A stretch of 64,000 nt of DNA, from assembly GCA_947561395.2 (NCBI GenBank), contig OX387188.1:40109942-40173941 (forward strand), given 5' to 3'. This document shows, piece by piece, positions 1 to 64,000 of this stretch (its first letter is position 1; each line of letters begins with the position of its first letter). Below the pieces are notes generated by a model. The model saw only the letters and a program-made list of their open reading frames with translations, did not search any database and was not told the DNA's origin. Both the position numbers and the translations under genes were made by a program. This stretch comes from Buxus sempervirens (taxonomy: Eukaryota; Streptophyta; Magnoliopsida; Buxales; Buxaceae).

Positions 1-821
1 TTTTCTCTGTCTTCTTCACCTCCACAATTACCACTATTCACCATGTTGAAGCATGACAAATGGACTGTACAGAAGAAGGGGGTCGCCTTCGATTTCTATT
101 ACCTAATTAAATATAAGCATGAGAGTCACCAGGCCTGTTTGGACAAGTGGTGGAATTCTCATTGTTGGTACAAAACCTGATGCAGGAGGCCCCGGGCAGA
201 CGATACCAAGAGAACTTCAAGTGAAGGGTGGGTCATTTATTACAGATGCAGGTGAATTATATTACAGTCATCAACGACAACCACAAGCAGATAATGCTAC
301 AGCCAACATGCAGTGATGATGGCCCACCAATAACTTACGTTGCCTTTGTTTTTAAGCTTTTGAATTAACGGATCTACCCCTTGTTTGTTTAAGCTTTTGA
401 ATGGCAAACCTACCACCTCAAGTTAATCTATTCCATTCAGGATTCTTCACCGCGGCTGATTCTTCAATCTTGATTCACATTGGCTCTGGTCAGAGCTGAA
501 AACGGGTCGCGCCGAGTTTCAGAAGATGAGCGAAGAAATTAAAACCATATTTGGGAAAATTAAATTTACTTCCATACATAAATTGGAATTCGTTTTTACA
601 GAACCCAGTACTGAAACCTAGTTGAGCAAAACCAGTTCGTCGAGCAAAGAGAAACAATAGACTGCTAAGTAACGACTTGATCAGAGTAATAATGACCGAA
701 TTATTAACATTTGACATGAGAGAGAGAGAGGGTTCAGAAACTTCTGCATGCCCAGTTCCTAAGTCATTTTTCCAAATGACAGCAAGGACGACGACCGAGT
801 GGGGTTATCCGGGAGGGTGTA
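1..821. other. Left edge, no gene recognised
   Basis: No family is recognised here. A 65-codon plus-strand frame (119-316) is open and reads GGILIVGTKPDAGG near its start, and it could be the tail of a last exon entering from the left. I see no clear splice acceptor and no known domain. The rest is AT-rich sequence that probably includes the 3' flank of the minus-strand MYB gene, which ends at 822. Confidence 0.3.
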
Positions 822-2943
822 TCAGAACACCGGTGCATCTGGCGGAGGAGAAGAATTCACCAAGTTGAGAATGCTATTCCAGTAATCCTTGTTCTCTTCG
901 CAGTCCATGTCGTTGCAGCTCCCGTTAGCGTTATCTGAGTCTCCACCGCCATCGGACGAATCCCGGTCATCGGAATTATTCAGAAGAAGATCGGTGAACC
1001 CTTCCAAGAGGTTTGAAGTCCCCAAGTTCTCGTTATTGAAAGTCAATGATTCCGGTGTCCACGGGCCTTCGGACGGGAACCCCAGATCGTGTAGGCCCGT
1101 CGTGAGCATCATCTGATTCTCCTCTCTCTCCTTGAACACTGGGAAACGAGCTGATTTAACAAAGCCTTTCCAATCCTCCTCTCCTTCTTTGACGAGTCTA
1201 TCATTACAGGCAGCCGAATTGCCCGCGTAATCAATCACCGCACTCGAACTCTCGCCGAATCCGACAGTTGACGCCACCGCCGGTGCATTTTCCGAGAAGC
1301 TCAATGTAGACGTCGGAGACTCGAGATCCCGGCCACCGGTGATGATACCAGAAACGGAGCCACCTCTACCCGAGTTTGACCACCCACCTTGCCAGGCTTT
1401 TAGTACGTCCAGATACAGGGACGGCCCAGGCGGAGCAGCCGGTTTGTTGAGGAACTGAACCGAAGCCGCGGCGTGAGCAGAGCCGAGATGATGCTGGAAT
1501 GTAGTGTTTGATCTCAATTTGGACTCTCTAACCAACCTAGCCTCGGCTTCGAGGCGAGCACTCTCCCACTGAGCCATGTGGCTAAGATTGGCGGCGTTCT
1601 TCGACTCGCCGTCGACGGAGCCGAGGGCGTCGCTCTTGGGCTTGTGGGTCACAGGGTCGATTCCCATCTTGGTCAATCGTTTCTTGAGATGGGTGTTCCA
1701 GTAATTCTTGATCTCATTATCAGTTCTTTTGGGTAAGTGAGTGGCTATAGCCGACCATCTGAAGAAAAAAACAAAAACGAAGCTCATATTTCCTTATTCA
1801 AGTCAAATTTAAGTACTGAAAACGATTGAAAACTAGATGATGAAATTGCATCATAATTAAGAACCAGTAAAAAGATAAGAAGATAGAATTAATGGTAAAA
1901 GGTGAGAGAGCCTGTAGCTTACAGCATCTTAATTCTAATTAATTGCAGTAAAGGATGAAGTTTGAATATTGATGGAATTGTATAGTTTAAAGTAGCTGTT
2001 AGCAGTTGAAAACAAATGAAGAAACAACGAAACACAAACATCAAAGTACCAGGAAAATTGAGAAAGAAAGGTAACAACAAAGTCAATACATTAGTAATTA
2101 ATGTATTTCTGCTGGTGTGACTCTATGCATTGTCTTCTTGCTCCCACCAGGGAAAATTCCACATTGTATCTATCTGGGGTGAGTAAACTTCTAGATGTTG
2201 AACTAAACCAGTACTTTTGCAACGTTAAGGCAGTAATCAAAACAATTTTCAGATCCCACTGAGGAATTTTGTAGAACATTGAAATGGAGGAGGAAAAAAA
2301 CCGGCAAGCTAGAACTTGGAAAATTAAAGCACAAAGAATTGAAAGGTAGGAGGCGAAAAGAATATAAAAACAGATGGACAATTACAAAGTAAAAAGGCCA
2401 AAATGAGGACTTAGAGACGTACGAAAAGAAGGGAAAAGAAAGAAGTATTAAAAAAGGCTGCGATCAGAAGTAATCAACAGGAATTCAAGAATCTGTGAGT
2501 GTTCTTGGAATAAGTAGACTGATGATCGTATGAAAACAGTTTGAAGAAAGAGTTCATACCTGTTCCCAAGGAGGGCATGGAGTTGAATGATTGTCTGTTC
2601 TTCTTGTAAGCTGAATTTTCCTCTCTTAATATCTGGTCTCAGGTAATTAGTCCACCTCAGTCTACAGCTCTTCCCACACCTTTGAAGTCCTATACATACA
2701 TGACAATGAAAATTCAAACGACCAGTGAGCTTATATCACAAAAAGGTAGAATAGACTATGGAGTTTGATGCATAATTCGGCAGAAAGGGATGGTGATGAA
2801 GGTCAATTACCAGCTTTTGCCGGCAAGGCACGCCAGCTTCCATGTCCATGCTCTTCTATATAAGCTAAGAGCTTCTGATCTTCTTCTGGTGTCCATGGCC
2901 CTTTCTTCAAACCAACCTTTTCACAGCACGGAGATCGACCCAT
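822..2943 (-). CDS. R2R3-MYB transcription factor, subgroup 9 (MIXTA / MYB16 / MYB106-like)
   Basis: Nuclear DNA-binding regulator. Three exons join in frame: 2943-2811, 2689-2560 and 1758-822, with GT-AG introns, giving 1200 bp and 399 residues. Exon 1 starts [20 protein letters not shown], the usual R2R3-MYB opening. R2 continues into exon 2 ([20 protein letters not shown]), and R3 is completed in exon 3 ([20 protein letters not shown]). The two introns sit at the two positions usual for this family. After R3 come [20 protein letters not shown] and an [14 protein letters not shown] segment typical of subgroup 9. Known members of this subgroup control conical epidermal cells, trichome outgrowth and cuticle biosynthesis. 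The acidic, serine-rich C-terminus ends [14 protein letters not shown] and probably activates transcription. The start is fixed by the MGRSPCC motif. The gene looks intact. Whether it matches MYB16, MYB106 or MYB17 needs a phylogeny. Confidence 0.93.
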
Positions 2944-3524
2944 CTGTGTGCCAAACCTCACAAAGAAAGCTCAAGTCTAAGCTTCTTAAAATTTATAATA
3001 CCACAGAAGTTTTTTTTTTGCAGAATTGAATACAGAGGGAATGATGGAGGGAGAGAGAGAAACAGAGACAGAGAGACTGATCAGTGGGGAGATGGGCAAA
3101 GAAGACAGGTCAGCGACATATATGGGAATGGGATAAAGAAATAAATTTTGATCAGAGTACACAAGTCAAACATTAAAAATAAAAATAAAAATCACCCCAA
3201 CTTCCAAATTATAATGTGAAGTAATTTTACCTTTTTTCTTTCTTTTTTTCTTCTAACATATCACATTCATACAGTGTGAAGGGAAGAAATAAAAGTTCAG
3301 AGATTTGTGGCTGTGGGTTTACTTTGGTTAGAAAGATGGAGATGTCTGGTCTATCTTGAGCAACTGCAGAACTCTCAGCCCCCAGTTTCAGACTCCATAG
3401 AAAAGGTTATTTCTAAGGAACTGACGAGAGCAATTTCAGGAAGAGTCTCTTTTAACCAAGTCACTTAGGTCAGAGTTTCAAAATAGCAAGATTCATAAAC
3501 TAGCTAGACGATCCTGACGATGAT

Positions 3525-3553
3525 GGGCGAGTCAGAACGCGGATGACTCGCCC
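3525..3553. repeat. Perfect 10-bp inverted repeat (hairpin)
   Basis: GGGCGAGTCA at 3525-3534 and TGACTCGCCC at 3544-3553 are exact reverse complements separated by 9 bases, followed by a T run. It lies about 580 bp upstream of the MYB start codon. Function unknown. It could be a protein-binding palindrome or the remnant of a small inverted-repeat element. Confidence 0.6.
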
Positions 3554-4401
3554 TTTTTGTCATTTAAGCTTAAAGTGAATGATCTAACACGGCAAAGTCC
3601 GAGTTACTTTTTGTTTTTCGCTGCTTTGGGAAGGTTTGGGAGCGAGTTTCGGTTGAGTCGGACCCCCACCGCAAAAGCGTCAATACGCCTCTCCAATCAT
3701 AGAAAGAGTGATTGCGGGGGTAAGTCAAAAAGACTACTCTACCCTCGCAATTTTCGGGCAAGAATGTATAAAGTTTCTCCCATGTGTGAAGGGCAGAGAT
3801 GTCTTTGTAAGCCTTCTATTGTATTGGTCCTTTTTGTCTGCTGCGTCGTTAATAGGCCTTCGTCATTGGTGGGCCCCCACGAGGAGTATCTATTAAATGC
3901 GTTTGCTTTCGTGATGGTTAATGCTCTCTGCTCCTTAGCAAATCAAAGACCACAGTGGCAAAACAGTCATTGTACAAAGCGTTAACACTGGCTTTGCAAT
4001 AGGGGTTTCCCTCTCGGGGCACCGAACCGAATCGCTAGACCTTCCAAAACTTACCCGGTTTTCAAAGGGGGGACGAAATCACCTGCACTGTTTGATTGCA
4101 TTGGTTATTGTTTTCGGGTGGGATGCTGCCACTTGTTGCATTTTCACAGATAATTATTTTTCGAGTGTTGTAAATGTTTCATGTAGGGCCCACTAAAAAA
4201 AAAAAACTGACAATGGATGCAGCGCACAAGCTAGCAGCAATAATCAATACAGGCCAAAATTGCAGATTATATCATCAGGCCAAAGATATTTGAAAATTTG
4301 ATTCACTAGGATAGCATCACTTGTTATATTTTCTTGAATTGTCCTTGCTTTGGCCGTGATATGCTGCCCTCCAAGGCATTTCATAGTGAAAAACCATTAA
4401 T

Positions 4402-4432
4402 CGTGAGATGCTGCCATGTGGAGCATCTCACG
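4402..4432. repeat. Dispersed palindromic repeat, copy with perfect 11-bp arms
   Basis: CGTGAGATGCT (4402-4412) and AGCATCTCACG (4422-4432) are exact reverse complements around a 9-base loop. Similar but decayed palindromes with the same GAGATG...CATCTCA ends and a CACGTG- or CACATG-like centre occur at 5265-5294, 20561-20588 and 53847-53873. This suggests a small repeat family, perhaps relics of a MITE. Confidence 0.6.
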
Positions 4433-6598
4433 GTCGAATAAGATATCAATTCAGGTAAATATAATAAAAGATTTCAACTCTTGGATAGGTTTTGCAAACA
4501 AGTTTGGATCGGGAAAAATTTTGTTGGGTGTGAATACATCATGACCCGACCCGAGTTTTTGAGATGGGTTGATCCCATTGTGTGGGACTGCTCGCTTTGC
4601 CCGAAAAGACAAAGAGGGACCCAGGAGGAAAAGGTAGAAAATAGCAGGCATTATGTTTGTGGGTCAGCTAAGAAAAGGACTATCATCTTTGCATATATGG
4701 ATGGAGATGGATAGGACACTGGGGTCACCTCCTTAAATCCTCTTTGATCCCCGCCAGCTCCAGCCTTTTTGATATGGTCCAACAAGGTTTAATACCCATT
4801 TAATGAAATGCCCCTTACACTCGTCCAACCTTTACTGATCCACGTAGTCCTTTGCTGTCCCTCACAAGCTCCAAATCCACAACTCCCTTATTTACTTTCA
4901 TAAAAGTTTGTAGCCAGCTGAAATTCTCTTTTCAAAGCCTTCAATGACTTTGGTGTGGTGTGGGGGTGGAGGTTTGGTGCTGTTTGGATTCGTCGTATTA
5001 CATATGTAATACAGGGTCAGTTTATAAGACACCCTACCCTACTTTAGGAGTGCCTAAAATGGGGTGCAGGAGGGTTTGACCTAGAGCAACTAGAATAGAT
5101 AGATGGCACCTTCAAGATAAGGGTTGAAATCTTCAGCTATGTTTATCTGAATTTGTCCCTGTTTTGGGCTTGAGATGTTATCATGTGGAGCAATCTCATG
5201 GTCAATGGGTTTTCATTATTGTAAATATTTCAAGTGACACCCATAGAAAAAAAAAAACATTAGCCGTGAGTTGTTCCACAGGACAGCATCTTACAGCCAC
5301 AACAATAACCAATTTAGGTAAACATAGCAGAAGATTTCATCCCTCAATATAAGGTTAGCTCAATCATTCAGCATTGTCGAGCAGAGGCATTGATACTGTT
5401 TTCATGGATCTATCAGTAGAATGAGCAAGGAAATGAAGAAGGTTTATTTGAAGAGAGGGCTCGTGGTAGTATTCTAATTCTCTCCTAAAGTCAGTAGTTT
5501 TTATTTGGCCAGCGTTTAGAAGGCACCCCGCAGACAACTTTCATATAAATTCAAATCTAAAGTGTCATTTCCATCTAAAGGATCATAAATTACACTCGAA
5601 AAAAAAAAAAACCAAATGTCAAGCTAGAATCTCCTTCATTTTATATAATAATACAAAATAAGGTCAAAATTGAAGTCAATCAAGAAGTTAATATCTTATT
5701 TTTTTAAAAAAAATTTAGGCGGTTAAAGTAGGCAGCACTTCAAAGGAAAAAAGCATTGGTATTGTTATACATCAGCTTATGGGTAATACCATTGCTAGAA
5801 TAACCCTGATTACAGAAGAAATCATAAATTGAGGTATAAAATGAAGAACCAAAACAGCTCTGGAAGCAACAAATGGTGTAACTAGTTGCACGAAAACAAT
5901 GGGCTTGAAATTGACTCAATGTATTTTAAAATAATTTTAAAAAATAAATTAAAAATATTTTGCATTTTCGAATCCAAGAAGGGACCAATCAGGTGGGCCC
6001 TTAGTAGCGCCCGGGGCCCATCCATGTGTTCGACATTCACTCTACTAATTGACTTCTCCTTCAGCACTACAGCTCTACTCTAACACACAGACACAACCCC
6101 GTTATATGGTTTCCCTGCCCCCCTTCGGTCCTCTACGAGTAAATCTAGACTAGTTGCTTTCACTAGCAACTTTCGCTTTCACTGACCCAACGTTCGAAAC
6201 ACTGAACCGGACCGGTTGGTCAGCCCAAAGAAACGTAAACTTAAAATTTCTCGTAACTCTATTTCTCGGCAATGGGGCGACTTTTGGTAAACTCAAACTC
6301 GCTCCTAAAAGGATTTAACTAATACCAAACCATAACCGGCCTGCCCCAAAAGGGTTGGTAACATGCATGACAGATCGGATTTAACCTAATATAAAAAATA
6401 TAAAAAAAGTTGTTTTTTTAAATATAATATATCAATACTAATATATTTTTCATTAAATTTGCATATTTTATATAATATAAGGACGCTGCGCGCGTATCAA
6501 TTTACAAAACCACTAATTTGTAAATGTTTATGTGGGGGCCCACTCAGGAAAACAGTCTATGTTAGAAGCGAGAGCCCGAATCGCATGCCATTACATTC

Positions 6599-6662
6599 GG
6601 TTAATTAATTATGCTGACATGACATTACAAATAAGGTTAATTAATTATGCTGACATGACACA
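6599..6662. repeat. Short direct repeat
   Basis: The segment GGTTAATTAATTATGCTGAC plus ATGACA occurs twice, starting near 6599 and 6637 (period about 38 bp). It is a small local tandem duplication in non-coding DNA. Confidence 0.7.
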
Positions 6663-9311
6663 ACAAATCAGTAAAATGTGAAAAAGCTTAAGGACGTTTT
6701 GGGCATAGAATGTTAAGACCAAATCTTGCATCCTCACTTGATATATTAGTATGGATAAATCAAAAATAATATCTAAAATATATAAAAATAAAATTTTAGT
6801 ACACTAAGATCTGGTTCGAGACCAGGTCGGATTGGGCTATGCTAAACCCTTACTCGCCCGTCACCTGCTAAACCCTAACTCGCCTCTAACTCGAATTTGG
6901 TAATACCAAACCTTAATTGCTGGATAAACCCTTGTCTCATAAACTAATTTGTTTGAAACCCACAAGAGTGGTCCTTTTTTGTTTCTGCCCTTTCACATGC
7001 AATGGTGGTGTGTCTGTTCAGACTTCTTTTCGCACACTGAACATCTCACCGATCTCCGTACGAGGCAGTTCTTAAAGACGTCACATGTATGTGGTCGTGA
7101 GAGTCCATACGTTTACATAACTAAGAAGTTATTTTCTGTGTGGTCACTTTCCAAAGGCTAGAGTGACGAAACATAAAAGAGTGGGGTTCAAAATCCTCTC
7201 AATAAATTTGAAATCTTCCAAAGCTTGTGCTAGTTTTGTGTAAATGCCTAGTACCCACGATTTGATGCAAAACTACAAAATTAATTCCCTTTATTTAAGA
7301 CGCTGTCAAATGTCAAGAAAGTTCAGTTGATGCTTCCACTGTTCATGGAATTAATGCAATGCCTCCTTGATTAGAATTCATTATTAATCAAATGTGATAT
7401 TTTACGAACACAGAGAAAATTGATTCTCAATGTTGACTTATGGGGGTGTTGATTTGTGGTTGCAAACTGTAGTTGTTGGAGTGCTTTTGACGTAAATCGC
7501 TTTCTAGTGGTGATACATGCATGGCTTTGTTTTTCTAAAAAATTGGTTCTTTCAAGTAATGTGATTAATGTGAAAATTTGAGGGTTGGGGGTTTCTCTCC
7601 AGGTTAGCACCCAATAAATGGTATATATAAATGTGGACTACTCTAGAGACTTTTTGACACCTTTTGTTGTTGGCTAAATCAATGACTAAGATAGATGTTT
7701 ACATTATTTCATTTATTATGATAAATTGATAATGAGGAAATTAATGGGGAGTAATGTGTGGGAGTTGAGATGGGAACCCTCTCTTGGTTGGTTGGTCGTC
7801 ACTAGGGGTATTCATGGACTGGGCGGCCCGACCGTCTCAAGAAATCCGGCCCATTCTTGGATGGTCTTGGTCATGCATAGAAATTATCGACCCCGCTCGA
7901 TATTCATCTGTGTTATATACAAGTAAACTCTTTGTTTTCTGCCTGACATTCTATACCCAAAATGCTCTCCATACTTTTCAAAAATACTCCCGCACCCAGG
8001 TATTTTAAGCTATGTGTATTAGTAAGTAACTTCTGCCCAAGAAATCTTTATTTATAATTCTTTTGCTAGGCGCATATTGCGTGCATTCCCCTAGTATATA
8101 TTATACATACGAAGTGCCTAATTAGGAATTTGAATTCAAAAAACCCTAATAAATTTGTGCTATTAAATGTTCTTATATCTTTAATCTTCTTTGTATGTAT
8201 GTTTAATTACTGTTATTCATAGAGTTTTTTCTATTTTAAAAAATTATGCATCGTTTATTAATCAAAATTTTTTACAACTTTTCTTTCAATGGGTGGTGGG
8301 CTGGATGGACTTGAGCTTTTGTGGCCTTCTAACGGGCGGGTTTGGACAAGTAGGCCCAATATCACAAAAGCAAAGCCTTTTTGTGACCCATTTGGCTTTA
8401 TATGTGTTTTGAGTCCCTTTTGGTCCAATAGGAGCTTGGCCCCTCCATAGATGGTAAACAAAGACACCATGAATGAAAGATAAAATAATGAAAGGTGGGA
8501 CCATTTAGTAGTGAGTCGTGATTTCTTCTGCTTTATTTATACCACATGCCTACGTCGGTGTGTTAATCTCTTTGATTTCACTTCACTTATAAAATGGCAT
8601 AAGATGCCTATTTATATGGCCAGTGTAGCCCACTTGCAACTTTTATATTTATCGATCTTGAATCCTTGATCACACAACCAGTAGAAACCCTTCTTCATTA
8701 AGCCAAAGTGAATCCTCTTATTAAGAGAATCTTTGACATTAAGATGAGATAAGATGAGGAAAGTGCAGGTAAGTCCAAAGGAATCCATTGCATTTTCCCC
8801 TTTGATGGTCGAGATACATCACATGTGAACTCCTGGATAATCTTATCAAAATGGGAAATAGACTAATTAAGGTCTTAAAATTTTTGTTTTGAGTACAGTC
8901 AAAAAATAGTCATAGCTGTTTATCACCCACCTAAAAGCTACTTTCATATTCACAACCAAAAGTGCAATTTGAGGATCAGGATATAAATCCTATTGCTTTC
9001 TTTGCTTTAAATCACTATTTTAATTTAAACCTACACGTAACTCGGAATACTCGCCTGAGTTACTCAGATAGGGTAAGTTGCGAGTTTACTCGTTCTAAAA
9101 ACCAGGTAATTTTAACTAGGTAGTTTAATAATGTGAATCCCAAAATTTAAACGAGTTTTTCCCCTATTAACCATCTTTTGGATAGAAAACCCTTTACACT
9201 ATAATATATATTTCTCATTTCTCTCTTAAAATATTACTTTATTTAATTACATAATAATAAGGCTGGTAACTCAGGCCAAGTTACCTGTAGATACTCGGAC
9301 AGGTAAACATA

Positions 9312-10309
9312 GGTGGCGTTTGGTGGGCATTATAGAATCTGGATTAGAATTCTAATCCTAGATTCTATAACCCAGATTATATTTCCTTGATTTTAGAAAA
9401 CCAAAATCCTATTTGGATAACTTGGATTGTGAACTCAAAGTTTTAAATTAGAATTTGGAATCTTGTTTGGTTGACACCGATTATTGAGATTAAATTTGGA
9501 GTTTCTTTTATTAAAAATTACATAAAAATAATATAATAAATATAGAAAAATTAAAGTCTTATTTAAAATCATATATATTATTACGTAATATGTATATTTT
9601 TATATAATATATAAATTTATATATAATATAATAATATTATTTATATTATGTGGAATACAATAACACTACTATTATTTAATAATATTATAATAATAATTTA
9701 TAATATTATAAATATTATAATATTATATAATAGTTATAATAGTATTATAATTTATAATATAATATTATAATAATAGAATATTATATATTATATTATAAAC
9801 TATATTATAATTTATAATATAAATTATATTATAATTTATTATAATATTTAATTTTATAATAATATAATTTATGTTTATTATAACTCAAAATTTATGTATA
9901 TTATATATAATATTATAAAAAATTTATTGTAATACTAAATTTAATAAAATATAATATATTATAATATTAAATTTGTTAAATATATTAATATATATTATTA
10001 TGTTAATATTAATATAATATTAAATTTGAATATTATTATAATATGTTTATTATAACAATATAATATTATTAATATTAATATGTTTAAAATATATTTATTA
10101 TAATAATATAATATTATTATAATAATACTATAATAAAATTTATGTTTATTATAACATAATTCTAATATAAGTTATATTATAATTTATAGAATATTATTAT
10201 ATTAAATATGATATATATATTATAATATTAATTTTATTACAATATATTATAATAAATTTATTATATTATAATATTATAATATGTATATTTTATTGTTTAA
10301 TTATATTTT

Positions 10310-10346
<37 letters not shown>

Positions 10347-10828
10347 TAATATGATTTTTGTTTATTATAACATAAATTCTAATACAAGTTATATTATAAT
10401 TTGTTATTATTATAATAATAATTAATTATAATGTACATTATATTGATATTTGTAATTTATTATATATATTAATATATAATATAATAATGATGATATTTAT
10501 ATTAATAATATTTATATTACATATAATATAATATAATATTGTATTATCTATTATATATCATTTGACAGAATATATTATATTATAATACTTATAATGTTAT
10601 TATTTATTATAATATGTTACACATAATCTCTAGAATCACAGATTTTGGAAATATAAGCACCAATGTCCATGATCCCTATAATCAGCAAAAAAGTAGATCC
10701 TGATTATGGATTTGATTATACAATCAGATAGTAGAATCCGCCTTAAAATCCCAACCATACACATCTTTTGGATTATGGAATCGGATTCTACCAGAATCCA
10801 GATTCTATAATGCCCAACAAACACCCCC
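9312..10828. mobile_element. 1.5-kb inverted-repeat element with an almost pure A+T core (MITE / Harbinger-like?)
   Basis: The ends are inverted repeats. The left starts GGTGGCGTTTGG and the right, read in reverse complement, starts GGGGGTGTTTGT; both continue with GGGCATTATAGAATCTGGAT. Between them, from about 9480 to 10620, the sequence is nearly all A and T, built from ATTATAATA-type words and a (TAA)n run near 10311-10343. No coding frame is present. The GGGTGTTTGG-like end and an imperfect flanking triplet (ATA left, TTA right) resemble Tourist/PIF-Harbinger non-autonomous elements, but the superfamily is inference. The low-complexity core may have grown by slippage after insertion. Confidence 0.65.
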
Positions 10829-12314
10829 TTAGAGTTACCGGCCCTGTCTGACTTTTTAAACACTTTAAACTCTACAGTTATGGCAATCACAATGAGCTGG
10901 TGTATGGGTGCACGCGATTTTGGGTGCAGACGATTTCTATCAACGTAATTGTGCTATTTTTTTAAAATAATAAAAAAAACGATATTTTAGGTAATTAATT
11001 TGTTTACGTATTGTTAGGTGATGATATGAAATTTTCTGCATATGTGACATTGAATCCGATATGTATACCATCATTTGTTATTGTAACTTATGGGGATTAA
11101 GCTTCTCATTTGTAATGGTTTATACGCTAAAGCGACGAATTATTTTCAACGAGACAAGAGAGCTTCAAACAACTAAACGTATATGATCCAATTATATCGG
11201 ATATGTCCCATGATTGGTGCATTATTTTTATTCAGAAGAGGGAGAGATGGGAATCCAATCTGATTGCATCAGCTGAAGAGATTAGGCATGCAAGTTACAA
11301 CAGCTTGCGCCACTCATACTTTTCCCAAAAAACACAAGAACTTGAAAGTAAGAGGTAATGGATTGGAGAAAGCCGTTACTGGACTTGTTAGATCAATTCT
11401 TGCAATCCAAACTTTGGAGAATTCTTACAACCGTACGTACGTGGTTTTTGTTTTATTGTTGTTATTGTTGGTCATGATGACGATGGCTTTTATAGTTTAA
11501 TACACAAACTAAAACATGCATGACGTAATCATGCATGGGACATGTAGAATACTGAATGAGAGATGGCAAAATAAATTAACAATAGAACATAATGAGAAAA
11601 AAACAGAACACTAGATTTGGTTTAACGGTCAAATTAGTTCATGAGAGAAATAATAAAAAAACTTAATAAACGAATAAGAGAATTTACCATGTTGTTATGC
11701 TAAGCAATGAATATCCTAACTTAACCAAAACGCATAGAATCGATTGTTTTTCTACTTTATATGGTACCTTAAAAATTTTAACAAAGCCTCCGCCACCATA
11801 AGAGAAGGCTCATGTCCATAAATACTACGTGAAGTGAAATACATGCAAGACACTTCTATTATAGTGTTGCAATGTGGTTCATACTTATAACTGAGTCCTA
11901 TGCGAGGGGGAGAGGGATCCATGGGTATAATAAAGGAGTATTTTTGGGATTTCAAAAATATTAGATTAGGGTTAATATATGACTATTGATGTAACACTAA
12001 TTCTTTTCGGTAGTGGAATTAATTTTCGCCGTACACAATATATGGATGTTGGAATATACTATCGTACCTATTAAATTTGTGTGTGAATTTTCTTTTCTAT
12101 TCTTTTGATTTTAATTATTGTTTATGCTGCACATTTCACAAGACTTATTTTACATGAAAGCATTTAAATCAATGACGTGCAATATATAACAGCATCAATT
12201 TGTAACAAAAATAGTAGGAAGACGTGTCTATTTACTAGCCTTTGTATGAGATGCATGGGTTTAGTGTTCAATTGAGATCCTCTGGAGCCTCTATCTGCAT
12301 TTTTTGTTTGGAGT
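10829..12314. other. Intergenic, nothing recognised
   Basis: Frames at 11264-11500 and 11752-11955 show no known motif and have no gene-like context. I see no RNA gene or repeat with clear boundaries. Confidence 0.5.
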
Positions 12315-13151
12315 CAGGGGCGGAGCCAAGATTTTAACTGAGGAAAGGCAGATATATGAAGCATAAAAATATTAAAGTTTAATTTAAATAAATTAAGAGA
12401 ATGTGTAATGAGAAAACTAATCTCATTCATCCAATTTGCGTAGTACTTTAAATGTCACCGACAAGAGATTTCATATTTTGGAACCTTTGCATGATATCTT
12501 CATTGTGTATTCCATCGAGAATTTCTTTCTCAATGTATACAACAAAACAATCATTAAGCCATTCATCTCCCATTTTACTATGCAACTGGTCCTTGACAAT
12601 CTTCATCGCAGAAAATACTCTTTCTACTATAGCAGTTGCAATTGGTAGAGTTAAAGCCAATGTGACAAGCCTATAAACTAATGGATATATGATATTCTTT
12701 CTTGATTGAACCATCTTTTTCAGCAAGACTTGCAATGGCATTCACTTCTAAAAACTCGCTATTGACACGAACATCAATAATATACGTCTCAAGTTGATTC
12801 TCAATGATAAAACTTCTACTGCGGAAAAATCCTGTGCATATCTTTGAGCAAGACAAAGCAACTTCTCTTTTTTGAAAGCAGAGAATGAGTCACGGGGATT
12901 GAGGGACTGGTCGACTTACCAAAAGTCTTGGCAGTAATGATTTTGAAGATGGTTGAAGAGGATAAGGAAGGGGAGCAATTGAGTGAAGAAGCAATCGAGA
13001 GTTGAAAGAGTAGTGTGCTTCATTCCCCAATTCTTGTGGGGTGTGTTTATCATTTGAGTAGGAGGGGCAACAAATGTTTTTTCATTAAAAACATATAAAT
13101 AAGTTCAGGAGGGGAAATTGCCCCCTCTGGCCATAACGTGGCTCCGCCCTG
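12315..13151 (-). mobile_element. Internally deleted hAT transposon with target duplication
   Basis: The element begins CAGGGGCGGAGCCA (12315) and ends TGGCTCCGCCCTG (13151), near-perfect terminal inverted repeats. The flanking 8-bp target duplication is TTTGGAGT on the left and TTTGGAGC on the right, 7 of 8 matching, as expected for hAT. Inside, on the minus strand, only the C-terminal hAT dimerisation region of a transposase remains (12448-12741, with LTLPIATAIVERVFSAMK and MGDEWLNDC), preceded in another frame by 12671-12856. The N-terminal zinc finger and catalytic region are missing, so this is a non-autonomous deletion derivative. It is related to, but different from, the larger element at 27403-31724. 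Confidence 0.88.
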
Positions 13152-15320
13152 TTTGGAGCTTCCATAGGATCATGCCATGTGTATTAAAAGAAAAAAACCG
13201 CCTAAATGATACAACTGTAAATTTTTTATTACACTTGGCACAATCGTATGAAAAGCTTCAAATAAGGGTGTAGATAGAGGCTAGCTTCGCAAGATGTGAA
13301 CCGGGGTGTGTTGCAGCATCTGTTACAAGTTGCCAAAAAAAAATTTAAAAAGAAAGATAATTCACCAGAGTATTCTTAAAAAGACCGGAGATAAAAGACT
13401 TTTAATTTAGAATGGTCCACACTCTTGAAGCTACTTCAGATTCAGAACAGTAAACATTGAACTTGTATATAAAAGGCAATAGACTGATAGAGATAAGATT
13501 GTGCCAGGCACGTACCTCTCACTTCATCCAAAGAAAGATGCAGGCTCTCCTTATTGAAGGAGACGTTTTCTTTAAAAGAAAAATGGAAAAAAAAAGTTTA
13601 TTTGGCCTCCAATTATTGATGGAATTTGTTTAAAAGGAAAATGTTCGTTTGTTTGAATACGATGGTACATTGAATGTGTACTATGTTTGACAAATAATTG
13701 TATTCTACTTATGTAGATCATTGAGAAAATTATACTTAATTACCTCCATTTCCGTTTCTGACAATCACAAATTCAAAATTTGAAATTTTTTTTTGGGGTG
13801 AATTTAACAATCTTCAAATACAAAAAATTCCAGACTTTTGAGACTTTAATTTATAATGAAAATAAAATTTTTAATGTGTAAAGATAGTAATAATCAATTT
13901 AAAAACCACTAGTGATTTAATCAAAAAAATTTTTATTGCTTTAAATAAAAAAACTAACAAGAGATAAAATGGCTAAATTACCACTTTTGTTGATGTTATA
14001 ACTCAAGGGAAGTTTGCGTCGTTTAAGAAGCAATAGGGGAAGAATTAATTTTCAGTTTTCAGAACCCAAAGAGAGGTGTAATTTGCTTTAAATCATTACA
14101 TTTTAAAAAAAAATTTACGAGACCATCCTTTGCGACAGGAAATCGTCTACAATTCTTGTTGTTTAAGTGGGATGCTTTCACGTGCAGCAATGACTATATC
14201 GCTTGTAATGATTATTGTTCTTACCGTGAGATGTCGACATACGACGCATGATAGAATCTCATGCCGGGCTGTAATCAGTTTTCCGGGGTGTCGGCACTTA
14301 GACACGTGATAGAATCTCACCCCGGGCTGTAATCAATTTTCATCTCTGTCATCTACGAGTTCAACATGAAACATGGCTCGATCTGATTGGTTATGATGTC
14401 ATAGAGTCTGTCAGCAGTCCCAAAAAGGCAAGCCAGAATCAAAATTTTTTGTTTGGCATCCGCCCCTCGCAAATCAATGAGCCAGCTGGTGGCGGCTCCT
14501 GGAAAGTGAAAACACGTGGCGATAATCCAGAACGAAGTTTGAGGTTGACGACGAGCCCACCTCACGCAGTTCGCCTGTCGCTGACATCGGCAAAACCGGA
14601 ACTACGCGTCGCATTGCGCCGGAAGGAGAACGTAGGGGACCACGCTGTACGTGTCGACCGTTGAGAGAACTCCTTACTCGCTCTCCATTACGTCACTCAT
14701 CGCATTCAAGGCCAAAAATACTCTGACAACTTTCCGACAATTACTACGCGGCTTTGGTTTGAACCGGATGGTAAAATATTTATGAGAGTTATATTCAGAA
14801 AATTATTACTGAAATAAATTAGAATATGGTAAAAAAAATTATATTCAGAAAATTATATTCAGAAAATTATTTACGTTTGGTATAGAGACAAAGAATATGG
14901 TAAAAAAAAAAGGAAAAAACTATATATTATTTTATGGAGAATTTATCACGTGGGGAAATATGAGCAGACGCGACTGAATATTATACAAAAATGGTAAAAC
15001 CGAAAAGGGAAGAGACAGAGAAGAAAATGATGCATCTTTAAAATATACATGAATAGAACAAATTTGACGAAAGAATTGGGGAACTGACAAGCATGGCAAG
15101 CATGTTTTAGTGGTTTGTAACTGCGTCATCTATCAGTATTGTTGAGTTGGTGGCCTAACATAAGATAAATTTTTATTATTTAAAACAACTCAATGGTTCA
15201 CATTCTTGGTTTTAAATACACATGGCATGATCTTGTGGATGCTATAAAGAAAAACGTAGATAAAAGCTCTATAGGTTCTTGACTGCTTTTTGTGCTCTTT
15301 CGAATCTTATCTTTCTAAAC
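13152..15320. other. Intergenic with short repeats
   Basis: No gene recognised. At about 14247-14341 the phrase GATAGAATCTCA followed by CGGGCTGTAATCA occurs twice in tandem, next to further GTGAGATG-like palindromic words. A plus-strand frame at 14449-14664 is open in a locally GC-richer stretch but has no known motif. Confidence 0.5.
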
Positions 15321-15518
15321 AACTGTGACCAATGGGCATCATCTACAATGCACGCGGTAGACAGCCCCTCACATGAATGGTGTGGGGCCTCCCAAATGAA
15401 TGGTGGGACGGCCCCCCTTCAACTGTGACCAATGGGCATCATCTACAGTGCACGCTGTAGACAGCCCCTCACATGAATGGTGTGGGGCCTGCCAAATGAA
15501 TGGTGGGGCGGCCCCCCC
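15321..15518. repeat. Two-copy tandem repeat, 100-bp period
   Basis: The unit beginning AACTGTGACCAATGGGCATC starts at 15321 and again at 15421. The copies differ at only a few positions. Each unit also contains the near-duplicate phrases ATGAATGGTGTGGGG and ATGAATGGTGGG. It is non-coding and far more GC-rich than its surroundings. Confidence 0.9.
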
Positions 15519-16719
15519 CCGAATGTGAGGGGGTGTATGCAACGTGCGTTGTAGAGGATGAGAGTTCATCTGTGACTTAAATATTATTCATTATATGGAT
15601 GTTAATTTTTTGTTCGTGATATTTTGATATATATCTAGTAGAAAGCTCAAGAATTTCAATTTAAAAAAAAAATTTTTTTTAGTAAATTAATCTGATTATA
15701 TATACATCATCTAAATGTACCAATATACTTAAGTTATCAGGCTCTAATTTTATGCGAAGGATCTTTATAAATATTTCCATATAAGTAATTGATCTAATTA
15801 AGAGATTTATATTATTATTTCATTTCTACTGCTAAGTTTGCCACATTATGCTTTAGATACGCGGTCTTTAATTTGATTTATTTTTAAACTTCCAAGACAT
15901 CCCAACATGGCCCCAACTTTCAATTTAATCTAACTTCAGCTGTTAACATCATGTCTTAGCTACCTCCTTGCCAATATTAGTTAATTAATTTAAGTTTATA
16001 ATCAAAACAAAAAATAAGTACTCATAATTAATCCTTACAACATTTAAATTGTTATAAGCAACTTGTATGTCTCCTTACCCTATTAATTTAAAAATCTCAA
16101 GATATCTTATTAAGACTCCGTTTCTTTTCATTAAATAAAACGTTTTTTTTTTAATTTTTTTAATAAAAGCAACATACATTATATTTGTGGATTTCCTTAT
16201 TATTCTAGAAAACATTAAAATCTTGAAATAATTCCAATGGCTTCTCTGAAAGTGTTGTAGTGTGTAGATGTGCATATGAAGTATTTAGTAGCAAGCAGGC
16301 TACATCTAAAATATTCCTACTTCTTAATGATATTGTAAGAACCAAATATCCCATTTGCTTCAAAAACAACTTTAAGACAAAGTAATTCAATCTCCAAATG
16401 GATCCCCACACCACAATTTTTTACAGAAAAATTGAAAAAAAAATAGCAAATATGATGGAACCATGACCCAAAAAAAACTGAAAAGAGGTCAATTTCTTAC
16501 AATACATGACAGAATCCTTCATTAGTCCTTCAAGCAATTTGAATTTCAAAGTCTTATGATACATGACATTACACTTCATTTTTTCCTTCAACCTATTTCC
16601 ATTTTTACACACACACACACACACCCTCCTTTCAGTTTTAGATAACAATATTGATTAAGGAAGCTATTTGTCATCTTATTTTTCTTCTCCTCTTTAATGC
16701 TCTTGAAGATGATTGTTTT
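15519..16719. other. Intergenic downstream of the NAC gene
   Basis: AT-rich sequence with no recognisable gene. It includes a short (AC)n microsatellite at about 16607-16624. The part nearest 16719 is probably the 3' untranslated region of the minus-strand NAC gene. Confidence 0.5.
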
Positions 16720-18002
16720 TCAAAAGTTCCAAAGGCAATCAAGGTCCACTGGTCCAACTGAAGAAGATGGGCCCTCTAGATCTTCAAAAGGCCTCCGACC
16801 CATTCCATGATTCGATACAACTGAAGAGGTTTCATTGTTCATCTCCGTCGTCAGTCCTGTTTCCTGTGACAGACTACCCATCTCCCTTTCTGCTTTGCAA
16901 TTCTGCTTCATCTTCAATCCATGGCTACCAAGTGTAGCCCTTAATATGTCCTGGTCTTGCATCATAATAGCACCTGGGTATTGCAAATTTCCAAGACTTG
17001 AAGCACCTTGAGTGAAGTAGACTGAGTTTGGAACAGAAGTTCCATGAAGAAGTAATGAAGCAGGGGAGATATCAGATGGGTTTGAAAAACAGTTGTTATA
17101 CCCCTCCATTGCGCTGGAGAAGCAGTTCACGTTAAAGTTATCTGCTGCTGGGGGGTTAGCTTCACTATTGTAAGGGTGAGGCTCCATTAATGGAGGCAAA
17201 CTGGTATCAAAGTCATCTCCAAAGGAGCTTATTCTCATCAACCCTGAAACAGGGATCTTTTTTCCACCTGAACCCTTCTTAAAAATCCTGCAAATCACCC
17301 ACTCGTTCTGTAAAAGAACAAAGAAGGGAACAATGAAATCTTCTAAGAAACATTTTAAGAAACAGAGCAAAACTGAAAATAATAGAAAGCACAGGGAAGA
17401 GCTGTCTCTGACTAACTACCTTGGCTGTTTTGGGAAGATTGAAAAGAGAATATTTCCCTTCCAGTCTGTACTCATGCATGACCCAGTTGGTCTTTTCTCC
17501 TTTGGGAGCTCTTCCTTTGTAGAAAACCAGAGTTTTCTTCATCCCAACCAGTACTTTCCCTCTGTAAATATCTTTGTCCTTCCCTGTGGCCTTCCAGTAT
17601 CCAGCTTCTGTAGCTCTATTTGTCCTTAAACCAGTTGGGTATTTTCGGTCTCTCACGCAGAAGAAATACCATTCTTTCTCACCCATTTTAGCTTGCCCTG
17701 CGTCGCGAATTAAACACAAGAATCAAAGTCCAACACAAACAAATTGAACAAAAGCAAGACGAGAAACAAAAGGGTAGAACTAAGAAGAAGTTGAATATGT
17801 TAAAGAAACACTTACATGGCAAATCCCAAGGCTCACACTTGTTCAAATCCACAAATCCAATTGCTACAGCGTCGAAGCTGCTGTCCACAACCTTCTTGGC
17901 CAAGTAATGAGTTATAAGCTCTTCGTCTGTGGGGTGGAATCGAAACCCCGGAGGCAACTCCATCTCTTCATATACCTTAATAGGACCAGAAAAGTTCTCC
18001 AT
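16720..18002 (-). CDS. NAC transcription factor, NAC100/NAC092(ORE1)/NAC079 clade
   Basis: Nuclear transcription factor. Three exons join in frame: 18002-17816, 17697-17420 and 17307-16720 (187+278+588 bp), encoding 350 residues. The NAM domain runs in order through [87 protein letters not shown] and [11 protein letters not shown]. The introns fall at positions usual for NAC genes. The C-terminal tail has [13 protein letters not shown] and ends [17 protein letters not shown], closely resembling Arabidopsis NAC100 as I remember it. This clade acts in leaf senescence and organ development and is restrained by miR164; a matching site lies in exon 3. The start ATG is right for the family length. 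The gene appears intact. Confidence 0.94.
17115..17135 (-). promoter_or_regulatory. Predicted miR164 target site in NAC exon 3
   Basis: The transcript segment encoding NVNCFS pairs with miR164 (recalled from established plant miRNA knowledge). Pairing is perfect at microRNA positions 1-11, including the cleavage site 10-11, again at 14-18 and at 21, with mismatches at 12, 13, 19 and 20. That is 17 of 21 positions. The location, downstream of the NAM domain in a conserved NCFS stretch, is where known miR164 targets carry the site. Confidence 0.78.
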
Positions 18003-21000
18003 TATTTGAATTTCTAAAAGGGCTTCCCCTGCTACTGAACCAATCCCAAAAAAATATTTCAATAAGGTTGAATGGTTTCTGACCCTGATAAAGCTATAGC
18101 TCCAGTAATCAACAGAACACAAAGAAGACTAATTGCCTGAAACCAGACCAAAAAATCTCTAAATTTATAAAATGGTATTCTGTCCAAACAGCTCAAATAG
18201 CTGCTTTAATGGAAAACATAACAGACGAAACCAACCCACCCAACCAGAATATTTCAAACTACAAGGTGATTTCTAATGAAAAGAAGGATAAGCTGAGGAG
18301 GAACTATAGCACAATGGAACGAAAGAAAAGAAAGAAAAGAAAGAAAAGAAAAGAGACACAAAAGGATAATCTATGAACTGAAAACGTTCCTAACTAAATA
18401 GATTGAAAGATGTCTCTAAAAGGAAAAGTGTTCTGAAGAGGAACTGAAGCCCCTAAATATTGGTTTTTGGAGAGAAAGAAACGTGGTTCGTAAGGCAACG
18501 AGGTAGGTAGTTCCCCCCTGTTTTTTATTTATTTTTAACTTTTTCTGCAATAATCTTACTTCTGCAATTTGACCAAAGACATCTTCTCCCCAGTCCCTGC
18601 TCGTATATGTGATGACAACCCATAAATTATTATTGCTTAATCCATGCTTCATTATATTTATTATTATCTTGCAGTAAGGAACCAGATGAATGGGAATTCT
18701 CAAGCAAGTCTGTTAGTTGTTATCCATCTAGCTCCAGTCATCTACTTCCAATATTATTTAAAAAATAAATAAATAAGAATAAGAAACCCAGAATTTGTGG
18801 AAGAAAAGTCACCCCCAACAAACCTCTTCCTTCTCATAACAAAATCGTCTGAATGTAAAGAAAACTACAAAAGCCCACACTCCAGCCAGCTTTCAAGAAT
18901 CACAAAAAGTTTCTTTTTTATAAAGTCAAAATGCCTAATCCAACCTCATTTCCCTTCCTTTTGAAATAACTGCTTCGATCCACTTTATTTATTTACACAT
19001 ACACACACATGGATTATATATAACTTCCATATATATATGTATATGTGTGCGCGCGCGCACACATATATGTACCAAGGTGTGGGCTTGAACCCAGGCGGAG
19101 TAAAAGCTTTTCAGACTTTGACAACCAAACTGGTCGGCTGTGCATTTGGTGTGGACTGAAATCCGCCATTAACAGATTACCCACTACGTATATGTTAGCT
19201 TCGATTTGTCAAAACGCTCACTCCGTGTGATGCTTGTTCAGGTCAGATCTGGGGGAGATTGTAATGACAAGTAACGGGTTCGAATCTGAACACATTGAAA
19301 AACTGAGTCGGGTTCGAACCTGTGACCTCTGTGTTTGTTCATCCATCAATTCATATAAAGTTGTAGACGTGTATTTTATTTGCTTTTAGAAAAAAAAAAA
19401 AACAGTTCCCATTTAAACAGCCGTCCCAAACGCAGCCTAAACATTTAACATGACGATTATATCCCTCAGCCGCCTATCTATATCAAGCTTTAAATAATTA
19501 GTAAAAAACCACAAAAAAGAAGGGGATATTGGTAATTACATGAAGACTAATTAAAGTCCAAACGTTTCCCTAATAACACTGTTGAACACCGACAGCGATG
19601 TTGTCCTTTCTTAGAAACCAATTAAATTATCTTTAGACGCGTGGCAAGTTTAGCTAGAACGAAGAATTTCGATCGTCTCGGTAACCTTCTTAGCTTCGGA
19701 CGGTCGAGATCTAGTCTGGTAGTCAACAATCGAATCTACCACGTGTGACAGTGGCCCTGTTGCTGAGCTGGCAAACTTAGCTATCACCCACATGGTAAAA
19801 TCTGATTGGCCCAAATTAACACACCCCCAACCAAACTTAGCTTTGCTTGAAGCCTTAAGTAACCGGAAGTTTGACAAATGGATTAGTAAGTAGGCGGTAT
19901 TTTTCATCCAAAAAGAAAAAAATGTAAGTAGGCGGTGTTGCGATGCGATGATAACGGGGGCCTTGTTTCCTCCTTTCAGACAGGTTATTAGGTCAGGAGA
20001 CATGCACGTGTCGGGCCGTGGTTGGTTGGGAAGCCCAGGAATCTGATTTGAGAGAGAGAGTTTAACAGCCAGTTCAGATTAGAGAGAGAGTTCAGCGAGT
20101 TTGAATTTGAATTCTCCCTGCAGTTGCGTTGTGACTGCAAGAATGCAAAAAGCGAAGGCCTAACTTACGTTTGGATTATCCAAATGCCTAACAAAAAAAT
20201 AAAAAAAATCCAAATGCCTAACTTAATGTAGAAAAGTAATAATTAATATGCATTGAACTTGTAGATGGATGGCTCTTTTTTAATGTGTCAAAGCGTCGAT
20301 GCAGGTCGCTACCACTGCTGAAATAGCCGCGTGCTCTTTTGGAAATAGATGATTTGCCTAACCATGCATCTCCCACTTCACTAGTTATTTGAAATTAGGT
20401 TACTGTTGGTTTTTTTTTACTCAGGGAGTCAATCTAATTAGTTAGTGTACGTAGTCATCGACGCAAATATCAACGTTAGGGATCCGCGACTTTCAGAGAT
20501 ACATTGTTGCATGGAGCATCTAATTGTCAGAGCTTTCTTCAATAAGAAAACCTTCACATGGAAATGTTTCACGTGACAGCATCTCACTCAAATTCAATGT
20601 AGAAAATGAATGTTGAAAAAAAATGTAGATAATGTCAAACGATCAGGATAAGAGTTATATGGATGATATCAATGTTGAACTAGTATTGTCAACTGTGTTA
20701 TTTTATTTTTGTTTATTTGGAATATGCCGAGGCATCCTTGTTTGGATGCTTTTGGTAAAAGAGTAGTATTGTTTTAATTTGATGGTTTTCCTTTGAAATT
20801 AATTTCTGCGTTTTGTTAATTTATTGACCAAGTCATGCATGATTCCGTAGTCTAAACACACCCACGTGTGTGTATAAGAGGTGGTAGATTTGGTTGGTTT
20901 ATATTTATACCAACCAATGACCTTAGTTAGCCGTTATCTCTTAAATTGAACAAATCAAATCATTTTCACTTTTTCTTCCCTTTTTTTTTTTGTCTTGTTT

Positions 21001-22434
21001 TGTTTTTTCGCTTCAATTGAACAAGTCTTCGATTTTCGGCTCTTGTCGTTATTTATTATTGTTACTGTTTTCGACTCTTATCGTTATTTATTATTATGTT
21101 AGGCATGGATTTAATTGATTGGATGTGTGCTATTTTGCATCTAAAATAACTCGTTGATAATTACAGATGCGAGGTTGTGTTTGAATGTCAAGAGAATGTA
21201 TTAAACAAAACGAAAGTAAAAGTAACGAATAACCCAATCCTTTTTCGTGACGTAAAATCGCACCTTTTAATAATAAATAAAAACAAACGATTTTATTCTT
21301 TCATTTTCTCAAAAAAGGATATGTTCAGCTCTTATAGTTTCATTTTCTAAGTATTAAACGTGGCCTTGAAAGCAAATATAAGGACTTAAACACAATAATT
21401 AACACATGATAACTATCTAGTGGATAAAAGTTAACCACAAGGAGATTCACTTATTAGAGGACTGTCCCGTGTTTGCAAGATAAAACCGACGTTGTCTATG
21501 TTAAAAGGCTCGGTCACGATCACTAACCCAAATCGGCTCGGTCACAATCCCTAATGAGAAGCCAGTAGCATACACAAGGCTGCGACAATGAAAGACCCTT
21601 TTTGGTGTATAGAATATGAATTACGTACTGAGGCTACTCCTAATTAATAAGTATATATTTTAGTAGATTAAATTAGTAAATGCGGCTCAATCCTTCCAAA
21701 TCAATTCAAACAAGTTATAAGACCACAAAACTAACACTCTAATTTGGATTAAGGTTCAATACGGGCTTTATTTGACTTTAGAATGTGTCCGAAATCATTT
21801 TATATACGTTGAAAGCGCAATCCGGGCCCACATAGTGTGATATATTGTGATTATTTACACTCGCAGGGTGTGCGTGCAGCACGAGAGGGAGGAAACAGTT
21901 TTGCAATTGTTTCAATTTTAAATGAATAAGATCTTCTTAACAACAAACAATAAGGGTTTTTTCGGGAAAGTGCTGTATAGTTGTTGGCACGCTTCCCAAG
22001 GGGTCCATTCTCATTTTATATATAGTATAGATATAGATGTAAGAATGAAGTATTATTTGAAGGACTTAAATCATATCCCGAATCAAAAAGCATGCTTTGT
22101 CTTTCACGTATCCTTTTATTCTTTTAGGTCTTCTAATATTCGCGCTCAAGCCTCACGCCTTCTGCTATTGTAACTCGATCCAAGAAGATCTTATCAGAAA
22201 ATTATTTGATTTTGGGCTAAGCGGAGTCAGAACTCAGAAAAGTGTGGTTGACTTGGATTTGGGCTCAATGGGTTTAGCTTTTGGGCGTGCCAGCTCCCGT
22301 TTCCAATTGTGCCACGCATGGAAAGAAGGATAAGAAATCATGGTAGTTAATGGCTTCCTCATGGTAGTTAATGGCTTCAACTCGAACACTCAGCCTTGAG
22401 AAAAGCTTTTCTCGGTCAGAAGGTATGTCCTGAA
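18003..22434. other. Intergenic between NAC and PPR genes
   Basis: No gene recognised. The first part is the NAC 5' flank. A frame on the minus strand at 19650-20003 (117 codons) has no known motif. Two GGGTTCGAAYCTG phrases (about 19278 and 19310) resemble tRNA B-boxes but have no matching A-box or cloverleaf that I can see. A decayed palindromic repeat sits at 20561-20588, and an 18-bp phrase ATGGTAGTTAATGGCTTC is repeated near 22339 and 22362. Confidence 0.5.
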
Positions 22435-22709
22435 TTATTGACGACGCAAATAAAATTTTCCGACAACGTACCTAACCAGGAAATTCTCATGTGGAAGACA
22501 ATTACAAGAGGCTTCAGTCATCAGTCTCTGTACCCAGATGGAGGAAATGTGTGACACACAACCTGATGAGTTCACCTGCCCCATTGTTCTTAAGGTCTGC
22601 AATAATTTTTCTACGCAAAGATGGGTTATACAATCCATGGAAGGTTTGTCAAGTCTGGATTACGATCCAATGCTTTTGTGACGAACATACTCATTCGCTT
22701 TCGCGTTAA
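22435..22709 (+). pseudogene. Decayed PPR gene fragment upstream of the intact PPR gene
   Basis: Read across frames, the strand shows PLS-type pentatricopeptide sequence: NVPNQEILMWKTITRGFSHQ, then in a second frame TQPDEFTCPIVLKVCNNFS, then in a third GYTIHGRFVKSGLRSNAFV and TNILI. These are the consecutive landmarks of PPR repeats (WNxxIRGFS, PDxFTxPxVLKxC, GxxIHGxxxKSGL). At least two frame changes and a stop interrupt it, so it is a host gene relic. It ends about 50 bp before the ATG of the intact PPR gene, which suggests an ancient tandem duplicate or the eroded part of an older, longer PPR gene. Confidence 0.75.
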
Positions 22710-22757
22710 TTGCAAGGAATTCTCGGTTGCGACTCTGCTTTTTTATGGCTCGAGAAA

Positions 22758-24299
22758 ATGGCAAGTAATCATTTCAAGCGGCTCAAAGCAGAATTTTCAA
22801 CTTCTCTTGGTTTCCAGTCTAAAAGGAAACTGTCATTTGTTCTGGTTCCACTCCGAAAGCTGTGTGTATCTTCTCTCTCATCCTGTGGAACCATTAATGC
22901 TACAGGAAAAAGCCCATATAAATGCAGTGCAATAAGGGAGCAGATGCTTCATTCACTCTTCAAGAGAAGTTCCACATTGAAGGATTTGACGCAGATTCAT
23001 GCCCAAGTCATCCAAACCGGTTTTGATCAAGACCTCTTTGTGATTGGCAAGATCATCACATTTTGTGCAGTTTCTGAGCATGGACCAATGGATTATGCTG
23101 TGTCGATCTTCGAACAAATAAAAAACCCAGATGGGTTTCTTTGGAATACCATGATAAGGGGACTGGGGAAGACCAGTGAACCAGAAAAAGCTTTTAGTTT
23201 CTACAACAGAATGCAACATAAGGGGGAGATAGCAGACAATTTTACATACTCATTCTTGCTCAAGATATGTGGCCAATTGAGAGCAGTTGGGTTTGGGAAA
23301 AACATCCATTGTGGTATCATAAAACATGGCCTCGACTCTTCTATATTTGTCAGGAACACTCTCATGCATATGTACGGTATGTTTAAAGACATCGAAACCG
23401 CGTGTCAGCTGTTTGAAGAAATTGCGCAATTAGATTTAGTAGCTTGGAACACTATGATCGACTGCTACGTCTGTTGTGGCAAGTGCAAAGAAGCACTACA
23501 GCTGTTCTTGCAAATGCAGCAAAGTGGTCTCCAACCTGACGAAGCCACATTGGTGGTTGTCCTCTCTGCGTGTTCTGAATTGGGTGCTTTAGATTTCGGA
23601 AAGTGGGTACACTGTCACATAGATAATACTGGCCTTAACCGCATTCTCTCAGTCTCTAATTCCTTGATCGATATGTATGCAAAGTGTGGAGCAGTTGAGG
23701 AAGCTCATAGGATGTTCAACAAGATGAAAGAGAAGAACATAGTATCATGGAATTCAATGATATTGGGGCTTGCAATGAATGGCTATGCCAATGGGGCACT
23801 AGAACTCTTCTCCAAAATGTTAGAATTGAAGCTTTATACGCCAGACAATGTTACTTTCTTGGGAGTTCTATGTGCTTGCAGTCATGGAGGGCTGGTTGTA
23901 GAAGGAAGAAGGTATTTTGACATTATGACCAGTTACTATAAGATCCCACCAACGATAAAGCACTATGGGTGTATGGTAGATCTTCTGGGACGAGCTGGGT
24001 TGGTAGAGGAGGCGTACGAGCTAATAAGAAGCATGCCGATGGAATGCAATGCCATTGTATGGCGTACACTGTTGGGTGCTTGTCGAGTTCATGGACATGT
24101 TGATCTGGGGGAACTAGCAAGGAAGTATCTTCTGGAGCTGGAACCATCTCATAGTGGGGATTATGTTCTTCTTGCAAATATGTATGCGAGCTCAGGCCGG
24201 TGGAATGAAGTGTTGAGAGAGCGGCGAGCCATGAGGGTCAAAAGAGTTCAGAAACCAGAGCCTGGCAACAGCTTCATTGGCATTCATTGTGCCAGGTAA
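22758..24299 (+). CDS. Pentatricopeptide repeat protein, PLS class with E domain
   Basis: Predicted organelle RNA-editing or RNA-processing factor. The single exon encodes 513 residues from the ATG at 22758 (MASNHFKRLKAEFSTS). The frame is open further upstream only from a TTG at 22710, so 22758 is the preferred start. The basic, serine-rich N-terminus is consistent with a mitochondrial or plastid targeting peptide. PLS repeats follow, with phrases such as LWNTMIRGLGKTSEPEKAFS, AWNTMIDCYVCCGKCKEAL, SLIDMYAKCGAVEEAHRMFN and SWNSMILGLAMNGYANGALE. The C-terminus has an E domain (WRTLLGACRVHGHVDLGELA ... DYVLLANMYASSGRWNEV) and stops just after EPGNSFIGI, without a DYW deaminase domain. E-class proteins of this kind usually recruit a separate deaminase. 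Target transcript unknown. Confidence 0.92.
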   Translation: MASNHFKRLKAEFSTSLGFQSKRKLSFVLVPLRKLCVSSLSSCGTINATGKSPYKCSAIREQMLHSLFKRSSTLKDLTQIHAQVIQTGFDQDLFVIGKIITFCAVSEHGPMDYAVSIFEQIKNPDGFLWNTMIRGLGKTSEPEKAFSFYNRMQHKGEIADNFTYSFLLKICGQLRAVGFGKNIHCGIIKHGLDSSIFVRNTLMHMYGMFKDIETACQLFEEIAQLDLVAWNTMIDCYVCCGKCKEALQLFLQMQQSGLQPDEATLVVVLSACSELGALDFGKWVHCHIDNTGLNRILSVSNSLIDMYAKCGAVEEAHRMFNKMKEKNIVSWNSMILGLAMNGYANGALELFSKMLELKLYTPDNVTFLGVLCACSHGGLVVEGRRYFDIMTSYYKIPPTIKHYGCMVDLLGRAGLVEEAYELIRSMPMECNAIVWRTLLGACRVHGHVDLGELARKYLLELEPSHSGDYVLLANMYASSGRWNEVLRERRAMRVKRVQKPEPGNSFIGIHCAR

Positions 24300-27200
24300 C
24301 AAACTGGGCCAACCAGATGATGTTGTAAAGAACTAAATAGCACAAGAACAAAATGAGTTCATGTGTAAAAAACCAATTCTTTGACCTCATTTTGGAAACT
24401 AATTTTTAAGGTTTTCTAATTCTTTTTAGTTAACATATAGAAAAATGAGTTCCAACGAAAAAGGATGTTTGGCTAACATTTAATGAAAATGAGTTCCTTC
24501 ATATTTTTCCTTTTCCCTCTTTTTTTTTCCATGAATAATTGTAAGAAAAGATTATGCATTGCAATGCAAAGCACACACTAGCTTTACAGAAGCACTGGAA
24601 TTATACAAGTATACATAGTACTTATCAAAGATATACGGATGGTATGTGCACAGTTTTTCTTATATGTTTACAGAAACTATAGTCAAGACAATATTAAACA
24701 CAATGTAACTGAAGATTATGAAATTTTCTTTTGCTTATTTTCCTGCCATTCTTCAGTTTTGGCTTTTATTTTTGCGTTGACACTCGCGTGAAACCCAGGA
24801 TATGGTTCATATCCACAGAACATCTGCAGAGCCTGAAGCAAACAACAATGGTTGTGCATCCACCTCAATCATCAAATCGGAGATTCTCAAATTTGAAAGG
24901 GCTGGAAAAAGTATACCTCAAGGATGATAAAAAACGGAGCCATTAGAAAGGATTGAAAGATGATGTCTAAAAGGGCTGGTACTCGTTTCTGCATAATTGT
25001 AGATGTGATACATGGGCATAATAGAGATGAGGATTTTACCCCCAAAACATTTTTTTTGATAAATAAGGAGGAATAGAGATGAGAAGCCAAGTAAAAGAGA
25101 AAATTAGTTACCTGAAAGACCCCATGGCCAATAAACTGTCCAGTCCAACACAGTAACTGAGCTGCCAGAACAACCTGAATATAGATGTAAGAATCACAAC
25201 TGTAGTTAACGATAGAATATTGCACACCTTTCATCACTTTACAATATCAAGAGAAAGGTTTGAATGTCAATTGGGCATTCAAAATCAGCGATAAAAAACA
25301 GAACATTACAGACTAACTAGGGTTCAATCAAGGATGACTTAAACACCTCACTAGAGTATATTATCAGAGTCAGAAGCTTGTGTTAGAGTGAATACATCAA
25401 AATCTCCATGAAACAAGTGAAATTTCTGCTCATTCTTCCAATCACAAAACAGTAAATAACTAGTTTCATGCCAATGTGCTCTAGGGTATCTTCTTGCATT
25501 AACTGGTCACAAAATAACAAAAAAAAAAAAAAAATGCTCCTATCTGACTAGTGTCATGCCAAGTTGCTTCATGATATCTTGCATTAATTAAACTAGTATG
25601 GGTTTGCAACTATTTGTCCCCAAACCTTTCTCAATTCATTTTTGCCTAGTAATGAGATCAATATGCACTCCCATCCAACAGAAATGGTCTTTTCTATGAC
25701 TTATGCTCTTTCAGAGTGTCTAGTATGCAAAATCAAACTATTACAGATGAATCAACCTAGCTTGGCCAGTTGATACTTGCTCTAATATACAACTAAGCAT
25801 GCAGCTCAACCATGGAAATTTTTGCCACTCATATGGCCCAAAGGGCTTATTTCTACTTCCTGCTGCTAATCCTCCTATATCATCCACCTGAAGGCAGAGG
25901 GGCACTCGTTGCCCCTCGTTATTTGAAGTCCATAGAACTTCAAAATTCCCTTGTGTTGAAGTGACATCAGATCTGGCAAGATTGGTCACATGACTTAAGT
26001 TACAAAATAACCATATTGTTACCTTACTTCACGTTCTTGGACCAAGGTAATAACATACCCTCATGTGCTTTCCCAGTAATATCCAAACTGAAATGCTCCA
26101 CAATCAGGCAGCATACTCAAATCACTACTAGAAAAAAAGCAGGTCAACTACATAATTTAGTTAACTGTCCAAGTTCTCATCACAAGCTTTCTCATTGGCT
26201 CATTCCCTTCCAATGGCAAAATTGGAAGACCAACCTCCAAATTGATCCGAAACTCCTCAAATGTTGGATAAAAATATTGCATTCCAGAAAGCTGATGAAC
26301 TCTTGCTTCTTTTTCCTTTTTCTAGTAAAGGATAAACTGTGATTCACACACACCAGTTTCAATCTGAAAATATAATAAGACTGATATCAGCATCATGACA
26401 CAATGATAATCTGGCATACGATAAATGGCCCTTTCATAACAGGCAAAGTCTCAAAGAGAAACTACTGGGAGAAAAAACATTCATGTGAAGGGAGGTGCTG
26501 TATATGTGATTTACATGTTGATGTGTATTTTCTGGTATAACATTGTTAGTTTAGCACGTTTACCCAGTGTCCTCTTTTGGTTGTTATAATCAAGTTTTAG
26601 GCCTCTGATTAGAGAGAGTTTCAAGACTCGAACAACTCAACTGTATTAGAAGATACTGCTCAGTGATGACCATGTTGGATGTAAAGGGATCATGTGTAAA
26701 ATCCGGTATCAGAAGCAAAGGAGAGATAGGAGACACGGTACAATGATAAAGAATATAGTAACCGGAAATACAAGATCATAAAACCATCCAGTTCAACAAA
26801 ATAGACAGAACTCACATCAGCTTTAGATCTGCCAGAAGGATCTATTCTGAGTGTATTTCTTAATAGTTTCCCTTTCATGTGGACCAAAAATTTTCAACAA
26901 ACAACATATAATGACAGAGACAGATACATGGCCGTTAATAATTTCACATAAAACAAAGGGCATAACTAACAAAATAAATGATAACTACAACTAAAAGGAT
27001 ACATTCAGTTTAAAATAATAACAACACTGGCATTAATTTTAGCAATGAAAGGAAAAGTAAGGGAATTACTTTTTTTTTTAATTGAAAAGGGAAAATGATT
27101 AAGCTATCTAAGACTGTTATTATTTCACAATCAAAAACTAAAGAAAGCAGATTTCATTAGCCTACGACAATTAATTACATCAATCAGAAACATGAGTAGG

Positions 27201-27504
27201 ACTAAAATTTCAGAACAAAGATACCCACTTCAATAAAGTAAGTAAAAATCTGTGTCTAATTGATGAAAAAAAAAATCTTTTGAAAGAAAGGGTAAGCAAT
27301 CTTACCTTCCAAGCCAAAGAAAACCCAAGTCGAACTGCAAGAGAACTTGCACCAACCCAACAGATAAAGCAGAGAAGGGCAGCCAAAGAACCTACTTTCT
27401 TGCAGTGGCAGAACCAGGACTCCAAATCCGGGGGAGCAAAATAATATATCAAATGACTTAATTGAAAAATAAATACTATATTAAAAATACTACATTACAA
27501 AGTA

Positions 27505-29736
27505 CTACAAAATCACCCTCCGTGATTGCATATTTTGATAATACTCTATAATGTCTTCATTGGGAATTTCACAAAAAACTTCTTTCTCAATGTATGTGAT
27601 CAAGCAATCATTAAGCCACTCGTCTCCCATTCGATTACGTAAACCGTTCTTGACAATCTTCATAGCTGAGAATGCTCTCTCTACTGTTGCAGTTGCAACT
27701 GGTAAAGTTAATGCTAATGTGATAAGTCTATAAATCAATGGATATACTAAATGATATCTTTCTGTAATCATTTTCTCAGCAAGGCCTGTAATCCCTTGAA
27801 CTGTTAAAAACAATTCATTAGAGCGCATATCAAGAATATAGTTCTCAAGCTGATTCCCAAGTGCCATAAGCTCTACAGCGGAGAAATCATTTGCATATAA
27901 CTGAGCAAGGTGGATCAATTTTTCTTTCTTAAAAGCAGCAAATGAGTTAAATGGACTTAGACATCCCACACAAAGAAGCAACTCCGTGGTGGTCTCCGAA
28001 AAACGATTATTGAGCTCTTGAAGTTGCATGTCTATGATGCTGTAAAATAACTCAACTTGATAGTAGTGCAAATTTGTCATTTCTTCAGCTCTTTGCTTTG
28101 AACGTCCACGAGCCTTAAACTTATCATCCATAGCAGGAACAACAATTTCAAGTTTATTACAAAAACAAGAAACCTCAATTAACAAAGAATCCCATCCTCC
28201 ATCTCTCATCATTTGCAACCTCAATTTGCATACCCGTACCAACCTCATAGCATTCTCAATATCCTGACTTTCCCTTTGCAATGCTTGTGACAGTTCATGA
28301 GTAACTCCAAGAATGTTTATCATGACATGCAAAGTGAAGATGAAATCAAAAGACTGCATAATATCCAACAAAACACTAGCATCAACTGACTGTGGATCAT
28401 TCACCCCATCTTCCATAACAATCTCAAGTACTTCAATTACAGAAGAATACATGGTCATGAGACGAATTAAAGAGGTGTAATGAGAGCTCCAACGAGTGTC
28501 ACCTGGTCTTTTCAAGTTAGAATTTTGATTCAAGCCCCTTCCACTAATTAACTCTCCAATTTGGAGTGCTTTAAGAACTTTGTCATGCTGGATGGCTTTG
28601 AGAGTATCACTCATCTTACAAGATGCTCTAACAGTATTCAAAATTCTTGAAACAAATTCAAAAAGTGATTTGACTTGGAAGTGGTTCTTTGCAACAGCTA
28701 CTAGAACCAATTGAAGTTTATGAGCAAAACAGTGCACATAAAAGGCAGATGGATTGTCCCTTAGGATAAGTGCTTTCAAGCCATTAAATTCACCTTGCAT
28801 ATTACTTGCCCTAGCATAGCCTTGACCACGTAATTTTGATATGCTCAACTGATGTTTAGCAAATAATTCCTCCAAAGCAAACTTAAGTGAAACAGCACTA
28901 GTGGAGGAAACATGCTGAATACCGATGAAACGCTCAATAACATGTCCATACTTGTCAACATATCTCAAAGCTACAGTCATTTGTTCCATGGTTGACACAT
29001 CACAAGCCTCATCAATTAAAACAGAGAAATAAGAATCACCCACATCCCTCATAATAGCATTCAAGGTTTTAGCTGCAGCAGCACGACAAATTTCCTTTTG
29101 CACCTTTGGTGAAGACATCTGCAACCTGTCAGAAGCATTAGCAAATGACACCCTCTTGACTTCTTCATTGTGATCAGCAAGGAAGTGGAAGAGTTCAAGA
29201 TAATTTCCTTGATTCAATGATTCTTCAGATTCATCATGACCACAGAATAGAAGACCTTGGCGCAAAATAAATCGAACACATTCAACAGCAGCAGTTAATA
29301 AAATTCGATATTCCATCTTATCCTTGGTGGTTTTACTAATGAATATTGAAGGAATACTTTGTGCTTGATTCATCAAATTCTCACATTTCCGCCTTGCTAG
29401 ATTGTGAGAACTATTGCACTTTCCAATATGAAAACCGATTCTTTCTTTTTTCTTCCAATTTTTGAATCCTTCATTCACAAAGGAATCGCCTGTGATTTAA
29501 GAACAAATAACTTCAGATTATGGTTTAAAGAGATAACAATACAAGCAGAAAACGGCATCTTTGACTACGTTATACTCAAGCCAAATAGAATACTCAATGA
29601 ACCAATCAGGATTGAACTTTCTATTGAATTTCCCAAATAATGTCATAGGGAAGTCATGAGCATGAGGTTGATATGGACCCTTTTGAAGGTAAGATCTTCG
29701 AACTTCGTCCCTAACATTAACATCATAGCTCCACCA
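27505..29736 (-). CDS. hAT transposase (TTF-type zinc finger, DUF4371, hAT C-terminal dimerisation), decayed
   Basis: The main open frame (29478-27505, about 657 residues) begins VNEGFKNWKKKERIG, has no true ATG at its head and is preceded in the same frame by TTF-type zinc-finger sequence (about 29736-29510: RRSYLQKGPYQPHAHDF, then FNPDWFIEYSIWLEYN and FCLYCYLFKP). Two in-frame stops separate the two parts. Then come DUF4371 (FSVLIDEACDVSTMEQMTVA), the RNase-H-like core (FYVHCFAHKLQLVLVAVAK, RPGDTRWSSHYTSL) and the C-terminal dimerisation region (LTLPVATATVERAFSAMKIV, MGDEWLNDCLITYIEKE). The usual GYDGASNMRG motif reads GYARASNMQG, so a conserved aspartate is lost. The protein is probably inactive in this copy. 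Confidence 0.85.
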
Positions 29737-29980
29737 TTTTATGTTTGGACAATTTTAGTATCTTTCCATCCCTTCCATCTCCTAATATGGATCGCACTAG
29801 GTAAATAGTAAATATCAAGTTTAAATGTAGCAAAAGTAAAAATTCATAAGGGCTTCCCATAAGTGAAGAAAGTGCAGTTTAAAATCAGTTTAAGATACTC
29901 TACGAAAACTAATCCAAGTACATAAGAAGAAAAAGAGTTAATTTAAAATCAGAAAAGTTCATTGATGGGACAACACTCAC

Positions 29981-30625
29981 CAAGGAAATTGGCCTCCACA
30001 TCAACCAGTCCAAGAATTAAATAATAGTACCATTTTGCCTGTGTGAAAATTACAAGAAGAGAGGGACTTTCAGTAAACCAACACAAGCACTTTTCCTCAA
30101 AGTCACAAGAAACAATACATAGGGAAATCAGAAAAATGGGATGTTAGCTAATCATTTATTTATCAAACTAAAGATTACAAGGAACTGGAATTGTAAGCAG
30201 GGTGACTTGCTCTATAACTACTCACCCACAAAACAAAATGAGAGCACACACAAACAAACACATACATGAATCTAAGAACTAAACAGGACAGGGCCCATGA
30301 TTACAAATTTTCAGGTAGGACAGAGCCAAAGGATAACATTAAATGCATAACAATGTATGGTAACTGATCCACACAATTTTTTGTAATTTTACACAAAGAA
30401 CTATTATACTGTTTGGCTGCTGAAACATATGTGTATAAAAGGATAATTAGAACAAAACATTCTAATAAACAAATAAAAAGACCAAAAAAAAGAAGAGGAA
30501 GAGAGAGAGATGCAAAGCATGAATCATAACCTTCAGTCCTTCTTTCCTGTAGATCAAAATGGATCCATAGACAATCGCCAATAGCACATAATTCGAAAAA
30601 GATTGTGACGTTGGTGCCTTGATTC
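29981..30625 (-). pseudogene. Captured SLC35F / DUF914 transporter gene fragment inside the hAT element
   Basis: Two exon-like segments are recognisable. 30625-30531 encodes GIKAPTSQSFSNYVLLAIVY then GSILIYRKEGLK; 30038-29981 encodes AKWYYYLILGLVDVEANFL. Together they match a contiguous part of the plant solute carrier 35 F (DUF914, nucleotide-sugar-transporter-like) family, in which GINAPTSQSFLxYVLLAIVY is followed by KWYYYxLLxxVDVEAN. Each exon has AG acceptor and GT donor consensus, and the 492-bp intron between them is retained, so the capture was at DNA level rather than from mRNA. No start, stop or further exons of that gene are present. It is a transduplicated fragment, not a functional transporter. 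Confidence 0.82.
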
Positions 30626-31213
30626 CTAAAATATTCAGAAACAAGATAAGAATTTTTGAATGGATCCAACACTGAAAAACAAATGTCAGATTACGCAAAG
30701 AAACAATATCATAGGTGTGTACGAAAGAACAAGAAGAAGAAGAAGAGAGGAGATTTAGAGAAATAGAGAGGGAGAGAGAGCAAGAAATCCATAAAACTCA
30801 CGACCCACAAAAGCAAAGCTGAAAGAAAAACAAAGAAGAAATATTATATGATGATGGAAACAAAAACAAGGATTCCAATATTAATATCAGGAGCTGAAGA
30901 CAAATTACAAAAAATGGAAATTTGACAAATGATGACTGGGAAATATACAGAGAACTCTTTTATAACCGTAATGAAACTAAAAATAAAATTGAAAAGAATG
31001 AATAACTTTAAAGAAAGAAGAAAACCAAGGAGACATTACAGAAGTTCCAATTGTCAGAATACAAGATCACAACAGAAAATATATAGAAAGAGAGAGAGAG
31101 GACATCTGGACATGAATAAACAAACTGAAATTCATTAAAACAGGGCTTAGCCCAACTGTAATGCAAGTTTCCCTTAGACACAACAGATAAAAAAAGGGAA
31201 ACACGCACAGAAG

Positions 31214-31565
31214 TGCAACCAGAATTCGTACAGCTCTTCCTTGGTGATTTTCTCTATTGTTTGATGTCTCCTCCTCGCGAGAGCGTCAAAGATCCCCACC
31301 GCGAACTCCTTAGAGTCCACCATTCCTGATCGGGAAAATATCACAAGCCGTGAATCAAGGAAATTAATCACAACAGCGGTTACAATTTCCAACTTAATTA
31401 GAAAAGGCTTTCGTTACGAACCTATACATTCTCCGAAATCTTCTCGCGAGAGCAGACCGTCATTTGCCAGCGACTTGAAGCGCGACTCTACACTTCTCCA
31501 GAGCTCATCCGCGTCTGAGTCGAGAGAGACGGAACCTAATTTGGAATTACAATTTAGGTTTGGCG
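31214..31565 (-). pseudogene. Captured RBOH (NADPH oxidase) N-terminal gene fragment inside the hAT element
   Basis: Two exon-like segments: about 31565-31422 (LWRSVESRFKSLANDGLLSR then EDFGECIG) and 31325 to about 31214 (MVDSKEFAVGIFDALARRRH, then ITKEELYEFWL). This is the EF-hand-like N-terminal region of plant respiratory burst oxidase homologues, where CIGM.DSKEFA..LFDALARRR is followed by KEEL.EFW. The 96-bp intron between ECIG and MVDSK has GT-AG ends and a phase that reconstitutes the glycine codon, so genomic DNA was captured. Homology stops abruptly after FWL, where RBOH would continue into QISDQSFD. The fragment lies directly behind the transposon terminus and is open in frame with the interrupted Mpo1-like exon. 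Confidence 0.85.
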
Positions 31566-31569
31566 CGCC

Positions 31570-31597
31570 GGGGGGGGGGGGGGGGGGGGGGGGGGGG
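31570..31597. repeat. 28-base G homopolymer
   Basis: An uninterrupted run of 28 G on the plus strand (C on the coding strand) lies between the transposon terminal region and the RBOH fragment. On the minus strand it encodes a polyproline stretch in the chimeric frame. Homopolymers of this length are error-prone in sequencing and mutate quickly, so the true length, and hence the reading frame, is uncertain. Confidence 0.85.
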
Positions 31598-31992
31598 TGT
31601 CCGCAAATAAAATTTAAGAGGGGCAAAATAGATATTGCATACAAAAGAATCCAAAAGTTTAGGGGAGGAGGGAATTGCCCCGTACGCACAACTGCACAAC
31701 GTCGTCCCGCGGCTTCCGCCACTGCTTTTTTGTCCAAACAGACATAAAAGAAGGCGTAAATCAAAGTGAAAAACAACCCAAAATCCGAAAGGAACCTAAA
31801 GTGATTCTCAGTCGGGATGAATTCAATGTGAGCGAGATCAAAAGGAAGAGTTACGAAGTGAAGCAGCACGAGAGCAGTGAAGAAGATTGGCCACACAAAC
31901 ATCATATGTATTAATATGTTCACTGGGTTGCTGCGATAAGCCCCATAGAAGGCAAAATGCTTCTCGAGACCAAGCAAACCATTCTTCCCCAT

Positions 31993-32571
31993 GAAGGATT
32001 CCTCAGAAACCTTAAAAGAATCCGAACCAGAACAATATATAACAAACTTACAGAGTACGATACAAAAAATATAAGAAATTGACGGGCAAGGCAGGATTGA
32101 TAATTAAGGATCAGATGGAATTAAAGATCGGAAACATGAATAGAAGAAAATGTTTCGGTTTAAGCGGTCTCGACGTCATTCGGGGAAGTCGGTTAAAACG
32201 TCTCTCTTTTTTTTCCTCTCTTATTTAAGAGAAATTTCCACTCACACGCCCTTTGGTTTACGACAACTACATAAATCTCCAGGTTTATGAAATGTCGCTT
32301 CACTTTTATTTTGGTTTTCTACTTCATATTCTTCCCTTTTATACAAATTTTATTAAAATATAAATACATAATGATGAATTTACCTCTTATAAGTTCCAAA
32401 AGCGTAAGATTTTGAGATTTTTTAAAAATATATATATATTTTTTTAAAGTTAAAAATTAACATTGAAGGTACTTGCTTGAAACTATACTGTTAAGTACAA
32501 CAATCCATTTGTACACGGAAGATGATGTTTTTACCCTTTTGATGGATTCAATCCGTTTGTATACCAACCTT
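31993..32571. other. 5' flank of the Mpo1-like gene
   Basis: AT-rich sequence upstream of the ATG at 31992, with pyrimidine-rich stretches and no coding frame. It should hold the promoter and 5' untranslated region of the Mpo1-like gene, but no specific element can be assigned. Confidence 0.5.
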
Positions 32572-32776
32572 CAGTGGCGGAACCAGGATTCCAAATCTAA
32601 GGGGACAAAAAAAATTTTCAATTAATACTTCTCAAGAAATATAGAAATTTCAATGAGTTGGGGGGGGCAAATCAGAAATTTTAGAGGGGGCAAAACATAA
32701 ATTTTAATTGAAACATATAAAAAATATATATATTTTTAATTAAAAAATAAAAGCTTATAAGGTGGTTCCGCCACTG
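32572..32776. mobile_element. 205-bp non-autonomous hAT MITE
   Basis: Both ends carry the 14-bp inverted repeat CAGTGGCGGAACCA (start 32572; reverse complement ending 32776). The flanking 8 bp are CCAACCTT (left) and TCGACCTT (right), 6 of 8 matching, consistent with an aged hAT target duplication. The interior is non-coding with GGGGGCAAA-type words also seen near the ends of the 27403-31724 element, whose transposase may have mobilised it. Confidence 0.87.
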
Positions 32777-33024
32777 TCGACCTTCTGTCAAATTCTACCC
32801 TTATTTTTTCATGTGTTTTTATATATTTTGGGCAAACATGTCTAACATTTCGTTAAAAATTGCAACAGCTTTATTTGGGTTTATGGATGCTCTGTTATCT
32901 TGCATCTTTTCTATTTCTAATGGCCAATGCTTTAATACTGTTTCTAATGGCACAAATTCAACATGCATCGTAGTCTTACAGAAGTTATGAAAATAAATTA
33001 ATGGCTATTCCTGATCAGCCCACG
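32777..33024. other. Short intergenic segment downstream of CASP
   Basis: About 250 bp of AT-rich non-coding sequence, probably holding the 3' untranslated region of the minus-strand CASP gene. Confidence 0.4.
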
Positions 33025-33768
33025 TTAACGTCTAGAGAGAGCTATGGCTGACAGCAAGATTAGCAGTATAAACAAAATAATCCCGGCAAAGGAGCCAATC
33101 AAAGACCCAGAGATGCGTTCGCAGAAGGAGTTGAATTGTTGGCAGATTGCAAACCAGTTGGCTCGAGCATTCCCTTTGTGCGCCAAGTACACAATAGCTG
33201 CTGCTGCTGATGCTCCGGCCGTCAGAAGAGCCAGCATGACCTTCATAGGGTTCCACAAAGAAGATAAGTGTTACATGCAAGAGATCGATGCAAGTTTAAA
33301 ATTCACTTTCTAAGTCTAATTAATGGGATTACCGTGTCAAAGAAGATCAAGATCATCCTACTGATTCTAGCATCGCTTCTGAAAATTTGGAAGATGGATA
33401 GAGGAAGAGAAAGAACGATATATCCGCTTACTACAGAATTTGCTACCACGAAGAACCTGTTTTAATTTTCAGAAACTTTACCAGTTGAGCTCATCTTTAA
33501 TCAAATGAACTAAGGTTTCAAGGCAAGTTTATATTGAGATGGCTTACGTGAGAGTTGGGAGATCGTCATACTGAGCCTTGAACTGGACGAACTGTGTGAA
33601 GAAAGGAAGCGTTTCATCTGTTGTTCCCATGGCAATGGCACTTCCTAGGGTGCCAATAACTGTCATTATCCTAAAAATTAAGTCTGCTATGGAGATCCCT
33701 CTGTTCACCCTCTTACTTGGGGATCCACCTTTGGAAGTTTCCCCAGTTTCCAAAGCTTCTGTCATCAT
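33025..33768 (-). CDS. Casparian strip membrane domain protein (CASP)
   Basis: A four-transmembrane plasma-membrane scaffold protein. In root endodermis, CASPs polymerise and guide lignin deposition into the Casparian strip. Three exons join in frame: 33768-33548, 33456-33333 and 33240-33025 (221+124+216 bp), giving 186 residues. The start [10 protein letters not shown] allows either of two adjacent ATGs. TM1 contains the family arginine ([20 protein letters not shown]). The first extracellular loop has [20 protein letters not shown], the signature that separates true CASPs from CASP-like proteins. TM3 carries the conserved aspartate ([17 protein letters not shown]). The second loop has [20 protein letters not shown] and [10 protein letters not shown], and the protein ends SAIALSRR. 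The middle exon is [20 protein letters not shown] and onward. It appears intact. Confidence 0.94.
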
Positions 33769-33885
33769 CTTCTTGATATATAGACTTGTCCTTAATCTCT
33801 TGGGTTTCTGCTGAAGCTTTTGGGTCTTGCAGTACTCAGGCTTGAGACACCGTGATTGCTTCAAAGAGTAGAGGGAAAAATGAAC

Positions 33886-33909
33886 ACACACATATACATA
33901 TATATATCT
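33886..33909 (-). promoter_or_regulatory. Possible TATA-rich promoter element of CASP
   Basis: An AT-alternating stretch (TATATATATGTATATG in minus orientation) lies about 120-140 bp upstream of the CASP start codon, a plausible TATA region. It is also a small microsatellite, so the assignment is weak. Confidence 0.3.
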
Positions 33910-36900
33910 GCGCCGCTTGTCAATGGATCCACCATCACCAAGGGTAAGAAATCAAGGTGGATAGGAGGTTTTGTTGGAGTTGAGTGGGCATGGGACCCTT
34001 GCTTGTGTAATCTATCCGGACGTGTAGTGCATGGCAGTACATACTAACTAAACTAGTTGCTTGAAATCTACCTGCTCGTAGTTGCTCAATCCTTTATATC
34101 TAAACCAATTTGGTTCATTGGCTCCTTGTCCACCAAACCATGCCCAAGTTGCTTGGCAATCTATCCAATTTTGCTATTTTTTTATTGAGCAATACCTAGT
34201 AGGTACAGTCATCTCCCAATAGCGGCAGTACAAGTCAATTTCAGCTACAAGAAGGTGCCTAATGAGGGGCAGCTGCAAGCCATGTACTCCGGACAGATGA
34301 AGGTTGAGTCGGTGCATATCAATACACGATTGTCTAATCCACTTGGTCCTCTGACCTTCTCAACATCAAAATCAGAATATATATATTTGGACCTGATTTC
34401 CAGGAAGAAGTACCAATGACCCAATGAATTAGTTATCAATGTCTTAATGAATTAGATACTCACTACCCTGTAACCCATATATGCACATGTTCAATAAAAA
34501 AAATGACAGAAAAAATCAGTAATGTCATGGCCTTTGGAGGCAGGCTTGTGGGTATGGAAGGTTTAAGAGAGACCCATGACCAAACCAACAACACAAGCCT
34601 GTACTATGAAGCCACTAAAAAAATCAATTTTGGGCACAATGGTTAGGCATCCTACAGAAAACCTGCCGGAAATTAAGAGCTAGGAGTTTCAGAGCTCTCC
34701 CTCTTTTCAATGAGCCCTTCTCATTGAGCAATGAAATACAATATCAACCTATAAGTAAAAATGAAGACTTGAAGAACAAAACTCACTGCATCTGCAAATT
34801 TAAAAATAAAAATTCTACACTCAGACATATTTTAACAGAAACAACTGGTGCATTATTCAGGTTCTTTTACTAAAATGGAAAATTTTTAAAAAAAAATGCC
34901 AAACAAGAATTAGTATAACAAGGAAGCAATTCTTATATGGAAATCCTACACAGTTGCAAACTAATTATATATATGTATCTGCATGTCTTGTGTTTGTGTG
35001 TGTGTGTGTGCACGCACGCCTCCTATATATGTACACACGCACTCATTCTTTTGAAGTTCCCCGTGTTAGCTTTGGTAGTTCTTGAATACATATGGTGTTG
35101 ACTCAAGGTGCTGTTTAACCTGCATCGGTGTAACATAAAAGTATTCACAGGCTAGCAATTGAGGACATATTTTATATGTGGACTTCTAAACTTCCGAATA
35201 ATTCTACCATGTTTACATGCAATGTCATATTTCAAAGCTTAAACATTTCAGTTGCAAGATGTTATTTTTATTTTCTCAACTTGAAGACATTGCAGAAGTC
35301 AACTCAAAACATTTTATCTTCAACAGTATATTCCTCCTGATCATAGAAAAGTAGTCAAATGTTAGTAGAATTTTTGTAACAAATTACTAATCGAAAATGG
35401 TTAAATGAGCCAAGTAACTAGAAACATATTGAGTGCATCAAAGTCTCACATCACATGGATATGTCTTCACTGGAGAGCAGGGCCATACATATGTATTCAT
35501 GGAAAATGGGGCAGTTAATTATAATCCTTTTTGCTCTCAATACAAGGAAAACATTCAAGATCCAGTTCCTTCCCACGTCAACGGAGGTAGCAATGGAAGA
35601 GGTAGAATTCCCTACTGAGAAAAATCAACATCAAACCTCCAGAACCTATAAAGCTAGCATGTGCCTTGCAAATGAAAATCAGATTGCTAATTGAAGACAG
35701 CAAAATATTAATTGGGGTCATTCCAGCAGGATATAGATATGTATTCATGAAAAATGGGGCAGTTATCTTTCATCCCTTTTGCTCTCAATACAAAGGAAAA
35801 TATTCAAGAACCTATTCCTTCCCATGTCAGCTGAGGTTGCAATGGAAGAGGTAAGACTTCCCTACAGAGAAAAATCAACACCAGAGACCCTCAGAATCTA
35901 TAAAGCTAGCACATGACATGCAAATGAAAATCAGATTGCAAATGGAAGACAGCAAAATACTTATTGGGTCATTCCATTAGGCAAGATGATTGAAATAACT
36001 GTGAAGATACAAGCATCAGAAAAAATACTAGCAGTTATGTTAATAAGATGTAAGGGTTTCTGTAAGATGGTTAGCAAAAAGTTTTGAGCATCACTAGGTT
36101 ACATATTTGTCATCTGTCTCCATGAAAATTTGCTTAAAGTTATTGAATTGAAAAGAGACGGGACACAAATATCAAAATCACAAATTAGAACGCTGATAAC
36201 CATGGTTTGTAATCTGGAGGCAAATCCAAATCCAAAAAGTTAAAAAATTAGCAAAACATTACAGTAAAATGTTGAGTGTCTACATAAATTACATACTAAA
36301 AAATTAGCTAAACATTACAGTAAAATGTTGAATGTCAACATAAATTAGATACTCCTTCCCTGCATATGTGTCTCAATAAAAAGAACAAGAAAATCAGTAG
36401 CGTAATGGCCTTTCGAGGCAGGCTTATGGGTAACAGAAGGTTAAAGACAAATTAATAACCAATCCCACAACATAAGCCTGTACCAGGAAGCCACCAACAG
36501 ATCAATCTTGCGCAACAATGGTTGGGCATCCTACAGAAAAACCTGCAGGACTTCCAGAGCTACAAGTTTCAGAGCTCTCCCTCTTTTCATTGAGCCCGTC
36601 GGCAATGGAAGACAGCAAAGACCAATCTGCAAAGAGAAAGACTGGACGAACAGGACTTGATTGTAAATTAAAAAAAAAAAGGGATGAACAGGACTGGATT
36701 GCAGATGTTAAAAAATGAATTCTACACTTCAAAATATACTTTACTATAAATAAATAGCACAATATTCAGGTTATTATACAAAATTACTTTAAAAAAAAAC
36801 GATGTACATGATAGTTAATATTAAAATGAAGAAATCATTTCACAGAAATCACACAATGTTGCAAATTAATTGGGAGAAAAAAAAAAGGAAGTTTGAATTC

Positions 36901-38525
36901 CTGCAATATCTCTGCTAGTTAATTAACCAGCATAGGTCACCCAAACAATTATCCACAGATTCGCAGTTGACAGCTGATTTCCAATATGGGCTTCCAAACA
37001 TATGAGTTACTCTACCATGTTTTTGTACCATCATATTACAAATGTTAAACAGAAGTTTCCAGACTGAAAATTTTGGTTGCAAGGTAATCATTTTCATTCA
37101 GTCAACTAGCAATATATTGCTTGTGATCATAGGAACATAGTCTAATTTTACTGGAATATCTGAAATGGATTACCAATCCAAAAAGGTCAAGTAAGCCAAC
37201 CACCTAAAGACATTGCGTATCAAAATTTTGCACGGATGTATCTTCACTGAAAAGAAGAATGTAAAAATGTGCTCGTGCCAGATCAGGCAATCAGCTGAAG
37301 CCCTTTTTGCTTATCATACAATGATACAAGTAAAATAATCAATATCCAATCCCTTCATTCATGGAAAACCAGGCAGTTATCTTGAGACATTTTGTTCTTC
37401 AAACGACAAAAATAGTCAATATCCAACACATTCCATTGTCAGCAAAAGATGCCGTGGCAGTGGTAGATTCCCTATTATTTGGCATAATCAATGTCAGACC
37501 TCCAGAACTTTAAAACTGATTGTGCTATGCAAATGAAAATCAGATTGCTAATGAAGAGAGGCAAATAATTGATTAGTCATTCCATTTTCACAATCATTGA
37601 AGTAATCATGATGATACAAGTATCGGAAATATGTAAGCAATCAAGGGATGCAACGGTTTCTGTAATATGGTTAATACAAAACTTCTGAGCATCACTAGGT
37701 ACCATATCTATCCACTCGTGAAACATGTTCAAAGCTATATGGTTAATAAAAGGATCCTCATGATCTGGAAGGAAATTCAGAAAGTGTGAAAACAGCTAAT
37801 ATCCTAATATCTTAGTAAACTCTAAGAACTATTGACCATGGAAATGTCGGAAACTAATGTAACAACCAAGGAACCCTCATGCAAAAAATCCCCAAAGATT
37901 CAAAAAACATTAGTTCATAATAAATATATAATTGATGACACAGATTTCAGGATGAAAAACTATCATATTCTATACAACTTAAGGTACATGTTCACAAAGA
38001 TGAGAACAGAGCATTTTTACTCCTACTCATTTCTTAGTTCTCACCCATTTATGCCTATGCTGATATTAACCAAATATTAGAGCTTTCTAGCAAATTACTT
38101 GGGAAAAATTAAGTAGATACCAATGCCTTAACAAATTAGATACTCTGTTCCCCCAGCCATATATGTTATGTGGTTTGATAAATAGAAGAATGAAAATCAG
38201 TAATGTAATGGCCTTTGGAGGCAGGCTTGTGGGTAGTGGAACATTACAGCCAAATCCATGACTCAGCCCACAACACAAGCCTGTACTATGAAGCCGCTAA
38301 AGATCAATATTGGGCCATAATTGTTGGGCATCCTACAGAAAACCTGCAGGAATTTCTGAGCAACGAGTTTCAAAGCTCTCCCCATTTTCATTGAGCCCTT
38401 TCACCTGAGCAACAGAAGACAAAACATAAAACTATGCATAAAGGGAGACAGGGGAAACAATACTCACTACACATATGAATTATAAAAAAATGAGTCTCCA
38501 CTTTGAAATATATTTTAATATATTT

Positions 38526-38526
<1 letters not shown>

Positions 38527-38580
<54 letters not shown>
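38527..38580. repeat. (TA)n microsatellite
   Basis: A perfect AT dinucleotide run of 54 bases inside the third unit of the tandem triplication. Confidence 0.97.
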
Positions 38581-38583
<3 letters not shown>

Positions 38584-38919
38584 TTTAACATAAATAAAAG
38601 GCACCTGTTCAGGTACTTTTGCAGAAATTTTAAAAAAAGTACAGCAGATAATCATTGACATAAAAATGAAGAAATTCTTAGATGGTAATCATCCAATGTT
38701 CCTAGCTCTTGAAGATATAAAACATTGACTTAAAGTGACATTTAACCAACACAGATCACCCAAACAAATATCCAAAGTTTAGCACTGGAGGATTGATTTA
38801 CTATATGGAGTTCTAATATATGAAAATTTCCAGTATGTTTATGCATTGGCATAGTTCACAGCTTCATTCCAGATTGAAATTTCAGTCAGAGGCAACATGG
38901 GGGAAATTTCCCCCAGAGG

Positions 38920-38922
<3 letters not shown>

Positions 38923-38994
<72 letters not shown>
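38923..38994. repeat. (TA)n microsatellite
   Basis: A perfect AT dinucleotide run of about 72 bases, also inside the third triplication unit. It makes chance YIYIYI frames that are not genes. Confidence 0.97.
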
Positions 38995-38997
<3 letters not shown>

Positions 38998-39200
38998 ACA
39001 CAGATGTATCTTCATTGGAGAGAATGGTGTAAATATGTTTTTGTGGCAAATGGGGAATTTATCTATAAATCATTCCAGTCTACATACAAGGAAAATAGTC
39101 AATATCCATTCCCCTCTATACCAGCACAGGTTGCAATGGCAGTGGAATACTTCCCTATTTAGCAAAATCAACATAAGATAACCAACAGAAAAAAAAAACA

Positions 39201-39791
39201 ATATGTGCCACACAAATAGTTTCTTCTATTAAAGTTCACACTTCACAGCAGCAATTTAGCACATGAAAAATAAAAAATAACCGAAAAAAAAGAGGAAGAA
39301 GGAGAAGGGGGGATGGGAAGAGAACCACCACAATATGATAAAATCTGATAACAAAGAAGTACCCTTGCTTTTGACCTACCTATGCACCAAAAGATCAGCT
39401 ATGTCGTCATGGCAATATCTGCAAATAAAATACTGATTGCAACAGGCAGTAAGAAGCTTACAGCCATAGGCAAGTTTGAGCAGCTCCCTAAAATGGGCAC
39501 ACAGAAATTCATCACTGTCAATCAAGTAATTACTCGCCAACAAGATTTCTGCTGCTCAGTGATCAAACATTGAACCATCAATGAAGCTTCTGTCACTTTG
39601 CCAAAAAGAATCTAGTTAATACATGTAAAAAATTTACAAAAAGATGAGGCAAATAAGTCATCTAAGCATTAATACAACCTTATGAAAGAATACTGGGGCA
39701 CATGATAGACAGGGAGATGTGCCTTGAATCAACTCTATCAATTTCAAGCTGACAACCATTTGATGTCAACTTGCAAATAAGACACTCTGAA
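39201..39791. other. 3' flank of the P-class PPR gene
   Basis: Non-coding sequence between the tandem repeat block and the PPR stop codon. It probably includes the PPR 3' untranslated region. A 63-codon frame at 39382-39573 has no recognised motif. Confidence 0.45.
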
Positions 39792-42700
39792 TTATCCCAC
39801 TTTGCCCTTCACATCCTTTTTAGGATTAAAACCACTCTGAGAGAGAAGCCTAGACAGAAATCCCATGCTTTTGCTACTGTCTTTATCAATGGAATTACTT
39901 AGAATGCTTATGAGGGCCCAGTGAGACTTGAAGTCTGGCACATGACCATTTTGTTGCATCTTCTGCAAAAGCTCAGATGCCCTTTTCAGATTGTTTTCAA
40001 ATTGATATCTATCAATCACAGAGCAGAACATATTCCTGGTTGGACATTGGCCGATCTGAAGCATCGAATCCAATAGAATTTCAGCTTCTATAGTATGCCC
40101 ACCTTCACACAGACTACAGACCAGCACATCCAACGTATTGATGCTTGGCTTAAGGTTTCTATCCAACATCTCCCAATGCAAATTGATGGCTTGGTCCAAC
40201 TCTTTGCAACTACAGAGACTCTGAATGACATGATCGTAGCTGGCTGAATTTGGAATATTACCCTTTTTCATCATTATGTTCATAAGATCAAGTGCCCTAT
40301 TTGGTCTTCTGTGCGAACAGAACAGCTTTATCAGGCTATCATACCTAATATTGTTAGGAACAAGGTCTTTTACTATAATCCGATCCAAAAAGATATCTGC
40401 TTCCCGATGCCTGCCATGAAAAAGAAGGCCCTCAACGATAGCATTCTGAACAACTGAACCATGAATCCAGCCCCTTGATTCCATTACCCTACTCAATTCC
40501 AAGGCTTTATCAAGCTCTCCAACACCACAAGTATAGCTGATTACCGTTCTCAAGCTACGATTACTTGGTTTCAGATTTTTGCAAACCATAGAATTCAGAG
40601 CCTCCACTGATCTTGAGAAATCTTTGCATCTATAGTACCCATCCACTAGAAAATTATAAGTAACTTCATCAAACACTAAACCCTTCTTTTGCATGTCTCC
40701 TAAGAGTGTTGTCACAAGCAAATCATTCCTATTTTGTAAAAGACAGAATATAAGAATGTTATATATGACAAGGGATGGATAGTCAGTTTCTCTTAGCATA
40801 AGTTCTTTCAAACTCAAAGCACAAAACACCCTGCCCGTTTTACACATAAGGCGCAACAAGTTCCGGTAACCAGTGATAGAGAGGCTAACTTTCTTTCTAA
40901 TCATGATACAGAATAGTTCCCTTACATTCTGCCACTTGTTAACTTGGCAATGTCCTTGAATCATTACATTATAAGTATCATTATCTGGGAGCACTCCTTT
41001 TGCTGACATTTCCTGGAATAAGGGAACTACCTCACTAATTGGCCCTGCCCTGCATAGCCCATTAACAAGAGAATAATAGAGAGAAGGAGAATTGGCCGGT
41101 TGCTCTCTCAACATGATATCTTTTAGAGCAATAGCTTTCTCTAAACTGAGAAACCTGCAAAGTTTAGGGATTATCACACAAGAAACATCCGTGCAAGGGA
41201 TCACTCCCTCATTTAGCATTGTGTCAAGAATCCTAAAGGCTTCAGAAAAATTTCTCTCTTTACAAAAACCTCTTATAAGATGGCTATATGCGACACTACT
41301 TAAATCCCAGCCCCTTCTTTGAACTTCTTGAACAAAAACGTAGCCAACACTTGTGAAACCCATACCAGAGAGCACCTCAAGAAACATATCAAAAACATCA
41401 GAACTTAAGTGAGGCTTTATCCCCAGCATTCTGTCAAGAAGCTCACATGCTTCTTTGAGCATCCTAAATTTACATAAAGAACCCACAAGAGCTTCAAAAT
41501 CTTTCAAATCAGGCAACCAGTTATGTTTCCATGCAAAATCCCAGTATTTATGAAGTTCACCCACATTTCCCTCCTTGCATAAACCTATTATCAAAGCTGT
41601 AAAAGTCTCACGGTCAACAAGTAGACATCTTCGGAGCATTAAATCAAAAATCATCCGCCCCTTATAAGTGAATCCCTTCTTGCTGATTTCATGGACAAGC
41701 AAATTAAGTGTTTCTTGGTCTAGCTGATCGGTGTGATCCGGCAATTCCTCTAAAAGATGGATAGCTGCTTTAACATACAAACGGGATGCAGAAAGACCTT
41801 TCACTAGTTGAGAGAAGACTGATAATGAAAGCTTCTGTCCCCAAAGAACCATTTCGTCCATTACCATTAATGCGTTTTTGAAATTTCTATCATCAGATTC
41901 CTTCAATACAAGCAGGTTAAAATCCGGAATAATGGAGTCGTCAAGGATCCTTGTGAGTGTTTCCTCATATTTATCAAGATCTGCTTCTAAATAGAGTCCA
42001 TTTCCGAGGCTATCATAGAACTCCGTTTTTGAATATCTTACATCATTATCCCTCTTCACCCTTACAGTCAATGGATCAAGTCCCAAAAGAGAAAATGCCT
42101 TTGAAAGCAGATCCTCCAATGGAGAAAGCTGCAGCAGACCATGCTTTACCATCTCCTGGATAACCAACTTTGCCATGTCAAATTGTCCAACTCTACAATA
42201 CCCAGCTAAAAGAACTCTGAAAGTAGATAAATTAGGATTTATCCCTTTTTCAGTCATTTCAATAAGAATTTCTCTAGCATGCTTCCACATATCACTGATA
42301 AACAAACCACTGATAAGGGCATTGTAAGAATGCACGTTTGGCTGTAGGCATCTTGATAAGATCTCTGATAGATAAATGAAAGAATCTTTCAACTGTCCTC
42401 TTTGACAACTGTAACTAATTAAGATCCCAAAGGTTATTTGATCAGGCCTGAAACCAAAAGACTCTAGCTCCTGCATAAATAAGTATGCTTTTTCTGTGCC
42501 AAACTTTGAACACATGGTAGAAACAATCTTATTGCAGATATAAGCATCTGGTGCACACTTCCTTTCAACTACAAACTTCAGAAGACCTTTGAAGTTTACC
42601 TTTTTGCAGTACCCACTGGCAATCTCGTTGATAACTTGACGACTGGGCTCCATCCCCAACTGTGCAACCCTCTTAACAAGATTCCTGGCTTTCTGAATCT

Positions 42701-43643
42701 TCCCATCGTTGCAGAGTAATCTTATGACACCTTCAAATGTCTTCTTTTCTGAATTACTCAATCTCAACCCCACATCCACCATATCCAAAAACACTTGCGA
42801 GGCCAATAGGGTTTTTTTCATCTTAACCAAGAACTTGAGAAGTCCATGGTAACAGGATCCAGATGGGATTAGAGCGCATCTCCTCATTTTATTGTAAATT
42901 GACATTGATTTGTCTAATTCTTGAGCATTGACATATCCATTAACCATCTTACTGAAAATTTCATGACCACACAACAAGATCCCTCGAGTTTCCACCTTCG
43001 AAAGCAAGGATTCAGCCTCTCCAAGCAGCCCTCCTCGGATAAGCATGGAGACCATGACCTTGTACGACTCTGGTAGATGCTCAAAATCCTTACTCTGGTT
43101 AGTAGCCCACTTGAACAGTTTCCATAAAAATTCCACCTTTCTTGCTTCAAGTTCAGGTTTTCCTGAATCGAACTCAAAACCCAACAATATACTGAGTACA
43201 TCTTCGGGTTTCAACTGTAAAAACCGACGATATCGACGTGTAGTTTCTGGTGATATATCAGAGAGCTTGAAAAGAATATCTTGCAAAGAAGCTTCAGAAA
43301 AGGTTCCGCCTTTTTCCTCCCACAGGTGAGAACACCTCAAAATAACCGACGTTCCAATGCCAGAAACACCACTCGAATTCAAACAGATTTCCTTATTTCC
43401 GTCTCCAACACATTGTTTCTCAACACAGTTATGGAACAGGTATCTGTGACTAAGATTTGACGGTTTGGGCTTCAAAGACTGGATTTTAGTAGTAAAAACA
43501 CTATTTTCTGTGCGAAAAATCAAAGCCGGATAGAAGGGAGAGCAGACCTGAAAATCGAGAAGTTTGATCTGAGGCCTTTGTACATGAAGGCACGACGAAG
43601 ATCGTAGTCGTTGTTTGAAGAAAACCAAAAAGGTTGTTCTCAT
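39792..43643 (-). CDS. Large P-class pentatricopeptide repeat protein (At5g15280-like)
   Basis: A single intronless frame encodes 1283 residues, starting MRTTFLVFFKQRLRSSS, a basic serine-rich N-terminus suited to mitochondrial (or plastid) import. Well over twenty 35-residue P-type PPR motifs follow, for example YNALISGLFISDMWKHAREI, FRVLLAGYCRVGQFDMAKLV, YYSLVNGLCRAGPISEVVPL, YNVMIQGHCQVNKWQNVREL and YDSLIKLFCSHRRPNRALDL. There is no E, DYW or SMR domain. The length and organisation resemble the Arabidopsis protein At5g15280, which I recall as a long single-exon P-class PPR. P-class proteins bind single-stranded organellar RNA and affect its stability, splicing or translation. The target cannot be predicted here without repeat-code analysis. 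The frame is uninterrupted and appears functional. Confidence 0.95.
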   Translation of the reverse strand: MRTTFLVFFKQRLRSSSCLHVQRPQIKLLDFQVCSPFYPALIFRTENSVFTTKIQSLKPKPSNLSHRYLFHNCVEKQCVGDGNKEICLNSSGVSGIGTSVILRCSHLWEEKGGTFSEASLQDILFKLSDISPETTRRYRRFLQLKPEDVLSILLGFEFDSGKPELEARKVEFLWKLFKWATNQSKDFEHLPESYKVMVSMLIRGGLLGEAESLLSKVETRGILLCGHEIFSKMVNGYVNAQELDKSMSIYNKMRRCALIPSGSCYHGLLKFLVKMKKTLLASQVFLDMVDVGLRLSNSEKKTFEGVIRLLCNDGKIQKARNLVKRVAQLGMEPSRQVINEIASGYCKKVNFKGLLKFVVERKCAPDAYICNKIVSTMCSKFGTEKAYLFMQELESFGFRPDQITFGILISYSCQRGQLKDSFIYLSEILSRCLQPNVHSYNALISGLFISDMWKHAREILIEMTEKGINPNLSTFRVLLAGYCRVGQFDMAKLVIQEMVKHGLLQLSPLEDLLSKAFSLLGLDPLTVRVKRDNDVRYSKTEFYDSLGNGLYLEADLDKYEETLTRILDDSIIPDFNLLVLKESDDRNFKNALMVMDEMVLWGQKLSLSVFSQLVKGLSASRLYVKAAIHLLEELPDHTDQLDQETLNLLVHEISKKGFTYKGRMIFDLMLRRCLLVDRETFTALIIGLCKEGNVGELHKYWDFAWKHNWLPDLKDFEALVGSLCKFRMLKEACELLDRMLGIKPHLSSDVFDMFLEVLSGMGFTSVGYVFVQEVQRRGWDLSSVAYSHLIRGFCKERNFSEAFRILDTMLNEGVIPCTDVSCVIIPKLCRFLSLEKAIALKDIMLREQPANSPSLYYSLVNGLCRAGPISEVVPLFQEMSAKGVLPDNDTYNVMIQGHCQVNKWQNVRELFCIMIRKKVSLSITGYRNLLRLMCKTGRVFCALSLKELMLRETDYPSLVIYNILIFCLLQNRNDLLVTTLLGDMQKKGLVFDEVTYNFLVDGYYRCKDFSRSVEALNSMVCKNLKPSNRSLRTVISYTCGVGELDKALELSRVMESRGWIHGSVVQNAIVEGLLFHGRHREADIFLDRIIVKDLVPNNIRYDSLIKLFCSHRRPNRALDLMNIMMKKGNIPNSASYDHVIQSLCSCKELDQAINLHWEMLDRNLKPSINTLDVLVCSLCEGGHTIEAEILLDSMLQIGQCPTRNMFCSVIDRYQFENNLKRASELLQKMQQNGHVPDFKSHWALISILSNSIDKDSSKSMGFLSRLLSQSGFNPKKDVKGKVG

Positions 43644-44141
43644 CTACCCTTTATGTTATTGCTCCGCATTCTGCTATTACCGTTCATTAAAAAGCTTTGA
43701 TTCAAGAACAACGGCGGGCCTCCAGAGTTGTCACACTCGGTAACCCAGCCAAAAAGGAACTACGTGAAAGGAGACGGGTTTAATTTAGGTTATGGTGTGG
43801 CGGTGTCACTAGAACATATCTATTGTCTACTGTCTAGTAACCAAGGATTTGGATTTTATTGTAATTGCATTAGAAGGGAAGGAGAAAAGAGTCTATTCAC
43901 GCATCAAAGGTCAAACCAGAGAGCATGACTTGTGAGTGCGAACGAGTCTTGTTCATCATGCCTCAAAGTGGTTGACTTCAGGCGTTTGTGTCGTTGAGTT
44001 TGGTCTAAAAGACAATCACAAAAGGTCTCTTCAAGCTTCAAAGGGGGTATTTACTCACAAGACAAAGCGGTTTTTCTTCTCATTCTTCCCTTCAGATCGG
44101 AGGAAATTAAAGTCAGAAACGAAGGAGGACGACAGAAAGAG
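43644..44141. other. Divergent intergenic region between PPR and small-protein genes
   Basis: About 500 bp separates the PPR start (minus) and the small plus-strand gene, so it probably holds both promoters. A plus-strand frame at 43728-43928 has no recognised motif. A purine-rich stretch just before 44142 may be the 5' untranslated leader of the small gene. Confidence 0.45.
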
Positions 44142-44303
44142 ATGGATCAGAACTTGAGTTCTTTTCTTATAGGAGTGATTGGTGCGGCAATCACATTGTC
44201 TGCTTATGCACAGACTGTTGTCTCTAGCACTCAGTGCATCACAATCGGCCTTCTTGTTCTCATGTTTGGTCTACTCGTGAGGGAAGGTTTTATATCTCTG
44301 TAG
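44142..44303 (+). CDS. Small hydrophobic protein of 53 residues
   Basis: ATG at 44142, stop at 44301-44303. The protein starts MDQNLSSFLIGVIGAAITLS and ends LLVLMFGLLVREGFISL. It has two hydrophobic stretches, roughly residues 8-22 and 33-46, separated by a short polar segment (QTVVSSTQC), so a two-pass or hairpin membrane protein is likely. The frame is clean, has balanced codon use and is preceded by a purine-rich leader, and the following AT-rich sequence suits a 3' untranslated region. It looks like a small protein conserved in plants, but I cannot name its family or function. It could instead be the only exon of a non-conserved transcript. Confidence 0.6.
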   Translation: MDQNLSSFLIGVIGAAITLSAYAQTVVSSTQCITIGLLVLMFGLLVREGFISL

Positions 44304-47300
44304 ATTTCATCGAAAACAGGATTAAGAAGAGAAGAGTTCTGGGTTTCTTTTGCTTTATTTCCACGTAGTTATGCATCTTGTGTTATGATGGTTGTTGTAT
44401 TGAAGTGTGGCTTTTCATAGCTTTTCAGTTTTGAGAATTTAAATGCTTTTTTTGTAATAGTTTGTGTGAGAGACACCTACTACCTGGGAAGATATGTATG
44501 TTTGATGGGAAAATAACTTAATAATAGAAGATTGCAAAGAGGTTTCTGTATTTTTGTGTGCTCTTAGTCCGTATTTATAGAGGTAAATTAAGCACATGCA
44601 ATGGACAATAATTAAGGAAATATGTTCCAAAAAAAAAAGGATTTTCTGTTTTTAGAAAGAATTGTCAGCTTCTAAAAAGAGGGGGCCCTCTTTGGGTATT
44701 TTTTTTTTTCTCAATTTGAAAAATGTCCTCATCAAACACAAATTTTGGTCTATGATGTCTAAAACAGAAAAACTTGTTTCTAAAACATTACCAAGCAGTA
44801 TCTAAGTTCCATCTCTCAGTGAAAGGATAGCAGATTTTGCCAGTGCCACTTGATCAATACAAGTAATATAAGAACAAGAAACAATACATAATACATACAT
44901 AAATAAGCAGCAGAGCCCTCTCCCGCCGTTAGCACGCACACTCACAGCAGAGCCCTCCTCCGTCCATCCCATTTCCATTTGCTCATTTGTCATTAGAATA
45001 CAGCAGAACAACACCCAGCATCAATACTTCAGAACCTACAAGCACGCATGCACGCACACAAAAGGAATACAAGATACAGTAACATCTCAAGCATGAAAAT
45101 ACAGAATTAGAACAAGAAGTGATGTCCCTTTTGGCCTACACTGTGATTGTACTTGGTATCAACACTACTTAACCATTAACTTTTGACGCATCTATTGATA
45201 TTTTATTCTCATTTCTTTGCAACAGGTCTCTTACTCTTCCAATCAAATTGTAGTTATAAAATTAAGTGCTTCGTCATATATAATGTGTGTATTGAAGACA
45301 CAGCTTCATGAATAAATGGGGGTTGGGTGAGCACAGAAACATTTATATCCAAGATTCTTATTGTTAACACATCAAAGTACAATCCAGCAATCAATATCAG
45401 GCATATATATTCATCTGAGGAATTTTCATCTACGTGTCACTAAGTTGGCCTTAGTCCAAACATATAGATCAATGGGGGCCAAATCAATTATGCTCCTTAT
45501 GGTAAGCAAAGAATTATAGCAGTTCATTCATAGAGCCATATGTCCAAAATAGTTCTATAGATTGAAGACATCCGCAGATGTCTGACTCATAAGGAGCGAC
45601 ATTTGCAGATTATTTGTATTCCACTCAACATCCTGCATAGCCATTCATTGATCCTTCTTTTTCGCCCTGCATTTGGCCTCTCGCAGTTTATGAAAAAAAA
45701 AACTACAGCAGCCTTCTTAAGTTCCTGAGCTCTCCTAACACAACCCCCCTTCTTCATAGAGGGAACATGTACGGACTGTACTGCAGCTATGGCAGTCACC
45801 GCCCCTTGTTCATTTCCTTGGTGAAGTGCACACAGTTCTCGTTTCGCAGTTACTGTCATTTCTTCACATTTGTCATAATTTCTGCTTAAGCTACATGTCT
45901 TACGATTACGTTCAACTCAAGTTATTATAAAACCTTCTAGTAAGGCACCAACCACAATACTATTTTACATTTCTTCCTTCAGTGGTCCAAAAAAGTACAC
46001 TATCTGCAAATAACACACACAAAGGCACCTCTTAAATAGAACAAAGATTGATATGCATGACATGGTTATTTCACCTGTTTGGGGATCTTCGATGGCACAC
46101 ATGATACTGGTGACTTAAGAACAACAAAATTTACAATAACTTTAAAACAACCCAAGAAAAACTACCTAGAAGAATGCAAAGATAACATCCCGAATAATTC
46201 ATATCAGATTCTTCTCATGGAAACTACTTGAATCATATTTAAACCTTACTCCCATCATAGGTACAGCATAAATGAAGCAATAATAAAGAGTTTAAAATTA
46301 AATCATGAAAAATAATGTAAACCATCTATAAACAAAAGGTCTTCCCTTACCAATTCAATAACCATTCAACTAAAAAATCTAAAATAACGAAATTGCAGAA
46401 TGAAAAGGAAAAGTACTACATAATTAACGATTAGAATATAACAACAACAACAGCAACAACAATAACAGCAAAATGCCTAATAACATATATATTAGATCCT
46501 CCATTGCAATCAATTAAAACAAGATAGATAATAACAGACGAAAAAAGTTATCTTTCAGCGGATAGAACTAAAAAGCCTATAACAACCTGCAGTATAGTAA
46601 ATACATCCAAGAGCATTTACTAGTCACATGGGCCCTGTATAATTTACCTAGCCAAGCAATATATGCATGAATTCAGATAATAGGTATCAATATCACACAA
46701 TATACTGCCATCACCCAGAACAAGGAAACATTGGTATAGCCAAAATGATTGGAGAGATTAGGAAAATAGAATAATAAAATGAGAAAATTTTAAATGAAAC
46801 TAAGTGGGTGCTCATTTAGACATTAACAGAAAATAACTAAAAAAGTTACAAAAACGATGATTCAAGAAAATTCATGCACAGGAAAATAAGGCAAACATTG
46901 CAGTACATATTCCACGTATTAATACTTCAGATAAACCACCTTGTTATCGAAAACTAATATAACCTTCAAATGCATGGGAAAAAAAAAATTTAACTACACA
47001 CTGCTAGTAGAATTTTGCTTACAATAAAATAAACAATAACCAACTACTGCTTGGTTCAAGTTACCATAAGTCACGGGACGCTCTCTTATTTCTATAATTT
47101 GAACATAACCATCTGATGTCAGGCAGATACCCTCCTTCAATTTTGGACAATATATTTTTTCCTATTTTATTATTTTGCTAACATAATTCTATTACAAACA
47201 TACAATACTTATGCCTGTTATATTTCAATATTTTTGAGGGAAAAATACTTATTTAAAAACTTATGCCTGTTATATTTCAATGCTTTTTCACTAGTCAAAA

Positions 47301-48889
47301 TTTAAAAATTTATTTATATTTAATTTTTTAATCTATTAAAAATTAAAAAAAGAAATTTACTTCGAACAAATAATTTGTCAATCTTATCTTGATAAAAATT
47401 AAACTGAAAGGTCATCATTTATTGCATAAAAAGCAAATATTACATGAAATAGAACCTATTCAGTTCAGTTTTTAGCATGCATTTTTAATTACTTTTTATA
47501 GAACACGCCTAAGATAAGCAATTGTTAATCAAAAATAATTAGTTGGTCAATATGTAGATAGGTTCTGTAAAAGGAAAAACCTGACTATTGTTGATAAGCT
47601 GGATCATTTCATTACTAGAGATTGATCTGTGCTTCATGATCTTTCGATGCTCACTACTTTCCAATTCTCCACATATATATGGATAGGAATAGCAAATGCA
47701 ACAGAATTAGCTCACTGTTTCATCCCAGGACTACAATCCCTGAACTTCAAGCCTATCATCATAGACTTTTCAGGCCTGCTCCAGTCCAAAGATCAGATTC
47801 TCAGGATTCTTCAAAAGATATTAAGGACAGTCCCAGTGCCCACTAGCTTTTAATCACTTAACAAGGTAGCTAATAATAATTCATATGCGTAACAAATTTT
47901 AAATAAGTATTTATTTTCCATGATGTTTGATGAAATGAAATTTCTAGGGAATTCTATTTGTAAAAAAGATATCATACCATAATCCATAAAGCACTTAACT
48001 TATTTGTTCTGTAGCTAAGCCCTAAAGAAAATAAAGTAGATAAAGTTACATTTTTTAACGAAATTTCAAAGAAAATGTATAATCAAGAATAATAGTGCAT
48101 GAACAATATATGAAGGCGGGCCCACATGAACCCAAAAAAAAATTTTGCTAAACAGCATCATATCCAAATTAATAATGAGGCCTTAAGCCAGCAGGTAAAG
48201 TGCAACCAGAAGAACTAAGCGCCCTTTATAGATTGCTAGCCAAAATAAATTATGACATTCTGCACCACGAATAGATTTCTACTTTAGATCTAAATGATCC
48301 TCTGATGATGTAAATCAAGGAAATGGAAATCAATTTGTGGACTCTAATTTGGCAAAGATAAAAAGGCCATCAGGTCAAATAAGCCTAGTTTAGGATAGAG
48401 GTTCCGGCTAAGCAACCCGGGTATGACTCGACTCGAGGAAGTCCATAGACACACTAAGTCGTCCTGCCACGATAAATTTCCTTGGGTTTCCTAGTTGGAC
48501 TTCAGTTGACCTAACTCCAATTTGTTCAATTTTTTATCATTAAGTCTATTTGGACTTTGGTTGGAGTGGGCCAGATCAGACTGGTTCTGAGCATACAAGG
48601 TAGGGAAACTATTGATTAACATATTTGAATCATTCCGTAAACTGGCTAAGGTGGAAAAACCTCTCAGTTCAACAATGACCTCTTAAATAGGAAGTGATGG
48701 CTGAAATTCTACAGCAACACATTCATATACACAAGCACTATACACTAATATCTCTTTTCAAGGGTAAAATCACTTGAATATGAGCCAAATTATAATTGTC
48801 TATATATTAGTTTCTACAACAAAGTAATGAGCTATGTTAGGTTCTTTCTCTCATTCATGAAATTTCACCACTCATAAGAAAAAAAAGGA
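44304..48889. other. Non-coding stretch, no gene recognised
   Basis: AT-rich sequence. A minus-strand frame at 45587-45859 (with AAVQSVHVPSMKKGG and GRKRRINEW) has a locally coding-like composition and could be a gene relic, but I cannot assign it. A plus-strand frame at 47629-47853 has no recognised motif. Short microsatellite-like runs such as ACAACAACAGCAACAAC near 46441 are present. Confidence 0.45.
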
Positions 48890-49058
48890 TCGGTACCATA
48901 AGTTATGGTTGAAACCTCGAGCTATCAGCATGAAATCACATATTCGAGTCTGAGCACAACCACTTTGTAAAAAAATGCCAAAGGTTAGGTCTAATACCAA
49001 CCCAATCCTCCCAAGACCTTGTTTTGGAAGGCCTACACCGGGTTGTCATCTTTCGTAA
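48890..49058 (+). mobile_element. tRNA-derived SINE-like repeat (Au-like), degenerate
   Basis: The segment carries a B-box-like ATTCGAGTCTG (about 48953), then CCACTTTGT and AAATGCCAAAGGTTAGGTCT, then CCAATCCTCCCAAGACC and finally CACCGGGTTGTC. This order resembles the body of plant Au-type SINEs (box B, TTTGCAAAAATGCAAGGTAA, CTTCCCCGGACCC, GCACCGGGCTGCC). The copy is diverged, and target duplications were not resolved. Confidence 0.5.
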
Positions 49059-50737
49059 TCCATTTTTCTACACAAATAGGCCCTCTCATCAAGTACGCAT
49101 AACTAACAGCCCAAGGATTCATATATCTAGGTTTAAAATCCAAAAAAATTGGGAGTCCCGCAATTTTCTGGATTTTTATATCCTAGAAACAATCAAATCC
49201 TTGACAAAAGGCAATGCTAATACACATACATGTTTTCACAAGCACTTGATCCTTGCAACATTTTTCACAACACACATTCTAAGAATAAAATCAACTGTAA
49301 TTACCTACACATGTTCTTAGAATTTTTGTATCAAGAATGTCAAACTTTATAATGTTACATATATATGAAGATCTGCAATACTATTTCTAAGACCAGATAT
49401 TTGGAAGAGTTTAGAAGGGCTTGAGATCTTAGTTAAGCAATAGGATATATTTCATAGCTTGAGATCTTAGTTAAGCACGGGGATATATTTCATGTATACA
49501 CCCATATCGCAAGATATGGCAATATTTTTAACAACAAATTTCCCCCTCATATATGGAACAAAACTTAGGTGAACATGGTATATTGATGGATATATGAGGG
49601 TATTTTGGACCATGCTTGCGCTGTACAAATACGATTCCAAATGAGCTGAGCTAGCTCAGCCCATGCTAGGAGTTACCTCACATAAGCCAAGCTTGAATTC
49701 AATAATTAGGCTTCCAAGCTAAGCTTGAGCATGAAAAAGAAAAACTCATTTTGTCAAAATACTCGAGGAAGCTTGGTGAGCTCAGCATAGTAACTAAAGC
49801 TCAACTTGCTTACTTTATGAAGAAATATACATTAAAATTCCAAATCATTTAAAGATGATAATATAATTTTTCATCTGTACATTCTTTTTTTTTAACGATA
49901 TATATACCCAATTCAAGGATTCTTACATTTTTTAACTAATAGGAAACGCGTGACCCAAAAGTATTATGGGACCAAATCAAGCTTTCAGGAGCCAGTACTG
50001 AGAACTTTGAATCTTACAAGCCTGATTCTGGAAATGTTTGCATGTCCAATGCAAGCCAAATCATTATACAAGGTTTAGGAGCCCAAGCAAGCCCAACCTA
50101 TCCGGGCGAATCTTGATTCAAATCAACTCATTCAAGGCCTAAGATAATAATAATAATAATAAGTTAAGATAAATAAAAAAAATGCTTTGATAAGCTTAAA
50201 TATTTAAAGCCTGCTATATTTAATACTGAATAAAAAATAAAAAAAGGTGTCTCAGTTGGTGCCTATGCTAAATTATTATACAACATAATTACCAACAAGA
50301 AGAACCTTTGTGATTCTAATCTAGCTCCAAATATATAACTCTAGAGTCTAGAAGAATGCTTGTGATTCTGTCATAAATGATTCACAAGCTATCATGGCTT
50401 CAATAATTCACAATATGACATGCCTTTGATCGACAAGCTATCTACATATCTAGGGGTATATAACTATGGTCATTAGCAGTAGATGTTAAATGTTTTGAAA
50501 ACTAACTCGAAATTGGGACACAACTTGGGTCAAAATTGACTTGACATAAGCTGAAATCACTTTGTTTTGGTTCGGATTTCTAGATATGCAAAATGGTTGT
50601 GGTTCTAAAACCGAATTAGATTGGTTTGGACTTAGTTAAATATAATTGAACCAATGACCACACTATCAAGAATATGCCTTTCAAACTGAACCAAATAAAA
50701 CTAAATTATAATATGCATGCATGTATTTATATACAAA

Positions 50738-50769
<32 letters not shown>

Positions 50770-51114
50770 AAAACAACACAAACAGAAACACCTGTAATCC
50801 ACACCTAAGCAAGGCCTTGAGAGGGGTGGATTGGTAACAGACCTAACCCTTGACATTTTTGTACAAAGTAGCATTGCTCATACTCGAAACAACATGCATA
50901 TGTTGGCATCCTGAGATTTTACTAATTGCCCGATGTATGCATGTACATTATATGATAAAAATTATATGATACACACACACACACACAGAGATATAAACAA
51001 ATGTGCATACACACAAATAAATATACATAAATAAACATATATTGCCCTGATGTTCCAACTGATAAGCTTCATTGATAGATAAGACTATTCCCTCCAATCC
51101 TTTCAATTCTACTC
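49059..51114. other. Non-coding stretch
   Basis: No gene recognised. It contains a two-copy 38-bp tandem repeat at 49419-49494 (TTGAGATCTTAGTTAAGCA in each), an AT dinucleotide run near 50741-50764 and an (AC)n run near 50972-50986. Confidence 0.45.
49419..49494. repeat. 38-bp tandem repeat, two copies
   Basis: GCTTGAGATCTTAGTTAAGC starts at 49419 and again at 49457, each followed by GGATATATTTCAT. The two copies are nearly identical. Confidence 0.85.
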
Positions 51115-51960
51115 CTACTTCTTGCACCTAACTAACCACTTCAGGTTTCTAAGTTCCCTGGATTTGGATTTTCTACCCAGACCCTTCAATTGTTGCAATT
51201 GAATAAAGTTGTTCACAGCTTCTGGAATACTACTACTCGTTCCTTTTTTATCCTTACACTCTTTAACTTCAAGGAAGATAAAGTGCTTGCACCCCTTCCC
51301 ATTCCCCTTTCCTCTGTTCTTGACTATTCCCCTTTTCTCTGGTGACATGCCCCCCTGACCTACTAGCAGACCCTCCATGAGTCATGTGAACTTGAGGAAC
51401 TTTTTCAGCCCCTCCTAACTCAGACTTGTAACCATTTCGACAAGAGACAGGGAACTGAGTGGCACTTGTATAGACGTGAGTAGAAGTATTCAGCACAATA
51501 TAAGGATCAATTAAACACTGAGCAACATGTAACATACCTAGACACTCCGGAATTAGAAGAAAAGGAGAATAGATAGCATTGGAACCTCTACCAGGAGAAA
51601 GAACGTCTATGGACTGAATAAGATTAACCCTCAAAGCAACATCTCGATGAACCTGGGCCTGTCTGAATCTTCCAATGATTGCTGGGAAGTTTGTGATCAT
51701 TCTATATCATCAACAATCGTTTAATTTCAACCCTGTATCTGGCAATCTTGCTTCTGATTCTGTTTCTGCTATGATTCCATGAACTTCTTGTTGAATAGAA
51801 CCTGCATCACCTCATTCAATAGCAACCCCTGCTTACTGCCCCCTTTGGCCTCATCATAACAGAAATCAGATGCTGTGTACTCGTCATCCCCTTCCAATGT
51901 AAGTCGTACAATGGCTGGGGGGTCAACTTCGTCGCAACTAACCCCCTAAGACGTTGGACA
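51115..51960 (-). other. Unrecognised open frames, possible LINE ORF1 relic
   Basis: Two overlapping minus-strand frames, 51700-51269 (143 residues) and 51378-51115 (87 residues), read as if joined by a frameshift. The first contains PECLGMLHVAQCLIDPYIVL; the second has GLGRKSKSRELRNLKWLV. The basic SRELRNLKW phrase resembles a motif near the end of plant LINE ORF1 (KRELKKLECSINY), but the match is weak. Upstream sequence to 51960 is partly open in other frames. Function unknown; a decayed mobile element is more likely than a host gene. Confidence 0.3.
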
Positions 51961-52102
51961 AGTGATCGACAAAAACTAGTTATATGAAACAAATTGCTGA
52001 TTCATCAACTTACAGCTATTTTGAGTATGATATAAAATAAATTGAATATATAGCATAAATATTGTTATCCAATAGTAAAAAAGGAAAAGAGGACAAAAAT
52101 AC

Positions 52103-52580
52103 CTATGACGCCTCATCAGAACTCAAAGCGCAAGGATCTTGATGTTTGTTCAGTAGGATTCAAACTTGAGAACCAATTTCATCACATATACTTTGAATTA
52201 TTTGTCCATCTTTCCCAATAATGCATCCAATCTGATTAGCATCCGAACACTTATTTGTTGGGCTTCTTCAGAGTCTTCATCAATGGATGGCTCATCAACA
52301 ATAAGCCTTTCATATATCCTCAAAAAAGAATCCTGAGCTGATTAAATCAAATCACCGGTATCTTCTAACTCATTAGTTTTCTGGCCTGAACCGAAGATAG
52401 TGACCGCACGCTCCTCCCAATAATACTTCCAATCTTTCTCCCGTGACATAAGAAATGGTATACAGTATCTTCAGGCCTAGGTGCATAATGTCTCTTCCAT
52501 CAGAAGGTTTCTTTCTTTTAAATCCTCCATTGTCAGCATAATCCGGCCAAGAATGGGATCACTTGCCATGGTTATTTCTC
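52103..52580 (-). pseudogene. Decayed KH-domain RNA-binding protein gene (HEN4 / RCF3 / At4g18375-like)
   Basis: Across frames the minus strand reads PDYADNGGFKRKKPSDGRD, RPEDTVYHFLCHGRKIGSII, ERAVTIFGSGQKTNELEDTG, AQDSFLRIYERLIVDEPSID, DQIGCIIGKDGQIIQSICDE and finally QDPCALSSDEAS. These are the N-terminus, KH1 and first half of KH2 of a plant multi-KH protein. About 30 residues of KH1 after the GxxG loop are deleted, a stop replaces a codon before SAQDS, and frame changes precede DQIGC and follow GSQV. It is a host gene relic, probably a truncated duplicate, since downstream KH domains are not found nearby. Confidence 0.8.
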
Positions 52581-54937
52581 TGACCAGCCACTATGAGAGA
52601 AATTACTCAATGTACAGTTCCCAGTTGAAACCCGCACCACCAAATGCTGAGAAACTGCACGATACCAAGCCAACATAACCAGATATTGATAGCAAATCTA
52701 CCACCCACTTCAAAGATATAGTGATAGTATGACCAAATTTAAATAAAATAAGGAAATAAAAAGGAAAAAAAAAGGGATCAGTTCCAAAAGTCGATCAGTC
52801 ATGTCTAAAGCACACCATACGGGCATTTTTTTTTTGCCAAAAACCATTATTTATACCACATTAGAGATTTGACAGCGCATCTTGAAGATAGAAAGCAAAT
52901 GGAACGATAGAAACCATACAAATCAGCTTCAGTGCAGCTTCACATAGCAAATGTTATAAAAACATAAATCAGCCGAGCCAAAGTCAGTAACTGCTAAATC
53001 TAGATTAAAACAGGAAGCTCCACAGGTAATACAATATCACAAATTGTCCAGAAACACGCATCATTGCATCAAGCCTGAAACCCGCTGGAAAAAGGATTAC
53101 AAGGGCAACACCCAGAAGATAAAACCAACAAAAGGGATTTTCGATTTTTAAAAGCGACAACAGCTTCGATAGAGTTTTATCAAACCACGAAAGTGAAAAG
53201 ATTGCGGTATTCAGCAATCAAAGAGGGAATATGGAAAAAAAAAATTGCTAAGACCTCAAATCATTTGAGCAGAACACATTGTTTGACAAAAAATACGCTG
53301 ATCAAACGGCATGAGCCCTATATATTGGATGTAATCTAGACATGGATCGCGTCGCCGGGTGCCTCAAAGGAAATTACATAAACAAATCCTCCAAAGCCAA
53401 TACGAGACGGAGTTATATGGCCGGTTTGCTTCGGAGGTGACCGACGTGGCGAGTTGAAAATCAGGGGTTCGATGAAGCCCTTGTGCTCACGGGGATTTTG
53501 ACCGTTTAAGGTCCGAATGTGGCAACACCAAATGACGTGACGAGCGCGGGGACGGTAACGGGTCGGTTTTGGTTCGGTTTTGAGTTGAACAAAACGAAAA
53601 CCAAACCGACATGTCCGAACAACAAATCGTAACCGAATCGGTTATATCGACCCCAGATTAAAATAAAGCCAAAACCTACCTTAATTTGTTGGTTCGTTTG
53701 GTTTGTTGGTTTTAATAGATAAGCCAAGCCATCTTGAGTTGGTAATCTGACAAACATATGTAATGGCTTCAAAGCATCTGCCGTCATTAATTGCAGTTGT
53801 CATTGTAATTTGATTCAGATGCTAGTACATGAGCATTCAATAACCATGAGATGTTCCACATGACAGTATCTCACATACGTTTGATATATTTCCCATATAC
53901 AATTTGTTTGATTCCATTCAATTTTATCTTAAAATCCAAATCGAATCAGTTTATATGATATAAAACCGAAACCCAAAATCAACCCTAATATGTTTGATTT
54001 ATACAAAACTATACATAGATGTTATAGAAGGTTACTTGCAAGATGTTTGATGCTATCTACCTTTCAACCTTTCCAAGCGTACAAGGATGACAAGATTCAC
54101 ATTAAGATGCATCATTATTGTTGCTCCTATATGCAATACTTTTAGAGTGCGACATTTTTTTTTTTTTTTTGGTAACGTTTTAGAGTGCGACTTGCTTGCA
54201 GGTGGCACGAACAATACGATTAATAGGTAATCAAATTTTTGTTCAGTTCATTTAAGGACATAAAAATTGTTAAAGGGCATTATAAGAAAAATGAAAATAA
54301 AAAGAACAATGATCTTTATCTACCTATATATGGTAAAAGGCCTCCACTATAACATGCCAGAACAGAATTATTTTTGTTCTCAAAACAATCCTACAACGCT
54401 TAGTCATGATATATTTATATAAGGGCAAGACAATTTTTTTAGTTTTACTTTCACATAATGCCCCTTCATATTATATGTTTCCATATATATATATATATAT
54501 ATATATATATGCTAATTTATGGCACGCCATGCCTGGGCCGGGCCTAAATAAGAGCCGTGCTTGTCCAGCCCGTTTGGTCTGATACCCTACCACATGCCTT
54601 ATTACATTAATTAAGCTGATTGACGCACTTAAAAAGTTTTTCCAGTTATGCTCACTGGAAAATGGTTCCCTGCGAAGAAAGCACACGAATTGGAGGACGT
54701 TGCCAGATAAACATACAGATCCACCATAATACCAGAAGCAAGTTTCAAATGTAGTGACATCCAGAAGGCAAATATAGGCTCGTCGCTTGCTGTTTCATGG
54801 TAGCAGATGGCAGCTGTCTAAAACAAAAAAGCCAAAAGGGCAAGGGGCAAGGCACCAGACAATGGATTCAAATACACGAACCTCGTTCCATATTCCAAAT
54901 GATGCCTTGCAGAAATGAATGCTGGAAAAAATACAGC
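52581..54937. other. Intergenic downstream of the PTB gene
   Basis: No gene recognised. It contains a decayed copy of the palindromic GAGATG...CATCTCA repeat at 53847-53873 and an (AT)n microsatellite at about 54485-54510. A GC-richer stretch (about 53380-53570) has no coding signature. The part next to 54938 should be the PTB 3' untranslated region. Confidence 0.5.
53847..53873. repeat. Dispersed palindromic repeat, degenerate copy
   Basis: TGAGATGTTCCACATGACAG followed by TATCTCA. It is the same family as 4402-4432, with arms TGAGATG and TATCTCA (one mismatch). Confidence 0.5.
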
Positions 54938-57900
54938 TTAATGACCATAATATGGTGGCTGACCTGTCGGTGGAACACCACCAGGTCGCACATTTGGCTG
55001 ACTACCATACTGATGCATTCTCTGAGGAACCATACCAGCAACGCTTTGATCTAGCTGCTGATGGGGTGAAGAACCCGGGGGTGTTCCTGCGGTGGAGTAA
55101 GCATGAAGACCTGATGGTGCAAATGTCTGACCAGGAAATGTGCTTGGAACTGAAACAAAAGTTGGTCTGCTTGCATGCATACTTGGATCCCATGACGTCG
55201 CTGGTCTGTCAGGAACTTGTCCAGGCAAACCAGTGCCAGGATACAATGCAGCAGGCTGCGGACTCTGCCAACCTCCCACAGCTGTTGGCAGCCCAGAAGG
55301 TTGTTGCATAGGGAGTAATCCCGCCTCCGGAATGGTGTAATCTCTACTCCTGTCATTATGAGCCTACAAAAGTACACATAGATGATACAACTACTCAAAT
55401 TGAAGAACATAAACATAGAAAGCAGAAATAATCTTCAGTGTTGAGAATCATACATTGATGGACCAACTCTTTTGCCTTTTTCTGATCAATAATCGAACCA
55501 CAGATTTAGTCTAAACCCTTTTATCTTTTTTTCGCTTTTTTCATTTATATTATTCAAAAACTAATATTAATACCTTTACATTGAGATCAGTATGACGAGA
55601 GTATGACAGATGAAGCTTACAATAGCCACCATCATAGATGCAATGACCCTCTAAAGCTTCCTTGGCAACTGCAGCAGTTGTGACATCTGAATAATTGGAT
55701 AAAGTTCGTTGATCAGGTGGCAACAAAAAAAAAGCTATTCAGTAATGCAAAATGGCTGGAGCAGTTAATTGCCATAAATGACAAACAAAAACCTTAAAAA
55801 ATTATGAAAACTTAATTTTCTATTTTGTTTAATGATGCACCAGTTACAGATTAAAATGCATACAAAATAACAATAAGTACGCTATGATAAGTACAGCATA
55901 GCACGCTTTAAAATAGTGAATAACGCAATGGATCCAATGAATTTGGGACTAAACACTAGCCATTAGAAGGGAAAAGACATAAAAACAAAAACAAAAAGAA
56001 AAAAGTGTACATGGTTCTATAACGTACATAAAGTTCGATAGAATCTTCTAGTACAAATTTGTGCTGATATATTCAACTAATCCACACATTGTCCACAACT
56101 GTAGAGGGTAATCTTTTTAAGATTCTGAATAAAACAAAAAGAAAAAAGTGGCAAGAAGAACTATTCACGAGGTTTAATTTCATTGTGAGATGTTAGGTCT
56201 TCGCATTTAGTGGAGGATGTGGTCAATCCAAACCACCCACCCGATAGAAGACCCAGGAACATGGACAACTATTTCATCCACCTAAGCCCCATCAGTAACT
56301 GTCTAATGGATTTTGTCATGCATGGTATCTCTCAATAGTTGAATTAGGGGATGCTTTTCATATCCTTGCTCAACCCCTCCTTTGCCAAGTGATCATGCAT
56401 GTGAAGTCATATGAAAACATGAGGCTTGCCAACTAATTTGCAACATGTGAGATCCATGTCCCAGTAGGGCTCTTAAGCAGGTGAATTTCTGAATCTGATT
56501 AGTCTAACAGCCATCCTTCCAATGAAAAAAAGTGTCTTTGGTGACTTATAATTTATCTCATTTTATTAACTCTTCTCCCATTTTTGTAAACTAAGCATCT
56601 CTAACCAGTAGGCAACAAACAAACATGGCAGAACAAATTTTGTTCTCTACAATGACATGAAGCATCAGGACAGAGTCAAGAGTACTCTCTGCAGATATCT
56701 AGAATAACATGACTGTTCAGAAAAAGATTATTTGGGTTCCGGGATAACTGATGCTTCCGTCCATCTCGAATAAAACATAATTGAATTACAATAGCTCAAA
56801 GAATATGAACTTCCAATAATGACAACATCACACTATTTAAGGGGAGTTTGAAATTTCCCGAACAACCCCAAGCATGCCCCTCCCCGCCCAGTGGCAGATG
56901 CAGTCGATACTAGAGTTCTGGCTCTGCATTATGGTATCAAGTTCTCAGGGGAATGATACTGAATTGCTCCACCGAACCAATTTATAATATCAAGTAAGGC
57001 ATCTGAATGTATAAACATTGTCCACAGATGTTACTTTCAGAATATAAAATCAGATCCAAGTGGCCTAGATTCACAGTTAAGATGACCTCCTACATATTTA
57101 CAAGGGGCAATAATGAATTACGTAACTAGGACACATGAATGCTAGCTTAGTGATATCTTTGTCATACATCAAATTATGATACACAAAAATCAGAACTCTA
57201 TGAGATAGTGTTTACCTACTCATTCTTTCTAGCCATTCATATTACAACCTAAACAAATCAGAGAAGAAAATAAAGCTCCAAGGTATAATATGAAGAATCC
57301 GTACCCAGGAAAGTATTGTCTGTCCAAGATAAAGTACTTGAACATAGAAAATTCAACAAATGAACCCCCAAACAGTAATCAACATCAAAATAATAAGTGA
57401 TCAAGAAAATTAGATTTTGTAGCACATTGATCAAACAGTAACCAACAAATGTATCCAGAACTATTCTACAAGGAAATCAAAACAATGCTAAGCCGAATAA
57501 ACTATACTGATCATCATCATCGTCATAAGCCACTTCCCACCAACATCAGTAATACTGACATTAAAATGAGGAAAAAGAAGCAGAAACAAAAACATAGAAG
57601 AATGGCATGTTGTTGGGGTTGGCTTGTGTGTGTTGGGTGGGTTTTGTTTTGGTTTGTGCGTGTTTGTGTGTGTGTGTGTGTCATGGTGGTGGTCATGTGT
57701 GGTGGAGGAGAGGGGGAGAAGTAGCCTACCAGGATATTGAATCAGTGCCTGCATTCCACCATTCTTCTCAAACATAGCAATTTTTTGTACTGTACCAAAT
57801 GCTGAGAAAACCTGCAATAGGTGAACCCAGATAAATCCATGGGCATAGTGTAACATGCTCTCAGGTACTCCAAATTCTTAACTGAAACAAGAAGCACCAC

Positions 57901-60900
57901 ACATGAATTCAAAAGGGAAAATAATAAAATGCAGCCATTACCGTATGAAGAACATCTACTGTGACAGCGTATTGCATATTCTCTATTGAAGCAAGAAGCA
58001 CATTACTTTCAGGTTCATTTTTCTTTCCATCAGGCCCTACAGTAGACTGCAATAAATCAACTGGTTAGAGCACAATGAACAGACCACATGTTTCATTTTC
58101 AAATTCAAAGCACCTTACCTGCATGGTTCCCTCAATAGCAGAAGGATTCACAGGAAGGTAAGGATTTGTATAGTCCCTGTAGAATTAAGCAAACAATAGA
58201 TACGTGTATCCTTATTGTGTCCGTTAGTTGAAAGCATCTAGAGAAGGCTCAATTAAAAAACAGAAAAACCAATAAAGTGGAAACAGAAAGAAAAAGCGAA
58301 GGGGATTATAGAGATTTCGACACGTGGTAAAAACCTCGGGATATAGGAACATGTTAACATTTAGATATCAACAGATCTAATGTTATTAGAGAATAAACTA
58401 ATTGGAATGCAATTCATTTGACCACAAGGTTTTACAGACACGAACGTCTATAGCAGATTCGTTGATGGCATAACCTGTGATAAAGTAGAAAAATAAAATA
58501 ACAAATTCTAACAGTACTAGGCATTTTCAAAGCATCAGCTATGAAATCATTCCCAAAGTTCCTGTAATGTTTTTCTTACAGATGTTGACTGACTAACGGC
58601 ACGAACATGGGGGAATAAGGATATGAGAACTGGTAGAAAAGGTTTAGTACTTAAAAAAAAAAAGCAACAGTTGCTCCAAGCAGGGTACCTGTAGAGGCAG
58701 GTCACCTGTGGAAGCTTATTTGGAAAACCCCACTTCTCCATATTTACTATAAACCAACCATTGTCACGTTCTCAGTTTCCCATCCAAATAAAATTTTCTT
58801 GTCACATAGAGGGGTCACTTACAGTACTGGCATTCTTTTCTAAAACTTATGGAACATTAAAAAATTGGACAATTGTAACTACATGTGACAAAACATCATA
58901 AACATACACTACTGTGGCTTATATGGTTAAAATATGGTCGGCGTGGCCAATCCAGATGTTCTCATGTCAAACATACAGTTTGGATTGGCCATATCATTCT
59001 TCCACATCGCATATTCTGGTAGACTGCAACAAATAAGGGTTAAATTCCTTTTCACCAAAAAAAAGTAGTGATATATATATATATATATATACATATATAA
59101 TTTATCAGTAATGATAGATATTATATATTAGCAAAGATAATGATACAAAAGACACCACCAAAAATCATTAAGCACCATTCCCACGAGAAGAAGGATGATC
59201 CTTAAAAAACAAGGACACAAACCCAACAGCTAAGCTTACATAACCTAAAAGCTCTACACTAAAATCAGCTCCCAGCTTCTTACAATTTCCCCAACCCGAA
59301 AATCACCAAATTTTGGAGTGACCGAAGACCAGAATGCAGCCAGTCCCATCACTGAATCTAACAATGCCTCTCGACTCTTAGAAACATCACAATACACTAG
59401 TAAATGATCCACTGATTCGGCATCTTTCATATAAAGTGTGCAAATATGTGGTGACAAAGCCCAAGTTTTCCTCCGCCTCTAAAGATTATCTTGAGTATTG
59501 ATCCTATTTAAAACAACAGTTCATGCAAAGATTTTCACCTTAAGGAGAACTTTAGGTTTCCACAGAAAGACCCCCCTAGACTCAAGTCCCTAACAACAAC
59601 CTCCCACCTAACCAAATTATCTTTCTTCTTATTCCTACCCCTTCCCACAAAAAGCCCCTCTGAATTTTTTCCATCTCTTTTACCACCTTCACCGGAGCTC
59701 TAAACAAAGATAAAAAGTACACTGGCACATTAGACATCAATGATTTAATTAGCGTCACTCTCCCCCCTAGTGACAGATAGTTCTTCTTCCACATAGACAC
59801 TTTTTTCTCATTTTTTTCCTAAAACAGGTTCCCAAAAGGACATTGACTTCACTCTTCCTCCCAATGGAAGCCCAAGGTAATTGATAGGCCATTGGGCAAT
59901 ACTACATTCCAATTGACTTGCATACTCTTCCATCCCCTCCTCCTTTACATGGATCCCTGAAATACTGCTTTTTGCTAAATTAACCTTAAGCCCGGACAGC
60001 ATCTCAAAAACCCTAAGAATACATCGTGTCCAAAACACTGTATCATTACATGCATCTAGGAACAAAATGGTGTCATCCGCAAATTGTAAATGTGATAAAT
60101 GGACCCCTTCCTTTCCAACCTTAAAGCCTCTAATCAGTCCATGACTCTCCCCAAAATCCATTAACCTGCTTAGCAAATCACTTACCATTGTAAATAAGAA
60201 GGGGGACAACAGATCTCCTTGCCTCAAACCTCTAGTACTGATAATTTTTTAGAAGCACAAACTAACATATCAGCCAACCAATTAAACTTTAGCCCCAATT
60301 GACTAGATTATCCAAATCATGGTTTCGCTTTTCAGGTGGTAGTGACACAAAATTGGAAGGGAAAAGCGAAACTGCGGCTTTTCCCTTCAATGCTGGCGAA
60401 ACTGGCGGCATGCCAGCGAATCTGGAAAATATTACCCTAGATTTCCCCAAATTTTAGGGAAATTTGGCGGCATGCCAATGAAATCTAGCAAAATTTCCCC
60501 AGATTTCCCCAAAATGGGGAAATTATGGGGAATTTTTTTCCCTATATTTGCCGGCATGCCCCTGAAATTTCGCTGGATGCGAAATTTAAAACCTTGATCC
60601 GGATACTAATTGAACTGAGAGCCAGCCCACAAACCCTGATTAAATAAAGATAAAGACATTTATCAAACCAAAAAATAGACATATCTCATTAAAGGAAATT
60701 ACAGCAAACATATGGTGAAGAGTGAACTTGGGAATTCAGCCTACTAAAGCCAAGGAAGTTACATGCACAGGTGTTAATTAGAAAAGAGTCAACCTTTTGG
60801 TAAGTGTCAAAACATAATATAAGTCCTAGGATGTATTTGAATGGATAAAAAAGGAACTTTGCTTTATTCATCATATTCCAGAAAAATAGGAGCTCAAAAG

Positions 60901-63900
60901 CATTCTATGATGATGGAATTCCTTAAATACAGTAGTTATTGACATGAGATGAAAGAAATTACTAAGTGACCATAACAGATACATTTGTATCCTGTTCAGC
61001 AGGCTTCTCTAAACCCTAAATAACAAAGCGGACAGATCAATTAGTTAGGTTACAATTGCCAATATTAATGATAATAAATATATATTATTTAAAATCAAAA
61101 TAAGTCCAAGATAAACACCCAAAACATAATCTAACAAGAACTTAGTTCCCTAGTTATCCCACAAATTACCTGCTCCGATGAGACTGAAACTTGATATTCA
61201 AATCAGTATGTGCAGAAAATGAGATGCGCAGATGACACGATCCAACATGCTCCGGAAGCAAGTACCTGCATTTAGAATTTGACAGCTAAATTTCCTTTCA
61301 TGGGCTTCTAAGACAAAATAAGTGGAGGGTGGAATATTGCCTGGGGATGCTTCTTCCATCCAAAGCATTCCTTGCTGCAGATGCAGTCTCAGCATCACTG
61401 AACTGGATTAATGCCTGCCAAAAACATGGTCACATATACCAATCATCAATAAAGTACTTTATTCCAAATAGTCAGGGTCAACAACATGGATCCTGCTTTA
61501 CCACTGTTGTCAGTCAAAAATTATATTTTCATCTAGAGCTGATTGGTTGCTACTTTTCATAGCTGTTTCTTGACTTTTTAAAGGAGGAAAATTTTAAAAA
61601 AAATGAAAATCATGTTGATTAATACACAACTAGAAGCAACTTTCAAAAGAATAAGAAATCATTTTTCAACTCTTTTCCAAAAAAAAATGCTGATAATGTA
61701 TGATGCTTAAGCTGCTTTTATCAACCTCTCATCACCATTACACCAATCCTGCTCATCAGGTCCATTGCCACCACTTTAATCTCATCCATTCCCACCACTT
61801 CCATCACCATTGCAGTAACCACCCCCACCAAAGTTGCTCACCACCAGTATCACCTATTATGTAACGTTGCCTAACACCATCGCTCACCGCTTGATGAGGC
61901 CATCCACCACCAACACCACTACCATCACTTTCCCTCCTCATATAACACACAAGCCCCCCACCCCCCACAACACACACACACACACACAAAAGAAAAAGAA
62001 GGAAAGAAAATTGCCACCACTAACCACCTACCATAATTATCATCATTCCCCAACATTCCCTACCATTTACCACCACCATTTCCACCACAATCACCCACAC
62101 CATTATACTCATTGCACACCAATCCATCACATTGACAAGTATACTTTTCTGCTTTTTAATTTTAAAAGTAACTTTTGAATGTTACCGTACTAACTATTAT
62201 TTGAACATTACTATGTTAAATACGTTTTTAATTTAAAAATTAGAAAAGTTGATAACCAAATGTAACTTTTCAAAAGCTACCTTTTGATTTTCAATAAGTT
62301 ACTTTTCAAAATTTATAACAAACAAGGCCTAAGATAATCTGCTAAGATTATTGTTATTAGACTCCACCATTTCTTTTGTTCTCTTATAAAGCATTTATAT
62401 CCTTTTACTTGCATTGTCAAAATCCTTACATATCATTCCATAGACCTCTATTTTATATGCTGAACCATCTCAAACAAAATCTCCTATTTGTTGCTCCTTC
62501 TTAAAGCTCTTGGATATGACGTCCTTAAACTATTTTCTTAGTCTGCCCACACATCATCTCAATATTCACATCTCAACAATGTTCACCCTGTTTATAAGTT
62601 GCTTCTTAATTGGCCTACATTCCATTCCATTCCATTCATATTAGCCACTCTAATAAAATTCCCTCATACATAAATACACCCGCCAGCTTAAGCAGAGCAG
62701 ATCAGCAACATTACATCCATGGCAAAGTTTAAAGTAATAAACTCAAAAAATTCAGCAAGAAATACATATTTCTCACCTGAAAACCAGCAGCTTTTTCAAA
62801 TGTAGCAATTTTATGCACAAACCCAAAAGCAGAAAACACCTGAAATGTAATTTTAGTACCATCAGAGCATAACAATTCAAAATTAAAAAACAAAGCCAGG
62901 AAACATGTCCATTTATTAATACAATGGGACATTATCAAATACCAATATATCCGATTATGCTAATAAATCTTGACCAACAGGAATTATAAGGGCTGTAATA
63001 CTCATGATCAAAAGTCCAAATTTTGCCCAAAAAAAGGATATAGATGAGGAGAATCAATTTTTTTTATCAGTAAAAACGAGATCATGATATATATAGGAGA
63101 TGTTTTTTCTAAAGGAGAATCAATGTTGCTAATGCAAGAAAAAGGAACCGCTACAATATTCAGAGTTTACTCACCAAGTAAAGAAGAAAATTAAAAGGAA
63201 GAAAAATTATATTAGGACACTAAAGGAAGGAGGATAGCTTCTGATTATGGAAGAATTTGATAACCAAACTACAAAGTGAAAAGTCATTTAACACAGGAAC
63301 TATTGAAGGTACAATTAAGGACAATAAATTTTGACAGTTGATCAATATCCAAAGCGTGAATGAAGGCTGACGAGTTACTACAACTTGAATAAAGCATTTA
63401 ATATCAAGAGCAGATAGAAGGAATACCATTAATATGAAACTACATGCACGACGCCTAGAACAAAATGATCAAATAAAAGAGACAAGGAGACAAGCAAAAC
63501 ACACGTGATATCTCTCCCAACGCAGTATGCTGACAACGAGTTCTCCCAGATAACATGGACCTGCTGATCCATGCAGATTATGTCAACTAAAAGACTAAAA
63601 TTTGAAGTACTCAAATAAAAGTGAAAACCACCTTTGCCTGAAATTTATATAGACAAAAAGGTTCTCATATGTACTTCATTGTTTTCTACATTCTCATCGA
63701 CCATAAAGAAAATAATTTGTTAAATTTGATATAAAGTGTCCAAAATTACTGCAAAGGCCTCTAATCAACAATCACTTACCAAGTGAATAACATCTATACT
63801 GACATCACCAGCCTCCACACCCTCAATGGTCACCAGCAAGACATTCCCAGCAACATCTCCAGAGCTCTTGTTGTTAACAATTTCTTGTCTATTTGAATAT

Positions 63901-63989
63901 TGTATATACACTGTTTTACCTCGAACTTGTGCAGGCTCTGAAGAAGAAGCATAATATGAAACCATCGAAATAGCCTGATTCAAGTCCGA
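54938..63989 (-). CDS. Polypyrimidine tract-binding protein homologue, PTB3-type (5' end outside window)
   Basis: A nuclear/cytoplasmic RNA-binding regulator of alternative splicing and mRNA metabolism with RRM domains. Nine exons join in frame, all on the minus strand: 63989-63780, 62839-62777, 61414-61341, 61265-61170, 58176-58119, 58046-57942, 57811-57730, 55686-55574 and 55363-54938. They total 1227 bp, or 408 codons plus stop. The first exon here enters in the middle of RRM1 (SDLNQAISMVSYYASSSEPA, RGKTVYIQYSNRQEI). RRM2 has VFSAFGFVHKIATFEKAAGF and ALIQFSDAETASAA. RRM3 has VFSAFGTVQKIAMFEKNGGM and AVAKEALEGHCIYDGGYCKL. The proline/glutamine/glycine-rich tail ends PTGQPPYYGH. The match to Arabidopsis PTB3 (At1g43190) as I recall it is close throughout. 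The intron after exon 61414-61341 appears to have a GC donor; the others are GT-AG. Exons with the start codon lie beyond 64000. Confidence 0.94.
59067..59098. repeat. (TA)n microsatellite
   Basis: AT-alternating run at the probable 3' boundary of the LINE fragment in the PTB intron. Confidence 0.85.
59230..60240 (-). mobile_element. Truncated L1-type LINE (reverse transcriptase) in a PTB intron
   Basis: Minus-strand frames carry the reverse transcriptase core (60227-59808: RQGDLLSPFLFTMVSDLLSR, LQFADDTILFLDA with the catalytic FADD box, and NYLGLPLGG), the adjoining region (59800-59582: LSLGGRVTLIKSLMSNVPVY, FLWEG) and the C-terminal zf-RVT-like part (59457-59254, with DAESVDHLLVYC). Frame breaks separate them. 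The 5' part, endonuclease included, is absent, typical of 5' truncation. The 3' end probably lies in the AT-rich sequence at about 59060-59230, next to a (TA)n run. It sits antisense-neutral to splicing, well inside the intron between 58177 and 61169, in the same orientation as PTB. Confidence 0.9.
60316..60598. repeat. Foldback repeat with GGCATGCC words in a PTB intron
   Basis: The segment starts ATCATGGTTTCGC and ends, in reverse complement, ATCAAGGTTTTAAATTTCGC, so the ends form an imperfect inverted repeat. Inside, GGCGGCATGCCA, GGCGGCATGCCAAT and GCCGGCATGCCCC recur with AATTTCCCC / GGGGAAATT words that can pair with each other. No coding frame. It is probably a MITE-like non-autonomous element; the superfamily is not determined. 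Confidence 0.55.
61730..62110. other. CA/CCA-rich low-complexity stretch in a PTB intron
   Basis: The plus strand is dominated by CCACCA, ATCACC and ACACAC words, including an (AC)n run at about 61971-61987. On the transcribed minus strand this gives G/T-rich sequence. The open frames here come from base composition and are not genes. Confidence 0.7.
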
Positions 63990-64000
63990 CTGCAAAAGAA

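Follow-up and report, generated by a model that had tools for sequence, protein, structure and literature searches.

Capture of host gene fragments by hAT transposons has been described for plants as well as animals. In the grapevine family Hatvine-6, as characterized in PMC2528002, transposase and ends are common to the copies and the remainder is unique or present in few copies, this variable part often matching introns and exons of host genes; the table row for the family gives a 13-bp terminal inverted repeat (TIR) and a 9-bp target-site duplication (TSD). The maize elements Ds2-22 and Ds-l4-354, according to the description in PMC3260210, carry gene fragments with introns from a donor on another chromosome, one donor gene each. 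Pack-hATs of maize and rice, with hAT ends, an 8-bp TSD and captured coding DNA, have already been catalogued (PMC8903248), by a pipeline that, as outlined there, treats elements with a transposase match of >250 bp as autonomous. For animals, PMC8277862 assigns 208 of 370 Pack-TIRs to hAT and reports that hAT ends enclose captured genic DNA, with a median duplicated size of 224 bp; it also presents models of template switching and chimeric transcripts formed with neighbours.

Here we describe a hAT element within 64,000 nucleotides of Buxus sempervirens DNA, the whole stretch analysed, referred to as the window; loci elsewhere in the genome are designated C1, C11 and so on. The element is very probably a non-autonomous hAT transposon in which copies of parts of two host genes have taken the place of the 5' half. 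With Hatvine-6 it shares, as far as descriptions can be compared, the common transposase and ends and a variable remainder containing host introns and exons, although its TSD has 8 bp. Like the two maize Ds elements it holds fragments with introns from a donor located elsewhere, but it has two donors and a 657-codon transposase remnant. Its cargo of about 1.8 kb in two pieces exceeds the median of the animal elements. The rarity that the first-pass annotation had seen in this combination was overstated, since hAT capture of gene fragments with introns and a neighbouring transposase is on record in the published accounts (PMC2528002; PMC3260210). The locus is a well-documented new example of an already described kind of transposon, not a new kind. 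As donor-like genes, a second independent carrier, join bases and the empty site can all be read, the order of the capture events can be reconstructed.

Element boundaries and the transposase half

The following features delimit the element and its transposase half.

27395..27402, no strand: left TSD CTTTCTTG, 7/8 identical to the right copy
27403..27413, plus strand: left TIR CAGTGGCAGAA, left ends of 22 family copies read
27403..29733, minus strand: transposase half of the hAT element, 2331 bp, 93-95% to about 20 near-complete genome matches
27505..29478, minus strand: 657-codon open frame with DUF4371 and the hAT C-terminal dimerisation domain (Pfam)
31520..31724, minus strand: 5' hAT end, containing a 28-G run at 31570-31597
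31714..31724, minus strand: right TIR CAGTGGCGGAA (minus-strand reading), 10/11 against the left TIR
31725..31732, no strand: right TSD CTTTTTTG, 7/8 against the left copy

The single TIR element with an 8-bp target duplication that had been proposed from a first reading was recovered with ends at 27403 and 31724. The ends read CAGTGGC(A/G)GAA, with 10 of 11 bases matching. Short inverted ends and an 8-bp TSD are traits of the hAT superfamily, and the duplication is perfect (8/8) in relatives on C1 and C21. A 17-base left-end pattern, allowing up to three mismatches, had four matches in the window, where 0.19 would be expected, and none of 100 shuffles gave four matches; the right end of the element itself is absent from these because the pattern is lost after 11 bases. 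The 5' end at 31520..31724 is 72% identical over 127 bases to a copy on C14 and 68% over 205 bases to a right end on C4. All hAT, SLC35F and RBOH features are read on the minus strand, in agreement with the single orientation noted before. A comparison with Rfam gave no match at gathering thresholds.

Matches to the transposase half were taken from a genome search base of 676.5 Mb, with 40 of 490 candidates scored. Within 27505-29478, Pfam recognized DUF4371 (E=1e-71) and Dimer_Tnp_hAT (PF05699, E=1.4e-8, above cut-off), the C-terminal dimerisation domain being a further trait of the superfamily. The best protein match is a TTF-type plant protein with 64% identity. The 657 codons correspond to the C-terminal part of a protein that in the C1 relative comprises 788 codons. 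Homology begins at about residue 47 of 788, so that about 46 N-terminal residues are missing, and two in-frame stops precede the open part. The statement that the element keeps its transposase frame thus had to be corrected, and an intact transposase is ruled out. Transposition would have occurred in trans, catalyzed by relatives still coding for a long transposase. Splicing from SLC35F exon 3 into a transposase exon at first appeared to be in phase; this chain was discarded, as the frame of the C1 relative continues without interruption across the AG in question.

These features bear on classification. Captured host coding DNA between TIRs, a donor locus elsewhere and the lack of autonomy agree with the earlier designation as a Pack-type hAT. 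The packFinder rule, however, allows no transposase match of >250 bp, and 2331 bp of the transposase half remain. We therefore class the element as a hAT carrying transduplicated fragments and not as Pack-TYPE by this rule; under the pipeline described in PMC8903248, too, an element of this type would not be counted as Pack-TYPE. Pipelines setting aside elements with similarity to transposases would miss such carriers.

Complete members of the family have a length of about 5.4 kb, among them the copies on C1 (5486 bp) and C21 (5447 bp) with their perfect TSDs. Near-full transposase frames (788 and 784 codons) are present in 2 of 29 distinct copies, corresponding to 31 loci as fetched, three of which are one C11 copy. 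The transposase half is common to the copies and the 5' half varies. One copy, on C3, carries a D1-protease-like peptide (E=6e-4) matched among solved structures only; Pfam analysis of eight chosen stop-to-stop frames from the 5' halves of other copies, this peptide included, gave nothing above cut-off. The 5'-half sequence of group A also occurs at C6 and C3, the 3.0 and 3.2 kb examined at these two places containing no transposase sequence, and that of group B is found at several places.

Captured gene fragments, donor-like loci and a second carrier

The cargo consists of about 1.5-1.7 kb of SLC35F and 306 bp of RBOH sequence, both with introns and in transposase orientation.

29730..29733, no strand: hAT/SLC35F join, both sequences having TCCA; in the window carrier only, of two carriers
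29734..31212, minus strand: SLC35F fragment from just inside intron 1 to inside intron 3, resembling C22:14171085-14172969
29981..30038, minus strand: SLC35F exon 3 AKWYYYLILGLVDVEANFL, AG before and GT after; same exon at the C22 locus
30531..30625, minus strand: SLC35F exon 2 IKAPTSQSFSNYVLLAIVYGSILIYRKEGLK, AG before and GT after; Pfam SLC35F E=5e-7
31214..31519, minus strand: RBOH fragment with the end of exon 1, the whole intron and part of exon 2, resembling C11:43824461-43824770
31326..31421, minus strand: RBOH intron, GT...AG, borders read in the sequence

Pfam NADPH_Ox extends over two consecutive RBOH exons (profile positions 23-56, E=3e-8, and 56-93, E=1.5e-13). Both fragments and the GT-AG borders of their introns had been recognized in the first-pass annotation and were confirmed here. 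A genome search revealed a likely SLC35F donor on C22 (95-97% identity, introns included) and a likely RBOH donor on C11 (302/314 identical). These intron-matching loci, the absence of which would have refuted the first-pass reading, support the proposed capture from genomic DNA. Copying would have run from gene to transposon, as complete genes surround the donor stretches.

The genome search for further carriers suggested earlier led to a second one at C11:40986895-40991257, with a cargo 97.7% identical over 1810 bases, the same SLC35F/RBOH join and both RBOH borders in common, arguing against a misassembly of the window. That the two pieces are separate nested insertions, or the region an assembly error, is thus very improbable: the 28-G run is indeed a place prone to sequencing failure, but the C11 copy repeats the SLC35F/RBOH join and the outer RBOH border amid other flanks, and hAT-end-like sequence extends past the RBOH piece in both carriers. 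A three-way comparison of SLC35F at 1469 ungapped sites assigned 30 changes to the C22 side, 16 to the window and 11 to the C11 carrier, which suggests that capture preceded the separation of the two carriers. No right end of the C11 carrier was recognizable in 3.2 kb beyond its cargo, where only three 7-base near matches to the end occur, each lacking a matching duplication next to it. That the whole cargo element moved is thus deduced from unlike flanks, and not from two complete copies.

At the outer border of the C11 carrier, TTCAATGTC is common to hAT and SLC35F, slightly altered in that carrier. The SLC35F/RBOH join has one extra G between the two pieces and no clear stretch common to both sides. 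The cargo would have been acquired when a break or stalled fork in the element was repaired with template switching, a step that short matching stretches may have aided.

Divergence of cargo and transposase in the two carriers

Between the two carriers, 88 of about 1966 positions differ in the transposase half, against 27 of 1480 in the SLC35F cargo (p=1e-5), a divergence of the transposase that exceeds what descent from one shared ancestor would by itself produce. This excess lies in transitions, transversions being equal (13 and 10, p=1.0). Transfer of the cargo between hAT lineages is therefore possible, but unproven. A single capture followed by movement of the cargo through element-to-element template switching, the transposase half of the window copy stemming from another lineage than that of the C11 carrier, has perhaps one chance in four. 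Besides the unequal divergence it is favoured by silent transitions (30/634 in the transposase against 17/1480 in the cargo, p=2e-6), by 11 differences in the left 105 non-coding bases, by the window carrier's own join at TCCA and by two free trees, neither of which pairs the carriers. On the other side, besides the equal transversions, none of 12 other copies compared differs from the window copy by fewer than 13 transversions; 17 sites depart from the family majority identically in both carriers; restriction to fourfold sites gives 8/215 (p=0.07); and the AU test does not reject a tree pairing the carriers (p-AU 0.218). The excess could also be explained if C-to-T decay had been faster in the repeated transposase half, the window copy showing C-to-T in CG context at 7/56. 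The rates alone (dS 0.088, dN/dS 0.35 between carriers) at first made a strong case, which was kept as a rival because of the fourfold sites, the equal transversions and the AU test. Slightly more doubtful still is the wider proposal that the 5' half is an exchange site, at which SLC35F and RBOH were captured once and then passed between lineages by template switching; if so, cargo and transposase would have separate histories.

The interrupted MPO1-like gene

The element interrupts exon 1 of an MPO1-like (DUF962) gene within its coding sequence, a feature overlooked in the first reading.

24719..31992, minus strand: MPO1-like (DUF962) gene with the insertion in exon 1, the two parts of which lie at 31992-31725 and 27402-27297
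31174..31992, minus strand: predicted in-frame chain of MPO1-like exon 1, hAT end and RBOH exons 1 and 2 (ORF reading)

The later exons are located within 25177-24719 on the minus strand. Removal of the element yields an empty site with a restored MPO1-like reading frame, and a copy of the gene on C6 is identical at 286 of 361 positions over exon 1. The insertion may inactivate this MPO1-like copy or turn it into a chimeric product. Beginning with the MPO1-like start codon, one frame stays open for 571 bases across the hAT end, the G run and RBOH exon 1, and RBOH exon 2 would extend it to a predicted 240 codons, provided that the RBOH intron is removed by splicing. It is nevertheless highly unlikely that this fusion functions as a new gene, with an MPO1-like N-terminus joined to an EF-hand-side region of RBOH. 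The frame hinges on the exact length of the 28-base homopolymer and terminates in captured intron sequence, its RBOH part comprising only about 70 residues. Moreover, none of 112 protein matches of the 192-residue fused frame (265 candidates scored) has both Pfam domains together, and its one match to a solved structure (E=0.008) follows a proline run. Across the protein searches, the best matches are from flowering plants, with Tetracentron at 71% and Nelumbo at 62%.

Structure of the element and its transposase

The left terminus of the element at window positions 27403-31724 is CAGTGGCAGAA, its right terminus (minus strand) is CAGTGGCGGAA, and the bordering 8-mers are CTTTCTTG (left) and CTTTTTTG (right). 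Read from right to left, its four parts all lie on the minus strand.

Parts of the element (window coordinates)
31520-31724, minus strand, hAT end containing 28 G in a row
31214-31519, minus strand, RBOH fragment, supported by a Pfam domain
29734-31212, minus strand, SLC35F fragment, supported by a Pfam domain
27403-29733, minus strand, transposase half, supported by a Pfam domain

For the second RBOH exon of the element, the solved chain 3a8r is a further match (E=7e-4), an entry labelled 'putative uncharacterized protein' which we take to be a rice RBOH domain. The G run within the transposon 5' end is located at 31570-31597; a relative on contig C14 has a shorter one there.

For the left 2331 bases of the element at least 48 matches were found in the genome, family copy counts being lower bounds as 40 of 490 candidates were scored; sequence was retrieved for 30 loci. 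Complete copies are represented by two relatives (5486 bp on C1 and 5447 bp on C21, 98.7% alike), which carry perfect 8-bp duplications, and the C1 copy encodes 788 residues. Among 31 loci representing 29 distinct copies, some of the loci containing only part of a copy, frames of at least 780 codons were present in two (C1, 788 codons; C15, 784 codons). Aligned to the C1 copy, the window transposase starts at family nt 2331 and has lost about the first 46 residues; it contains two in-frame stops, at C1-frame codons 118 and 125, and only its final 657 codons are open. It does not constitute a working transposase gene, and the description of the transposase frame as kept in the first-pass annotation has to be withdrawn.

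Origin of the captured gene fragments

As recommended in the same annotation, both fragments were compared with candidate parental loci including the introns. C11:43824461-43824770 agrees with the RBOH fragment at 302 of 314 positions, those of the intron among them, with one 4-base length difference. The N-terminal exon present at this locus shares 71.5% identity with an RBOH-domain protein, and stretches 1.5-4 kb further on presumably represent oxidase exons. The SLC35F fragment is 97% identical to C22:14171085-14171785 and 95% identical to C22:14172191-14172969; the putative exons 1 and 4 of this locus fall outside the copied part. The copy begins a few bases into intron 1 and stops inside intron 3, and therefore two complete exons arrived in the element together with their splice sites. 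The fragments were captured from DNA and not from a spliced RNA, in agreement with the original proposal. About 405 bp of intron at the C22 locus (L032 4287-4691) are missing from both transposon copies, representing either an insertion in the gene or an early loss from the cargo.

Several publications describe related cases. Hatvine-6 captured genic introns and exons next to transposase sequence, as did the window element (PMC2528002), and Ds elements likewise contain gene fragments with introns, a capture termed rare for hATs in that 2011 paper (PMC3260210). Pack-hATs occur in maize and rice, and maize Pack-TYPE elements often contain pieces from several loci (PMC8903248); animal counterparts appear in PMC8277862. 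The window element is a new and unusually complete example of an already known type of hAT gene capture.

A second carrier and the order of events

A second carrier at C11:40986895-40991257 shows the same order of transposase half, SLC35F, RBOH and hAT 5'-like sequence. Its RBOH piece and the borders thereof are identical in extent to those of the window carrier, its SLC35F piece is longer, its transposase half has an internal deletion of its own and its flanks are unlike those of the window carrier. The left end is decayed, and 3.2 kb of sequence yielded no right end. In a three-way SLC35F comparison over 1469 ungapped sites, omitting 24 gapped columns and the 405-base C22 stretch, private changes numbered 30 for C22, 16 for the window and 11 for the C11 carrier, which suggests that the capture preceded the divergence of the two carriers. 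The C11 carrier looks to have retained the original outer join, at TTCAATGTC, a stretch common to hAT and SLC35F; the window carrier's join at TCCA is a later one that took away the transposase start. The cargo joins may have arisen in the course of gap repair, through template switching or end joining, either of which fits the short shared stretches.

The transposase halves of the two carriers differ at 88 of about 1966 positions and the cargo at 27 of 1480 (p=1e-5). Transfer of the cargo between hAT lineages would explain this excess. The two carriers do not pair in a tree built from 23 copies, although a topology constrained to unite them is not rejected either (p-AU 0.218); in a FastTree run, L015 on C14 was the copy grouped with the C11 carrier (support 0.898). 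The excess falls on transitions (75 in the transposase half versus 17 in the cargo), transversions being equal (13 and 10). Silent transitions amount to 30/634 versus 17/1480 (p=2e-6). The count is 36/1223 at non-degenerate sites (p=0.001) and 8/215 at fourfold sites (p=0.07), and in the left non-coding end 11/105 positions differ. Faster C-to-T decay of the repeated transposase half would also explain the excess and is favoured over cargo transfer.

The 5' halves vary within the family. Among 19 copies whose family match stops at nt 2574-2576, 12 belong to group A, 2 to group B and 4 to group C, and one leaves the group C sequence after 54 bases. Group C, which includes the C11 carrier, is probably the original 5' half; a further, different one is found in the copies on C1, C21 and C19 and in one copy on C12. 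A group C copy at C3:15.10 Mb (L028, G000:C3:15098554-15103057) diverges after about 122 bases and carries, also in transposase orientation, a photosystem II D1 protease-like peptide (1fc6, E=6e-4), for which Pfam reported nothing. Loci L047 (C6) and L048 (C3) contain group A sequence, 92-95% identical, with no transposase sequence beside it in the 3.0 kb and 3.2 kb read, respectively. On C4 (L025, L043) two hAT ends, the left one at 17889612 and the right one near 17909993, are flanked by CTTCTGAT / CTTCTAAT; lying 20.4 kb apart, they would delimit either a very long element or nested insertions.

The insertion site in an MPO1-like gene

Removal of the element and one duplication yields an open frame, read over 122 codons with the last few past the exon, that matches plant MPO1-like (DUF962) proteins. 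Later exons are located within 25177-24719, and coding exon 1 of this gene is thus interrupted by the element. At a second MPO1-like locus on C6, exon 1 is uninterrupted (286/361 positions identical). A fused frame of 571 stop-free bases runs from the MPO1-like start codon through the hAT end and the G run, read as nine prolines, into RBOH exon 1, and RBOH exon 2 extends it in phase to a predicted 240 codons; its openness hinges on the homopolymer length.

Upstream of the interrupted gene, a 205-bp hAT MITE at 32572-32776 has the same ends as the element (CAGTGGCGGAACCAGGA ... GTGGTTCCGCCACTG) and is bordered by the 8-mers CCAACCTT / TCGACCTT (6/8 matching). Elsewhere, the window contains a stretch of degenerate AT-only repeats spanning about 1 kb (9508-10587) and a 100-bp unit that occurs twice in tandem, the copies being 95% alike (15320-15517).
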